The position numbers and the translations under genes are program-made. From Taiwanofungus camphoratus (lineage: Eukaryota; Basidiomycota; Agaricomycetes; Polyporales; Taiwanofungaceae): DNA of 64,000 nt. Below the pieces are notes generated by a model. The model made no database searches. It worked only from the letters and a program-made list of their open reading frames with translations, and was not told the origin of the DNA. This document shows, piece by piece, positions 1-64,000 of the stretch. Numbering within the stretch: position 1 is the stretch's first letter; every line of letters begins with the position of its first letter. The stretch lies in assembly GCA_003999685.1 (NCBI GenBank), contig CP021222.1:1922001-1986000 (forward strand). The letters are read 5' to 3'.

Positions 1-3000
1 GTGTGTATTTATTGGCAAGGCAATGTGTTCTTTTGAGCAAATTGGGAGGTATCGTAGAGATCGGCAGGAAGGCCGTCGCATTTCTCAACGGTTTTGGCAG
101 GCGCCTTCGAGAAGTAGAGGTTAGTTGTCCATGTTGATCTCTTCTACCAAGCCATTATCAACGTTCCTCAGGATACTCTCCCTCCCTTCTTCGTGGAGTC
201 GTGGACTTACTCATCAGCTTTAAGTGTCGTGGATCAGTGCGACTCTTGGGCCAGTCCTTTAGGACCAGGGAAGGCAACCTTGGCCAGCTTTAATGCTACG
301 AAAGGAGAACTTCTGGAATTGGCGCGTCATCAGGTAAACTTACATTTATCCAGTGTGGAGATTGGTACTAACGAAGACAGCTTGACATAATTGGGATCAG
401 AGTTGGCCATCTACCATCACGGCCCCCCTTTTCGATTGCATTGCCAGCACCATTGCCTAGTCCCTCGATGAAGATGCCGCGGAAGCGAGCTTCACATAAG
501 ATATCCCGTACAGAGCTACTGTCAGCGCTTAACGACAAGGAAACATTCTATGATCTCTATGTCCAGGTTACAAATCGTGCCATAGAATTGTACGCGATTG
601 CCGGTAGACGCAAGTTCGCACTGAAATTGCACGGTAATCTTGCGGCTCTCGACGTGTACGTCAACTAAGCTCCTTCATCGAGCTATCCACTGAGTTGTCT
701 CTTCAGTTTCCGTGGCCGTTTACCCAATGCGCTGGAGACGTTCAAAAGTCTCCCAGCCCATTATGCACCGCATGGGTGGACGTCGCTTGAGTCGTTCATG
801 CGTACCCAAGCCTTGGCTGTGCACGCATCTACGGAGAAAGCTAAAGATGGTGAATGGATCCACATACTCCTCGAATTCCTGAGAGTGTATGTCGCAGACA
901 TGGGACGGGAACTACTGGCCGACGTAGATGACCACAACTCGTTCATCTCAGCGCTAATCTGTTCTCTCAAAGATGCGACGCGTGGATTACAGTCAGGTAT
1001 GTCCATCTAAAATGTGAAGGGCTCTTGCGAAGATGGACTCATCCCTCATTTTAATGGAACCATAGATCTGCTTTATTCTGATCATCCGGCGATATCGGTT
1101 GTTGTCTCTAACAGCGAGGCGCGATTGGCCGGGTCGCAAGATGGCGCGCTACTGGATGTCTACGTAAACAATCGTTTGCCTTGTGTGAGTATGACTTATC
1201 TGTAATACGTCCTAAGCACTGATGGATAATATAGGAAGTTCCCATTGATGATATCATTGTGCGATTGGTTGGCCGAGAAGGGATCCAGCTCTCATTTACA
1301 GCAAATGTTGCATCCTTAAGACCCGGATCCAACATGTTAACACTATTCTGTCCGGTCAGTGCCTCCGAAGGTCTCAGCTGGACGATGGGCTTACTCCGCT
1401 TTATTGACTGTAGTCGTCAACACTAGGAACATACGCTTGTCAATTGAGTCAGATCAAGATGTCTCGCCTCATTTTCGAATGGAAAGCTCCTAATGTACCT
1501 CCCACGACAAAGAATCTACGGGTCAAGGAGTTGCCGCGGCTCGTGAAAATACCGAAAGACCTTCAAGCACTTGATGTGTGCCTTCGTCAACCTCAACGTA
1601 GTGCGTGTGTTCAGTGGCATTTGTCTCCGCGACAATCTCATCAATAATCAGTTGAAATCGGTACTGCTCCAAGGGTCATGGTCATACTTCGAACTGGCAG
1701 AAATGATGTTTCTAGAGCCAGTCTGAGGCTATCAGCACCCTCTGGGATACAATTCAAATTCACGGAGACTACATTCCACGGCGAAGGTAAGTGTGGAACA
1801 TCTAGAGTCAAATTTTGCTTCACTCAGCATCTAGGGTATGGTACTCTCCAGGCAACCGACGAATCTATTACTCTTTTCGACATAGGGAAAGAGAAGACCG
1901 TTGTCATCTCACTTCCTCACTCTGATGCCTCAGTATATCACTTCATGGTGAGTCTCATCATCACGAACACGGAAAAGTGTGAGGTAATACTTTGTCAGAG
2001 GGTCAATATTACGATTGAATACGTTACGGCTCCCGATCCGAGACTCACCAGAGCGCTTAAATTGACAAAGGTTGTTGCTACTTCGTTGCCAGTGGCAATC
2101 AATGTTGAAGACTTCTTCCGTGGTACACGGTAGGTGCCTGTCTCTATTCCCTCTCTGACTTTGTTGAGAGTTTTCTTAGGCTATTCACGCGGTTCACGCT
2201 TTCGACAACGTCTCATCAGCACATAAGAATCCGTTCTACTCATCTGCGGCATTCAAAGCAGGATCCAGACGGCATCAAAATTACGGAATGTGTGTTACAG
2301 AAGCCGGCCATCACTGTATGGTGTTACAAGTCTGCTAGTAATTGTTTTACTGATGATAAAGCACAGACGGTCACCCCAACGCAACCCGGAAAGTTTTTGT
2401 TTCAGCTCGACTCAATGCGAGGACGATGTAGGAACTGTTATTTATGGGTCACGTTCTGTCTCACATATCCTTGGTAGCGCGTGAACCTCTACATCTCCAG
2501 ATTACCTATCGGGTACTCAGAGAAGGCAATTCTGCAATTCCTACTTATCAAGCCCTATTTGCTCACTACACTCGTACCACACGCTTACAGAAGTAGAGTC
2601 CTTGATTGATGTCGCAGTCGGAGAGCTTATAACCCATTTACCGTCCCTACGGCCTCACCGCGACGTTCTCATCGATAAACTAGTGCAAGCGCTCGAGAGT
2701 AACGCGAAGTGGGTCGAATTATATAATGTTACTGGGGAACTTATGGTCCCTGAAATTCCTGATGAAGAGGGAGAGATTGGCATGGGCTTGAATAGATTGA
2801 AAGAGGTTTGCAGATGATATTAGTTAATTAAACTTGATCTTACTTTTTGTTTGCAGATTATGGGACGTAGAGGAGCTGGTGATCTCTCATATGGGCAATG
2901 GCGTGAAATAGTAATACCAGTCGATGTGCCTCAGACACATGTGAGTTTTGTTATTCTTTGTTCACGTATCCTTCTTCATCTTGTGCTGGTCTCCGTTATA

Positions 3001-3532
3001 GATCCTAGCTGCTGCCTGTTTACGGATCCTTCATAACGCGTTCTCTACCGAAACGTCGTCGAGCAGATTGTTCCCTCTTTTTGCCGGCCAACCGATATCG
3101 GCAGTAGTCACCGTCACTACTTCATTTCACTGGGCACCGCTGGAAGATACGAACGCAAGTAGGTACTGGTTACGATACGATGTCGAGGATATGACACAGG
3201 ACTGGTTGGTTAGCGGTCGCAAAAGGGGCGAATTTCTTGCAAAAGTGCGTGCTCCCGACTTATGTAGTGGCTCCTAACCGTCTCTTTCGCAGGATGGGCA
3301 GACTTTCACTGTCCCCATTACTCTTATCGCCCTGCATCACGGGGAACTCTCTCTTCCAAACATTGGGGTCACTGCATTGCCACTTCCCGGAGAGCTGAAA
3401 ATGAGGACTTCCGTCATGCCAAGCTGTGAGACCTATCAAATGCACGGTGCAGAAAAAGTACTCGTATTACCTAGAGGTGGTCGAAGTACATTTGTTGTCA
3501 GCATGGGACAGGAGATTATAACAAATATATGA
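1..3532 (+). CDS. TRS130: TRAPP II complex subunit TRAPPC10/Trs130, 3' part (5' end outside window)
   Basis: Subunit of the TRAPP II tethering complex, which acts at the Golgi and in endosomal traffic as part of a Rab exchange factor. The reading frame enters from the left and is carried by many exons separated by introns of about 50-70 bp. Readable landmarks include a FNATKGELLELARHQ segment near 290-330, a SLPAHYAPHGWTSLESFM segment near 745-800, and a C-terminal stretch ending in AEKVLVLPRGGRSTFVVSMG (3450-3510). The last matches the conserved end of fungal Trs130. Splices I traced by eye (for example 360/393, 998/1066, 1173/1235) keep the frame, so the visible part looks intact. Stop TGA is at 3530-3532. 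The family assignment rests on remembered motifs; exact exon limits between 1340 and 3290 were not all resolved. Confidence 0.8.
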
Positions 3533-4092
3533 TTTTATATGATCTTTAGCTTCGTAACATCGACATGAGATCTCTCATGGACGGCCATGGATGATCGTAA
3601 GTAGGAGAGTATGTTTAGTCAGCACAGTATCACTTGACACTGGACGCCCTCGTTGATTAGGGTGTGTCTGCCGTGACGGAATTTCAACATGCATTGTCAT
3701 ATAGTATGTGCTGTCCGAGGTCAGGAGATGTGTACTCAGAGAGAAAAACCCATAGGCAAAAATCTCTCTTCATGTAAGACATATCGGTAGCACGTGGGGA
3801 GTGGTATGACTATTCCATTCGGAGTTGCCGATGCTCATCTGAAGGATGGGACCACTAGGACTTCATTGCACAGCACAAAAAACCTCACCGAGAAACTGTA
3901 TGAACAGATCCATAAATGTTGTATTTTCCGTATCATGGCCCACATGGTGTCCATACAAGACAGGGGAGTAGCACATTTGCAATAATATGGGAGTCCCACT
4001 GCCCCAGAATTTAGAAACAGTGCGAGCATATGCAACTCAAGCGGCATCACGTGAGTACCCCAGCGCCGCGGCGCGTCGTCAAATGTGTGACA
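3533..4092. other. Intergenic, no gene seen
   Basis: Sequence between the TRAPPC10 stop codon and the left target duplication of the LINE. Short open frames on both strands show no recognisable motif and no intron-linked continuation. Before the mobile block arrived this stretch was probably the spacer, with promoter, between TRAPPC10 and the CMR1/WDR76 gene now at 18471. Confidence 0.6.
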
Positions 4093-4106
4093 TGTAGACG
4101 CCAATT
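4093..4106. repeat. Left target-site duplication of the LINE
   Basis: The 14-mer tgtagacgccaatt lies directly against the poly-T tract (the LINE poly-A tail read on the plus strand). The same 14 bases recur at 18379-18392 beyond the other end. This defines the outer limits of the whole 14.3-kb mobile block. Confidence 0.85.
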
Positions 4107-4428
4107 TTTTTTTTTTTTTTAAATTTTATTTTAATTCCTCGGGTTTATACTCCATACGACGTAGGTACATGTAGAGTAATAATGATAGTAAGTGGGCATC
4201 CGCGCCCTCATGAGCGGCACACCTACAGTTTTCAGTGGCCTCGTTATGTGGCATGGGCATATAATCCGGCAAGGCCTGCAAAAGGAAGGGTACAGTCATC
4301 CAAAGGAAGCCATACCCGACCCCCGCCCGACCCGCTTTTCACGCTCTGTTGTGTTTACTCGGCCCGGTAATCCCGTTCCGTCAGTAAATCACTTAAGGAA
4401 CTGAGTGTAGCCCTACAGGTTTCAGGCC
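4107..4428 (-). other. LINE 3' untranslated region and A-tail
   Basis: It follows the stop of the LINE ORF and ends in at least 14 A residues (T on the plus strand, 4107-4120). No ORF or structural RNA was recognised in it. Confidence 0.6.
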
Positions 4429-5012
4429 TCAGTTATCGTTCGGATAGACGTGGGGGTCGTCGCGGATACTGGGTTCCGCTATCCCCTCGTCTATCCAATT
4501 ATGGTACATTTCAAACGCTTTTGCTTCAGCGTCGTACCACTCACAGAAATCCCGGTATTTTCCATCCAGGGCGGTGGTCATACCAGGATCTAGATGTCGG
4601 TCCGCATGGAACCGCTGCCAGGCCGCTTGTCTTCCGACAGTGTGGCACATAAGATGGGCACGAGTGAATGTCCTTGTGCGCGCAGCTTCAGCTTCAAGCA
4701 GAGATTCTGCCAGAATCTCCGCCCAATCAAAGGTGGAGACCATCGGGTTGAGCCGAAGGAACTCCATTATGTCATCCGGGGTCCATCCCCTTTGTTCAGG
4801 GGGCCCCATCAGAAGCGGATCACGAGGACCCTGTTGGCGCTTCGTTCTGATCCAGAATTGACAGTCGAAGAGCACATGTTCCCTGGTTTCCTCCGCTCCG
4901 CATAGGCAGAGGTGAGGGCCAGGGATATTGAACCGAGAGCGGTATTCACCGCCAGGGAAATGGTTGGTTAGCACACGACATACGCGTGCCACCTCCTTAT
5001 TGGACTTGCCGG
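4429..5012 (-). pseudogene. LINE ORF2 fragment: RT C-terminal zinc-binding region
   Basis: The translated fragment contains GKSNKEVARVCRVLTNHFPG followed by a Cys/His cluster (LCLCGAEETREHVLFDC). This matches the zf-RVT-like module that follows the reverse transcriptase in fungal and plant LINEs. The C-terminal tail is rich in charged and Trp residues and ends at 4429. The open frame continues about 70 bp further upstream (to 5082), but that part may belong to the adjacent 1.7-kb repeat rather than to the LINE. No RT catalytic motif is present anywhere in the block. Confidence 0.7.
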
Positions 5013-6808
5013 TGATGAGTCCCGTAGCCTCCTGGGCCCCGAATCGCGATTTCAGGAGCTTTCTGATCCCCCAACCGACCACTCTAAGACTCTCCTACAG
5101 CCTACGACAGGAGGGATAGGTTCCTATAATATTCCTAACGCCCCCTCTCCTTCCTAAACCCTCCTAACACCCTACGAAGTCTTGCGAAGTCACACGAGGT
5201 GCTACGAGATTTCGAATGCTAGACGCGAAGTCCCTAACTCCTGCTAAGTCCACTATCGGACACTGCCGGCCCTCCCATACTGTTCCATTGGATCTAGGTC
5301 CTATCTACAACGTCACTCATCCCGGGCTTAGCTAAGAAGTCTTAGCTAAGTCTCTCCTAGCTCTTGTGATTGCAGCTACCTCCGATAGGCTCCGAAACGG
5401 TCCGAAGTTCCGGAAATTGGACTTAGGAAGCCTTGTGCACCCCCATGGGTCTTGATCCTATGCCATAAGGTCATCCTAGGGCGTACCCATATGACCCTCC
5501 ACCCAGTTAGGACACCTCCTGCCCCGATTAGGCCAAGTCCCGCTGCTAAGAACTTTGTGCGCTCTTAGCCCGCTAAGATAGGTGATCACGGCGCATGGCT
5601 GCTCTCGGATAGTCATCCCGCCCTCGTGAATGAAGTTGGTCACCTTTCTACCGTTCGTAGTTCCCCTGTTTCAGTTCCTAATTAGTTCCTATCCCCCTCG
5701 TGTTCACTTCGGAGTCCATGCGTTTTAGGACACATTTCGGACTCGTAAGGATCACTTCGCGCAAGATTAGTTCACCTCACGCTCCCCTATTTAGTCAGAG
5801 GTAGTTTACTATGTACGCCAGAGACCCCTCAGTGTACGCTTCTCTCTTTGGAATACCAGTTCCTCTGTAGCTCCGATCTCAGGAAAGCGCCGCGAGTACA
5901 ACCTTAGGAACGGTCCCAAGGTCCCTAAGTCTCCACCCCAGCTCCGTTTCAGTACCTTTGAACTACGTCTACGCTCGCGATATATCTACGAACTACGTCT
6001 ACGCTCGCGATATATCTACGAACTACGTCTACGCTTCCCGAACTACGCACTACGATCTACGAAGTCGCCGTGACTTCGTGCCCTTCAGCACCTCTTATAG
6101 CACCTATCCGGTGGGCCTCCGCCTTAGTTATACCCTTAGGCTCACGTTGCGTCATCCCTACGTCCTACGAATAACCCTACAACTCCCCCATAGCCTTCAT
6201 TACAGGCTATAGTACATCTCTCTACGCCCTCGAACTCTCCGACCCACACCTCGAAGTCATCAGACACTTCAGAGCTTCCAGCAACCTCGTTCCCTCATTC
6301 CTATTCCAAGTATTAGCTCTCCGAACCATCCGACCTCTCCTACAAGTCTCCTACGCTAGCCAAACCTCGCCCACCTCGCTCTAACAAACCTCTAAGCCTT
6401 ACACCCTTTAGCTAACTCTAGCTAAAAGGACTTCGCAGCAGTCTCGTACCCTCTGCCGCTTAGTAGAAATTATAGTCCATTGGCTTATTGCCCCCTAACT
6501 CTATACAGCCTACGAAGTCAGCTCGCGCGATTTAGCTAAAACTTCGAAGGACTTCGCAGAATCTCGAAGGACTTCGCGTACTTCGGAGGGCCTCGCAAGG
6601 CCTTAGGGATAGTATAACACTTAGGAACAAGATCCTGTTGTGCAGGACCCTTGACCCCTTACTCCCCTACTTACAAAAACAAGACATACAGGTTTCCCGG
6701 TATCATACAGGTTGTAGCTCCTACCCTCACACCCTCACAGTTATCACACTACCCCACAGCCACGTTGCGGAGCACTCCCTAGGTACCAGGGTCCCCTAGG
6801 TCGTATCA
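5013..6808. repeat. 1.7-kb LTR-like repeat, left copy
   Basis: The element runs TGATGAG...CGTATCA, so its tips form a TGAT/ATCA inverted pair. A core of 1708 bp (5101-6808) recurs at exactly the same length at 16236-17943, and every stretch I compared was identical. It has no convincing ORF. It is dense in short motifs such as tacgaagtc and ttagctaa and contains a 30-bp tandem repeat (5960-6035). Ends, size and lack of coding capacity suggest a solo LTR or another non-autonomous LTR-type unit. It is flanked by ccgg (5009-5012) on one side and acgg on the other, so there is no exact target duplication. Alternative: the true left limit is 5101 and the preceding 90 bp is LINE sequence. Confidence 0.6.
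5960..6035. repeat. 30-bp tandem repeat, about 2.5 units
   Basis: Two full units and one partial unit starting gaactacgtctacgctcgcg sit head to tail inside the 1.7-kb repeat. The same array is present in the right copy at about 17095-17170. The open frame it produces (NYVYARDIST repeats) is a by-product of the repeat and is not claimed as a gene. Confidence 0.8.
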
Positions 6809-7377
6809 ACGGGAGCATGCAGCATCCCACCACAACTTTGAACGTTTGGATGGTCGTTTTACAGCCGAAAACTCCATCCATAGTCGTTGGAGGTCTCGCT
6901 CTAGGCGATCCCCCATTCTTTCAACGCCTTGGGCGCTGCTGAAGTGTGTAGGGTAATCAACGAATAGTTTCGCCGTTGCCGTCACGAATTGTTGGGCCGC
7001 GTCGCCGGTGCGAGGAATCCCCCGCACCGGTTCTGGCTCAACCTCAATCGGCATCTCCCACCGCAGGACCGCGTGGTCGCTGTTGTGACGATGTGACATG
7101 AGTACATGAAGGTCTTGGCCTTCATAGTACACTGGGTCGATCCACACCAAGTCTATGACTCCAGGTGTGAGAGCGATGTTGTGGGAACGCCAAGTGACTG
7201 GACCGTCCTGGGCATTCATCAAGACCAAATCAAGTTCGGCCTGGGCCAACTCGATGAGGCGATTGGAATCAGCGTAGTGCGGAGGCCGCACCCGAGATCC
7301 CGCAGCGCGTGTATCCCACAATGGGTGGCGGAGATTGAAATCCCCGCACATACACGCAATGGGTGGAAGCGCGTGTA
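6809..7377 (-). pseudogene. LINE endonuclease, C-terminal half
   Basis: Contains the endonuclease signature GDFNLRHPLWD, the late motif HNSDHAVLRWE (the catalytic SDH), and a linker ending KLWWDAACSR. That linker is typical of the junction between endonuclease and reverse transcriptase in LINE ORF2. The fragment is cut on one side by the Gypsy element (at 7378) and on the other by the 1.7-kb repeat. Its other half is at 15568-16202. Confidence 0.8.
7373..7377. repeat. Gypsy target-site duplication, left (gtgta)
   Basis: gtgta precedes the 5' LTR and recurs immediately after the 3' LTR at 15568-15572. An exact 5-bp duplication is the usual product of Ty3/Gypsy integrases. Confidence 0.9.
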
Positions 7378-7854
7378 TGAAACAATTTCTATTTCTTATC
7401 ATTACCACGGTCAGTGCTTACACATGGACTATTACCATACGGGCCCTGGATCGGCCCCACTTACGCATAGGACTCTGACTCATATCCGGGCCGCTTACCA
7501 CATTCCTCATCACTCATACGTATTGCTAATACGCCCGGATCGTACCACTATCTATTTACTCAGAGTCGTACCACATTTCGGACCTCCTGCCCTAGAGTAG
7601 TTCTTGGTCCGTGCTCACGATACGTACTTGTATATATAGCATGTATCTTAGCTTAGGTCGGACCTTAAGTCTGATCTTGTTACCACTATATTCGTGTCTT
7701 GTATCCTCTCGCTCACATCTGAGTGATACTCGCTCGAGTCTACGGACTTCACGACACTCGGTCTATATCGACCATAAGACCTCGCCACCTTCTATCGTGG
7801 TCAGGCCCTCACGTGTGAGGCAACGTCTAGGATCCAAGATACCAATTTGTATCA
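7378..7854 (+). repeat. Gypsy 5' LTR
   Basis: 477 bp, starting tgaaacaatttc and ending tttgtatca. It contains a TATA-like box at about 7631-7637. The start of the self-priming complement at 7666, about 30-35 bp downstream, is where the transcript (R region) would be expected to begin. It is nearly identical to the 3' LTR at 15091-15567. Confidence 0.92.
7631..7637 (+). promoter_or_regulatory. Candidate TATA box of the Gypsy LTR promoter
   Basis: tatatata-type sequence about 30-35 bp upstream of 7666. That spacing is normal for RNA polymerase II initiation and agrees with the 5' RNA end implied by the self-priming site. Confidence 0.55.
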
Positions 7855-7855
7855 A

Positions 7856-7868
7856 AAGATCAGACTTA
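7856..7868 (+). promoter_or_regulatory. Self-priming primer-binding site of the Gypsy element
   Basis: aagatcagactta begins two bases after the LTR. It is the exact reverse complement of taagtctgatctt at 7666-7678 inside the LTR, just where the transcript should start. No tRNA 3'-end complement (beginning TGG) is seen at the usual place. In Tf1 and sushi elements the folded 5' end of the mRNA is cleaved and primes minus-strand synthesis, and this layout fits that mechanism. Confidence 0.8.
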
Positions 7869-8304
7869 CGCTAAGCCGCCCCTAGTACCATCTAGCGGGC
7901 ATACATCCATTACCACGTCTTACCTCAGGACCGTTGATCCTGACTATTGGGGGTTACCTGCACGAGGAGAGGAACCACTTCTCTACGACATCGAACAACG
8001 AGTGTTCGTAGACGCGAACCGGAACCCGATCTATCCGAGATCACCGCTTACCTGGATTAGAACAACATCCAGACGACCAATCCAACAAGCACAGGCCAAC
8101 CTCGCTACTTACTTCCAGCGAAACCCTGTCGACGAAGGAAAAGACATCGCAATCTTATTCACGGGAGGGTCACAGGAATCCACACCTATCGAACCCATCC
8201 CCGAAGGCACGTTCACCGCCTCGACTTCTCGAACGCCCACACCCACTCCATCCTCATCCTCATCCACTCCTATAATATCCGCACCCACACCTCGACGAGT
8301 CACC

Positions 8305-9333
8305 ATGGCGACGATTGGGAACATGACACAACAGCAGCTGGAGGCACTCATCGCTCGCCTCCAGACCCAGCAGCAAGGGGCTCGAGCCCTCAAGCTCGAC
8401 ATTCCTGCGCCTGACCCCTTCACCGGGCAAGGGGAAGATCTGGATCGATTTATCCAGCGGGTGGAACATTACTTCACCGCCACGAACAACACCAACCTCA
8501 GCGACGACGCAAAGATCGCATTTACGGTCGCTCTCATGAAGGGAGGGCAAGACGCACGCATATGGCGTAACACGTTCTACGAACGAGCAGCGGGGGGTCA
8601 AGCACCTTACAGGACATGGGACCTGTTCAAGGGATCTCTCAAGTTGGCATTTCCCGAACACGAGGGAGTGCAGCGAGCACATCAGGTGCTCATGGAATTA
8701 CCAGCCAAGCAGCTGAACAAGAAAACGAGGGCCACTACCAAGATGTATGTGGAGAGATTCCGACTTCTGGCCGAAAAGGCGAAGTTGAAGGATGCGACCA
8801 TCGATGCGAATGGACAACGCACCGAGAACGACTACCCTACCCTCAGGGCGATATTCATCAAGGGGCTGGACCGACAGATCTATGCCACCTTAGCCGGAAG
8901 GGCCACATCCGAGAGGCCAGACACCATGGACAAATGGTACAGGGACGTCCTATCCTTGGACGCAATTTACAGGGGGATCGACCAGATCTCCAACGTCACC
9001 ACCTCAGTCGACTATGGGGAACCCATGGACGTCGACGCAGCCGTCACACGCCCTGCACGTACCTCTCCATCCACCCCTAATAGGAAGCAGTGGACGGATG
9101 GTTGCTCCTTGAACGAAAGCGAAAGGAAATACCACCGCAACAACAACCTATGCTTCTATTGCCATAATAGGGGACATTCGGCACGAGACTGTCGCAAGAA
9201 GGCGACAGCAATAACGAAGACCACACCCAAGGCGCAGGACTCGCGCCCCACGGACTATCGCTCTTACATCAAGAGCTTGTCGGCCGACGAAAAGAGAGAG
9301 GTCATGGAAGAATTGGCCACGGAGGATTTTTAA
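8305..9333 (+). CDS. gag: Gypsy gag (capsid and nucleocapsid)
   Basis: Gag-like protein with a retrotransposon capsid region (ALKLDIPAPDPFTGQGEDL through the YFTATNN segment) and one CCHC zinc knuckle, CFYCHNRGHSARDC, near the C-terminus. 8305 is the first in-frame ATG and has a good context (accATGg). The same frame stays open upstream through a Ser/Thr/Pro-rich stretch almost to the LTR, so a longer product from a non-ATG or processed start cannot be excluded. A fossil-type element gene, with no host role implied. Confidence 0.8.
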   Translation: MATIGNMTQQQLEALIARLQTQQQGARALKLDIPAPDPFTGQGEDLDRFIQRVEHYFTATNNTNLSDDAKIAFTVALMKGGQDARIWRNTFYERAAGGQAPYRTWDLFKGSLKLAFPEHEGVQRAHQVLMELPAKQLNKKTRATTKMYVERFRLLAEKAKLKDATIDANGQRTENDYPTLRAIFIKGLDRQIYATLAGRATSERPDTMDKWYRDVLSLDAIYRGIDQISNVTTSVDYGEPMDVDAAVTRPARTSPSTPNRKQWTDGCSLNESERKYHRNNNLCFYCHNRGHSARDCRKKATAITKTTPKAQDSRPTDYRSYIKSLSADEKREVMEELATEDF

Positions 9334-9416
9334 AGGGGCAGGGTGAGTCGACGCAACCACTGCCCATTTCAGTTTCACTGTCCCGTGTTGTACTAGTAGT
9401 CCGGAATGAAAGAGCT

Positions 9417-12400
9417 TTGCATATTCCGATTACTGTGGGACGAAAAGACGTCGAAGCACGCACCTTCATTGATAGTGGCGCCTTCGGGATATTCATACAT
9501 CCCAGATTTGTCAAAGAGCACAATATCCGCACTGAGGCTCTACCGCGCCCAATGCCCGTGTTCAATGTGGACGGAACGGCTAACAAACAAGCTGTCATCA
9601 CAAAAAGGGCCCTTCTTTCGTACAAAATAGGAGGGGAACCCCGATTCGTTAAAGCCTATGTGGCCAGCATAGGAAAGGAAGATATTATCTTCGGGCATAC
9701 CTGGCTCAAACTGGAAAACCCAGACATCGACTGGAAGACAGGAAGGGTGGAGCTTAAACACCGCATGACCCTGAAGGAATCTAGGGAATGAAAGAAAAAC
9801 CTACTAGAAACCAGGGCCAAACGACTGGAAATCAAAAGGTTGACAGCGGAATCTATTTCTAGGGAAATCATAAAGGCTCGCCAACCTTCGGTCGAAGAAA
9901 TTGAGGACGAAGGAGATGGGGACGTCATGGACACCATGTCCCCAATCTTACCAACGGAGGAGACCCCTCGTCAAACAACGCGCCGAGACTCGGTAGTCTC
10001 AACCCCGGAAGAAAACTCGGTAAACGGTATCACACTCGAACAAGCCATGGAAATGATCGACGACGATGAGCTGGTCATAGCATTCATCGAAGGAGACGAC
10101 CGGATCACAACGTACGGACGGGATTCACACCCCGCGTACCGAGACAACCCGCTAAAGGAGAAGGAGTATCCTTTCGATGGAACGTACCGTCGCCTCGAAA
10201 ACGGTCTCATTTGGCAGGTCAAACACGACATCAGTCGGCTCACCACGTCTACGGAACTCGCTATTAAGGAACACGCTAAGAAAGAAGAGAAACCGGTCAC
10301 GGAACTCGTCCCTGAGTACCTCCACGATCTCCTTCCGGTATTCGACAAACAAGCGGCAGCCCGACTTCCTAAGCACACGGAACACGACCACGAGATCAAC
10401 CTGAAGGAAGACTTCAAGGAGTTCAAGCAGTCCACCTACTCTCTCAACCGAGAGGAACGAGCAGAGCTGGATAAATTCCTGAAAGAGAACCTCAAAAAGG
10501 GGTATATTCGTCCATCAAAATCACCATTGGCCAGCCCGTTCTTCTTCGTAGAAAAGAAAGATGGGGGATATCGACCTTGCCAGGATTATCGGGAACTCAA
10601 CGAGGGAACTATCAAAGATCGTTATCCACTCCCTCTCATATCGGAACTCCTGGAACGGTTAAACAAGGCGACCATCTTCACCAAGATGGATCTCAGACAG
10701 GGGTACAACAATATACGGATCCAAGAGGGTGACGAATGGAAGGCGGCCTTCGGCGTTCCAGCAGCTGGAGAAGGACCTCCCTCATTCTACGAACCCCTGG
10801 TAATGTTCTTTGGAATGTGCAATTCACCGGCGACGTTCCAACGGATGATGAACACGGTCTTCGCAGACATGCTCAAGGAAGGATGGTTGGCAATCTATAT
10901 GGACGACATCCTTATCTACTCGATGGACCTCGAGGAGCATAAGAAGCGAACACGGCGAGTTATCGAACGACTTCGGGATAACGACCTATATCTCAAACCG
11001 GAGAAATGCAAATTCGACGTGCAAGAAGTTGAATTCCTAGGCATGATCATCAGACCCGGACAACTCGCCATGGACCCGGTCAAGGTAGCCGGTATCAAGG
11101 ATTGGCCGATACCTAAGAACCTCAGGGAGGTTGGGTCATTCATCGGGTTTGGAAACTTCTACCGTCGGTTCATACATCGGTTCTCGCACCTGGCCCAACC
11201 ACTGGTTTCGCTCACGCGAAAAGACGTCAAATGGCATTGGGACGACGAACAACAGGAAGCTTTCGAGGCACTGAAGAAGGCCTTCCTGAAACAACCAGTT
11301 CTATTGATGCCCGACTCGGAGAAACCGTTTGCGTTGGAAACGGATGCATCGAAGTTTGCCACGGGCGCCGTCCTAAGACAAAAAGACGACAATGGGGATT
11401 GGCACCCATGCGGTTATATCTCCCAAAGCATGACGCCAGCGGAACGAAATTACGATGTCTACGATCGAGAACTCATGGCCGTCATGAGGGGACTCAACGA
11501 ATGGAGTCACCTTCTCATCGGAAGCCCATACCCGGTCACGATCTACAGCGATCATAAAAATCTAACATACTGGAAAACGGCACGGAATCTAAATCGGAGA
11601 CAAGCGCGATGGGCCCTCCGCCTATCCGAATTCGATTACGAGCTAGTTCACGTCCCGGGCACGCAAATGGTACAAAGCGATGCACTCTCCCGACGCCCCG
11701 ACCACAACGACGGTTCATCAGACAACCAGGGAATAACTGTCCTGCCAGACAAGGTATGGGCAGCGGCAATCGATACAAGCCTAAAGACGTCAATCGCGAA
11801 GGCAGGTGTAAACGACCCGGTATATATGGAAGGGCTGCATAATGCACAAAACGGCTTAAACGATCACTGGACAGTCCAGGATGGGGAACTCCTTTATGAT
11901 AACCGGGTGTATATTCCTCTGAACAAGAACTTACGACAGAAGACGGTCTCAAACTATCATGACCTACCCCACGCTGGCCACCCTGGAATCGCCAAAACCC
12001 TAAGCTCCCTGAGAAGGGACTACTGGTGGCCTGGAATGGCCGACTTCGTCGCCCGGTATGTTCATGGCTGTGGCATATGTCAACAAATGAAGGTCAACAC
12101 CCACCCGGACCGCCCCGCCCTCATCCCGATCCAAGCCGCCGCTCACGCCACACCATTCAGCACCTTTTGTTGCGATTTCATCACGGACTTACCTCTTTCC
12201 AACGGCTACGATTCGATTTTGGTCGTAGTGGACCACGACCTTAGTAAGGGGGTAATTTTCATTCCATGCAACAAAACCATCGACGCACAAGGAACGGCGG
12301 AACTTCTTTACAACGAGGTCTACAAATGGTTTGGACTCCCAGACAAGATAATCAGCGATCGCGGACCACAATTCGCGTCAAAGGTATTCCAAGAACTCTG

Positions 12401-13214
12401 CCACATGACAGGAGTACAGTCCGCCATGAGCACGGCTTTCCATCCTCAGACGGACGGAGAAACGGAACGGGTCAATCAGGAGCTCGAGGTGTACCTTCGA
12501 TGTTTCACAAGCAACAATCCGGACAGGTGGTCTTCCTTACTCGGCGCAGCACAATTCGCGCACAACTCCAGGGAACACTCGACGATCAAGGCGTCGCCGT
12601 TTAAAGTCATGATGGGCTTCGAACCACGAGGAATCCCCGTCGTACACAAGGGATCGGACACACCCGGCACAGCTTATCGCCTGAAGAACCTTCAGAAGAT
12701 AAGGGAACAAGCACACGCGGCAATGGAGCTAGCCCAGGCGATATTGGCAAAACGGATCAAACCACGAGGGAAAGGTTTTCGCAAAGGACAACAGGTTTGG
12801 CTCGACTCCCGGAACTTAAAGCTGCCATACCCGTCCAGGAAGTTGGCACCCAAGAGAGAGGGACCCTTCAAAATTGCTGAGGTCCTAGGCCCAGTATCAT
12901 ATAAGCTGAAACTCCCGAAGACATGGCGAGTACATCCCGTTTTCCACGCCACCCTTCTATCGCCTTACACGGAGACGGAGATCCATGGCCAGAACTACAC
13001 GAGACCACCGCCGGAACTTATCGAAGGTGAAGATAACTACGAAGTCGAAGTCATCATCGGACATCGGGAGAACCGACGGACAAAACGCCGCGAGTATAGG
13101 GTCAGGTGGAAAGGATACTCTTCGGCCGATGACTCATGGGAACCGGAAGCGAATTTAGCCGGTACTGCGGAGGAGCTCCTAGGAGCGTATAAGGGGAAAA
13201 AGAACCTGGGCTAA
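9417..13214 (+). CDS. pol: Gypsy pol: protease, RT, RNase H, integrase, chromodomain
   Basis: Domains in order: aspartic protease (FIDSGAFG near 9460), reverse transcriptase (from about 10500, with YMDD near 10895), RNase H (ETDASKFATGAVL near 11335), integrase zinc module (HAGHPGIAKTL ... CGICQQMK, about 11970-12090), integrase core (CCDFITDLP, ISDRGPQFAS, DGETERVNQ, 12170-12480), a GPY/F-like region (KREGPFKIAEVLGPVSYKL, about 12855-12910), and a chromodomain (YRVRWKGYSSADDSWEPEAN, about 13040-13190). The region is nearly whole with about one break. Chromodomains in this group are known to guide integration to marked chromatin. Confidence 0.88.
12236..12256 (+). promoter_or_regulatory. Candidate central polypurine tract inside integrase
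   Basis: The 21-bp sequence containing ccttagtaagggggtaa is identical to the tract next to the 3' LTR (15071-15091). A second tract in pol occurs in Ty1 and in lentiviruses, where it primes extra plus-strand synthesis. Here it also encodes integrase residues, so function is inferred from exact identity alone. Confidence 0.5.
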
Positions 13215-13258
13215 GACCAGTTCACTCCCCTCAGACGAACTACCCCCACCAACGCAAC

Positions 13259-14668
13259 ATGCCTCGCCAGTCTAATACCTACGCCCAAGCCGCCGCTCGT
13301 GGCCGAGCCCGCACCTTCCTTGCCACTCGACGTGCTACCCGTACACCGCAGACAGCAACGTCTCCCACGGCTATACCATCCTCGTCGTCGGCATCCTCGG
13401 CATCCTCTGGTTACGGCCCACTCTTTGGGCTTCAAACTGCCGCCCAGTTCCGCAACCCCGTACCAGGGGACGGCGCCCTACCAAGACAAGCCGACGTCCT
13501 CTACTACCCGCGTTGCATCTACGACGTGGACCCGATCCTACTCGACGTCCTGACTCGACACTCGAGGGACATCGCACGGTTGCTTTGTTCTTTGCCGAAC
13601 ACGCGAAACAACCAGGATGAACAAGAGGCATACGGGGAATACATCGACGCCAGGCTACAATACTTAGGAGCGGTAGACGACGCAACGGAGCAGCTGGCCA
13701 TATGGAAGGACAAAATCCGGCAGTTAGACTTCAAGGTGGTCCGCACCCTACTAAGGATGGATGACATGTCCATGGCCCGCCACCTGCAAGACATGATCAC
13801 CCCACACCGACGAACCGACCACCACCGGTTCGTACGACGATCCCAGCCCGACATTGTCACACGTGGACCTACCCCGCCGCCTGAACCCGAAGACCCTCTG
13901 CAGGCTTTCATCGACACCCCAGCCGGACAACAGTCCATTGGAGTCGTCCCTAGCCGGATCGACTCCCTCCCGAATTACATGCGCCCCGGACCCAACTGGA
14001 GACCACGAGGACGCTGCCACGCCTGTGGCAGCATGATGCACTGGGTACGCGATTGCCCAGACTACACTTGTGCCAGATGCCATCGCACTGCTCCGGGACA
14101 TCTATCCAGAGAGTGCACGGTAGCACGCCGTGCCTCTGCCCCACCCATCCTGCCTGCCCCGGGAGAGGGACGTCGTCGCGAGATGGTCGACTCGATTCAC
14201 CGTCCCACACAAGCACCCATCCCCGTCATGTCCGCCACCAATCCGCCACGCGTCCTCCTGTCTAGAAGAGAGCAGCCCCTTCCCCCTACCCCATCCCGCT
14301 CTCGCAGCAATGGACCACTCGCCCCTCACACCAATGCAACAGCCGGTCCATCGCGGACCGATACACCTTACCCTCACACACGCACACCCGGGCCATCACT
14401 CAACCATTTGTCCGGACCCGGAATGCCGCCCCACCAACACCTTGCCAAACCCGGGGCAAGTACTGGTCCTTTCACTCGTGGCCCCGATGGCCGATTCACT
14501 CCTCCCCCAGCTATCCCACCTCCCCCGCCCAGTTATCACGTCCCCCCTGTCGTTTCTCCACCACCTGTTTACCGCCGCGGGAATTACGACCCGCCCACGA
14601 ACTCCTATGTGAACGACAACGACTGGGACGACTACGAGTTCGAACTCTACGGTGATGGCGAGCAATAA
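13259..14668 (+). CDS. Extra Gypsy ORF downstream of pol, with two zinc knuckles and Pro-rich tail
   Basis: A 469-residue frame starting 45 bp after the pol stop, on the same strand and inside the LTRs. It has a Ser/Ala/Thr-rich N-terminus, a charged helical middle, and then two Cys/His knuckles (CHACGSMMHWVRDC and CARCHRTAPGHLSREC). A long Pro/Ser-rich tail ends in an acidic segment (YGDGEQ). It resembles a second nucleocapsid-like protein rather than an envelope, since I see no signal peptide or membrane segment. It is not part of the canonical gag-pol plan, and the function is unknown. It could be a gag duplicate or a captured host gene. Confidence 0.75.
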   Translation: MPRQSNTYAQAAARGRARTFLATRRATRTPQTATSPTAIPSSSSASSASSGYGPLFGLQTAAQFRNPVPGDGALPRQADVLYYPRCIYDVDPILLDVLTRHSRDIARLLCSLPNTRNNQDEQEAYGEYIDARLQYLGAVDDATEQLAIWKDKIRQLDFKVVRTLLRMDDMSMARHLQDMITPHRRTDHHRFVRRSQPDIVTRGPTPPPEPEDPLQAFIDTPAGQQSIGVVPSRIDSLPNYMRPGPNWRPRGRCHACGSMMHWVRDCPDYTCARCHRTAPGHLSRECTVARRASAPPILPAPGEGRRREMVDSIHRPTQAPIPVMSATNPPRVLLSRREQPLPPTPSRSRSNGPLAPHTNATAGPSRTDTPYPHTRTPGPSLNHLSGPGMPPHQHLAKPGASTGPFTRGPDGRFTPPPAIPPPPPSYHVPPVVSPPPVYRRGNYDPPTNSYVNDNDWDDYEFELYGDGEQ

Positions 14669-14853
14669 AAAGGGATTGCTTGCCGGAGGCGGCTAGTTGC
14701 AACTCAGTGAGAAGTATTAACACTGAGCCACATGCTAGCAGGGTACAGTGGAGTAACACTGTACGGTGATGGTGAACAGTAGGGGTGCTGTTTGCTTGAG
14801 GCGGTAGGTTGCAAGCGATGCTGGGTCCTTACCCGGTCGCCCACATGCCTACA
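14648..14853 (+). repeat. Duplicated end of the extra ORF
   Basis: The sequence around the ORF end (tacggtgatgg...) is repeated imperfectly about 114 bp downstream (from 14762), and both copies encode YGDGEQ and a stop. It looks like an old tandem duplication within the element's 3' region. Confidence 0.5.
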
Positions 14854-15014
14854 GGTACGAGATGAAACACTCTCAAGGTTCGAGGTGAAACATCCTCATG
14901 GTACGAGATGAAACACTCTCAAGGTTCGAGGTGAAACATCCTCATGGTACGAGATGAAACACTCTCAAGGTTCGAGGTGAAACATCCTCATGGTACGCGG
15001 TGAAACACCCGCAT
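14854..15014 (+). repeat. 23-bp tandem array, seven units
   Basis: Seven head-to-tail 23-bp units (ggtacgagatgaaacactct type alternating with ggttcgaggtgaaacatcct type), exactly 161 bp. Because two unit variants alternate, the array also reads as a 46-bp higher-order repeat. It lies between the extra ORF and the polypurine tract and is of unknown function. Confidence 0.9.
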
Positions 15015-15070
15015 GGCTGATGAACGTTTTTATTTAAACAAAAAAAAATCAAGTAGGGTCGTTCGGAGAT

Positions 15071-15090
15071 CGACCTTAGTAAGGGGGTAA
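15071..15090 (+). promoter_or_regulatory. Polypurine tract of the Gypsy element
   Basis: agtaagggggtaa directly abuts the 3' LTR, which is the standard position for the plus-strand primer. Confidence 0.75.
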
Positions 15091-15567
15091 TGAAACAATT
15101 TCTATTTCTTATCATTACCACGGTCAGTGCTTACACATGGACTATTACCATACGGGCCCCGGATCGGCCCCGCTTACGCATAGGACTCTGACTCATATCC
15201 GGGCCGCTTACCACATTCCTCATCACTCATACGTATTGCTAATACGCCCGGATCGTACCACTATCTATTTACTCAGAGTCATACCACATTTCGGACCTCC
15301 TGCCCTAGAGTAGTTCTTGGTCCGTGCTCACGATACGTACTTGTATATATAGCATGTATCTTAGCTTAGGTCGGACCTTAAGTCTGATCTTGTTACCACT
15401 ATATTCGTGTCTTGTATCCTCTCGCTCACATCTGAGTGATACTCGCTCGAGTCTACGGACTTCACGACACTCGGTCTATATCGACCATAAGACCTCGCCA
15501 CCTTCTATCGTGGTCAGGCCCTCACGTGTGAGGCAACGTCTAGGATCCAAGATACCAATTTGTATCA
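15091..15567 (+). repeat. Gypsy 3' LTR
   Basis: 477 bp, the same length as the 5' LTR, with about three substitutions seen by eye. It is followed by the gtgta target duplication (15568-15572). Confidence 0.92.
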
Positions 15568-16202
15568 GTGTACACGTGTTTCCAGATATCGGACAGCATC
15601 AAAGGTGTTGCTGTCGTTGTACACGTTCAGGACATTGAAGTCCCCGGACGGAAGCTTGAGTGCTACCAGAAGGCAATCCTTATGGGAGACGCTATGGGTG
15701 ACAACTTGCGGAGAGGCCGACGCCCACCGCTTGTTGACATAAATTGCAACCCGGGAATCTTTCGATGCCCCGAGGCACTTGAACGAAGCATGGGCAGACG
15801 TATTCTCATACGCCTCCCCGTCTCGTGACTTAGCTGAAGCCACATCCTTGATGCGGCCCCAGAATATCTCTTGGACGCAGATAATGTCGGTGTCCCTATG
15901 TCTCTCAAGTAGAATGCTCATATTTTCCGCAGATTTCTGAACATTCGCACTTATGCAAGTGAGTACGGGCCTCGTAGGCTCATCTCTCAGAATGTCGCCA
16001 TCAGCCGTTGGGCTGGGCGTACGGGAGGGGTCCGCTTCCACCCTCATAGGGGAATCAGGCCGTTTATTATGTTGTGAAGCCGGCGGAGTTCCAGGCAGTG
16101 GGGCCGAGGCACCGTTGGAAATTTCCGGTTCACACGGTTGTTCATTACTCCCATAATGGGTTAATGATATTGGGCCCATTCCGGTGTGCCATGCACTACC
16201 GG
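15568..16202 (-). pseudogene. LINE endonuclease, N-terminal half and preceding linker
   Basis: Encodes a Pro/Ser-rich linker and then the start of an APE-type endonuclease: CISANVQKS, the catalytic glutamate in DIICVQEIFWG, and VLNVYNDSNT. Removing the Gypsy element and one gtgta copy brings this fragment into frame with the half at 6809-7377, so the LINE was continuous here before the Gypsy insertion. On its 5' side the fragment is separated from the first LINE ORF fragment by the right 1.7-kb repeat. Confidence 0.8.
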
Positions 16203-17943
16203 TGATGAGTCCCGTAGCCTCCTGGGCCCCGAATCCCTACGACAGGAGGGATAGGTTCCTATAATATTCCTAACGCCCCCTCTCCTTCCTAAACCCTCCT
16301 AACACCCTACGAAGTCTTGCGAAGTCACACGAGGTGCTACGAGATTTCGAATGCTAGACGCGAAGTCCCTAACTCCTGCTAAGTCCACTATCGGACACTG
16401 CCGGCCCTCCCATACTGTTCCATTGGATCTAGGTCCTATCTACAACGTCACTCATCCCGGGCTTAGCTAAGAAGTCTTAGCTAAGTCTCTCCTAGCTCTT
16501 GTGATTGCAGCTACCTCCGATAGGCTCCGAAACGGTCCGAAGTTCCGGAAATTGGACTTAGGAAGCCTTGTGCACCCCCATGGGTCTTGATCCTATGCCA
16601 TAAGGTCATCCTAGGGCGTACCCATATGACCCTCCACCCAGTTAGGACACCTCCTGCCCCGATTAGGCCAAGTCCCGCTGCTAAGAACTTTGTGCGCTCT
16701 TAGCCCGCTAAGATAGGTGATCACGGCGCATGGCTGCTCTCGGATAGTCATCCCGCCCTCGTGAATGAAGTTGGTCACCTTTCTACCGTTCGTAGTTCCC
16801 CTGTTTCAGTTCCTAATTAGTTCCTATCCCCCTCGTGTTCACTTCGGAGTCCATGCGTTTTAGGACACATTTCGGACTCGTAAGGATCACTTCGCGCAAG
16901 ATTAGTTCACCTCACGCTCCCCTATTTAGTCAGAGGTAGTTTACTATGTACGCCAGAGACCCCTCAGTGTACGCTTCTCTCTTTGGAATACCAGTTCCTC
17001 TGTAGCTCCGATCTCAGGAAAGCGCCGCGAGTACAACCTTAGGAACGGTCCCAAGGTCCCTAAGTCTCCACCCCAGCTCCGTTTCAGTACCTTTGAACTA
17101 CGTCTACGCTCGCGATATATCTACGAACTACGTCTACGCTCGCGATATATCTACGAACTACGTCTACGCTTCCCGAACTACGCACTACGATCTACGAAGT
17201 CGCCGTGACTTCGTGCCCTTCAGCACCTCTTATAGCACCTATCCGGTGGGCCTCCGCCTTAGTTATACCCTTAGGCTCACGTTGCGTCATCCCTACGTCC
17301 TACGAATAACCCTACAACTCCCCCATAGCCTTCATTACAGGCTATAGTACATCTCTCTACGCCCTCGAACTCTCCGACCCACACCTCGAAGTCATCAGAC
17401 ACTTCAGAGCTTCCAGCAACCTCGTTCCCTCATTCCTATTCCAAGTATTAGCTCTCCGAACCATCCGACCTCTCCTACAAGTCTCCTACGCTAGCCAAAC
17501 CTCGCCCACCTCGCTCTAACAAACCTCTAAGCCTTACACCCTTTAGCTAACTCTAGCTAAAAGGACTTCGCAGCAGTCTCGTACCCTCTGCCGCTTAGTA
17601 GAAATTATAGTCCATTGGCTTATTGCCCCCTAACTCTATACAGCCTACGAAGTCAGCTCGCGCGATTTAGCTAAAACTTCGAAGGACTTCGCAGAATCTC
17701 GAAGGACTTCGCGTACTTCGGAGGGCCTCGCAAGGCCTTAGGGATAGTATAACACTTAGGAACAAGATCCTGTTGTGCAGGACCCTTGACCCCTTACTCC
17801 CCTACTTACAAAAACAAGACATACAGGTTTCCCGGTATCATACAGGTTGTAGCTCCTACCCTCACACCCTCACAGTTATCACACTACCCCACAGCCACGT
17901 TGCGGAGCACTCCCTAGGTACCAGGGTCCCCTAGGTCGTATCA
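16203..17943. repeat. 1.7-kb LTR-like repeat, right copy
   Basis: Second copy of the repeat at 5013-6808, in the same orientation. The 1708-bp core (16236-17943) is equal in length and appears identical; one short length difference separates the copies overall. Tips are again TGAT/ATCA. This copy is flanked on both sides by ccgg (16199-16202 and 17944-17947), a plausible 4-bp target duplication. Excising it leaves an uninterrupted LINE frame. That supports an integrated unit with the limits given here. Confidence 0.65.
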
Positions 17944-18368
17944 CCGGCGTGGGTAAAGGGCATGGATGCAGCAAGGCTGCTTCCAGCGCTAATGTGGTCG
18001 TTGCCCCCTCCCCCGTAGGGGATTGAGCAACTTCCATGTCTTTGTGAATCGTCTGGCACAGTGGCCATCGATTCTAAGAGAGGACCTCCCGAAAGGAAGG
18101 AGCTCGAATTGGATCTCTCCCCATGATAGGGTGAGATCAAGGATGTGTCCAGAGGACGAGAGCTCGGGGGTTCCGAGTCAGCTTGAGTGCAATGAGCAGG
18201 GCAGCCACCATGCACCGACATCGCACTCGACGAGGTGGGTGCACCATCAGTCCTAAGACCAACAGCGGCTATAGGGGCACCAGTATGGGGAGAATAGGGA
18301 AGGGAACAATGGGATTTAGACATGCTGGGCACGGGCGCTAAATCGAGATGGTGGTGGTACTGGTTCAA
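17944..18368 (-). pseudogene. LINE 5' ORF fragment, Ser/Pro/Gly-rich
   Basis: Open frame starting at the truncated 5' end of the LINE and running to the right 1.7-kb repeat. It is low-complexity (Ser, Pro, His, Gly) and has no recognisable domain. Position and continuity with the downstream LINE frame after removal of the repeat suggest it is part of the same polyprotein or of ORF1. Confidence 0.5.
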
Positions 18369-18378
18369 GAAGCGGCTG

Positions 18379-18392
18379 TGTAGACGCCAATT
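18379..18392. repeat. Right target-site duplication of the LINE
   Basis: tgtagacgccaatt, identical to 4093-4106. It lies 79 bp upstream of the CMR1/WDR76 start codon. Confidence 0.85.
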
Positions 18393-18470
18393 GTCACCTG
18401 TTAAGTATCGTTACGGGACGCGGTATCTCGCGTCTCAGCAACATACATCGGTTCTCTAGCACTGTATAAG

Positions 18471-20769
18471 ATGCCCGACTTTTCGGATTAGTAAGTAACT
18501 GTCCTGCTTCGGTTTTTATTTCTACTGTCATTGACAAAGCTCCAGTGAGCAAGAGCGGGAGGCCAATATTGCTCGGAACCGCGAAATCTTGGCGAGACTC
18601 GACTTCTCTGTTGACTTGCCAGGAAGCAAGAAAGCGCAGACTACGAGCGCAAAGCCAGTCCAGCCTGTTAAGAAAACTAAGCGTGGGAAAGATGTGGCAG
18701 CTCCTGTACGCCAGTCGGCGCGACTCAGGAGGTCGACGATCGTGGACCCAAATGAAAGCCCTGCCAAAAAGAGGAAACGAGAGGTATGGGGGTCAGCTTT
18801 CGTGTGTCTGCTCTGCTTTAATACATTTTTGTGCTCTCATTAGCATGAAGACGAGGAGAGGCGAAAAAGGGAAGAGGCAGAGCGTCTGGAGGCTGAAGAG
18901 CGCGAGCGCGAGGCGAAAAGGCCTCGACATCAGGAGCTTGACTTACCAGCTATAGCAGATGAGCTAGAAGCTGAGGAAGTGGCTACCTTAAAAACAACAT
19001 TGAAAGTAGCTGTCCAAAACGCCCACCCTAAACGCAAGGCCGATCAACATGCGTTTATATTTGAGACAGAGGAGAAAGAAGAGACCTGCATCGCGGAACT
19101 CAAAGAGAAATTAGGGCGGCTGAAAGTCATTGCTCGAGCAAAAGTCACACAGGACAGAGTATACAGCGCAGCATATCATCCCGAAACATCCAAAGATCTC
19201 ATATTTTTTGGAGGTAAGAACTCTGGAACTACACACATTGTTCGGCAGCGGTGACACCTAACTCGAATCATTCTTTGGAGACAAACATGGACAACTGGGA
19301 ATTTGGGATGCTCGTGCGCCAACCGAGGAAGTTACTGACGACGATGAGGATGCTGCCCCTGTGAGTGACAAGGAAAGCGGCAAGTATTGGCGATTGCAGC
19401 TGCACTGGCCGGCTACGTCCAGATCTTCCATCTCCACAGTAAAATTTGATCCCATTGATTCGCATAGTGTACGTTCCATATTGTCTTTGATAGTGTACTC
19501 TGTTGAACATTTAACCAGGTTTTCACAAGCTCATACGATTGCACCGTCCGGAGTCTATCTTTCACCTCGGGAATTTCACGAGAGATATATTCCACGGAAG
19601 ATGTGCTCATCTCATGTATCGACCTGGCGCCTACAGGAAATGAAATGTGGATCTCTGATGCCCTCGGTGGTTTGACGCACCTCGACTTACGTGAAGACAA
19701 GTCGAAAGCGAGATGGTACCAGCTATCTGATCAAAAAATTGGTAGTGTCAGTGTCAATCCCACGAATCCGAAGTTCCTTGTGACAGCGTCGAACAGTCGT
19801 GCTATGAAGTTCGTTAGGCTGGCATATTCCTGGGGACGTGCATACTCATTCTTATCGTCATAGGATATGGGACACTCGAACCCTTAAGAACATTGCTGTT
19901 GAGTCCTTGGATACTGATCCAACCTTGCCCATTGGTAGCATCAAGCAATTGCCTCAAAGATTCGACGATGATGCTGTCCAAGACTATCTCTCATCAAAAG
20001 CAGGCAAAGGTTGTCTTCGTGCTGAATGGCGTCACAACAAGTGTGTCAGTTCAGCATATTGGGATCCCAGGGGAAGATCTATTGTTAGCACGAGCTATGA
20101 TGATACTCTCAGATGTATGTTGTCATCAGCCTTTCCAGACGAGGACACTGGTATAAATTGCCCGCAGTGTGGGATATTGATGGTGCTGCCATGAATCGCA
20201 ACTCTGTCTTTCCATCATCTAGGCCGTTCGGTCAGATAAAGCACAATTGTCAAACGGTAGATCTCGTTAGTGGACCATATGCACAGCCTCACAGATTTTT
20301 ATTGGGAACAGGGCAGATGGTTGACTATCCTCAAGGCACAATGGTCACCTAATCCAGATTATTACCCTCACTTTACTGTGAGTCTTTTTAAGTCTTTCAG
20401 CCGAGACAGCAAATACAAGTCGGAACGGTGTTTTTGAGCAAAAAGCTGACAGGCCTTACAATAGATTGGTAATATGGAACACTCTTTGGATATCTTCTCT
20501 TGCAAAGTAAGTCCCCATTTGTCATATGGATGCAGATATACTCACCTTGCTTCGTGATCAGGGGGACTTGATTGCCAGGCTCTCCGATCGACAGCGGTGT
20601 GTTCATTGATTGTGTTACTCCGCTTGTGAGTTTGAATGACTCATGAGATGCGGGCTGCAGTATCTCGGCAGTACAGGCAGTAACTTGTTCACATCCCAAC
20701 GTTCTCGAACGTGCAGTTAGTGGCAATGGCAGTGGGAGATGTGTCCTCTGGGCTCCACCAGACGAATGA
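18471..20769 (+). CDS. CMR1: WD40 DNA-damage-binding protein CMR1 (WDR76 family)
   Basis: Nuclear WD40 protein of the DDB2/WDR76 family, which binds DNA and chromatin and is linked to replication-stress and damage responses. It starts MPDFSDY at 18471 and is carried by about 11 exons (introns near 18491-18540, 18784-18843, 19214-19279 and onward), giving roughly 565 residues. The N-terminus has the family segment EREANIARNREILARL and a basic, Glu-rich coiled stretch. The propeller begins near DRVYSAAYHPETSKDLIFFG, with GQLGIWDAR, ALGGLTHLDLR, IWDTRTLKN and LWDIDG blades, and ends GRCVLWAPPDE. All splices I traced keep the frame. A 14.3-kb mobile block now sits 79 bp upstream of the ATG. Confidence 0.88.
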
Positions 20770-20960
20770 TACCGAAACCATCCAATAGGATTTTTTCGGG
20801 CTGTGTGATGTGGAGATCATCTTTTACACGTTGTAATCTTGTATACGATACATCGCTTTAACATTCACTTGACCAGATAAATATCTTTCTATTGTCTTGT
20901 TTAATATATATATATTATATATCTCTCCTGCTCGAGATTTGCAGAGCTGCTTAAGCAGGG

Positions 20961-20965
20961 AAAAA
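20961..20965 (-). terminator. RNA polymerase III terminator of tRNA-Ser
   Basis: A run of five T (AAAAA on the plus strand) begins one base after the discriminator base of the tRNA, as expected for Pol III termination. Confidence 0.75.
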
Positions 20966-20966
20966 G

Positions 20967-21060
20967 CGTCACCTGAGCGATTCGAACACTCGCGGGCAAA
21001 GCCCAACCGCTACAAGCTGGTAATAGCAGGCGATCCCGTTAACCACTCCGGCAAAGTGAC
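20967..21060 (-). tRNA. tRNA-Ser(GCU) with a 12-nt intron
   Basis: On the minus strand the gene runs from GTCACTTTGCCGGAGTGG to a matching 3' acceptor strand (AGGTGAC) and discriminator G, typical of eukaryotic serine tRNAs. The A box (GCCGGAGTGG), B box (GTTCGAATC) and a long variable arm (GGGC TTT GCCC) are present. The anticodon GCT is at 21025-21027. A 12-nt intron (21012-21023) lies at the canonical position one base 3' of the anticodon, and its CCAGC can pair with the anticodon. The anticodon stem forms only after this intron is removed. Confidence 0.9.
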
Positions 21061-21158
21061 TTCCCCGCTTCAACATTGTATATCTAGAGAAAGTGAATAT
21101 CGTTTGGAGTACACCCGCCCCAGTGCCATTACTCCCTCTCTGTGTTTGCACTATAAGG

Positions 21159-22118
21159 ATGGCCCCTCGCAAGACACGAGCTGTGCCTACAACTGCCGCT
21201 GAGTCAAACAGCAATACGATAACATCAGGTCCTGTCACTCACTTTCCTCATATTTCGCCCAAAAGCACCCTTAACTGCCATGCGCTACTGGATGATCAGA
21301 TTCTGCTCGTTAATGTCTGTTTCCACTCCTATGCCATAGTATATCCCGTCCATCTGAACGATAGCTAGGGCTTCCTGGACTCAGAAGAATGTAGAGCCCT
21401 GGTAAAGTTTGTCGACGATCAATCGTTGGAGCTTATACCGCCCAAGAAGAAAGGGGAGGCTGTTCGGGTGAATTGTATGTGCCTTGGCTTGACACTGGAT
21501 CCTTTACCTTGCTTGACTTTCCAGCTGGCCATCCAGACCGAGTGTCTCTAACATCGGCTGATATTGCAAAACAATTGTTCAACTTGCTGACCCCCCATCT
21601 TCCTCCTTTCCCTTACCCTCTTTCTCGACGAACGTCTGGGACCTCGACGCGACCTGTACACTCGTTCAATCCTAATATTCGCTTGTACAAGTATACACCT
21701 GGGCAACATTTCGGCCCCCACTATGATGACTCTGTGCGCGATCCTCTTACAGGCGCTAAATCGGAGTGGACAGTCTTGCTATATATTACCGGTATTGAAG
21801 ATGGAGTCAAGGGTGGAGAGGTACGACATTCTTTTCCCAACTTTTTTGAAACGGAATTCCCAATGTCCCTTGGTCCCCGTGTCCGCAGACTCTATTTTAT
21901 CATACCCAGAAGGGGAGATCGCGAGAGGTTATTACTCCTTCATTGACTCGAGGAACTGTTCTACTCCATCGGTATGTTATTTCTAACTTATAAAGTTATC
22001 ATTCTCACTTGTTTGGTGTTGCACCAGCCATGGCCACGAGTGTCTCTTGCATGAAGGGTCACCAGTCGTTGACGGAGTCAAATATATTCTGCGTACCGAT
22101 CTCATGTTCAGAGATTGA
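21159..22118 (+). CDS. 2-oxoglutarate Fe(II) oxygenase, prolyl 4-hydroxylase-like
   Basis: Small dioxygenase of the P4H-alpha-like 2OG-Fe(II) fold, about 245 residues from five or so exons. Metal ligands are visible as HYDDS (H-x-D) and the distal His in CLLHEGSP; the 2-oxoglutarate-binding Arg is in KYILRTDLMF, close to the C-terminus (stop 22116-22118). The N-terminus is short and basic (MAPRKTRAV) with no signal peptide, so the protein is probably cytosolic or nuclear. The ATG is only 98 bp from the 5' end of the divergent tRNA-Ser gene. The substrate is unknown; close fungal relatives are annotated only as oxygenase-domain proteins. Confidence 0.8.
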
Positions 22119-23067
22119 GATAGACAGACGGGCGTCAGCTCGACTGCATGTTCAGCAAGCCTTCAAGTTTGATGGCATGCCTTCGTCAGGTTGAACAACT
22201 ATATAGCACGAGTTAGAACACGCCAAGGATATATCATCGATTTGACACGCTTTCAAGTAGTCAAGTCCTATGCCAATTCGGCGTATATTTGTGCAATTGC
22301 AATTTCTAGTCAAGCCGATGTACACTAAAGTAAGTGCGCACCATCGTCATGATTTTTGTGGACGCGTTGACGAGGATCTGCCCAGTGCGGTGTGACCATA
22401 AACTCGAATGTCCTGACCAACCCATGCTCAGAAGCCGCCGAGCAGTCGCGGACTTGAAGAATCGATGTGTCTCAGGAGTGTGAACACCCATCGGCGTCCG
22501 AGCACAATGTGCCATACCAGAGATGTACAATACTTTTGTATGGACACAAGTGGTTTTCATGGAACCCTAACACGGCTACTTCTGAGCGTGCAAAAAAAAG
22601 GCAGCGGTCCTTTCCAAGGAGAACAAACAAAGAGCTGTTCAAGCCGAAACAAACTACATTACGGGCTCGGGAGCAATGGAGGTTGGTAGGCTAGCGAGAG
22701 TAATCTCGATACTATACTGGGGTGCAAACCATGAGAACACAAAGCAAATCAACGAGAGTGGTCAGATACGGATATCCTGAAGTGCGAAAACTAAAATATC
22801 TCGTCTGCTTAGGGAGACTAGCAGGCAGATCCGCAATTCAAGCTTAGTGGTCCTGAAACGAAACGAGCTACAGTATTCATGACGACTGAAATAAATCCAG
22901 GAACAACAAAATCAAAGTTGGCACTCCCTACAATACACCAAGATACATGAACCAAGATCAAATACGATACAGAGCACTTGCATCAACGAGGAAAAACGTC
23001 AGTGATGCTGTCCCCTCGATCACAGGGTGGAGTATGTATCAGACAGGCCTGTCAGCGCATTTTTAAG
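22119..23067. other. Intergenic, no gene seen
   Basis: Stretch between the convergent oxygenase and RRP3 genes. Several short open frames on both strands lack recognisable motifs. It should hold both 3' UTRs. Confidence 0.6.
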
Positions 23068-24633
23068 TCATCTTCTGCCCCTAAATTTCTTCCTTCTCAT
23101 GGGCATGCCAGCTTCAACAGCATCATCATCTCTATCCCTGTCATCTCCACCTCCTTCCTCCCTTCTCCGCTTGCGGCCATGCGAACCTTTTCCACTCTGC
23201 TCCCTCAGCTCATGTATTGCGACTCTACCTGCTTCATCAACACGTTCCCTGAGTAATGCGATTTCCTCTGCGTCCGTAGGCCATAGCTCCATTTTCTTTC
23301 CAATCGTAGTCTCAATGCGTTGGATGAGTTCCACATCATACTGTGTGACCAAAGTTACCGACTTTCCCGATCGCCCAGCGCGCGCGGTCCTACCCACACG
23401 GTGAATGTAGTCTTTGGAGTGTGTCGGGATGTCATAATTTATCACAACATCCACGTGAGGGATATCGAGCCCACTGTGACCCATGAATTAGATATGCCTC
23501 AACCAAGGAAATCTTATCTCACCGGCTGGCAACATCAGTTGCAACTAATACTTTTCGGCCCCCGCTTTTAAACTTTCCTAGTGCGCCGAGACGTGCACTC
23601 TGACTGAGTTGACCGTGCAAAGGCACTGCAGGAAATCCTAACGTCCGCAACATGATGGATAATCTATCGATGAGACAGATATTAGCATCCACACGACTCC
23701 AAGCTGAGCAGAACAGACCGTTGGGCATCATGAACAGTTCTCGTAAAAATAATGATCGAGTTTTGTGCCAAGGTATTCGCGAGGTATATCAAATGTACAT
23801 CTTTTTGTACTAATGGAATGAACAGATAATATTGTAGTAATGTCGATACAGTGGAGTATCTTCCAGATGCCGTTAGGTTTAGCCCATACGAACAATAGTG
23901 GGACGCTTACTTTTCGGAGACTTCTATACGAATAGGATTAGACAAACTTGCGCGCTGTAGCTTGGCTACCTTTGTAGTCATTGTAGCAGAGAAGAGGTAC
24001 GTTGTGCGTTCCTTGGGAATAACTTTCAATATTTTGTCAATCACTGGTCCAAAATCCATGTCTAGCAATCTATCCGCTTCGTCCAAGACCTGGGAATACA
24101 AAGACGGCCTCAGCGAAATCACAATCAGTCAGGAGAACTTAACCCACCAGAAACCTCAAACCCCTCAAGCTAAAGCCCTTCGTGTTCTCAAGATGGTCAT
24201 TGAGACGACCAGGTGTAGCGACAACTATATGAGGTCGTTTCGCCAGTGCAACAGCCTGAGACATCATGTCCATCCCTCCTACAATTGTTGCGCATCTCAC
24301 TCCGATAGCAGATCCTAAGCCTTCAAATTGCTGCGAAATCTGATAGGCGAGCTCCCGAGTCGGCGCCATAACGCACGCGAACAGTCCTTTCGGCTCTTCC
24401 CATAGCTTTTGGAGAATAGGGAGAGCAAAGGCTGCTGTTTTCCCAGATCCAGTAGATGCAACACCAATGATGTCTCTCCCTTGAAGGGCGTGTGGAAGAA
24501 CCTCAGCTTGAATCTCTGTAGGAGTGGTGAATTGAAGTTGGTCGAGGGCCCCCAGCAACGGATCAATGAGACCGAGAGACTTGAAAGTAGGTCGCTCTAC
24601 AACAGACGTGCTGGCTTCTTCTGGAGAGGGCAT
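23068..24633 (-). CDS. RRP3: ATP-dependent rRNA helicase RRP3 (DDX47)
   Basis: DEAD-box RNA helicase of the nucleolus, required for early pre-18S rRNA processing in yeast. Motifs in order: Q-motif region ([15 protein letters not shown]), [56 protein letters not shown] and [11 protein letters not shown]. The segment [20 protein letters not shown] is characteristic of RRP3/DDX47. The C-terminus is a basic nucleolar-type tail rich in Arg, Lys and Asp. Four or more exons give roughly 455 residues, normal for the family. One splice (23667/23723 region) is needed to read [11 protein letters not shown] correctly, and it keeps the frame. Confidence 0.92.
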
Positions 24634-24867
24634 ATTGACAGAAATTTCAGAAGGTCAAGATATGTAATAGTATAGATCGACCTTCAGCTCCTAGGCAAAG
24701 AGATTTCGAAAATCGGATACAATAGAACGTTCCCACGCTCAGTGAGAACAAATCACTTATGCTGAAAGGACTGCTTCACTAATTATTAAGTAGCACTAGA
24801 TGCAAATAATATTCATACAGTACAACATATTGGAAAAACCCACTCCTATTATTATCTATGTATCAAT

Positions 24868-26620
24868 TTAGGGGTTCCAGGGGCTGGTTGCTTGCCCGCC
24901 TACGTTAGCAGTGAGGAAGACTGCCGTACCATTCTCATCGATGTAGAAACAGTCTTCAAGACGGATGCCAACCTGTTAAAGGGGATTGCGATCCGGTCTT
25001 GATTTGTAATGATTGATTATCATGGCATTACAACGCACCTGTCCCTCAATGTAAATACCAGGCTCATCCGAGAAAGTATGGCCTGTAAGAATGATATCAT
25101 CCGTTCCACCGCGTAGATAGGGGGACTCATGGACCTCGAGACCAATGCCTATATGGTCAATCAATTTTTAAGCTGTGATATAGTCTAGATGGACGAGCCT
25201 ACCGTGACCGAGCCTATGTGTAAAGTATTCCGCATATCCCTGAATGCGCAGAGTCTCCCGCGCAGCACGGTCAACGTCCGCAGCCATGGTGCCGTTTTGC
25301 GCAGCACGAAGGGCGTTGGCTTGCGCAGAATGCACGAGATTCCATAGCCTCAGATGGGACTTGTGAATTATGGAATCGGGCAGGGCGAATGTCTGTGTTA
25401 CCAGTGAGTTCGATGCGTAGAGATTGTTGCAAGGGCGGAACTATACCCTTGTAACGTCGCTATGATAGCCATGTAACGAGCCGTCGCAGTCTATCAGGGC
25501 AAAGTCGTGTTTTCCAAGCACACGATCTGTGCCGCTTCCATGCGGGAGGGCGGCGTTCTCTGCATAAGCAGTCCAAGTGCATCAAAACTACAGATCACTA
25601 ATGCTTTGATAACCGTGTTCCCACCTCCGAATAGTGTAAGAGCTCCTGGGTTTTGAAGTCCAGCGCTAGAAAGTGCTGTTTCGATAAGGCGGCGAGCCTC
25701 AGATTCCCGCATGCCGATGTACATTTTCTCACGGACAGCGCGGATCGCAAGGACTGTCACCTAGCATATTGTTATTATTCCTGAGGGTCTGACCTTCCAA
25801 ACTGGATGACTCAAGAGAAATGATCTCACCTCATTCACGCATTTCATGATCTCGAGCTCTTCTTGGCTTTTTCTTTCCCTTAACCGTCTAATCTCCACAG
25901 GAGCGGTCAGAACATTGGAATGCGGTGCTGCTTTATTCAAACCGTCCACAACGAAGTTCCTCGTACTGCCATCCACGAAGATCGTCGCTTGGCTAAGTCC
26001 AGGGATAACAGATACCGCAACAGCATAAGGGTCGACGTCTTCTGGCCATGCAGGATATGCGATACCGGAGGCGCTTGGAATAGGCAGCAACTTTGCACGC
26101 GTGGCTTCAAATGCAGGGGTAAGTATCGAGATCCTGGCATGTACTTGCTGTTCTGCATCCAGTTCAGGGGAGATGATGAGGAGCAACGGCCGTTCAGACA
26201 GGAACCACTGAGTCTCAGACAGGTTGGCAAAGAACCCAGCGCTTGCACCAGGTTCAGCGACGTATGCTGAGGCATTCAGCGCATGGAGAGTCTGGGCGAG
26301 GGATCGTTGACGCTCAACAAAGGAGGTAGCTGAGATCGGAGAAATGTGTGCGCAATGGCTTGCCAAATGGGAGAAGTCAGGCTCAGCGTTCAAGGTAGAA
26401 GACGTTGAGAGTGGCTTAGATGGTCCTGCGAGACGGTAAATGAGAATAATCACTTGAATGATGATGCACACGACTATCAGCTGCGGAACGTATGAGATAC
26501 TAGCGCTTGATGTGCATCCCTCTAAGAAGGCGGTCAACTCACCTTGGAAGAACGGTATGCATGCATGCGCAGACGACTGTCTGGATAGGGCACCTCGACA
26601 GGAAGAAGCTTGGAGTCCAT
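24868..26620 (-). CDS. Membrane-anchored M24 (aminopeptidase P/creatinase-like) metallopeptidase
   Basis: Xaa-Pro-aminopeptidase-type protein with the pita-bread fold. All five metal ligands of the family can be read: two Asp in IDCDGSLHGYHSDVTR, His in HRLGHGIGLEVHE, Glu in FSDEPGIY and Glu in GIRLEDC. The N-terminus starts at 26620 with MDSKLLPVEVPYP, a short cytosolic tail, followed after an intron (26479-26535) by a single hydrophobic span (LIVVCIIIQVIILIYRLA). This predicts a type II membrane anchor, unusual for soluble aminopeptidase P. The creatinase N-terminal domain follows. The gene is divergent from the AlkB-like gene with about 165 bp between start codons. Substrate not determined. 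Confidence 0.8.
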
Positions 26621-26784
26621 AGCTTCAGTCCACCTGGAGTAGCAGTCAGGTCGCAGTGTCGCAGTATCAGCCAAGCCGTCCTGACAGGCCGAAGGCCGAG
26701 ATAACCCTCCGAAGTCGCGTGACCGTGACTCGGGTTTCTTCGATCGCGTCCTGCACACGAACGTCCACCACATAAATCGTGAAC

Positions 26785-28751
26785 ATGGACGACACGGACA
26801 CCCTGCTTGCCATGTTCTCCAGCCTCGTAGAGCCAACCGTATCAGATCCAACTATCCTGCTAGATGCTCTGGTCCAATGTGAAGGCAGCGTTCAAGACGC
26901 GGCTAAACTCCTATCTGAAAGTACGGAATTGAAGAGGCCGAGAGGAAAGAAGCGTAAACGAACGGCTGGTCTAGATCAATGGCTCAGTACATCTCCTACA
27001 AAGTCCTCAGCATCTGGTAGGTGTGCAAGCAGCTCAAAACTGTCATCCAAACATGTCCATTGTACCCGTCCAAGTCCAGCACCTTTCAAGCACGAAACAA
27101 GCTCTCCCGGCCCTTCATCGTCCAAGAAACCTCTCTCTCACTTGAGCGAAGCACCATCTAGCTTTTTTGTCCACAGCAGTCTCTCAGAGGCTCCAGGCAC
27201 CGTCACCGGATCGACTACTGCTTCCCCGTCCAAAGTCAAGGTTGTCACCAATGATGAGCTTATGACTATGCTCCGTCCTCCGAACTCCATGGGCTCGTCC
27301 AAATCTTCACCTTCTAAATGTCCTCCCTTGACTCTTGCCACACCCCAACTTGTTGCTCAGCATACCCCGTGTACATTACATCCTTCCATTCTTCCACCTG
27401 AGCTTGCCTGTCGGTGAGTTACATGTATCCCCAATGCCCTATGGTTTTAGCTATTAAACGTACACATTATTATTTTCACATCGTGAGTAGACTCTTCTAC
27501 ACTATGCTCGACGCGAGTAGAAACTGGCAAAGAAACAGGTGGTGGCTTTTCGACCGGTTGGTCGAAAGCCCTCATAGGACCTCTTTCTACACTAGGCGCT
27601 CGAACGCACTTTCTGCCATTGACGATCATGACATGCAAGAAGCAGCCCAATATTGGTATGTAAGACACTTCTTGAGCTAATTGTGGTGCAGGAAGGTGAA
27701 CGCCCGACATCCTCCTCTGAAATCATGTGTTATACAAGCCCTCGAAGGTGTTGTCTAAATTCTTCTCCAAATAGGTACAACGGCCGCCAAACAGACCCTC
27801 CCTCTTCGTTTTCTCCTGCCATGGAAGAGGCTTGCGAAATTATTGAGCGCGTCGTCAACGCTGAGATGCGGAGACGCAAGCGATTCCCTCTCGAATGGGG
27901 CGGAGGCCCTCTACAAGGAGGCATGCCTCTCGAAGACAAAGTGATATGGCGCGCAAATGTCGCTGCGGCGAATTGCTATGAAGGTGCTAAAGAGAGCGTC
28001 GGGTTCCATTCGGACCAGTTGACGTATCTAGGACCCTATCCAACCATTGCAAGTCTAAGCCTCGGTAAGCCGACATCTGGCAGTGCAAACCCGATGTTCA
28101 TGAAGTATCTGCAGGAACGAGTAGACTATTTCGCCTTCGGGAGGTCATACCCGTCGATGATAGAGAGAAACGCAGTCCGAGAACGTACAACATCCCGTTA
28201 TCACACAACACTGTACGTACTTTAACCTCTGCTGCTACGTTTCATCACAGGGGAACAAGGGTAAATTTTGACCATTCATCACATAGCTGATCATCATGCA
28301 TGCGTCTACGCAAGAGACATTCAAGCATGCTGTACCGCCACAGAGCGCGATCGATTTGTTCCACCCTCCTTTCCCTCCTCCAGAACCATCATCTCAGGAA
28401 ATCGAAGACAGCGGTCTCCCAGTCTCCGCCTCTAACGCGCGTATCAATATCACATTCCGGTTCTATCGACCCGATTTTCGCGCAGAGACAACCCCACGAT
28501 GCAAATGTGGTGTGCCGTGTATCCTGCGTCCAGACATGAAGAACCGATATGCGGATACTGCAACGTCTTACACTGCCACTGGTGAAGAGTACCAGTCCAT
28601 GATGAGAGACAAGGGCTCGATGAAGGATTTGGTCGCAAAGTACTGGTGGACGTGTTATGCAGGTGCTCAGAATGAAGGGAAAGGCTGCGGTTTTTGGAAG
28701 ACTATGGATGTCAAGGCGGAGGGGCGAGGTCCATTTGTAGGCCCAATCTAG
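26785..28751 (+). CDS. AlkB-type 2OG-Fe(II) dioxygenase with CUE and GRF zinc-finger domains
   Basis: Probable nucleic-acid demethylase of the AlkB family. N-terminal CUE-like domain (TLLAMFSSLVEPTVSDPTIL, then VQCEGSVQDAAKLLSES), a long basic Ser/Pro-rich linker, then the AlkB core. The core shows HSD in VGFHSDQLTYLGPYP, the segment TYNIPLSHNT, a downstream His in TQETFKHAVP, and the R-x-N-x-x-x-R pattern in RINITFRFYR, the AlkB 2OG motif. The C-terminus is a GRF-type zinc finger (CKCGVPCILRP ... WWTCYAG ... GCGFWK). CUE domains bind ubiquitin and GRF fingers bind single-stranded DNA, so a damage-linked role is plausible. Five or more exons, roughly 560 residues. It is intact by eye. Confidence 0.85.
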
Positions 28752-29146
28752 AACAGATTGTATAGAATGTTACCAGACTCAACGGTGGTCATTGGATCGA
28801 TCAGTTGCTCGGTTAGGTTGGGTTCAAACCCTCTCCACGAACTGTTTCGCTCTGGCAGAGTCCCCTCATTCTGCTTCTTCCACTTAATAATCAGACGAGA
28901 GAGAATATTCTGCCATACACATTGATTTCGTATCCAAGGGGCCCATGCCCCCGTTGTTTAAGATGCTGGAGATATGCATATACAATTTAACACCCGCACT
29001 AAGTACGGGCACCAGTCTTGAGACTCGTGTCTCCCTTAGACTCTGTGCGACGACAGTCTTCCAGGCAAACTAGATACTTTCTTCAAACTTCGTGCCTCAG
29101 GATATCCCGCTGTCCAAAAATAGAAGGAAGAACCCGGGAAATCTAT

Positions 29147-29153
29147 TGACTCA
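29147..29153 (+). promoter_or_regulatory. Gcn4/CPC1-type site upstream of HIS3
   Basis: Perfect TGACTCA 52 bp upstream of the HIS3 start codon. In fungi this element mediates general amino-acid control of histidine genes. Position and gene fit, but binding is inferred. Confidence 0.6.
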
Positions 29154-29204
29154 TCTTTGACACTGTGAGTTGGATAAGATTGCAGCTTGTCGATAATCCT
29201 GAAG

Positions 29205-30053
29205 ATGGCAGCGAGAACAGCTAAAATCGAGCGCAAAACAAATGAGACGCAGATTGAAGTGGCCATTAACCTAGATTGCCAACCGGGATCGGGAAACAAG
29301 CAAGAAATTTCCATCTCTACTGGCATCGGTTTCCTCGATCATGTGTGTCTCAGCTCGCGCATGTCTGTCGGTGTCTGATGCTGTTCTCCACTCCTCCGTC
29401 TTGTCAATGACCAGATGTACCATGCATTAGCAAAGCACTCTGGAATGTCACTCGTTATGAAGTGCCAGGGCGACCTCTGGATAGATGATCATCACACAGC
29501 AGATAAGTATCGTCTCTGGCCAAATTTGCTGGGCAGCGCGTGCAATTGATTGACGGCACGGTACTTCACAGGATAGCGCAATAGCCTTGGGCACCGCGTT
29601 CAAACAAGCATTGGGAGAAGTCCGAGGTATTCGTAGATATGGAACCGGCTTCGCGCCGCTTGATGAGGTGTGCAGCGCATTATCACCGGCTCCCAGCGAT
29701 TCTCATCAAATCTGTTAGGCCCTCTCCCGCGCAATCATTGACATTTGTTCGAGACCATACTGCGTGACCGACCTCGGACTGAAGCGGGAGAAGATTGGGG
29801 ATCTCTCTACCGAAATGTTTCCCCATATATTTTATTCCTTCTCCATCGCCGCTGGGGTGACCTTGCACGTTGATGTTTTGCGAGGAGAAAATGACCATCA
29901 CCGGTGGGTGGGGAGTTTTTATTGAAGATCTGCAACGGATACTGATACCAGTCAAGAGCGGAGTCGGCGTTCAAGGCACTGGCACTCGCTATTCGTCAGG
30001 CAATCGAGAGGACAGGGGGTGATGATGTACCGAGTACTAAAGGCGTGCTATGA
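29205..30053 (+). CDS. HIS3: Imidazoleglycerol-phosphate dehydratase
   Basis: Catalyses dehydration of imidazole glycerol phosphate in histidine biosynthesis; a Mn-dependent oligomeric cytosolic enzyme. Start [15 protein letters not shown] at 29205, end DVPSTKGVL, the usual fungal C-terminus. Other landmarks are [40 protein letters not shown] and [14 protein letters not shown]. Introns: 29343-29414, 29504-29570, 29668-29718 and 29904-29956. The second has no GT donor in phase. With AT-AC ends (ataagt ... cttcac) the exons join as HHTAEDSAIALG, restoring the invariant metal-binding Glu, and the total becomes exactly 201 codons plus stop. Without that intron the gene would look broken. Confidence 0.92.
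29504..29570 (+). other. Putative AT-AC intron of HIS3
   Basis: 67-nt intron with 5' ataagt and 3' cttcac, and a possible branch sequence ttgac about 17 nt before the end. The 5' end is the standard gtaagt with G to A, as in U2-type (class II) AT-AC introns, not the U12 consensus atatcc. AT-AG and the nearby GT choices give a frame error or an early stop. Confidence 0.7.
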
Positions 30054-30349
30054 GCAAATCCACGACTCAAACACAAAGGGATATAAAAATGAGACGTTTC
30101 ATCTACTTGGGAACTTACCAGATGGTGGTCTGGAAGTTTTCTATTTCAGTTCTGTTGTGTTACGACGGTGGGGTTTGTTGAGAGTGCTCGCCCTACTGCC
30201 CATTTCAGACCCATCACGATAATAGTGCGCATGATCAGACACCAGTTTACAGCATCTGCGATATGAGTTACTACAACAGGGTAGTGTACAAGATACAGAT
30301 TTTAAATAGATATCAGAGAGTACGGCATGGTGTCCTTGATGATCATCTA

Positions 30350-32910
30350 CTATCTATCACCGCCTTCACACAAGGTCTCAAGGAAGACCTTCAAGTCGTC
30401 TTTGTTGATCTCGAGAACGCTGGTGTCGAACGAGCCATGGCGCGTGCGCGCATTGCACCGCTCCTTCGCATCTAAGAACGCGAGACCGAATTCACTAACA
30501 TCAGTGTAAACATATCAGTTCAAAGGCAGGCCACAGTGCATCCAGAAGCAGAAATGTACGTACTTCTTCCGTACTTCTCCGAAATCCAGTGCAGCCATGA
30601 CACCCACTACGATGTACGTACCCGTCTTTTCGTTCAAACAGGCGACCACTAGCGGTAGACTCTTGCGCTTGCTCCGTGAGTAGGCAGGATTCGTGCCTTG
30701 GATTCGGTCTCGTAGTGCCTCGACGAGCCAGAGTACCAATCGCGACAAGACGCCGGGATGCGCGAAGAGTGCGAGATCAGGGCCTTGCGTAAGGACAACG
30801 ACGCGATGCCCGCGAAGGGTACGAATGTCGTGTTTATCAATAATGGATGAGCCTTGACGGATAATAGCACGGTGGACAGACATGGCAAGCGAGAGCGCTT
30901 CTCGTAGTCGTACAATGCTAGGGATGGAGTGAAACCATTAGTATCTGCAATTTACGGTGCATATTCGATGGGGAATATAGCTCACTCGTTAAGCGCATCA
31001 AATGCGGTCCAAAAGTTCTTCACCCACCATTGCAATCCGGCCCCCTCGCCATCGGCATCCTCCTTTCCTTCCATGTCGGCTGCTACACTCTGTAGCTTCG
31101 CGATACTGACCACAGCCCCTGGAGGGATATTCTCCCGCTCGTCATCTCTCCTCCGCCCCTCTTTACCTCCTATCCAGACCCGCCCGCCGCCAAACCACTC
31201 CCCGCCATTCCGTGCACCTTCGATCTCGACCTCCATTCGAATACCACCTGCTACATCTAACAGGGCTGAGACAGCTTCTACTGCGTCGCACGCAGAGAGA
31301 GGCTGGGAACGGTAGCCGTAGCACCGCGTGAATGATGGATATGAGAGCTCGACGAGACCATATTCTGGTGCTATCTGATCTAGCTTATGCCGCAAGGACA
31401 ACTTGAGGTCTTTTGCCATATGTGGGTATGACTGTTGTGTTTCAGGTATTGAGAAACTGAAAGAATCATGATGATCAACTGATCGGACGAGGGAAAATAA
31501 CAACAGAAGAGGCAGCAGCGAGACGTACCCCATCTTCGCCAGCAACCCGGTCAATCGTTTCCGGCCACGCTCCTTCCATATTCCAAGCTTGCTGGCGACA
31601 TAGGCAGAATGGTACATGGCGTCGTACAAATTCCAGTGTCTAAACATCATAAATCGCAGGTCGTCGGCTGCATATACAGATGTATCATCAGGGCTCTGTG
31701 ATTTGAAGTCACAGTCATTCGCAGCAGATGCCGGAGGTGGTGGGTTGAGACGAGCGACCTCATCGTAGTATATTGAATGGTATTTGTCGTAATCTTCGCG
31801 TGAGATACGGGAGGTTGTATACTGGAATGTGAGACCCAGAATGGCCAGCCTACGACGGGGTAATATCGGTGAACTGAATGTAACGAGGATTATAGGAGAT
31901 GAAAGAAGTACCAAAGAAGGTCATTATCTACGCGCTCGAGTACCGTCGCGAGAATGTAGATTGTTCCCGATGCACTTTGGCCATGCCATGTACCTGACAT
32001 GTAATGTTTTTCCAACCGCGTAGAATGTCGAGCTCGCTCATCTCTTGACATCCGATGCGGCCGCTGGGCGAAATGCTTGAGCTATATCACACGTACAATA
32101 ATGTGAACTTGTGAGTACCTCAACTCTTCGACGCTTTCCAGTAGTCCTATCTCCATCTCCGAATGATTTTCGCTTGCCAGAAGAGCTACTGCCCTCATAG
32201 TCCTCATCGTCCTCACCGTCGTGCGCTTCTTCCTCCTCCGAGTTCGAATCTTCCTCATCCGAGTCGGGGTCTGGTTCATACTGAATTCAAGTGTCAAAAA
32301 GTTATATTGTAAACAATAACAAGTCAGTCAAACGAATAGGCTTACAGTCAGAGCCTCCCAGGCCTTTCGCTCTTCCTGTAAGTCCTCGGCGCCTCCATCA
32401 TCCCATATCACTATCCTCTCGCCGTTCCCCCCACCACCAAAAACACTAGACAAATTCTGGGGCCTTGAGGAATCAATGACATGTACGGTGAGTTGGGTAC
32501 TAAAGTCGCCAAACCACTCCGAGGAAGGAAGATCAAGGATAGCACCCATGTTCAGCAGAATCAAGGTGTGCAACTGCAAAGCAATCACAATCAGCGTCTA
32601 GGCCTACCTCCTAATTGCATAGTCAGAAGCATAAACGTACATCTGAATACGTTGCTAGCTCGTCTCGCATGCGCTCTAACTCGGCATGCCCTGAGACTGG
32701 GATGATACGATGCATAACATCGTCTTGCTTAAAGACGTCTGCAAGCATCCGAGCAGCACAGATGGCGTCAACATCGGGTGCAACTAGCATGATGATGGAT
32801 GAAGCAGAGGTTGTTGGTGACCGACGATGGGCGGCGAGGACCTTGGCGTAAGCTTCTGCATAGGATGGACGCGATGCTGAGGCAAGGTGAGGAGGTGGTA
32901 GGTAAACCAT
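30350..32910 (-). CDS. CDC45: DNA replication initiation factor CDC45
   Basis: Core of the CMG replicative helicase (Cdc45-MCM-GINS), with a RecJ/DHH-like fold that has lost nuclease activity. Start MVYLPPPHLAS at 32910. The conserved N-terminus reads AEAYAKVLAAHRRSPTTSAS, then APDVDAICAARMLADVFKQD and HRIIPVSGHAEL. A central acidic region (DSDEEDSNSEEEE) with a basic cluster is followed by ISREDYDKYHSIYYDEVA and RFMMFRHWNLYDAMYHSAYV. The C-terminal half has CNEK-type segments and ends LEINKDDLKVFLETLCEGG (stop 30350-30352). Several short introns, roughly 680 residues. It appears intact. Its promoter lies in the 259-bp gap to MSS51. Confidence 0.9.
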
Positions 32911-33169
32911 GGCAGCAAAGAAAATGTGGACGTATGAGCAAGTGCCGACCAGTACTCGCTATTGAGAAGGAACTTATGCAGCCATACAAGTGGCTTGTCT
33001 TGGCCAGCGCGACGCGTGTGGGTGATCAACAACGCGTCAAACGCGACTGGGTTACGATTCACGTGATCCACCCGCGTTAGTGGCTGGAACATTTGAGGCT
33101 TTGAGCAGGGATTGCGATCGCCTTCTATTAGCAAGATTCCAGCAAGTACAATAGGCTATATTCCAATTT

Positions 33170-34887
33170 TCAAAACCAGCTGCTCCTCTCTCTCACATCC
33201 CTTCTCTTGCCTCTGATCCCCCATATGCCCCAATTTGTCTTGACCATCACCCTTGGGTCGAAGTCTGCTACCTCCCATTTCTCGCTTCCAAATGGATTTG
33301 GGCCTGGTGTAATCACCCAGTCAAACTCACCAGCAACCTCCGGTGCCGTTGATAGCGACTTCACGTCCCGCTCCACGTCCGCTGGTGAAAACCCTGCCAC
33401 GAAAATAGGGCATTTGCTAGCAAGCAGTAGCGGAATTACCGGACCCCACTCCGTGGGCGATGCGATTTGTAGGAGCGGCTCGCCAGTGACCTCTGAGGTA
33501 GAGTGGGGCGAAGGAAAACCAAATCCAGGCGAGAAGAGGAAGAAACAGTCAGTGTACGGGTCGAAGGTATCCTGGAAATTGGCATGGACATCCAAGTATT
33601 TGGCTTGCATGCCGGTGATCGTGAGCTGTGGTGTGTAGGGAACAGTATACGAAGGGACGCCGTATTGCTGGATGGACTCGCGCGTGCGCTTCAGACGAGC
33701 AATCGGCGCCGGAGTAGGTGGCTCGTATACGTTGGGAACATAAACAGGCTTTTCCTCTGAAGGTTTTTCTTCTACCGGGGTTGCGTCACTTGACATTGAT
33801 GGCTCCGAGTGAGCCGCAGCACTCTCTGTACTTACTTCCGCAGGTTTCTGTGTTGGCTTCTTCAACTCGCTGGCAGGTTTTGGTAAAGATACCTGCGGTC
33901 CAATGAAGTAAAGGTGGAACAACGCAGACGGAAACAGCATGCACAGCTGCTCCCATACATGAGGTGGCAGTGACGACTCTGCTCGAGCTCCGAGAATGAA
34001 TATTCTCATTTGAGGTTTAGTTGCAGACGCTTGTTCCGTCTCTGGTGCGCCGGGAGGAACATGCAAAGTTGTCCGTAATGCTATAAAAATTTACCCAATC
34101 AGCCCTCACGGGGGGTTATCGTGCGTACCGCGACGTACCTGCCAACGAGCGGCTTCCTTCCGGCGTAACACGTTGGTTGCGCAGAGTCAACCCACTGAAT
34201 TGGTGTAACACCGATCCGATAGTTATAGGATACGTCAAGAGCTTGCTTGCATGCCTCCGCGACCGCTCGGTATCCATAGACGGAAAGTTGCGAGTGTACC
34301 AAAAGACATCCCAGTTAGAAAAAGAGATAGCAGCCTCGGAGTCCTGCGGACCTGCATTATATGTAAGATCATGGCTGTAATTAGGAAGAAAGTTGGAATG
34401 CACCAGGCAGCTCAAATTCCCTAAGCCTGCGCCCACTCCTCAGATCATGCTCGTCTTCATTCACTTCCCTCAGCCGCCCGCAATATTTTTGGTGCTCCGT
34501 GTCTTGCTTCCAATGCTCCTCCGAGCAATGCGTGGGCCATCCACAGTCTGGGCACTCAAAATTGACTGCACGGGGTTGCGCCTGAGTATGCGCATGCAGC
34601 GGACTATGTGACGCCGCACATATAGGACATGGCGCGAGTTTTCGAATCGCCTCTCCACGAGCACGGATGGCAGGGAACGGTGACTGAGAGAAAGGATGGA
34701 AGAGATTGTCCTCGGTGAGGAGTGGAACTTGCTCCTTCGTTTTTCCAGCAGACCTGGACCTTTTTATCCAGTCGAAGAGTGTTCGTGACGGGTACTGCAG
34801 CCTGGGGCTAGAAGATATACATTGCCTGGGACGTGCACGAGCAAGCAGACGGATGGTCGACCGTCGAGTCGCTGTAGGAAGCAGCAT
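33170..34887 (-). CDS. MSS51: MSS51-like mitochondrial translational activator
   Basis: Mitochondrial protein which in yeast activates COX1 mRNA translation and assists Cox1 assembly. The first ATG is at 34887; the N-terminus is Arg/Ser/Thr-rich without acidic residues (MLLPTATRRSTIRLLARARP), a clear presequence. A MYND-like zinc cluster follows (CPICAASHSPLHAH ... FECPDCGWPTHCSEEHW ... HQKYCGRLREVNEDEHDLRS). The C-terminal MSS51 domain includes SNWDVFWYTRNFPSMDTERS, HVWEQLCMLFPSALFHLYFIGP and FLFSPGFGFPSP. A long acidic Pro/Glu insert (about 33690-33880) is specific to this protein. Two or three introns. The longer frame upstream has no ATG. Confidence 0.88.
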
Positions 34888-35092
34888 CTGCAAACGATGT
34901 CCGAGTCGATGTCCGGCGTTGCCCGTCACGCTGAAGATGCGTGAAATGTAGCGTGCGTCGCGCGGCCGTCTATCGCCTCAGTCTAGGCTCGCGGCGTGTA
35001 CAACTTATGTTGCAGTGGCTGAAATATTGAAGGTCGTCCTGCGGGCATAGCACCTTGCATTACAAGGATCCCTTGTTGTCATTCAATCTTCA
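34888..35092. promoter_or_regulatory. Divergent promoter between MSS51 and the AIM25-like gene
   Basis: 205 bp separates two outward-facing start codons, and both products carry mitochondrial-type N-termini. No specific factor site was recognised. Co-regulation is an inference from the layout. Confidence 0.45.
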
Positions 35093-36713
35093 ATGCTAGT
35101 CGTCGGCAGAGCCCCAAGACTATTTACAAACACTTGTCGCAGCATTACCGCTTGTCACCCTACTGTCTCTTGTAGGACTTACACCCTCTCAAGGTTTCCT
35201 GAGCGTGTTCCTGGTGGAGGTAGATTGCGACCTAAAGTCACTCCTCGCAACGCAGGATCTCGACAAGAACCTGACTCATCGAACAGCTTCAACGCGTTCA
35301 GCCATGAAGAGCGGCCACCTTTCGAGCAATCTCCACTCTGGGAGGCCAGTCAACGAATCCCTCTCAGCGATCCAGAAGTAGGTTTGAAGAGGCTACTTCT
35401 CAGCAATGATCAACTAGTGGTAACTAGGTGGGTGGTATTATTGCTGAGTTTGTCGAGAAATTCGAAATAGATACATCACAGACAACTCGAGATGCTGAAC
35501 ATCTTTATCGGATTTGAGCAGTCGAATAAATATGTTATTAGTGTGTGGAATCTCTGGGGATATTTTACTGCTGTAATGATGCATTCATTTACATTCATAG
35601 CCAACGAATTGGGAGAAACACTGGGTTTCATTGCTGAAGAGCCTAGAGGCTTCTTCTCGACTTTTGGACGTCAGATCTTTCGAACGCATAGGCCCTTCCG
35701 CGCTCTCGTGATGGACAGCGTAGGCACTCCCGTTCTCTGGGTATGTATACAATTGCATGCTTTTTCAAAAAACGGACTTTGATATAGTGTGGATTTCGGT
35801 CTAGCTTCGCCGTCCATTCGCCTTCATCAACTCGCGTATGTACGTTCAGCGATTGAAGGGCCTCGATGAGTATACACCGGAGGGAGAACCTATTCTCGAT
35901 ACATTTGCTGAGTGCCAACAACAATGGCATCTTTGGAGAAGACGCTATGACCTGTTCCTGAGGTCAGTATTTGCTATGTCATCTGGTCTCGCTTCATGAA
36001 TGATTTGTGAACTCATGCCTCTTCTAGGGAGGACCTGCGTCGGATTATTTCATTGTCTACGGGCGCACAGCCCGAGCCAGACACTGAATCTTTCAGACAA
36101 TTTGCGCGGATAGATGAAGGGCTTTGGGCCTGGGACTTCTTTTTCAGGGACGCAAGAGGTGAGGACATAGCCAGCGTCAGGCGAGCGTTCCGCGGATTAG
36201 GACGTGAGGTAAGCTTATCATTTGGTCGTTGGATCACATTGGGTGTCTCACCTGCTTTCAATCTATGTATGAATTAGATTTTCACAGACACAGGTAAGTC
36301 ATATTCATACAGCCTTGGGGTCCCGAACCAATATCATTACATGCAGGTCAATATTTCATCCGTTTCGGTCCCAGTCTGCGTGATCATGGAGGCCCCACGC
36401 GTCCGGTACCTTCAATAATTCGCGATCTTACTCTTGAGGAACGCGCAGTATGTCTTTTTTGGTCTTGGCTTACAGCTCCATTTGATATTGTCCCGTGGAA
36501 CAGCTTGTCCTGGCAATGTCAGGTCAGTGGTGTCTGGCAACTTGGCCCTCCGATTTATTTATTTTTCATTATGGCTCACAGTAAACATCGACTTTGACTA
36601 CTTCTCTCGCCATTCTGAAGGAGGGTGAGTCTATTTTTGCTACTCGATTGTTCGCTGGTGACAAATACTTTACTAGTCCTGGAATGGGATTCTGGTGGTC
36701 CTCCAGTGATTGA
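35093..36713 (+). CDS. AIM25: Phospholipid scramblase family protein, AIM25-like, mitochondrial
   Basis: Scramblase-domain protein of the fungal AIM25 group. N-terminal MLVVGRAPRLFTNTCRSI is rich in Arg/Thr and lacks acidic residues, a likely mitochondrial presequence. Domain landmarks: ELGETLGFIAEEPRGF, RTHRPFRALVMDSVGTPVLW, RRPFAFINSRMYVQRLKG, WHLWRRRYDLFLR, GLWAWDFFFRDARG, FTDTGQYFIRFGP, LTLEERA and VNIDFDYFSRHSEGG. Reading the segment between LEERA and VNIDFDYF in frame requires a 19-nt exon (36504-36522, LVLAMS plus a split codon) between introns of 56 and 59 nt. Final exon ends GFWWSSSD at 36713. Roughly 380 residues. Divergent from MSS51. Confidence 0.82.
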
Positions 36714-37135
36714 ATGCCACCAAGGGATTTTCCTAAATTTGAACTGCATTGTCCCCGTGTGGCGAATATTGCATGTTTGGGTGAGATGTAGGCGATGTAC
36801 TGTGACCCTTCTGTCACTTCGTGCAGCTCACACATCACGATCGTCTGACATTAAACAATGGCATTACACTGCTGATCATACACGTGAACTCTTAAGTTGC
36901 GCTTAAAATCCCTGTGAATGTATTCGAGACAGAAGACCGACACATATGTATCTATACAATATATGTGTACCATTGTTACCATCGTTGAGTCCTACTGCGC
37001 GTCGATGACGTGAAAACACCGCGTTTTCATCACGTGACTCGCTTCATGCGTAGTGCTTCACACAGGCCGCAATCGTCAGGCCTGCATAACTTCTTCTCTC
37101 CTTCAAGGTTTCCGCCCCTTGAATTGACCGTCAAC
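36714..37135. other. Intergenic, no gene seen
   Basis: Spacer between the AIM25-like stop and the M13 peptidase start. It contains an AT-rich imperfect inverted repeat (acatatgtatctatacaatatatgt, about 36940-36968), possibly part of a 3' end-formation region. No coding signal recognised. Confidence 0.5.
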
Positions 37136-40100
37136 ATGGCGGATGACAGGGATGCCAGACCTGCAACGGACGAAGGTGAATATCCCCAGAGTATAATCTC
37201 ACACCCATATTAATGTGGACCCCCTTCAGAAACAACCCCGTTGCTTCAGGATCCCGATGCTTCCCAACAGCGTGCACGGGGTTCATTTTTTGAACGTCTG
37301 GCAACTACGGTTCAGGAACCGCTCACACCTCTGACGAAAGTGCTACTCGTCGTCGCACTCATCTTTCTCTTGCTTAGTTCTGTGTTTATTGGTCTCTTCG
37401 CCGGAGCTCAGCACAAGTTGAACACAGGAAACGGAAGCAAATCACCCACATCCACCGTTACCTACACTGCCACCAGTACCGCGACAGCCACTGCCACAGA
37501 AACAGCTACTTCCACTTCCGTGGCCACCAGCACCGTTGGTCTACCTGCTCCATTGCCCACCGGTGCTCCAGGAGACGTATGTAGCTTAGGCTCGTTCCGA
37601 AGCCACTTGTTCCGACGATATCTGTTTTGCAGCTCGCGTGCCTGACTCCGGAATGCATCATTCTGTCGTCTTCCGTGCTTGCCTCGATGGACACATCCCA
37701 GGATCCTTGCGAAAATTTTTATGACTTCGCAAGTATGTATCTCATACAGGCTCTTATCCAAGTATTGAACATTCTCTACGTAGATGGTGGGTGGTTGAAG
37801 GCCCACCCTGTTCCTTCTGACAAGGGTGTCTACGGCAATTTCGAGGCTGTCTCTCAACAAAACAGACGTGTGCTGCAGGAGATTCTATCCTCGGACTCAT
37901 CAGTTTTGTTCGCCTCTGCGAAGGATTCATACGACCATCAAATCCTCAGCAAACTACGGGGCTTGTACTCTTCTTGCATGGATGAGGACAAACTCAACGA
38001 AATCGGGACACAGCCATTGGCGCGTGTCACTAGCACCATTAGGAATTTGTTCAACGGGGAGACGACAGTAGTTCACTCGGCCTCAAGTGATAAGCATGAG
38101 AAAGTATACAGGGAAAGGTTAACTGCAACAGTTGCCTATCTCCATTCCCGCGGTTAGTTCAGGCTTTTTACAGACTGACTGGATAATGTAGCTAAGCCAT
38201 TGAATAGGCATAAGTGCCCTTTTTGACGTCGACATTGAGGGCGATGTAGGAACGGACCCCAATTTCATGACGTTGTGGTTTAGTCAAACCAGTCTTGGTT
38301 TGCCCTCGAAGGTAAGTTATTACTTGACTCTAGATCACGCAAACATAAAACTTTCTTTATATGTAGGAGTATTACGACGATGAGACAATCGTTGAGCTCT
38401 ATCAGAATGTCCTTGAACGGCTGCTCATCACTCTATCCGAGGAGGAGAATACACTTCAGTCTTATATTCCACCTAGCCTTGTCGTACATGAGGAACGTTT
38501 ACGAGCCTGGCCTCCTTGGCCATGGCCGCCTTGGGGTGGCGATGATGACGGCAAAGACGAGCCGAAGCCGACGGATCCCAAGAAGGAGGCGCATAAACTA
38601 GTGAAGAAGATAATTAAATTCGAGAGGGCGATTGCAAATGTTAGCCTTGACCTGTGAGCTCATTTTCACTTCCGTTTACGGCAATCTAATGGATTTGTAT
38701 GATTAGGGACGTCCTGTATCAAGATCCGATCGCTACGTACAACCCCGTTCCGCTCGAGGAACTGACTTCCGCATTGCCCCAAATCGACTTTCCGGCATAC
38801 TTCTCCACGTTCGCTCCACGTAACTTTCCTTCTACAGTCATCCTCACTTCCAAATCGTACCCGTCTTCTCTCTCGGCCATCTTGAACGAGACAGGTCCAG
38901 ACACCTTAGAAGCGTACTTTGTCACTCGTGCAGGCCTCGCTCTGGCACCTTTCCTCGGCCTCGAGACGGAGGCATGGAAAGCGGTGCGAAACCTGGAGGA
39001 GCAGCTGAGGGGGCTCAAGAAGGGCGCAGTTGGAGATCGTGCGGAATTCTGTATCTCAAAGGTCGAGGAGGCGATGGGCTTCGCGGCGGGCAGATACTTT
39101 GTCAACGAGACGTTTGGGGGCCAGTCGAGGGAGAAGGGGACCCAGATTATAAAAGGCGAGAAGCCCAGCTGTAAAAAGCTTCTCATGAACATTAACGATT
39201 ATCGATCTTTCAGACATTGTGGAAGCATTTGAAAATTCACTGCCTCATATCGAGTGGATGGACCAAGAAAGCGCGCACGCCGCTGCGGAGAAGGTAGCTA
39301 CCATTCTTACCGCACTTTCCAAGATTGACGACTACATGATCTACAAGGCAGAGGCCATCCGCATCAAAGTAGGCTTCCCTGTCTCTCCTGATACCAGGAA
39401 TCCCGCCTCGATCGCTAGCTACTACTCTCGCGTGATAATACACGAAGATACATTTTTCGATAATATGTTGAGTGCGAGGTCAGTTTCTCCTTCAAATGAC
39501 GTCAATGAAAGTCACAAATGTCCAAGTGGCTGAATATTGGCGACAATGACTGTTCGCTCAATGATATCTTGGATGCAGTGTAAACGATGCGGATATCACT
39601 TGGCAAAAACTAGGCAAACAACGGAACCTCGAGGAGTGGGAAATGTACCCCTCCATGGTGAATGCGTATTTCAATCCTCCTGCTAATGAGGTATATAAGT
39701 CCACTACTCGATTTGCACCAGCTGACCATGATGTTTCCCGCATAAGATCGTATTCCCTGCTGGAATCATGCAGCCCCCGTTCTTCGCCCAAGACTGGTAG
39801 GACTCATCCTACTTGCAGACTGTTGTTAGACTCCTGACCATGAATTTTTTACAGGCCTGGGTACATGTCTTACGGCTCATTCGGCCAAGTGGCCGCCCAT
39901 GAGTTGACAGTACGTCTCCTGTACTCCTCTTATATCTGTCTATCTAGTATGGGCGTGATTGGTACTTTAGCACGCGTTCGACTCCGCTGGTAGGTTGTAC
40001 AACCAACAGGGCAAACTCGAACAGTGGTGGTCGAATGCAACAAGCGAAGGCTTTAAGGTCAGACAAGATTGCATCATCACACAATATTCCGGTGAATTTC

Positions 40101-40814
40101 TTCCGGGGCATGGAAAACAATGATGGCTGACATCTGGATGCACGCTAGCATACACAGTAGATGACGGCAAAGGCGGAAGGATACACGTCAATGTAATTTT
40201 ATGCTTCTCCTTTTTTTTGCGAACGAGCTGACACAAATTTCATGTCAAGGGAAACTTGTATGGATGGCGTCATATCTTTTATGAGATCGAACTTGATCAA
40301 TTATTGTAGAACGTCTGGCGAGAATATCGGCGACACGGGAATTGTTCAGGCATATCGTGCCTGGAAGGCCCAATATAAATATTCCCTTGAGAATGACAGA
40401 GAGTTTCTCCTTCCAGGGCTGAACTACACTCGGTGACAACCTCTCTATTCTACAAGTGATTAAGCCCCACTGATGGCTATTATTTTAATATAGGGAGCAA
40501 CTGTTTTTCATCTCATTTGCTCGCGGGTGGGCGAGGAATATCAAACCGGCGTCAGCTGTGAGCCTTCGCAATTCCTTATTCAGCGCGGAGATGATTAACA
40601 GTTCACTCAGGTAGCGCTAGTACGCACGGACCCTCACTCGCCCAATCGGTATCGAGTCGATGGCACTGTATACAATGTGCCAGAATTCGCGCAAGCATTC
40701 AACTGCTCTGCAACAGCTAAAGTGAGTGCTTACTTGATTTGGCGAGATTCAATCGCTTACCCATTTCTGCCATAGTTGAATCCACCGCAAGAAAAGCGAT
40801 GCATATTTTGGTAG
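37136..40814 (+). CDS. M13 (neprilysin/endothelin-converting enzyme-like) metalloendopeptidase
   Basis: Type II membrane zinc metallopeptidase. Start MADDRDARPATDE, then a single membrane span (VLLVVALIFLLLSSVFIGLF, about 37340-37400), an N-glycan/O-glycan-prone Ser/Thr/Ala stalk (about 37450-37540), and the M13 ectodomain. The N-terminal ectodomain has CLTPEC and DPCENFYDFA. The zinc site is HELTHAFDSAGRLYNQQG, and the third ligand Glu lies in SGENIGDTGIVQAYRAW (E-x-x-x-D). The C-terminus ends KRCIFW, matching the conserved C-x-x-W of the family. Ten or more introns of 45-70 bp, roughly 880 residues. Splices traced at 39175, 39915 and 40100 keep the frame. Extracellular or vacuolar-lumen substrate unknown. 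Confidence 0.87.
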
Positions 40815-41191
40815 GATCTTCATTATTACTTTGTTAGTACTCCCGTGTTGCTGTACATTATCGACGTCCATATTTATGTATTGGGAGATATATCGATACC
40901 AACTGTCTTTACAGTGCGATCCCAGCTCTCTCGGGAATGCACCGCGAACCAGCTTCAAGCTTATTTCAATCACGTGCACGCGTCTGTAAATAATTTCATA
41001 AACGCCTCGTTGATGCCTCGTCACGATCACCGGGCATTGACCACAGGCAGGGACCGTTCCCTTACCATTTACTGTCTGTACACCGCTTATGCCACCAACA
41101 TTCATACTATTCACATCCATGCTGAACTAAAGTCTAAACAGATTTGCGAGACCTCAGATTCGCCTAGGCCAGTCTTTCTAGACCTCACGTT
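40815..41191. other. Intergenic, no gene seen
   Basis: 377 bp between the M13 stop and the IFM1 start. A frame open from 40845 to 41252 overlaps the IFM1 presequence in another register and has no recognisable motif. Confidence 0.5.
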
Positions 41192-44100
41192 ATGCACCGG
41201 GCTTATCGCTCTTTTCGAAAACGAGCAAGCAGGCGTAATGTGTCTAGCGTAGCTGTAAGTGTCAATGGAAGATCTTAAGTCTTTCTGTCTCATATGTCGT
41301 CAGTCCAGACCGTTGGGTAAATGGGAGAGACCCCAGCCAGCATCTACGTCGGACAGTGCTCCTTCATCTAGTCCCAGTGACTGGCTTCGCGCACATGTAT
41401 CTTCATCTTCGACATCCTCCGTCCCTCAAAGTAGGAGCTGGGCACGCCCTCAACCATCATCATGGAGGACACCGACCGCCAGTGGATCCGATTCAGGCAG
41501 GTGGGCGCCTTCTTCAGACCGACATTCGACACCATCCCTTCCGTCAAACCGTTCCACCGATAGCAACTCAATGAAAAACTCACCAGCGTCGGATTTTGGT
41601 ATGCAAAGAGATCCCGCTCCGCATCAAGTGCCGATCATGTCCCGAAATCTTGCACCACCAACGGTACGAGCAGGAAATAGTCCTAGACAGGATAAGAGAG
41701 ACGCTGCGCCTCATAGGACCCAACCCTTATTGGATACCACGGCGCAGGGGAATAATCGGAGGTCCTCCATAAGCGACATTCTTCGCAAGGATCGGATAAA
41801 GTTCGAAATTGAAACTCAACTTGACAGTCCCGAAGTTGAGCAAGACCAGGTTGAAGAGCCAAAGTCAATAAAATCGGGAGATTCATCCACACCCAGTCTT
41901 GTAAGCGAGGATAAAACTGAGGCCTTGCGTGACGAAGAGGTTTTCACCAAAGTCCGGACGCGAGGGGGCAAACAAGTCCGTGGTAATTTCAAGGAAAGAG
42001 GCTCCATCCTATCCAAGATCAAAGGAAACGATGATGTAGCGATTGGCGACCACTCTCGCGCTCGTCTGGGTAATGTCATCAAAGACAAGGAGAAAAGGAA
42101 GAAAGCCGCAAACACTATTAAACCCGTCAATCTTGACCTCTTCATTCCGAGTGTAGTATCCGTGGGTAATTTGGCCAAATTACTCAAAGTACGTTTAGGT
42201 ACGTTGGCCTCTTCATTTGCGTTAATAGAAGGACGTCTAACCAGGTGATACAGACAACCTGCGCCGAACCATGATTAGAGTAGGCATGAATGCAGAGGCC
42301 TCTTATGATCATTGTGGGATGCTGCACTTTTCATTTGTGCTAGTCGTTCTGACAATCATTTGCAGTGCTTACATCTGAGTATGCTTCTTTACTGGCAATG
42401 GAATATAACCGAAATCCAATAGTCAACGATGAAGCAGCCTTCGACATATACGCTCCGTACGTGTCATCATGGTGATTTTTCACTAGACGAGCTCACATAT
42501 CCAGTTGTTTGCTCAGGTCTGCCCCAGTTGATCCTTTGGCACTTCCTTCGCGGCCTCCAGTGGTGACAATCATGGGACATGTTGACCATGGAAAGACTAC
42601 TTTACTTGATACGCTCCGTTCCACGTCTATCGCAAAAGGAGAAGCGGGAGGCATAACGCAGCACATCGGTGCATTTTCTGTTCTGGTTCCTGTCAATGGC
42701 ACTCAGAGTGGCGATATTCGGACAATCACATTCTTGGATACTCCAGGCCATGCAGCATTTTCTGCGATGCGTGCTCGTGGTGCGGGCGTGACTGATATTG
42801 TCGTCCTTGTGGTAGCAGCAGACGATGGGATCATGCCGCAAACACGAGAGGTCATTGAGCTAATCAAAAAGGAGACAGTGGGTGTCGTGGTCGCGATCAA
42901 CAAGATGGACAAGCCTGGAGTTGACGTGGTAGGTCACCTCGAAAATAGCGCATAACTTTCCTGATGTCTATTCTGCGTCAAGAGTAAGGTTGAGCAAGCT
43001 TTGCTCGCCGAGGGCGTGCAGTTAGAAACATTTAGCGGCGATGTTCCTTCAGTGCCAGTTTCCGGCTTGACTGGTCAGGGTCTTGACCAGCTTGTGGAAA
43101 CAATCTCCGCACTCGCAGAGATGCAGGACCTGCGTGCTGAGAGAGATGGTAAAATGCAGGGTTTTGTGCTTGAGTCCAGGATCCAGAAAGGTCTCGGGTA
43201 GGTCACGTCGTCATCAGACAGAGGTCTTTGCGCTGACGGTCTCAATTTATTGTAGCCCTGTAGCAACGGTCTTATTGCTTCGTGGTTGCCTCAAACCCTC
43301 TGATTACATCATCGCCGGCGTGAGTCACGCCAAAGTGCGAATCCTCAGTGACTCGACTGGAAAAACGGTGAGGGCGGCTTATCCGGGTATGGCAGTAACA
43401 GTTTCTGGCTGGAAAGAATTGCCCAGCGCAGGCGATGAAGTACTACAAGGCACAGAGACAGAGGTGAAGAAAGCATTGGCAAATCGCATACGCAAGGCAG
43501 AGCTGGATGCTACGCTTAGTGACATGGAAGCCATTAACGAGCAGCGACGTCTGGAAAGAGAGCAGAAAGAGAAGGAGGTGAAGATGGACAGTGAGGGTGC
43601 CGAGATAACAGTCTATGATGGACAAACTGAAGGCCCCAAGCAGCTGAGGTTGGTCATTAAAGCGGACGTCAGTGGCAGTGTAGAAGCTGTCGCGGGGGCT
43701 CTGCAAGGTATCGGAAATAATGTCGCGTGTGTGAAGATTGTCGCGACCGGTGTAGGGGATGTCACCGAGTCAGACATCATGAGGGCTAAGGCCGTTGGGG
43801 GTCAGCGCTGCGTTTACTCCCCAAAATGGCAGACTTCTGAGTCGCCTATTGTTTTCATCAGGAACCGTCGTTGCCTTTGCTGTCAACGTACCTCGCCCTG
43901 TCCAAGCTGAGGCTGCCTCGCAACAAGTACCGGTGATCACCTCGACGATCATATACCGACTTATGGATACCGTGAAAAGTCTTGTCATTGCGTTGCTTCC
44001 TCCCATCATTGAGAAGCGAGTGACTGGAGAAGCTAACGTCCTACAGTTGTTTGACATTCACTTGAAAGGGAAGAAAATCAAGAAGGTCGCCGGTTGTCGT

Positions 44101-44373
44101 GTCACCAATGGGTTGGTTGAGAAATCTCGTCTTGCTCGCGTAGTTAGGGAAGGCGAAGTCATCCATGAAGGTCAGTACACTTCATTTCGTGTGCTAGCTG
44201 TTTCATACACGAGTGTCACAGGACGTCTCGAAACCCTGAAACACCTCAAAAGAGATATTATGGAGGCATCGAAGGGGACCGAGTGTGGGATGGCCTTCGA
44301 GAGCTTTGACGACCTTCATCCAGGTGATATGATACAAATGTATCAGCAAATAGAAAAACCAGGTAACTTATAA
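41192..44373 (+). CDS. IFM1: Mitochondrial translation initiation factor IF-2
   Basis: GTPase that delivers initiator tRNA to the mitochondrial ribosome. I place the start at 41192: [21 protein letters not shown], a strongly basic presequence, spliced by an intron of about 50 bp to [12 protein letters not shown]. Starting at the later ATG (41265) would lose targeting. A long disordered Ser/Pro/Arg region precedes an IF2-N-like helical segment ([19 protein letters not shown]). GTPase motifs are GHVDHGKT (G1), GGITQHIG (G2), DTPGH (G3) and NKMD (G4). Domains II-IV follow, with [19 protein letters not shown] and [15 protein letters not shown]. The last codon precedes TAA at 44371. Several short introns, roughly 880 residues. 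Confidence 0.9.
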
Positions 44374-44464
44374 GTCTCGTATGAGTAGCAATGATATATA
44401 ATGTCGTCGTGTAATATTTGAACCACATTAGTAGATTACAACTAGCCAATGTGAATCCCGTTCG

Positions 44465-45824
44465 TCACGCTTTCACTTGGCTCGCTTTGTTTATTTCGTC
44501 CAAAACGATCTCCTTTCCCCCGATGGTTCCTGTTCTACCGCCGACCCCAAAAGTTAGATTTATATTGCCAAGATCCCTGGTCGGTTTCTCAAGAATTGTC
44601 CAGCTTCTTGTATCCTGCTTCTTCAGTATCAATTCGACCTGTCAGTAAAAGAAGGTCAGAATCTAAAGTGATGATGTGAGCTCTCGAGACGTGCTTTTGT
44701 GCCGTAGTACTTGTATGAAGATGCTTCCGAATTAATCGGACCGAATAGTTCTATTGATTTGCAGAAACGTTTGGATGCGGGAAGATGGAGGTCAAGATGT
44801 ATCTGGCACAGAAGAAATATAGACCGTCAGCGAGCCTATGTACATAATACATTACGACCTACGGAGTTTTGCTCTATCTTCACAGTACTACGTCCTTTGT
44901 CTGCTTGCTTCGCAAATACAGAAACATGCACCTCGGTAGGAGTTTGATAATGATCAATCCGACATTCGGTAAATTGCTCCGTCTGTTTCTTCAATGAGCA
45001 GGGACTTGTACGTCCAAAGCAAAGAAGATACGTACTTCTGGAGCCTTGTTCTTTGGAATGAAGACGTGGCGGCCGATCTTACACCCCTGAATTTTCAGGA
45101 ATTCGTCGAATTCCAGAACGCGGCGCTTACAGCAGAGGTAGCCCTCCATGTCAATGAAGTTTCAACCCATGCAACGTTGCTCGTAACGATGAGGTCATTA
45201 CCTTACTTCCTTCCCTGAATATAGGCTGGCAAACGATGTCCAGGTGGATTCTCTTTCGATGCAAAAGGGAGATTCACTCACCGGCATTGGGTGGTAGATA
45301 CACACAGTGCCAGGACCATCGCCTATTCGATTCACCTCTTCGTTCTCAAAAGCCGTTTGGCACCCATTTCGCCGGCACGTCGTCCCAACAGAAACGGGCA
45401 CAGATAAATCATCTTCCTCTTCAGTGACAGGTGTTGGTTCGATCGTAGGAGGCGATGTGGTGTTAACGGCAGGGTGAGAAGAGTAGGTCTCCTTTCCAGA
45501 TACAGGGTCGGTCGTTTTGAGGTCGGCATTCGTCGCCGGAGTTGGAGCTTCTGCTTTATGAGGCTCCTCATCGGTGTGATATCCTTGAGTGCAACCCTAA
45601 GGGACGTGTCAGTCATAACACCATGTCTTCAGAAGTGACACACGAACGGGAATTTTCATGAAGTCATCAAAGTCTAACACAGGTTTGTGTACGTCCGAAC
45701 AGCAAGACCAAGATTTTAGCCCTTCATGAAAGACTGGCACGCCAATATGATACTGGCAACTTTCAGCGAGGTTGTCGGCTGCATCGTACTGCTGGCCACA
45801 ACCTTTGTGAGAGCAATGGGGCAT
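44465..45824 (-). CDS. CHORD-CS domain protein, Hsp90 co-chaperone (CHP1/RAR1 family)
   Basis: Cys- and His-rich CHORD protein. CHORD1 at the N-terminus (MPHCSHKGCGQQYDAAD ... CQYHIGVPVFHEGLKSWSCC) is followed by a Thr/Pro/Glu-rich linker. CHORD2 (CRRNGCQTAFENEEVNRIGD ... CIYHPMP ... GYLCCKRRVLEFDEFLKI) comes next. A C-terminal CS (p23-like) domain includes CRIDHYQTPTEVHVSVFAKQ and ends in a FGVGGRTGTIGGKEIVLDE tail (stop 44465-44467). CHORD binds zinc and the nucleotide-binding domain of Hsp90; CS domains bind Hsp90 too. Several introns, roughly 330 residues. It converges on IFM1 with only 91 bp between stop codons. Confidence 0.87.
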
Positions 45825-46260
45825 CGTACTTCACGATTAAATCAGAAAGTAGAATGCAGAAAGTAAGGCTGTAGCTATGAACGGGTTTGACTTATAATCG
45901 CTGGTCCATCCAATATTTCTATACACTGCGCTGCGTCGATACACCGAAGATACGAGAAGCTGCCATCGAATATTTAGCACGTGAGCGGTGAGAATCGCTC
46001 AGATCGAGGTTTGCGCGTGATTTCCGATCCTACAAAGTACTTACTTGCATACTATGTGCTGACGAGGCAATACTTACTGGAATAGATGGAGCAGTATTGT
46101 GTAAATGGTAGAGTACTGATCAATACAATAGTGGCCAAGCACCGTCGATGAGACGCTGACCGCGTCCTTCTCTGGGAGATGTGAACATAGCAGTGATGTA
46201 CGGTCGGTGCCCAAGGACCAAGGTTGCAGGTCACGGTCACTGACCCAGTGATTACTATGC

Positions 46261-46884
46261 CGGGGAGTCGGCACCCCCATGATATATGACTTAGACACTG
46301 CCATTTCCCTTAGAAATTTCATGTTTACATAGGTTTTTATATACCTGCTTTCATTTCGAGCTTGAATGAAAGCATGCGGATAAGTCGTTGAGTATTCCCT
46401 TCTGAGCATTTGCAGGCCATTGTCACGCCTGGGAACACGGTCAGTCACACCTCGGACGCGCACTGTTTGGCACAGTGTTGTAAAGGTCACGTTCGACCCC
46501 TTTTGACATGACCCGGGTCAAATGAGGGTCAGAAAGTCAAGCAGTGACCTACTCGTTGCTAACACATCACGTGTGAGGTCAAGTCGAAGATATTTAGAAA
46601 TTTCGAAGAAAAACATAGCAAATTAGCCCGGAAGGGTGCAGTACTATATTATGTTCTTAACAGCAATGTCAAACCTTGGTCTGGTATCACTTCTACAAAG
46701 GCAGCCAAAGATATAGAAATGATATATCTCATTGGGAAGCCTGCTGCCGCTACTGTGTTGATGCCAAAATTCGCGAAATCCGTGCAGGACCTTTTGACTT
46801 GACCCGGTCATGACCGGGTCAAGCACAGGGTCCACGTGTGACAATGGTGTTACTTCTGCGTTACCTGCCAACTTCTAGGTGGTG
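46261..46884. repeat. Inverted-repeat (MITE-like) element, longer copy
   Basis: Begins cggggagtcggcacccccat and ends near ccaacttctaggtggtgcg, an inverted-repeat pair with several mismatches. Its outer parts match the element at 51693-52005 closely, for example ttcccttagaaatttcatgt and gttacttctgcgttacctgc. The middle, with repeated gaccc/gggtc motifs, is absent from the shorter copy. No transposase is encoded, so it would be a non-autonomous DNA element. No clear target duplication was found. Confidence 0.6.
46798..46823. repeat. 26-bp perfect palindrome
   Basis: Thirteen bases cttgacccggtca followed at once by their exact reverse complement, within the longer inverted-repeat element. A related half-site motif (tgacccgggtca) lies about 290 bp upstream. 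Confidence 0.85.
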
Positions 46885-49800
46885 CGGGTGAGGCATAGTA
46901 AATGTCATTGCAAGTGGTGATTGTATAGTTTCACCACGTGCATTCATTTCAGCGCGGATTTTCTGACATTGTCTGAATTTGATAAAGTACCTTACTGACC
47001 CGTTGAGTTTCTAGACACCAACGAATATAGGCCTGCCTATCAAGTTCAACAGTGAAGTCTGATCACTTTGTCTCAACCACTAGGAAAATAGACGGATAAA
47101 AGTGAAGGGGGGGCGGGACGCTTCAATGTCTTCAACTTAGCATGGAACTTGAAGCGAGTCAAAACCCAATGAATCCATTGTGCGGTACTTGAGTCATTTG
47201 TGATGAAGAGTTCTAAATTGCCCACAAAGTCAATGCTGTCTAGGTTATAATGTGAGACAGAACCTTGAGTTATAGCACAAAATGAAGGTGGGTATGACGC
47301 CGCTCCTTCCGACTATGTTGGACATAAGACCATGCTGAGATGCAGTTCGACGAGAGATTCCTTCGGTATCCGAATGTGTACTGACGATAACATCGCTGAG
47401 ATGCAAGGACATCAAAAAAGCGCAACGCTATTATAAAGGATGACACGCTATGAGACCGTCGGAGTGAAGTACATCGAGGTTGGCCAGAGCACAGCGCTGG
47501 CCACTAGCCTTCAGCACCTCAGTCTCACCGGTCGTCATCGAAACATGTGGATCTCGCTATACAAGCATCCTGATTTCGGACACGTAATGGAGATTGATGA
47601 TGATCGGGACACAGCCTTGGTTCTCGCACGAATGCGCTGTGCTTGTACTCTTCTCTCGTCTAGCGTCTGTCCAGCATAACTATCAATAAGATGAGACATT
47701 TAGCCGCGCTTACTATCGTAATTGGCACAGGATCCGTATGTCGTCGATTTGTCCCATTAACTACACAGTAATTGTCTTGGCTGGTGGATGTTCAGAGGAA
47801 GCTATCGCCAAAAACACACCGGGGCGTGATACAATCTTTAGGCGCACTCTAAAGGCTGTAACTGCGCTGACTTGAAAATTCCTCTGCACAAGGTAGTATA
47901 CGCAGAGGACTGCGATCAAAATAAAGGCCTATCAAGGCATGTGATTAGACTACCACAAGGGGTATTTGCCCTGCTGTCGAGCTCATGGTAAGATAAGTAT
48001 CATACTGTAAAGTTGTCTAGGCCTCACTGAATGAATCAGCAATGCTGACGGGCATGAACGTGATTGCGCCACTGGAGACAATGCGCTGTGCGATGATCGT
48101 AGCTTGAAGATACAATACCGGAGTCAGCTCGACGATACGGGTCAGGCAAGATCTGCTTGGCGATGAGCATAGATGTATCCCCTTGGCTGCATGAGTAGAC
48201 GTGCAATTTCTTGTCTGCAGGAGCTTGGATCTAGAGCTCCTACAAGATGGCCACGGGTGACCATAAGAAGAAGCATCTGGTGACGAAAATGTGGAAAGAG
48301 AATCTATCTGTGCAAAGGCTCCCAGAAAGTGGACATGGCTTCCCTAGTGCTGCAGGTATCTCCACCGACATCTAGAACGCGACTATCAAACACGCTGCAG
48401 GGATAGGGATCAGCTGGGTTAACAATTAACATCTACGGCTTTCGCAGATCAATTGGAGCATTTGGGAGAAGTTGAACTGACTGCAGAGAGAATTTGCATC
48501 TGCTCCTCCGAAATTCCTAGGACCTAGAATTAAGCAACGTGAGTGTTCTCTCCCGGTTAGAACAGAACGGTTCGAGTCTTATCGGATAACATGAGGCTCA
48601 ATAAGTTGCGCACGCAGCGCAAGTCGCGTCTGCAGCCTGCTTGTCTGCCTCCGACAACTCCGCGGCTCTGGACAACTTGCAAGCCTCAGGCGACGTTTAT
48701 GCAGCGGACCCATCCCTCAATCTCACTTTGACAAAAGGATCGTGTTGATGCACAGCTGCCTGAAGGAACACGCGGTTTTTTTTTTCTATTCCAAGGCACC
48801 GGCTCGAAGCAGGGTTCTTGTGGAAACTTTTCGGCCAATCGAATCCATTATGATCCTGTGATATTTTTGAGTTCTCATGAGGCTATTCGGACATAAGAGT
48901 CACTGATATAATTCCCTACATGCATTTTTTTCATGTGGAAGGGGACATACTAAGTGAGTGAATTCTGAATTGACCATCAGTGAACCTTCCTTCTGCGACG
49001 TTTGATATTGAACAAGCTGTGCTTGAAATAAAGAGTTCACTTCTCGACTTCCAGACTGTTTCCAGCCGCGCTGACGAGAAGCGCACATGTTACAGCTTAT
49101 TATATGAAGACATGCAGAAGTGCTGACCTCGATCAGCCTCGGCTCTCTTTGTTCCCATCCTTGTCCTCTTTTGCAGGACCCTGGACCGAACGTAACTTCC
49201 GGTTGTTGGAAAAGATGCCTTTGCTTCCAACCAACAGATGATGTTACTACGGCTCAATACACTGGCAACCTTGTGGTATGAAGCCTCTTATTATACTCTG
49301 CTTCTGCACCTCGCTGAATTATCTCAATTAGTTGTAACTCCTCTCTTCGGCATGCTGAATGTATGGCAACATGCTATCCTGGCAATTCTGGGATAGTCAT
49401 CATCCAAAATTCACGACTTGAGTCTTTTAAATGACCTTGTTATGTAGTGCGCATGGGTCGAAATCCCGACATGTGTCTCTTCAGAGTCCAAGGATCTGTC
49501 CTATCAACGGATCGAATTGCATGAACAGGTATTCGGATCGCTACGGATCACAATGTTCTTGGGAAGCTGAATACGCTTTGATCTTGAGTTGAGTCGCAGG
49601 TTGAAACTAGTCGGAGTCCCATATATGTAGCACTGAAAGTCCCACTCAGCGAAGCGATGAATATTCAGCGGAAGAACTGTTGTCTATATCTCCGGTTCGC
49701 AACCTATCGCATGGAGTCGCGTGGATCGATCGCGAAGGTAAGTCAGTCCGTACTACGGTGGCGCATGCACTGCTAGGAGGTGCTATATTTACTGTCCGCA

Positions 49801-50329
49801 TCCTACAAGCAGTATTCTGCATACTTACTTCATGATTTTATTTCCATGCTACGAAAGACAAACAGCCGAAAAGTGGGAATTTAGTATCGCCCTCCTTGGA
49901 CACCGTCTCAGGCTCAACCGCGTGCCAGTGGGAAACACAGTAAATTGTGACCTAAAGCTGTCCCTTCGTGGACAGACCCGCGTTGAAGCAGAAGCGTTTC
50001 TGAGGCTGAAATTGGTCGTGGGATACTAGTGACAAACACCATCCTCTCGTTGTCAACTCTTTATTGTCCAACCCGAATGTCTGGCAAGGAGTTCAGTAAT
50101 ATGACTCGAAAGCAAAACCAAGCGCTCGAGCATCACGAATGCAAGATCTATGGGACTGATGGCCACTTGGACCTGGATTTTCGATCCCACATTTTCCGGT
50201 CAATGCACTTATTCACGTCTCTCAACCTCCTCGTTTGAATCACCGTACATATAATTTATCAGTGGTAGCGCCGAACCGGGAGGATCAGTCCCAGATAATC
50301 CAATTTCTACGTGAACAGAGCAGAGGCTA

Positions 50330-51380
50330 CTAAGAAATACCAGGTCCAAAAGCTTCCCAGACAAGGAAGCCCGCGCCCCAGGGACCAACACGAGCTAATG
50401 TGCGAAAAGCAGAGTACAATCTGCGACGGAAAGACGAGGTCGACGTTTCATGTGAAACATGGCTCTGGTCTCTGAAGTACGACAGCAAACCATCATCACG
50501 TATCTTCTGTAACAACACTACTGAGATGGAGGGCCTTTCTGGAACGCAGTTTAGTTTGTGGATATGTACTGTTTTCCTTGCAATGTCCCACGGACGACAT
50601 GTTAATTCATATGCCAAACCCGCGACAGCACCACCAGCGACGAGGGTAGTAGCATGCACAATTCGCGGCACATGCCTTCGGAAAGAGTCGGAAATGGTGT
50701 CTCGATGGATCAACTGTAAGGTGTCTTGCGATGCAGCTTTGGCTTTGGAAGCGGCACGACGTGTCAATTCGAAGATGGAGAAAAACACTGCAAAACCTGG
50801 AAGTATTGAGATGGCTGTTAGCATGCGATATCACTTCATGTGTTTTCCTCTAGATCCATCTCACCGCATATATCCTTGGCACAGCCCCAGCCCCAACCAT
50901 CCCAGCCGCGACCAGCCATTTCTCCCACGTCTTTCATCCAGTCCCTTACTTGGCGAGCCTCATGCACTTGACTCAGCCGAGGTGCTGAAGATTGAGGCTG
51001 GGTACCACGAAACACTTCCTTCCATGCGTGTGACCATCCTCTGGCAGTGGCAGACGAGGTCCCTTCTAATGCAAGCCGAACGTTCTCTGCCGGAGCTGCT
51101 ATCAAGGCCTGCATGCCGCCGGCAGATGCGCCAGATATCGCCGCGAGAGTGATCGGATACGACGATAGGTATGGGTCAAGAGTATCAGAGACTTTCGAAT
51201 ACGTGGACCAGAGGACAAATCCCAAAACGCCATTAACAACCATTGGAGGAATGAAGTGCCTGGGGATTACCATGAACTGCATGGGTCGTTTCAACACTGA
51301 TGATCACAAACAGTCGAAGCTACAAACCCCTTGTTGTCTGATCAGCCAGGACAGGTACTGAGGGGTGAGCGATTGGCCAT
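50330..51380 (-). CDS. Mitochondrial-carrier-like membrane protein
   Basis: Three exons or so give roughly 300 residues. The start is ATG at 51380 (MANRSPLM), spliced to LKRPMQFMVIPRHF. Carrier-type repeats are visible as AAISGASAGGMQALIAAPAENVRLALEG and VAGGAVAGLAYELTCRPWDIARKTV; each has a Pro-x-x-x-x-Arg pattern resembling a degraded carrier signature. Hydrophobic segments (MVVNGVLGFVLW and others) fit an SLC25-type fold in the inner mitochondrial membrane. The signature motifs are weak, so it may be an orphan fungal member with an unknown substrate. Stop TAG at 50330-50332. It is isolated within a gene-poor region. Confidence 0.65.
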
Positions 51381-54300
51381 GATGAACTGCCAACCCCTTG
51401 AGAGTTTGCCAGCCACTGACTTATGTCTTCGATGTGAGAAAGAGCATTGGAGGACGACGGTGCTGAATATGCTAACCTTTTGAGGGCCTGAACAACCGCA
51501 CAGGTCGGGAAAAATATAAGGCCAGACTACGAGTTACCGTACGAGCAAGAGCGGCATAGAGAGAGCTCCCTTGCTGCTCCTGGACACTGTCCTGATATGT
51601 GGCCGACATACAACTGCATGAGCGTATACTTGAAGCAAGCTGCCAACACTTCGGCGTGCATTCGGAATGTGCTCGGCTGTACTACGCCTCACCGGGGAGT
51701 CGGCATCCCCTAGAAGTCGGCACCCCCATGATATCTGACTTATACACTGTTGTTTCCCTTAGAAATTTCATGTTTACATAGGTTTTTACATATCTACTTT
51801 CATTTCGAGCTTGAACGAAAGCAAACGGATGAATCATTGAGTATTCCCTTCTTCTGGGCATTTGCAGGCCATTGTCACGCCTGGGATCACGGCCCGTGAC
51901 GCCTCGGACGCATCCGAGGGTGGTTTCACACTGGTTTGCAGCGGTTAACGTGTGACAGAGGTGTTACTTCTGCGTTACCTGCCGACTTCTAGGGGGTGCT
52001 CCCCGTATCCTTTACTTGCCGCGGCAAGCGTCGCGCTTACGTAACTTCCAATTGATCTCCGTGCTCATAACCATCCGTCTCGATCGAGTTTCTCTCATCA
52101 AAACCCGATGCCTACGCGCCCAGCCCTAAGATTTTGTTAAGATCTTGACCAAGGCACTAGCACTGACAACGGTGTATACTCTCTTGCTTAGACGACAATT
52201 GTCTTTCTCAGGCTTGTGTCATAACATACTGATGATGGCTAGGGGAGAGACTTTTGTGAATCAATGGAACGCTTTTCGGTCGAGACCAAATTTGCACAGG
52301 CAGATGAATGAAAGGTCCGTTACGTGTAGTTCTTGCAGGCTGAAAAAGGCATGTATTTCTTTCAAGATTGCAACGATGTACTGTGCCCTAAAATCACGAT
52401 TGTGGTATGCATGTAGGAGTTACGCGGGGTGCATGCTTTATCTGGGCCCAAAGATATCCGTTGCATACCGAATGCGAGGATTACTATTCTCAATTTTGAG
52501 TCCAGACCCGCATTCTCCCCCTTGCCTCCGACAGAAACTCTTTGATGATGGCATTTGTTCTCCGCTACCTTCCTGTTATGAATTGGCAATTCGAGTTTCT
52601 GGAAGTCGCGTATTTGCAACGTCGGCGCTTCCTGAATATTTAATCCCAAGTAAACTTCCTTGGGGACAGCACGCATAATGCCTCGAGCAGAGTGAAGGGT
52701 ATTCTTCGAATTCCTCTCACCCTAATACTATTGATTACAAAGATGTGGTTCTTCTCCCACATCCCTTCTTTGAAATGCGAGAAATAAGATCTGTCAATGA
52801 GAAACGCCCTAGGTTGGTCAGAGCTCGTCATGGTATTTGAACAAGTTACTTACCAGTATCACCGGCTCTATCGTTTTATCATGAACCCCACAACGTGGCA
52901 TGGTGAAACGTGGTCCGGTTTGAACATGGAGTCGTGCAGCATCGGTACCGTTACATACACTAATATTTCAAGAAGAAAGGCTCGTGGTGAATGATTGCAT
53001 ATCCATTTCACAAGAAGCTGCAGCACCGCTGGAGACTCGATCACGCACTGGAGCGTTGAATAGATGCATATCTTATAAATATACCTAGGGTATCTAGAAT
53101 AATGCCATGATAATGGACCGCCGAGCTGCTCTACCTACCGAGATTTTTGTGATTTGTTGCAAGACATCCGTAACATCGTTTTCTTGGACTGCAAAATATC
53201 GTAATGTTTCACGTATGATGTTACTATACGTATCATGCCTCTCATTCAGCTGATGAATCAGGTTTTCGGAAAGTTAACTTACCTTGAAGTTGAAAATGTG
53301 AATGAAGTCCCTGATTACGTGCATAAGTTACATGGCAGATGTCAACCGAAACACACTCACCTCTCACCAGGGGGCATTGCCTTCCCAGAACGGCTAGGCG
53401 GTCCCAAGACCCCGATGAGCACAGAGGATACTGTGATGCTTTGAGGTGCCAATACACCACTGAGGTACTCGGCGATCGAGATAAACGCTCCCCCTAGTGG
53501 ACATGAATGTGGATGGATGACCAGACCAAACATTCTCGCAGTTTATTCGGATTTGACCCATGAAAGGAACTCGCAGAAATAATTCTGAAAACATCCACTG
53601 ATCAACTCAACTCTCCCCGAAGACGCCGCTAAAAGATCGACACAGTTTTGAGTCGGTAGGATTGGTTCTTTTACTGAATAGCTGAGTTCATCGCTCCACG
53701 TTGTCATTTGCGTCCGACCATAGCCAGATGAATGCCTAGATGGCGAAGGCTGCGCGTCTGTTGTTCTACCGCCGCACAAAGTGCCTTGTTCTCACGAATG
53801 TAAAAGAGTACATGGTGGTGAAATGATGAGACTGACAAGGCGAAAGGACTGATTGACACAGTACGCATGCATGGTCTCAAAAGCATGCACCCGCTGTGAC
53901 GTTGACTCTGTATCAGTACAATTAGCGCAACGAGACCACAGCATAAACGTGTGGACCTCCTTCGCTTGTTGTGACACTCATCGAGAAGCTTCCCTAGGAA
54001 TAAATCTATGAGGACGATAACTTGTGGTATATCTTACCGAGGAGACTTTGGAGGTATCCGTTTTGGCGCAGTCATTCATGCATAGCGTCCTCTCGTTGAG
54101 CCCGGCAAAGTGCAAATACGTGTAACCAGGCTCGGAGAATTTCAGAGCAATATGTTGACCCAGATCTACTTCATTGAAATGTCATGCTGTGCGGATGTCA
54201 ACATCAAAGAAACGTACCATCATCCCCTCCGACAACCACGATTGCACTTTCCCTTAGTTTGTAGGTTCCGCGCAGATGCACTCCCAATAAGTATGTTACC

Positions 54301-56358
54301 GATTCAAAAAGGTTTGTCGATAGGATCTCCGAGGGGGCAAGCACCGTTGTTAAAAAGGAAGGTGAAACATAAATCACAATGGCGATGGCATACGAAGCAA
54401 ACATCTGCAGCCATATTTTTGTGGCTGTGCGAATAGATCGGTCTTGGATTCGAGTTACCGAGTCGCACATGTACACTCCTGGATGATCTGCCCTCAGGCG
54501 ACTCGTTGCAGGGATGAAAGAGATGCGCCTTGTGGGCAGTGTTCTTTATTACTACAAATAGTAACGTCGCGGTCTAACAAGCCGCCACTAGGCCACGATT
54601 AGTGGCTGTGAATTCGAACACTACAAGTTACTTGCAGGGCAGTCACAGCAAAATAAGATTGTTCCCCATCCAAAGCGCACTGTACCTGCTTCATCTGACA
54701 TAAACCGTAGTGCTTGACCGTGTCTTCGGTGGGGAGGAAAAGACAGCTCTGTTTATCATGGATCGTCTACCTCTGATCTCTTTATGGGGATCAATCGTGC
54801 TGATATTATCATTGACTATATAGTCCACATGTGGTCTATGGTCTCGTGCTAGTGGGGAGTGTCAATGGGTCCGATCGATACATCTAAGTGACGGGAGAAG
54901 CAGGAATAGTCTAAGAAGCAGGAGACGCAGATAGTTGGATACAGTGGAGGTAAGAGAGTCCCAGGAGCATGACACAGTTCGATATCAAGTCCGCAAAAAG
55001 GTAATTGTACTTTTAACCGTCCTTCGTGAGGCTGTTGATACTGTGAACGAAAGAAATCCATTCTGTCAGGCACGACGAAATGGATTGTGGAGTGATGAGA
55101 AGAACAGACGGAATTTTGACGGTTGTATCGCTGCCATCAACACGTACAACAGCAACTTGCATGGTCTGAACTTGTTGTCAGCGGTGCATGAGATACGAAT
55201 CAGAGTGAGAAACCGGCCTCCACTGTTTCAATTGCCTGCACAATGCCGTGCTGAGCACGACCATTTTCGAAAAAGACGACTCGAGTACCAGGCTGCAGAA
55301 GCCGGTGTCACCAGTGTCCGCCGAACATAGGCTAACACTCACCGGAAATGTATCCATCGACGAGTCGAAAACAATAGTCCCCAATGAGTGGCGGGCATCA
55401 AAGACATAGAGGACTCGTGCCTCTTATACTCATTTGTGGCCCAGCAGGCAAAAAGGTGGACAACAGGGAAAAGGCTAGATCGGACCTGCACTACACTTAC
55501 AGGGAAAGCCTGGCAGCGTGGAGAGACGACCCTCAATAGAAGAATGTTAAGAACGGGAGACTGCCCGATCGTTATGAAGAGGGAGTCTTAGATGCAAATG
55601 CCCAGTTTGATCTGTCATGATGAAATGCGCTAAGCGAAGGAGTGGGATCGGAGAGTTGTACCGGTTAACACACTGGATGATCACCCGCCGAGGCGCCATT
55701 CAGGTAGCTGAAATCCTTTCAGAGTTGAGAGATTACCCATAGTACCAGACTTCAGGCAGACATGCAGGGGTCAGAATCAAGGGCATTGCTTCGGAGACTG
55801 AACAAAGAAATAATGCTTCGCGGGAGGTTGGAAGATATCAAGCACGACCCAAGAACGCGAGAGCAAGTGGCATGAGAACGATAGAAGCACAGACACGAGC
55901 TGCACGGTATACGTAATATCCATAGACCGGGTTCCTCACGGCTGGAGATCAACCAGCCCTGGAAAGGTGAATAAGCCAGCGTTAAAATAGGTTGGGAATT
56001 TCGAAGGATTCAAGGTCTGGAGCACTCTTCGACATCTCATCAATGGATCCTCAATTACTCAGTGTTCCCGGAGCGATTTTCTTGCCAGATCTTAGAGAGC
56101 ATCTCGATGGCGATATTGAAGATGGTCAGCTCGGGACATTTTGAAGCCAGTCGTCAGAGTGATACATAGACCACAGAGAACTCCGAGTGCGGGACGAACT
56201 TGTTGGGATGATGCCGGTCGTCCAAGGTGCAGGGATATATCATATATAAACATCTGAAAGTAGCAAGCCTCCCGCGCGATTGCAAGCTTACGTAATCAGC
56301 CGCTGCTTCTCGCCCGGTAGCTAAAGGTCGACGGTGCAGCGACGCGATCATCGTGACC
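51381..56358. other. Gene-poor stretch, 5 kb
   Basis: Contains the shorter inverted-repeat element (51693-52005) and otherwise no gene I can support. The longest open frames (52145-52678, +; 54935-55330, +) have no recognisable domain. A 33-codon frame at 56043-56144 (MDPQLLSVPGAIFLPDLREH start) lies in what may be the LST8 leader. Confidence 0.5.
51693..52005. repeat. Inverted-repeat (MITE-like) element, shorter copy
   Basis: 313 bp with inverted ends of about 27 bp: cggggag(tcg)gcatcccctagaagtcggca at the left against the reverse complement of ctgccgacttctagggggtg ... ctccccg at the right. Internal sequence matches the flanks of the copy at 46261-46884. Non-coding; no target duplication was confidently seen. 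It looks like an internally deleted relative of the longer copy. Confidence 0.65.
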
Positions 56359-57914
56359 ATGCCCTCGCAAACATCGACATCTAGGACTGCCACCGTACGC
56401 CATGACATGTCTGTCATTCTAGTTACCGGATCGTATGATCATGACATCCGTTTCTGGGAGGCCTGGAGTGGGATATGTTCTAGGACTATAGCTCGGAAAG
56501 ATGATTCAGGAGTAAGAAACTGTTTACCATGGGCGCGCCTTATGACCCTTCATTTACATGTGGTGTGTCTTGTCATCGCAATAGCAAGTTAATAGGCTAG
56601 CAATATCTCCAGAGTAAGTCATAATGATACTGCTACTTCTCCTTACTACTATAATCACCCTTAGCAAACGGTTATTGGCCGCCGCAATCCATAAAAAGGT
56701 CAATGTCTATGAAGTTGCTAGCCAATCTTCAGCCCCAGTGAGTTGATCTCGCCGATAGAAGAGTTGCCAGACCTCATTCTTGCCAGGTTATCACCTTCGA
56801 AGGCCATAACTCGAACATCACTTCGGTCTCTTTTCACAGCGAGGGCAAGTGGTTAGTGACAGGAAGCGAAGACGGGACTATCAAGATCTGGGATCTTCGG
56901 TGCGTCGTGTTGTTCATTGCTTTTCTTGACCGATGCTGAGACACCGGCCCGCCCCAGAAGTACTCATCTACACCGGAATTATGACAATGAGGCTCCTGGT
57001 ACCAGTTGATCTTCGCTCACCCAGGCCTAGCTTGCTGACACGGTCACATATTAGTCAACGATGTAGTTGTTCATCCAAACCAAGGAGAACTTATCTCGTG
57101 TGATCAGGCTGGGAGAATCAAACAGTGGGATTTGTCGGAGAACATATGCACACATGAATTGGTGCGCTTCGTTTCGGATGGAGATTTCGCTTGGCATCCA
57201 TCGCTGAATGAATACAGACTCCTGCAGGAGACACGCCCATGCGCTCGATTAGTCTTGCTTCTGATGGGTCGTGCCTAGTAGCCGGAAACTACAAGGTCCT
57301 TCTTGTCCCTGCATTCTTTACTTATCCCTTCAAATGTTGACCGTTCCTATAGGGCAAATGCTATGTGTGGAAGATCAACGAAGAACGATCGGATTTACCT
57401 AGGTTCCAGGCCATTACCAAGTTTCAAGCCCATAATAAGTACCTCACCAGATGCCTGCTTAGTCCTGATGTCAAGTCAGACGCCCGCGTTTGTCTATTGC
57501 AAGTTAGCGAATGCTGTACTGACGTTACGAACCTAGGTATCTCGCAACGTGTTCTGCTGACACCACCGTAAAAATTTGGTCGTTATCGTCTAACTATGAA
57601 TTCAAATTGGAGAAGGTCTTGCAAGGCCATCAGCGATGGGTATGGGATTGCGCTTTCAGCGCCGATTCGGCGTATCTCGTGACAGGCAAGACAGACATTA
57701 TTCCTGATTAATTGGTTATTGTTAAGGATATTTCGAGGATAGCCTCCTCCGACCATACTGCACGATTATGGGAGATGGCTTCTGGAGAGACTGTCCGTCA
57801 ATATAATGGTCACCACAAAGGTACGTCTCTTTTCCGGGTATGACCGTGTCTGCCTGTAATTGATGCGCGCTAATAGCGGCAGTTTGTTGTGCGTTGCACG
57901 ATGGAGCCGGCTAG
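56359..57914 (+). CDS. LST8: WD40 protein LST8, TOR complex subunit
   Basis: Seven-bladed WD40 protein that stabilises the TOR kinase domain in TORC1 and TORC2, the nutrient-sensing complexes. Landmarks: [141 protein letters not shown] and [20 protein letters not shown]. The usual fungal start corresponds to ATG 56407; an in-frame ATG at 56359 would add 16 residues ([13 protein letters not shown]), and the choice is open. Several short introns, one with a GC donor (57686-57742). The C-terminus ends ALHDGAG at 57914, about 320-335 residues. Confidence 0.92.
57686..57742 (+). other. GC-AG intron in LST8
   Basis: 57-nt intron with donor ACAG/gcaaga and acceptor gatag, the classic GC-AG form. 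It joins YLVT to [11 protein letters not shown] in frame. No GT donor nearby gives the conserved reading. Confidence 0.75.
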
Positions 57915-59556
57915 GTTGCGCCCTCAATTCTTTTTCACCTCGTGTACAATATGTGCGGGAATTGTGTCCACGTCTGAGCTCTGTGCCTTGAGCGGATTCA
58001 AGCATTTGCCAACCTGCTTCCTCTGCGCTCTGCCCGCAAATGGAATCCATTCCCATCGGTAATACCGTCGGAAGTTAATCAGAAGTACGTCACTGCTCAG
58101 GAAGCCTTCTAACGAAGCCCTATCAGGTATAGTTCTAGGCCTTGGGCTTGCATCGCAGTCGGATCGAGGACTGCGCCCGCCGAAATTCACCATCGAACGT
58201 GGCCCGTGATTCAGATGAAGTTGAAGCCGTTTCTGTCTGTAGTCTGATAGAATCACATTTGATGGCGATCCGACAGACGATCCGGGGTCGACGCTACCGC
58301 GTGGCCCAGCAAACGAATAGACTTAATATGCATGGCTTGCTGCGCAATCGCTGTGGGAGGAGACGATACGCGTTTGTACATCCTCATCAAGCAGATATCC
58401 TGCCACCAGCTGTCTTCTCCACGGACTTTCATTCACGCAAAATGAACGAAGGAAGAAACGTGCAGGCGTTGCTAGTGCGAAATGCCCAGAACTGGGACGC
58501 GGAATTTCATTGCGAATCTTAAAGCGCGCACCCGTGTATACAACTACGGAAGACGCTTGGGAGCTGATTGTAACACGCGCCAGGATATGGCCGAACTTCT
58601 CGGCAAAATGCATGAGTGCGGTGGGAAGGTACCAGGTGCACTCGGGCCTCGACGTCCACATGTAAACACTTGGGGGTGCTGGCACTAGTACATACCAAGT
58701 TTGAGACATGAATGTGCATCAGCTCGTGCATGCGCTCGTGCTCTGTGCTGTTGGGGTGACGCGTTTTAAGGGTACAAAAACAGGTTATGAACGATACGGC
58801 GCACAGGCACCAGTTTGTACAGGAGAACTGCACATAGCCCCTCGACAAGCGGCGTAGCCTGAAGTTGAATTCCACCACCAGCGGCACCAAACCCAATTGA
58901 AAGGGGACGACGTAGAGGTCCAGGACTTCAGCCGCGGTCTTGCTTCGGTCCCGCTGCGCTCATGAGGTGGGGGACCTGAGTCGATCTGCGAAGTCGCGAT
59001 CACTTTACACGGCTACCATACAGACTACCGTCAGCGACGGCTCAGCGTTCGACTGGGTGTGGAATTTGACCAAATTCGCGTTAATTCAGAGTTCGGTGGG
59101 CATATGGTGGATATGCCTCGAGAGATGGGGTTGCCTGGCACTGTGTTGGCGCCGGCTGGGCCAACTCTCGTTAGCCCTGGCCCCTGGTCGAGACGGAGAG
59201 AGGATGGGCGTCAGGCGGAGTCAAGCTGGACAATTCCGGCGGAGTCCCGCGTGGCACAGAATAATGACATGGGGACGCCCTGTGATTGGCTGGAATAAGG
59301 CAAGGGATTTTTCTTGATTATATTGAAGCTCGGTAACGTAATTTTTCCGGCCTTGGCAGGCTCTCGGACTCCTTCGGGGCGTGAACATTCTCCAAAGTGA
59401 CTCCATCGTAGACGAGGGCCGGGGTAGAAATTTTGGTCTTACGCCTGCTCACCTTTCATTTGCGACGTACCACTTCTTACTCCACTGCCATCCACCACCT
59501 CGCCTCCCTCACCTCGCAGTCTTCGTCCCCTATCTCTCTTCCCAACCTACCATTCT
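57915..59556. other. Intergenic, no gene seen
   Basis: 1.6 kb between LST8 and GLT1. Open frames near 58142-58522 and 58940-59317 lack recognisable motifs. It should hold the LST8 3' UTR and the GLT1 promoter. A TGACTC (59398-59403), a near-consensus Gcn4-type core, lies about 155 bp upstream of the GLT1 ATG. Confidence 0.5.
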
Positions 59557-62500
59557 ATGGCCATCGCCGAGTGCGGCTCTCCTCCTGTCTTACCAGATAC
59601 ATCGTTGCCAGTGTCCGAAAATGATACGCAGAACGGCTTCTACGCCGTCCAACGTGATCCCGCCTCTTGGGATGGAGCTTTGCCTGCTAGCCAGGGCTTG
59701 TACGAGAATCAGTACGAGAAGGATTCTTGCGGTGTAGGCTTCATCTGTCAAATCAAGGGCGAGCAAAGCCACAAGATCGTTTCAGATGCACGCCAGCTTC
59801 TCTGCGCTATGACCCATCGCGGGGCTACCGGTGCTGACAGTCGTGATGGGGACGGTGCTGGAGTCATGACCGGCATTCCTCATCTCTTCTTTAAGCGTGA
59901 GGCTGAGCGAGACATCGGCTGCGAGCTTCCTGAGGCGGGCCATTACGCTGTCGGTAATGTCTTTTTCAAGGCCAATGACCCTGTTGGACTGCAGAAGCAG
60001 CAGGCTGTTTTCTCTAAAATCGCCGGTGACTTCGGTCTGCGTGTGCTTGGGTGGAGAGAAGTCCCCACCGATGGAACAATCCTCGGTCCCGCTGCCGCCA
60101 GCAAGGAACCGTCCATTCTACAACCGTTTGTCGTCCTGCGATCGCACTACGGTGAGGGTAACACTTGCCGCAACGGCGCCTTCGACGCCAAGTACTTTGA
60201 AAGGCAGCTTTATGTCCTTCGCAAGCACGCAACTCATAGCATGTTTGTCATTTCGACCTATTCTCATTCTGAACCTCAGCTTAATACTTTCGGACTTACC
60301 CCTTTAAAGTACGCTTTCGAAAGGATTCTATGTCTGCTCCCTGTCGTCCAAGAACATTGTGTACAAGGGCCAATTGTCACCCCCACAAGTGTACAATTAC
60401 TATCATGATCTCAACCATGTCCTCTATCGCTCGCACTTCGCCTTAGTGCACTCGCGTTTCTCAACTAATACTTTTCCCAGTTGGGATCGTGCGCAGCCCA
60501 TGAGGTGGGCCGCTCACAATGGTAAGGATATCATATGATTAGCATGGTTAAAAGAACGCGATCTCATGATGCTGGTTACCAGGTGAGATCAATACAATCC
60601 GAGGCAACAAGAACTGGATGCGAGCCCGTGAAGGCGTTCTCTCCTCTTCCCATTTCGGGGAGCAGCTTGATCTCCTATACCCGATCATCGAGTCCGGTGG
60701 ATCTGATTCCGCGGCTTTCGATAACGTACTCGAGCTCCTTGTTGTCAACGGCGTGTTGACTCTTCCGGAAGCGATCATGATGCTTATCCCCGAGGCGTGG
60801 CAGGGGAACGAGATGATGGAGCCGGAGAAGAAGGCGTTCTACAATTGGGCCGCGTGCCTGCAGGAGCCTTGGGACGGCCCAGCGCTTTTCGCATTCAGCG
60901 ATGGACGCTATTGTGGAGCCAACCTCGACCGGAACGGTCTGAGGCCCTGCCGTTACGTTGTGACGAACGAGGACATCATCGTCTGTGCTTCGGAGGTTGG
61001 CGCGGTCTTCATTCCACCCGAGAAGGTCGTCTCGAAGGGCCGTCTCAAGCCTGGGCGCATGCTTCTTGTGGACACGGGCGAAGGCCGCATCGTCGATGAC
61101 AAGGAGCTCAAGCGCAACACCGCGTCCAAGCAGAACTTCGCGTCGTGGATCGAGACTCATGTCCTACAGGTCCCCAATATAGTCAAGCGCGTCAAGCGTT
61201 CCCTGCGCATCGACCTGTCGGTCGACGAGTATACCCTCAGCACAGACCCGAAGCTTCTCGCCTTCGGCTACACCGTCGAACAGCTCAATTTACTCCTACT
61301 CCCCATGGTCACCGACGGTAAAGAAGCGCTTGGGTCCATGGGTAATGATGCGCCTTTGGCTTGCATGTCCACACAGCCTCGTCTCATTTACGAGTACTTC
61401 CGTCAGCTCTTCGCGCAGGTCACCAATCCTCCCATCGATGCTATCAGGGAGAACATTGTCATGTCTCTGGAGGCCTACGTCGGTCCTGAAGGCAACCTAC
61501 TGGAGATGAAGCCCGAGCAGTGTCATCGGATCTTGCTCACCTCACCAATCCTGACCATAGATGAAATGAATGCTATGAAGAACCTCAAATATGCGTACTC
61601 GAGTTGGCCATCGCAGACCATTGACATCACCTTCCCGAAGGAGCAGGGACTACCAGGTTACAGAGTCGCTCTTGAGCGTGTTTGTAGCGAGGCTACTCAA
61701 GCCATTGACGATGGGATCAAAGTCATAATTCTGTCCGACCGCGAGACGGGCCCGAGCCGCATTCCCCTGTCTGCTCTGATCGCTGTCGGTGGCGTGCATC
61801 AACATTTGGTATCTCAGAAGAAGCGTGCCAAGGTTGCGCTGATGGTCGAGACTGGAGAGGCGCGCGAAGTACACCACCTTTGTATCCTTCTGGGATATGG
61901 TGCCGATGCTATCTGTCCATGGTTGGCGATGGAGTGCATCCACAAAGTTGTTCGGGAGGGATTGTAAGTCCTCTCTCTTTCCATGTATGCGTCACAATGA
62001 CTAACGGCTTTCTCTAGAGTAAAGAACAACAACACATTTAATGAGCTTCTGAGCAACTTCCGTCACTCCGTCGACAACGGTATTCTGAAGGTCATGTCGA
62101 AGATGGGTATCTCCACCCTGCAGTCCTACAAGGGCGCCCAAATTTTCGAAGCGCTTGGGTTGCATACCGAAGTTGTCGAGAAGTGCTTTACAGGCACCGC
62201 CAGTCGTGTCCAGGGTGCGACCTTTGATCTCCTGGCCATGGATTCGTTCGAAATGCATGAGCGCGGTTGGCCATCACGTGAGACCATCCTTCCTCCTGGC
62301 ATGCCCGAGTCCGGCGACTACCACTGGCGTTCGGGCGGCGAGGCTCACATCAATGACCCTGCTGGAATTGCCAACCTTCAAGATGCTGTACGAGAGAAGA
62401 ACCAGCGTGCGTACGATGCATACGCGCAGAATGCCAACGGTCAGACGAGGGCCGTCCATCTGCGTGGGCTTCTTGACTTCCGTTTCGAGAACGCGACTCC

Positions 62501-64000
62501 TATTCCGATCGAACAGGTGGAACCCTGGAACGAAATTGTTCGACGATTTGTGACTGGTGCAATGTCGTACGGGTCGATCTCAATGGAAGCACATTCAACT
62601 CTTGCTATCGCCATGAACCGTCTCGGAGGTAAATCGAACACTGGAGAGGGAGGTGAGGATGCCGAGCGCTCTCTTACGTTGCCAAACGGCGATTCGATGA
62701 GGTCGGCCATCAAGCAAGTTGCATCGGGTCGTTTCGGTGTGACGTCGAACTACCTGGCCGACGCCAATGAACTTCAAATCAAGATGGCGCAGGGGGCCAA
62801 GCCCGGTGAGGGAGGTGAACTTCCGGGGCATAAAGTCTCGACTTCCATTGCTCGTACTCGCCATTCTACCGCTGGTGTTGGGCTTATCTCTCCTCCCCCA
62901 CACCACGACATCTATTCGATAGAGGATCTCAAGCAGCTCATCTATGATCTGAAGTGCTCCAATCCAAGAGCGCGCGTCTCCGTCAAGTTGGTATCAGAAG
63001 TCGGTGTCGGCATCGTAGCAAGTGGTGTTGCGAAAGCCAAGGCGGACCATATCCTCATTTCTGGCCACGACGGTGGCACCGGTGCTTCTCGCTGGACCGG
63101 TATTAAACACGCTGGGCTTCCATGGGAGCTCGGGCTAGCCGAGACCCACCAAACATTGGTTCTGAACGATCTACGTGGACGAGTTACTGTCCAAACAGAT
63201 GGTCAAATCCGAACCGGACGAGACATTGCCATCGCTTGCCTTCTTGGTGCGGAAGAATGGGGTTTTGCCACTACTCCCCTCATCGCGATGGGTTGTATCA
63301 TGATGAGAAAGTGCCACTGTGGGTCACTCGTTTTTGCCAGTGTGATCGAATACCATCTGACCTCTTTATCGTAGTAAACACGTGCCCCGTCGGTATCGCG
63401 ACCCAGGACCCTCAGCTTCGTGCCAAATTCGCTGGCCAACCTGAACAAGTCATCAACTTCTTCTACTATATCGCAGAAGATCTTCGCAATTATATGGCTA
63501 AACTTGGTTTCCGTACCATCAACGAGATGGTTGGTCGTGCTGACATGCTGAAAGTGGACGAGAAGCTTCGTACCCCGAAGACCGCACACCTCGATCTGTC
63601 CGCTGTCTTGAAGCCGGCTTGGCAAATGCGTCCTGGTGCCGCTACTTATCGTGTCAGAGCCCAAGATCATAAACTATATATCCGACTCGACAACAAGTTC
63701 ATCGATGAGTCGGAGCCTGCTCTCACAAAGGGACTTCCCGTTCATATTGATTGCGATGTCACTAATACCGATCGCGCTCTTGGCACCTCCTTATCGTACC
63801 GAGTGTCCAAATTGTATGGCGAGGAGGGCCTTCCGAAGGACACCATACACATTAGCATGCGAGGCTCTGCTGGACAATCACTCGGTGCCTTCCTTGCACC
63901 GGGTATTACTATCGAGTTGGAGGGTGACGCTAACGATTATGTTGGTAAAGGCCTTTCTGGAGGTCGTTTGATAGTCTACCCCCCCAAGCAGTCGACTTTC
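59557..64000 (+). CDS. GLT1: Glutamate synthase (NAD(P)H-dependent GOGAT), 5' part, runs off the window
   Basis: Converts glutamine and 2-oxoglutarate to two glutamates with NAD(P)H. The visible part has a propeptide of about 52 residues ending before the nucleophile Cys of [14 protein letters not shown] (Ntn glutaminase domain), with [35 protein letters not shown] and NGLRPCRY. The central domain follows, then the FMN-binding synthase domain ([71 protein letters not shown]), the start of the GXGXG structural domain, and no stop before the end. Introns near 60239-60323 (apparent GC-AG), 60522-60580 and 61965-62018. The FAD/NAD subunit-like C-terminal region lies beyond the window. Confidence 0.93.

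Follow-up and report, generated by a model that had tools for sequence, protein, structure and literature searches.

A probable U2-type AT-AC intron in the metal-ligand codon of HIS3 in Taiwanofungus camphoratus, apparently widespread in the Agaricomycetes

Introduction

U2-type AT-AC introns (AT-AC II introns) are usually regarded as rare accidents. In those studied elsewhere, the A at +1 and the final C form a matched pair. The introns of the minor spliceosome, among which AT and AC termini are common, carry instead the U12 donor consensus ATATCCTT (RTATCCTT) and a branch site resembling TTCCTTAAC.

RNA-supported AT-AC introns have been documented in two species of Polyporales, Ganoderma lingzhi, with 13 among ~92,000 splice sites (Table 1 of that study), one of them Sanger-confirmed (PMC11590231), and Coriolopsis trogii, in which AT-AC accounts for 0.0235% of sites (PMC13395996), so that the U2-type AT-AC kind is itself already known. 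As these reports describe them, some of the introns were validated by PCR or Sanger sequencing, and gene models are damaged where they are missed; the passages drawn on here name a polymerase zinc-finger gene, mention no HIS3 and do not discuss conservation between species (PMC11590231, PMC13395996).

The intron analyzed here, in HIS3 of Taiwanofungus camphoratus, likewise lies in a nuclear gene of the Polyporales, and it resembles U2-type AT-AC introns in its A at +1, the otherwise U2-like donor, the terminal AC and the absence of the U12 donor and branch consensus. Unlike the known cases, which are scattered, it is apparently class-wide and splits the codon of a metal ligand. With U12-type introns it shares the AT and AC termini and matches neither their donor nor their branch consensus. 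Searches of an open-access library turned up no report of an AT-AC intron in HIS3, and an AT-AC intron that is apparently class-wide at a catalytic codon, with many database records corrupted there, appears to be new as far as we have seen. The AT-AC intron of the Ganoderma polymerase gene prompted an inspection of two DNA polymerase genes of T. camphoratus, at their zf-C4pol domains, for a second case; the introns within these domains read GT-AG.

Results

Structure and product of HIS3

A complete HIS3 gene, encoding imidazoleglycerol-phosphate dehydratase (IGPD), occupies positions 29205-30053 of the forward strand of the window, the 64-kb stretch of T. camphoratus DNA that was analyzed. Its five exons amount to 606 nt including the stop, an exact multiple of three as the first-pass annotation had noted, and encode 201 aa:

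29205-29342, + strand, HIS3 exon 1 (46 codons, ending in GFLDH)
29343-29414, + strand, intron 1 (GT-AG, 72 nt, phase 0)
29415-29502, + strand, HIS3 exon 2 (ends in DDHHTA and base 1 of the Glu codon)
29503-29569, + strand, intron 2 (read as AT-AC, 67 nt, phase 1, splitting the codon for the Mn-binding Glu in HHTAED)
29570-29667, + strand, HIS3 exon 3
29668-29718, + strand, intron 3 (GT-AG, 51 nt, phase 0)
29719-29903, + strand, HIS3 exon 4
29904-29956, + strand, intron 4 (GT-AG, 53 nt, phase 2)
29957-30053, + strand, HIS3 exon 5 (stop TGA at 30051-30053)

The predicted product contains a full-length IGPD domain (Pfam PF00475, 201.9 bits against a cut-off of 27) with its HHxxE metal ligands, and shows an end-to-end match to 1rhy, the Cryptococcus enzyme, that covers residues 1 to 201. 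Five HIS3 matches emerged when the 33.2 Mb genome was searched with protein, all at a single locus. The best protein matches listed are 91-92% identical over 100% of the length and Polyporales-like, and none of them is near 100%. No Rfam match was found within the 64-kb window. On the opposite strand beside HIS3, at 30982-31920, lies a gene piece matching CDC45 (Pfam PF02724, 254.5 bits).

The junction at intron 2

The signals in and around intron 2 are as follows:

29503-29508, + strand, donor hexamer ATAAGT (6/6 to ATAAGT; a U2-type donor with A replacing G at +1)
29550-29554, + strand, branch-site-like TTGAC (YTRAY; its A lies 16 nt before the intron end; pattern match only)
29568-29569, + strand, 3' splice site AC (CTTCAC/AG)
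29507-29576, + strand, alternative GT-AG intron overlapping intron 2 (in frame; reads HHTADNAIALG, 200 aa, Glu lost)

A further branch-like match, TTGAT, lies 20 nt before the end of the intron. The first-pass annotation gave the correct length of 67 nt and the correct ATAAGT and CTTCAC ends, and placed the intron one base too far downstream: 29504-29570 starts with TA and ends with CA, and the correct interval is 29503-29569. It had also held that no GT-AG pair joins the exons in frame. This proved wrong when we enumerated all junctions with a donor in 29420-29569, an acceptor before 29667 and a length above 30 nt, irrespective of dinucleotides: 4,710 pairs are in frame and free of stops, including 14 of the class GT-AG, 32 of GC-AG and 28 of AT-AC, and the nearest GT-AG pair, 29507-29576, loses the Mn-binding Glu. 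A junction of that type is implied by annotated models such as that of Sparassis latifolia (P0020).

Only two of the 4,710 junctions yield HHTAEDSAIALG with the metal-binding Glu and a 201-aa family protein, namely 29503-29569 and its one-base TA-CA slide, which produces an identical mRNA; every other enumerated junction fails to produce the family protein and was rejected. The restoration of the motif claimed from the first inspection is thereby confirmed. The 29503-29569 junction has AT and AC as its termini, AAGT occupies positions +3 to +6 of the donor, and the Glu codon is split as G/AG. Retention of intron 2 leads to an early stop. The Glu concerned corresponds to E77 of Arabidopsis IGPD2, described as an Mn ligand beside H73 and H74 (PMC4509728), and to Glu145 of the Medicago enzyme MtHISN5 (PMC10978614).

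HIS3 models of related fungi

Three protein searches, with the best 120 of 8,000 scored matches taken from each, gave 207 different HIS3 proteins, which were sorted by source and by class, the class being assigned from species names by recall with 11 names looked up. The counts exclude three proteins that read Glu: P0096 and P0182, each of which has an annotated as well as an unannotated source, and P0178, whose source is ena.

Among the matches listed, the Glu site is wrong in 74 of 119 annotated proteins from Agaricomycetes (Asp in 73, Gln in 1, with Glu in the other 45), a pooled count that leans towards misread models because the query of the third search, P0185, is itself misread; the first list by itself, obtained with a Glu-reading query, has 53 wrong models among the 90 annotated proteins in the best 120 of 8,000 matches. 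Among relatives, then, gene finders do miscall the gene, as had been predicted from the sequence. The same 119 proteins show the expected junction motif at the three GT-AG introns in 118, 118 and 115 cases, that is, 1, 1 and 4 wrong models among the listed matches as against the 74 at intron 2. Glu is present in 45/45 listed annotated proteins of Tremellomycetes, Dacrymycetes, Pucciniomycotina and Ustilaginomycotina, so that outside the Agaricomycetes no misread model (0/45) occurs among these matches.

A second group of listed matches consists of 40 proteins whose sole source is unannotated jgi/lgn contigs of ~1 to 9.5 kb; all 40 read Glu and keep the standard distance to the motif that follows. 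These contigs are probably for the most part spliced transcripts, as which we take them because they are short and their frames are uninterrupted where the window has introns. Within the first list of matches, Glu is found in 29/29 contig proteins versus 37/90 annotated ones (Fisher P 1.6e-9).

The errors themselves follow a pattern. In the listed Asp models with HHTA or HHSA, the residue after Asp is Asn (18), Asp (17), Lys (16), Glu (12), Met (5), Thr (3) or Ile (2), and the pair of Asp and its neighbour fits G/AT followed by AAGT, GAGT, ATGT or AC, of which the last would be needed for the three Thr cases. Judged from these amino acids, the donors of the relatives would be variants of the usual GTAAGT, GTGAGT and GTATGT in which A replaces the initial G, and the misread residues match what is expected if the intron is read as exon or the GT at +5 is used as donor. 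The 74 wrong models listed have 20 different spacings to the next motif, where the Glu models share one (the spacing pattern left 1 of 48 annotated Glu proteins unmeasured). Some of the 45 Glu-reading fungi among the 119 may have a GT-AG intron at the site, or none.

Two species illustrate the conflict directly. The annotated Suillus cothurnatus protein P0025 reads HHTADDAIALG and the contig protein P0017 reads HHTAEDSAIALG, while outside the site 186 of 187 residues are identical. Lentinula raphanica has three published readings, ADDA (P0067), ADDSA (P0038) and AEDSA (P0041). In P0038 the motif is HHTADDSAIALG, with correct spacing and Asp in place of Glu, the outcome expected of a GA-AG junction; a length check would not detect this error.

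Distribution and age of the intron

The comparison of orthologues that the first-pass annotation had in mind was carried through at the protein level. It shows misreading of the same residue, among the listed matches, in eight orders of Agaricomycetes (Polyporales, Agaricales, Boletales, Russulales, Gloeophyllales, Hymenochaetales, Phallales and Cantharellales), with the AT of the relatives being deduced from their proteins. This suggests that the same AT-AC intron is common to mushroom-forming fungi at the same place, its AC end being known from the window alone. The AT donor, deduced from misread proteins, would be homologous across these fungi and date from the early Agaricomycetes; a single origin near the base of the class is the simplest reading, and repeated origins of the AT-AC intron in HIS3 are possible. 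When a coding pattern that ends at the AT donor was searched for, no fungal match appeared in genome_contigs and no match in viral_contigs; the sole genome_contigs match, in a deltaproteobacterial MAG, was taken as chance.

Discussion

Competing explanations

In T. camphoratus, HIS3 very probably works and has as its second intron a U2-type AT-AC intron (ATAAGT...CTTCAC) that is excised by the ordinary major spliceosome. The initial proposal, that HIS3 is functional and relies on a rare non-canonical intron, remains the best reading, given the exact restoration of the protein and the misreading of the same residue in relatives. Gene finders restricted to GT-AG and GC-AG introns would either read into the intron or take the GT inside the donor hexamer. 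If the +1 A and the terminal C of intron 2 form a matched pair, single changes towards GT-AG would be disfavoured, which may explain the persistence of the intron.

One challenge comes from the GT-AG pair 29507-29576, which is in frame and free of stops and would, if it were the true junction, mean that these fungi have lost or replaced the Glu (HHTADNAIALG); annotated proteins such as P0020, P0024, P0185 and P0205 read ADN followed by A[IL]ALG, as a junction of this type would give. Such splicing removes a residue described as an Mn ligand (PMC4509728), whereas the listed contig proteins all keep the Glu, and the models of close relatives contradict one another, as the three readings in L. 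raphanica show; we regard this as decidedly unlikely. A related and also unlikely proposal is that both junctions are used, as two overlapping splice registers in the donor hexamer, with AT at +1 leading to active enzyme, and GT at +5 together with an AG in the Asp-Ser codons leading to an in-frame subunit without the Mn ligand. The register shift would then tune histidine synthesis, dead subunits joining the enzyme oligomer, and this could be why the AT-AC intron has survived from the early Agaricomycetes onwards. In principle the present sequence could stem from an indel in the assembly, or from a mutation of recent date, that disrupted a normal GT-AG intron in the T. camphoratus genome alone, for example a small deletion at the GT donor that left ATAAGT. 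The same Asp misreading recurs in 73 of the listed annotated proteins, which come from numerous independently sequenced fungi, and because so many separate genomes are misread at this residue in the way predicted for an AT donor, chance or assembly error is very unlikely, to the point that we give it almost no weight. Hardly any credence attaches either to a HIS3 pseudogene: retained intron 2 does introduce an early stop, but the five exons are open apart from the intron 2 junction, and the high, full-length identity of the product to its best matches and the single genomic locus also speak against decay.

The spliceosome involved

AT-AC termini alone would be compatible with a U12-type intron removed by the minor spliceosome, and minor-spliceosome RNA genes have been reported in one basidiomycete, Cutaneotrichosporon oleaginosum (PMC7072748). 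The signals of intron 2 do not resemble that class: the donor, ATAAGT, agrees with the U12 donor consensus at 4/8 positions, and the best match to the U12 branch consensus reaches 6/9 without the TTAAC core, so that the combination of donor and branch that marks U12-type introns is absent. The genome search for minor-spliceosome RNAs that had been put forward for choosing between the spliceosomes returned no match to U11, U12, U4atac or U6atac versus five to U6, the control genomes of the tool being ones that do not test those four families. Surveys report no convincing minor introns in Basidiomycota (PMC10639083, PMC2846911). Because of the U2-like donor and branch-like site and these surveys, removal of intron 2 by the major spliceosome appears by far likelier, and a U12-type identity highly improbable.

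Implications

The persistence of such an intron from Cantharellales to Agaricales, inside the codon of an essential metal ligand, would provide a natural test of first- and last-base covariation and of intron trapping. With the catalytic Glu lacking or misplaced in 74 of the 119 Agaricomycete models among the listed matches, structural, marker-gene and inhibitor work that relies on these records begins from the wrong active site. A scan for conserved residues that are misread alike across species could reveal more introns of this kind without RNA data.

Other features of the window

Elsewhere in the window, two tandem arrays at 5960-6035 and 17095-17170, ~11 kb apart, have the same 30-base unit and copy number and flank three long open frames of 500, 1140 and 491 aa (7831-14668); arrays and frames together look like a long-terminal-repeat retrotransposon. 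Directly past the open frames, at 14854-15016, lies a further tandem array with a 23/46-base unit, and the interval 8001-12000, which overlaps the frames, has an AT skew of 0.239, far higher than in the rest of the window.
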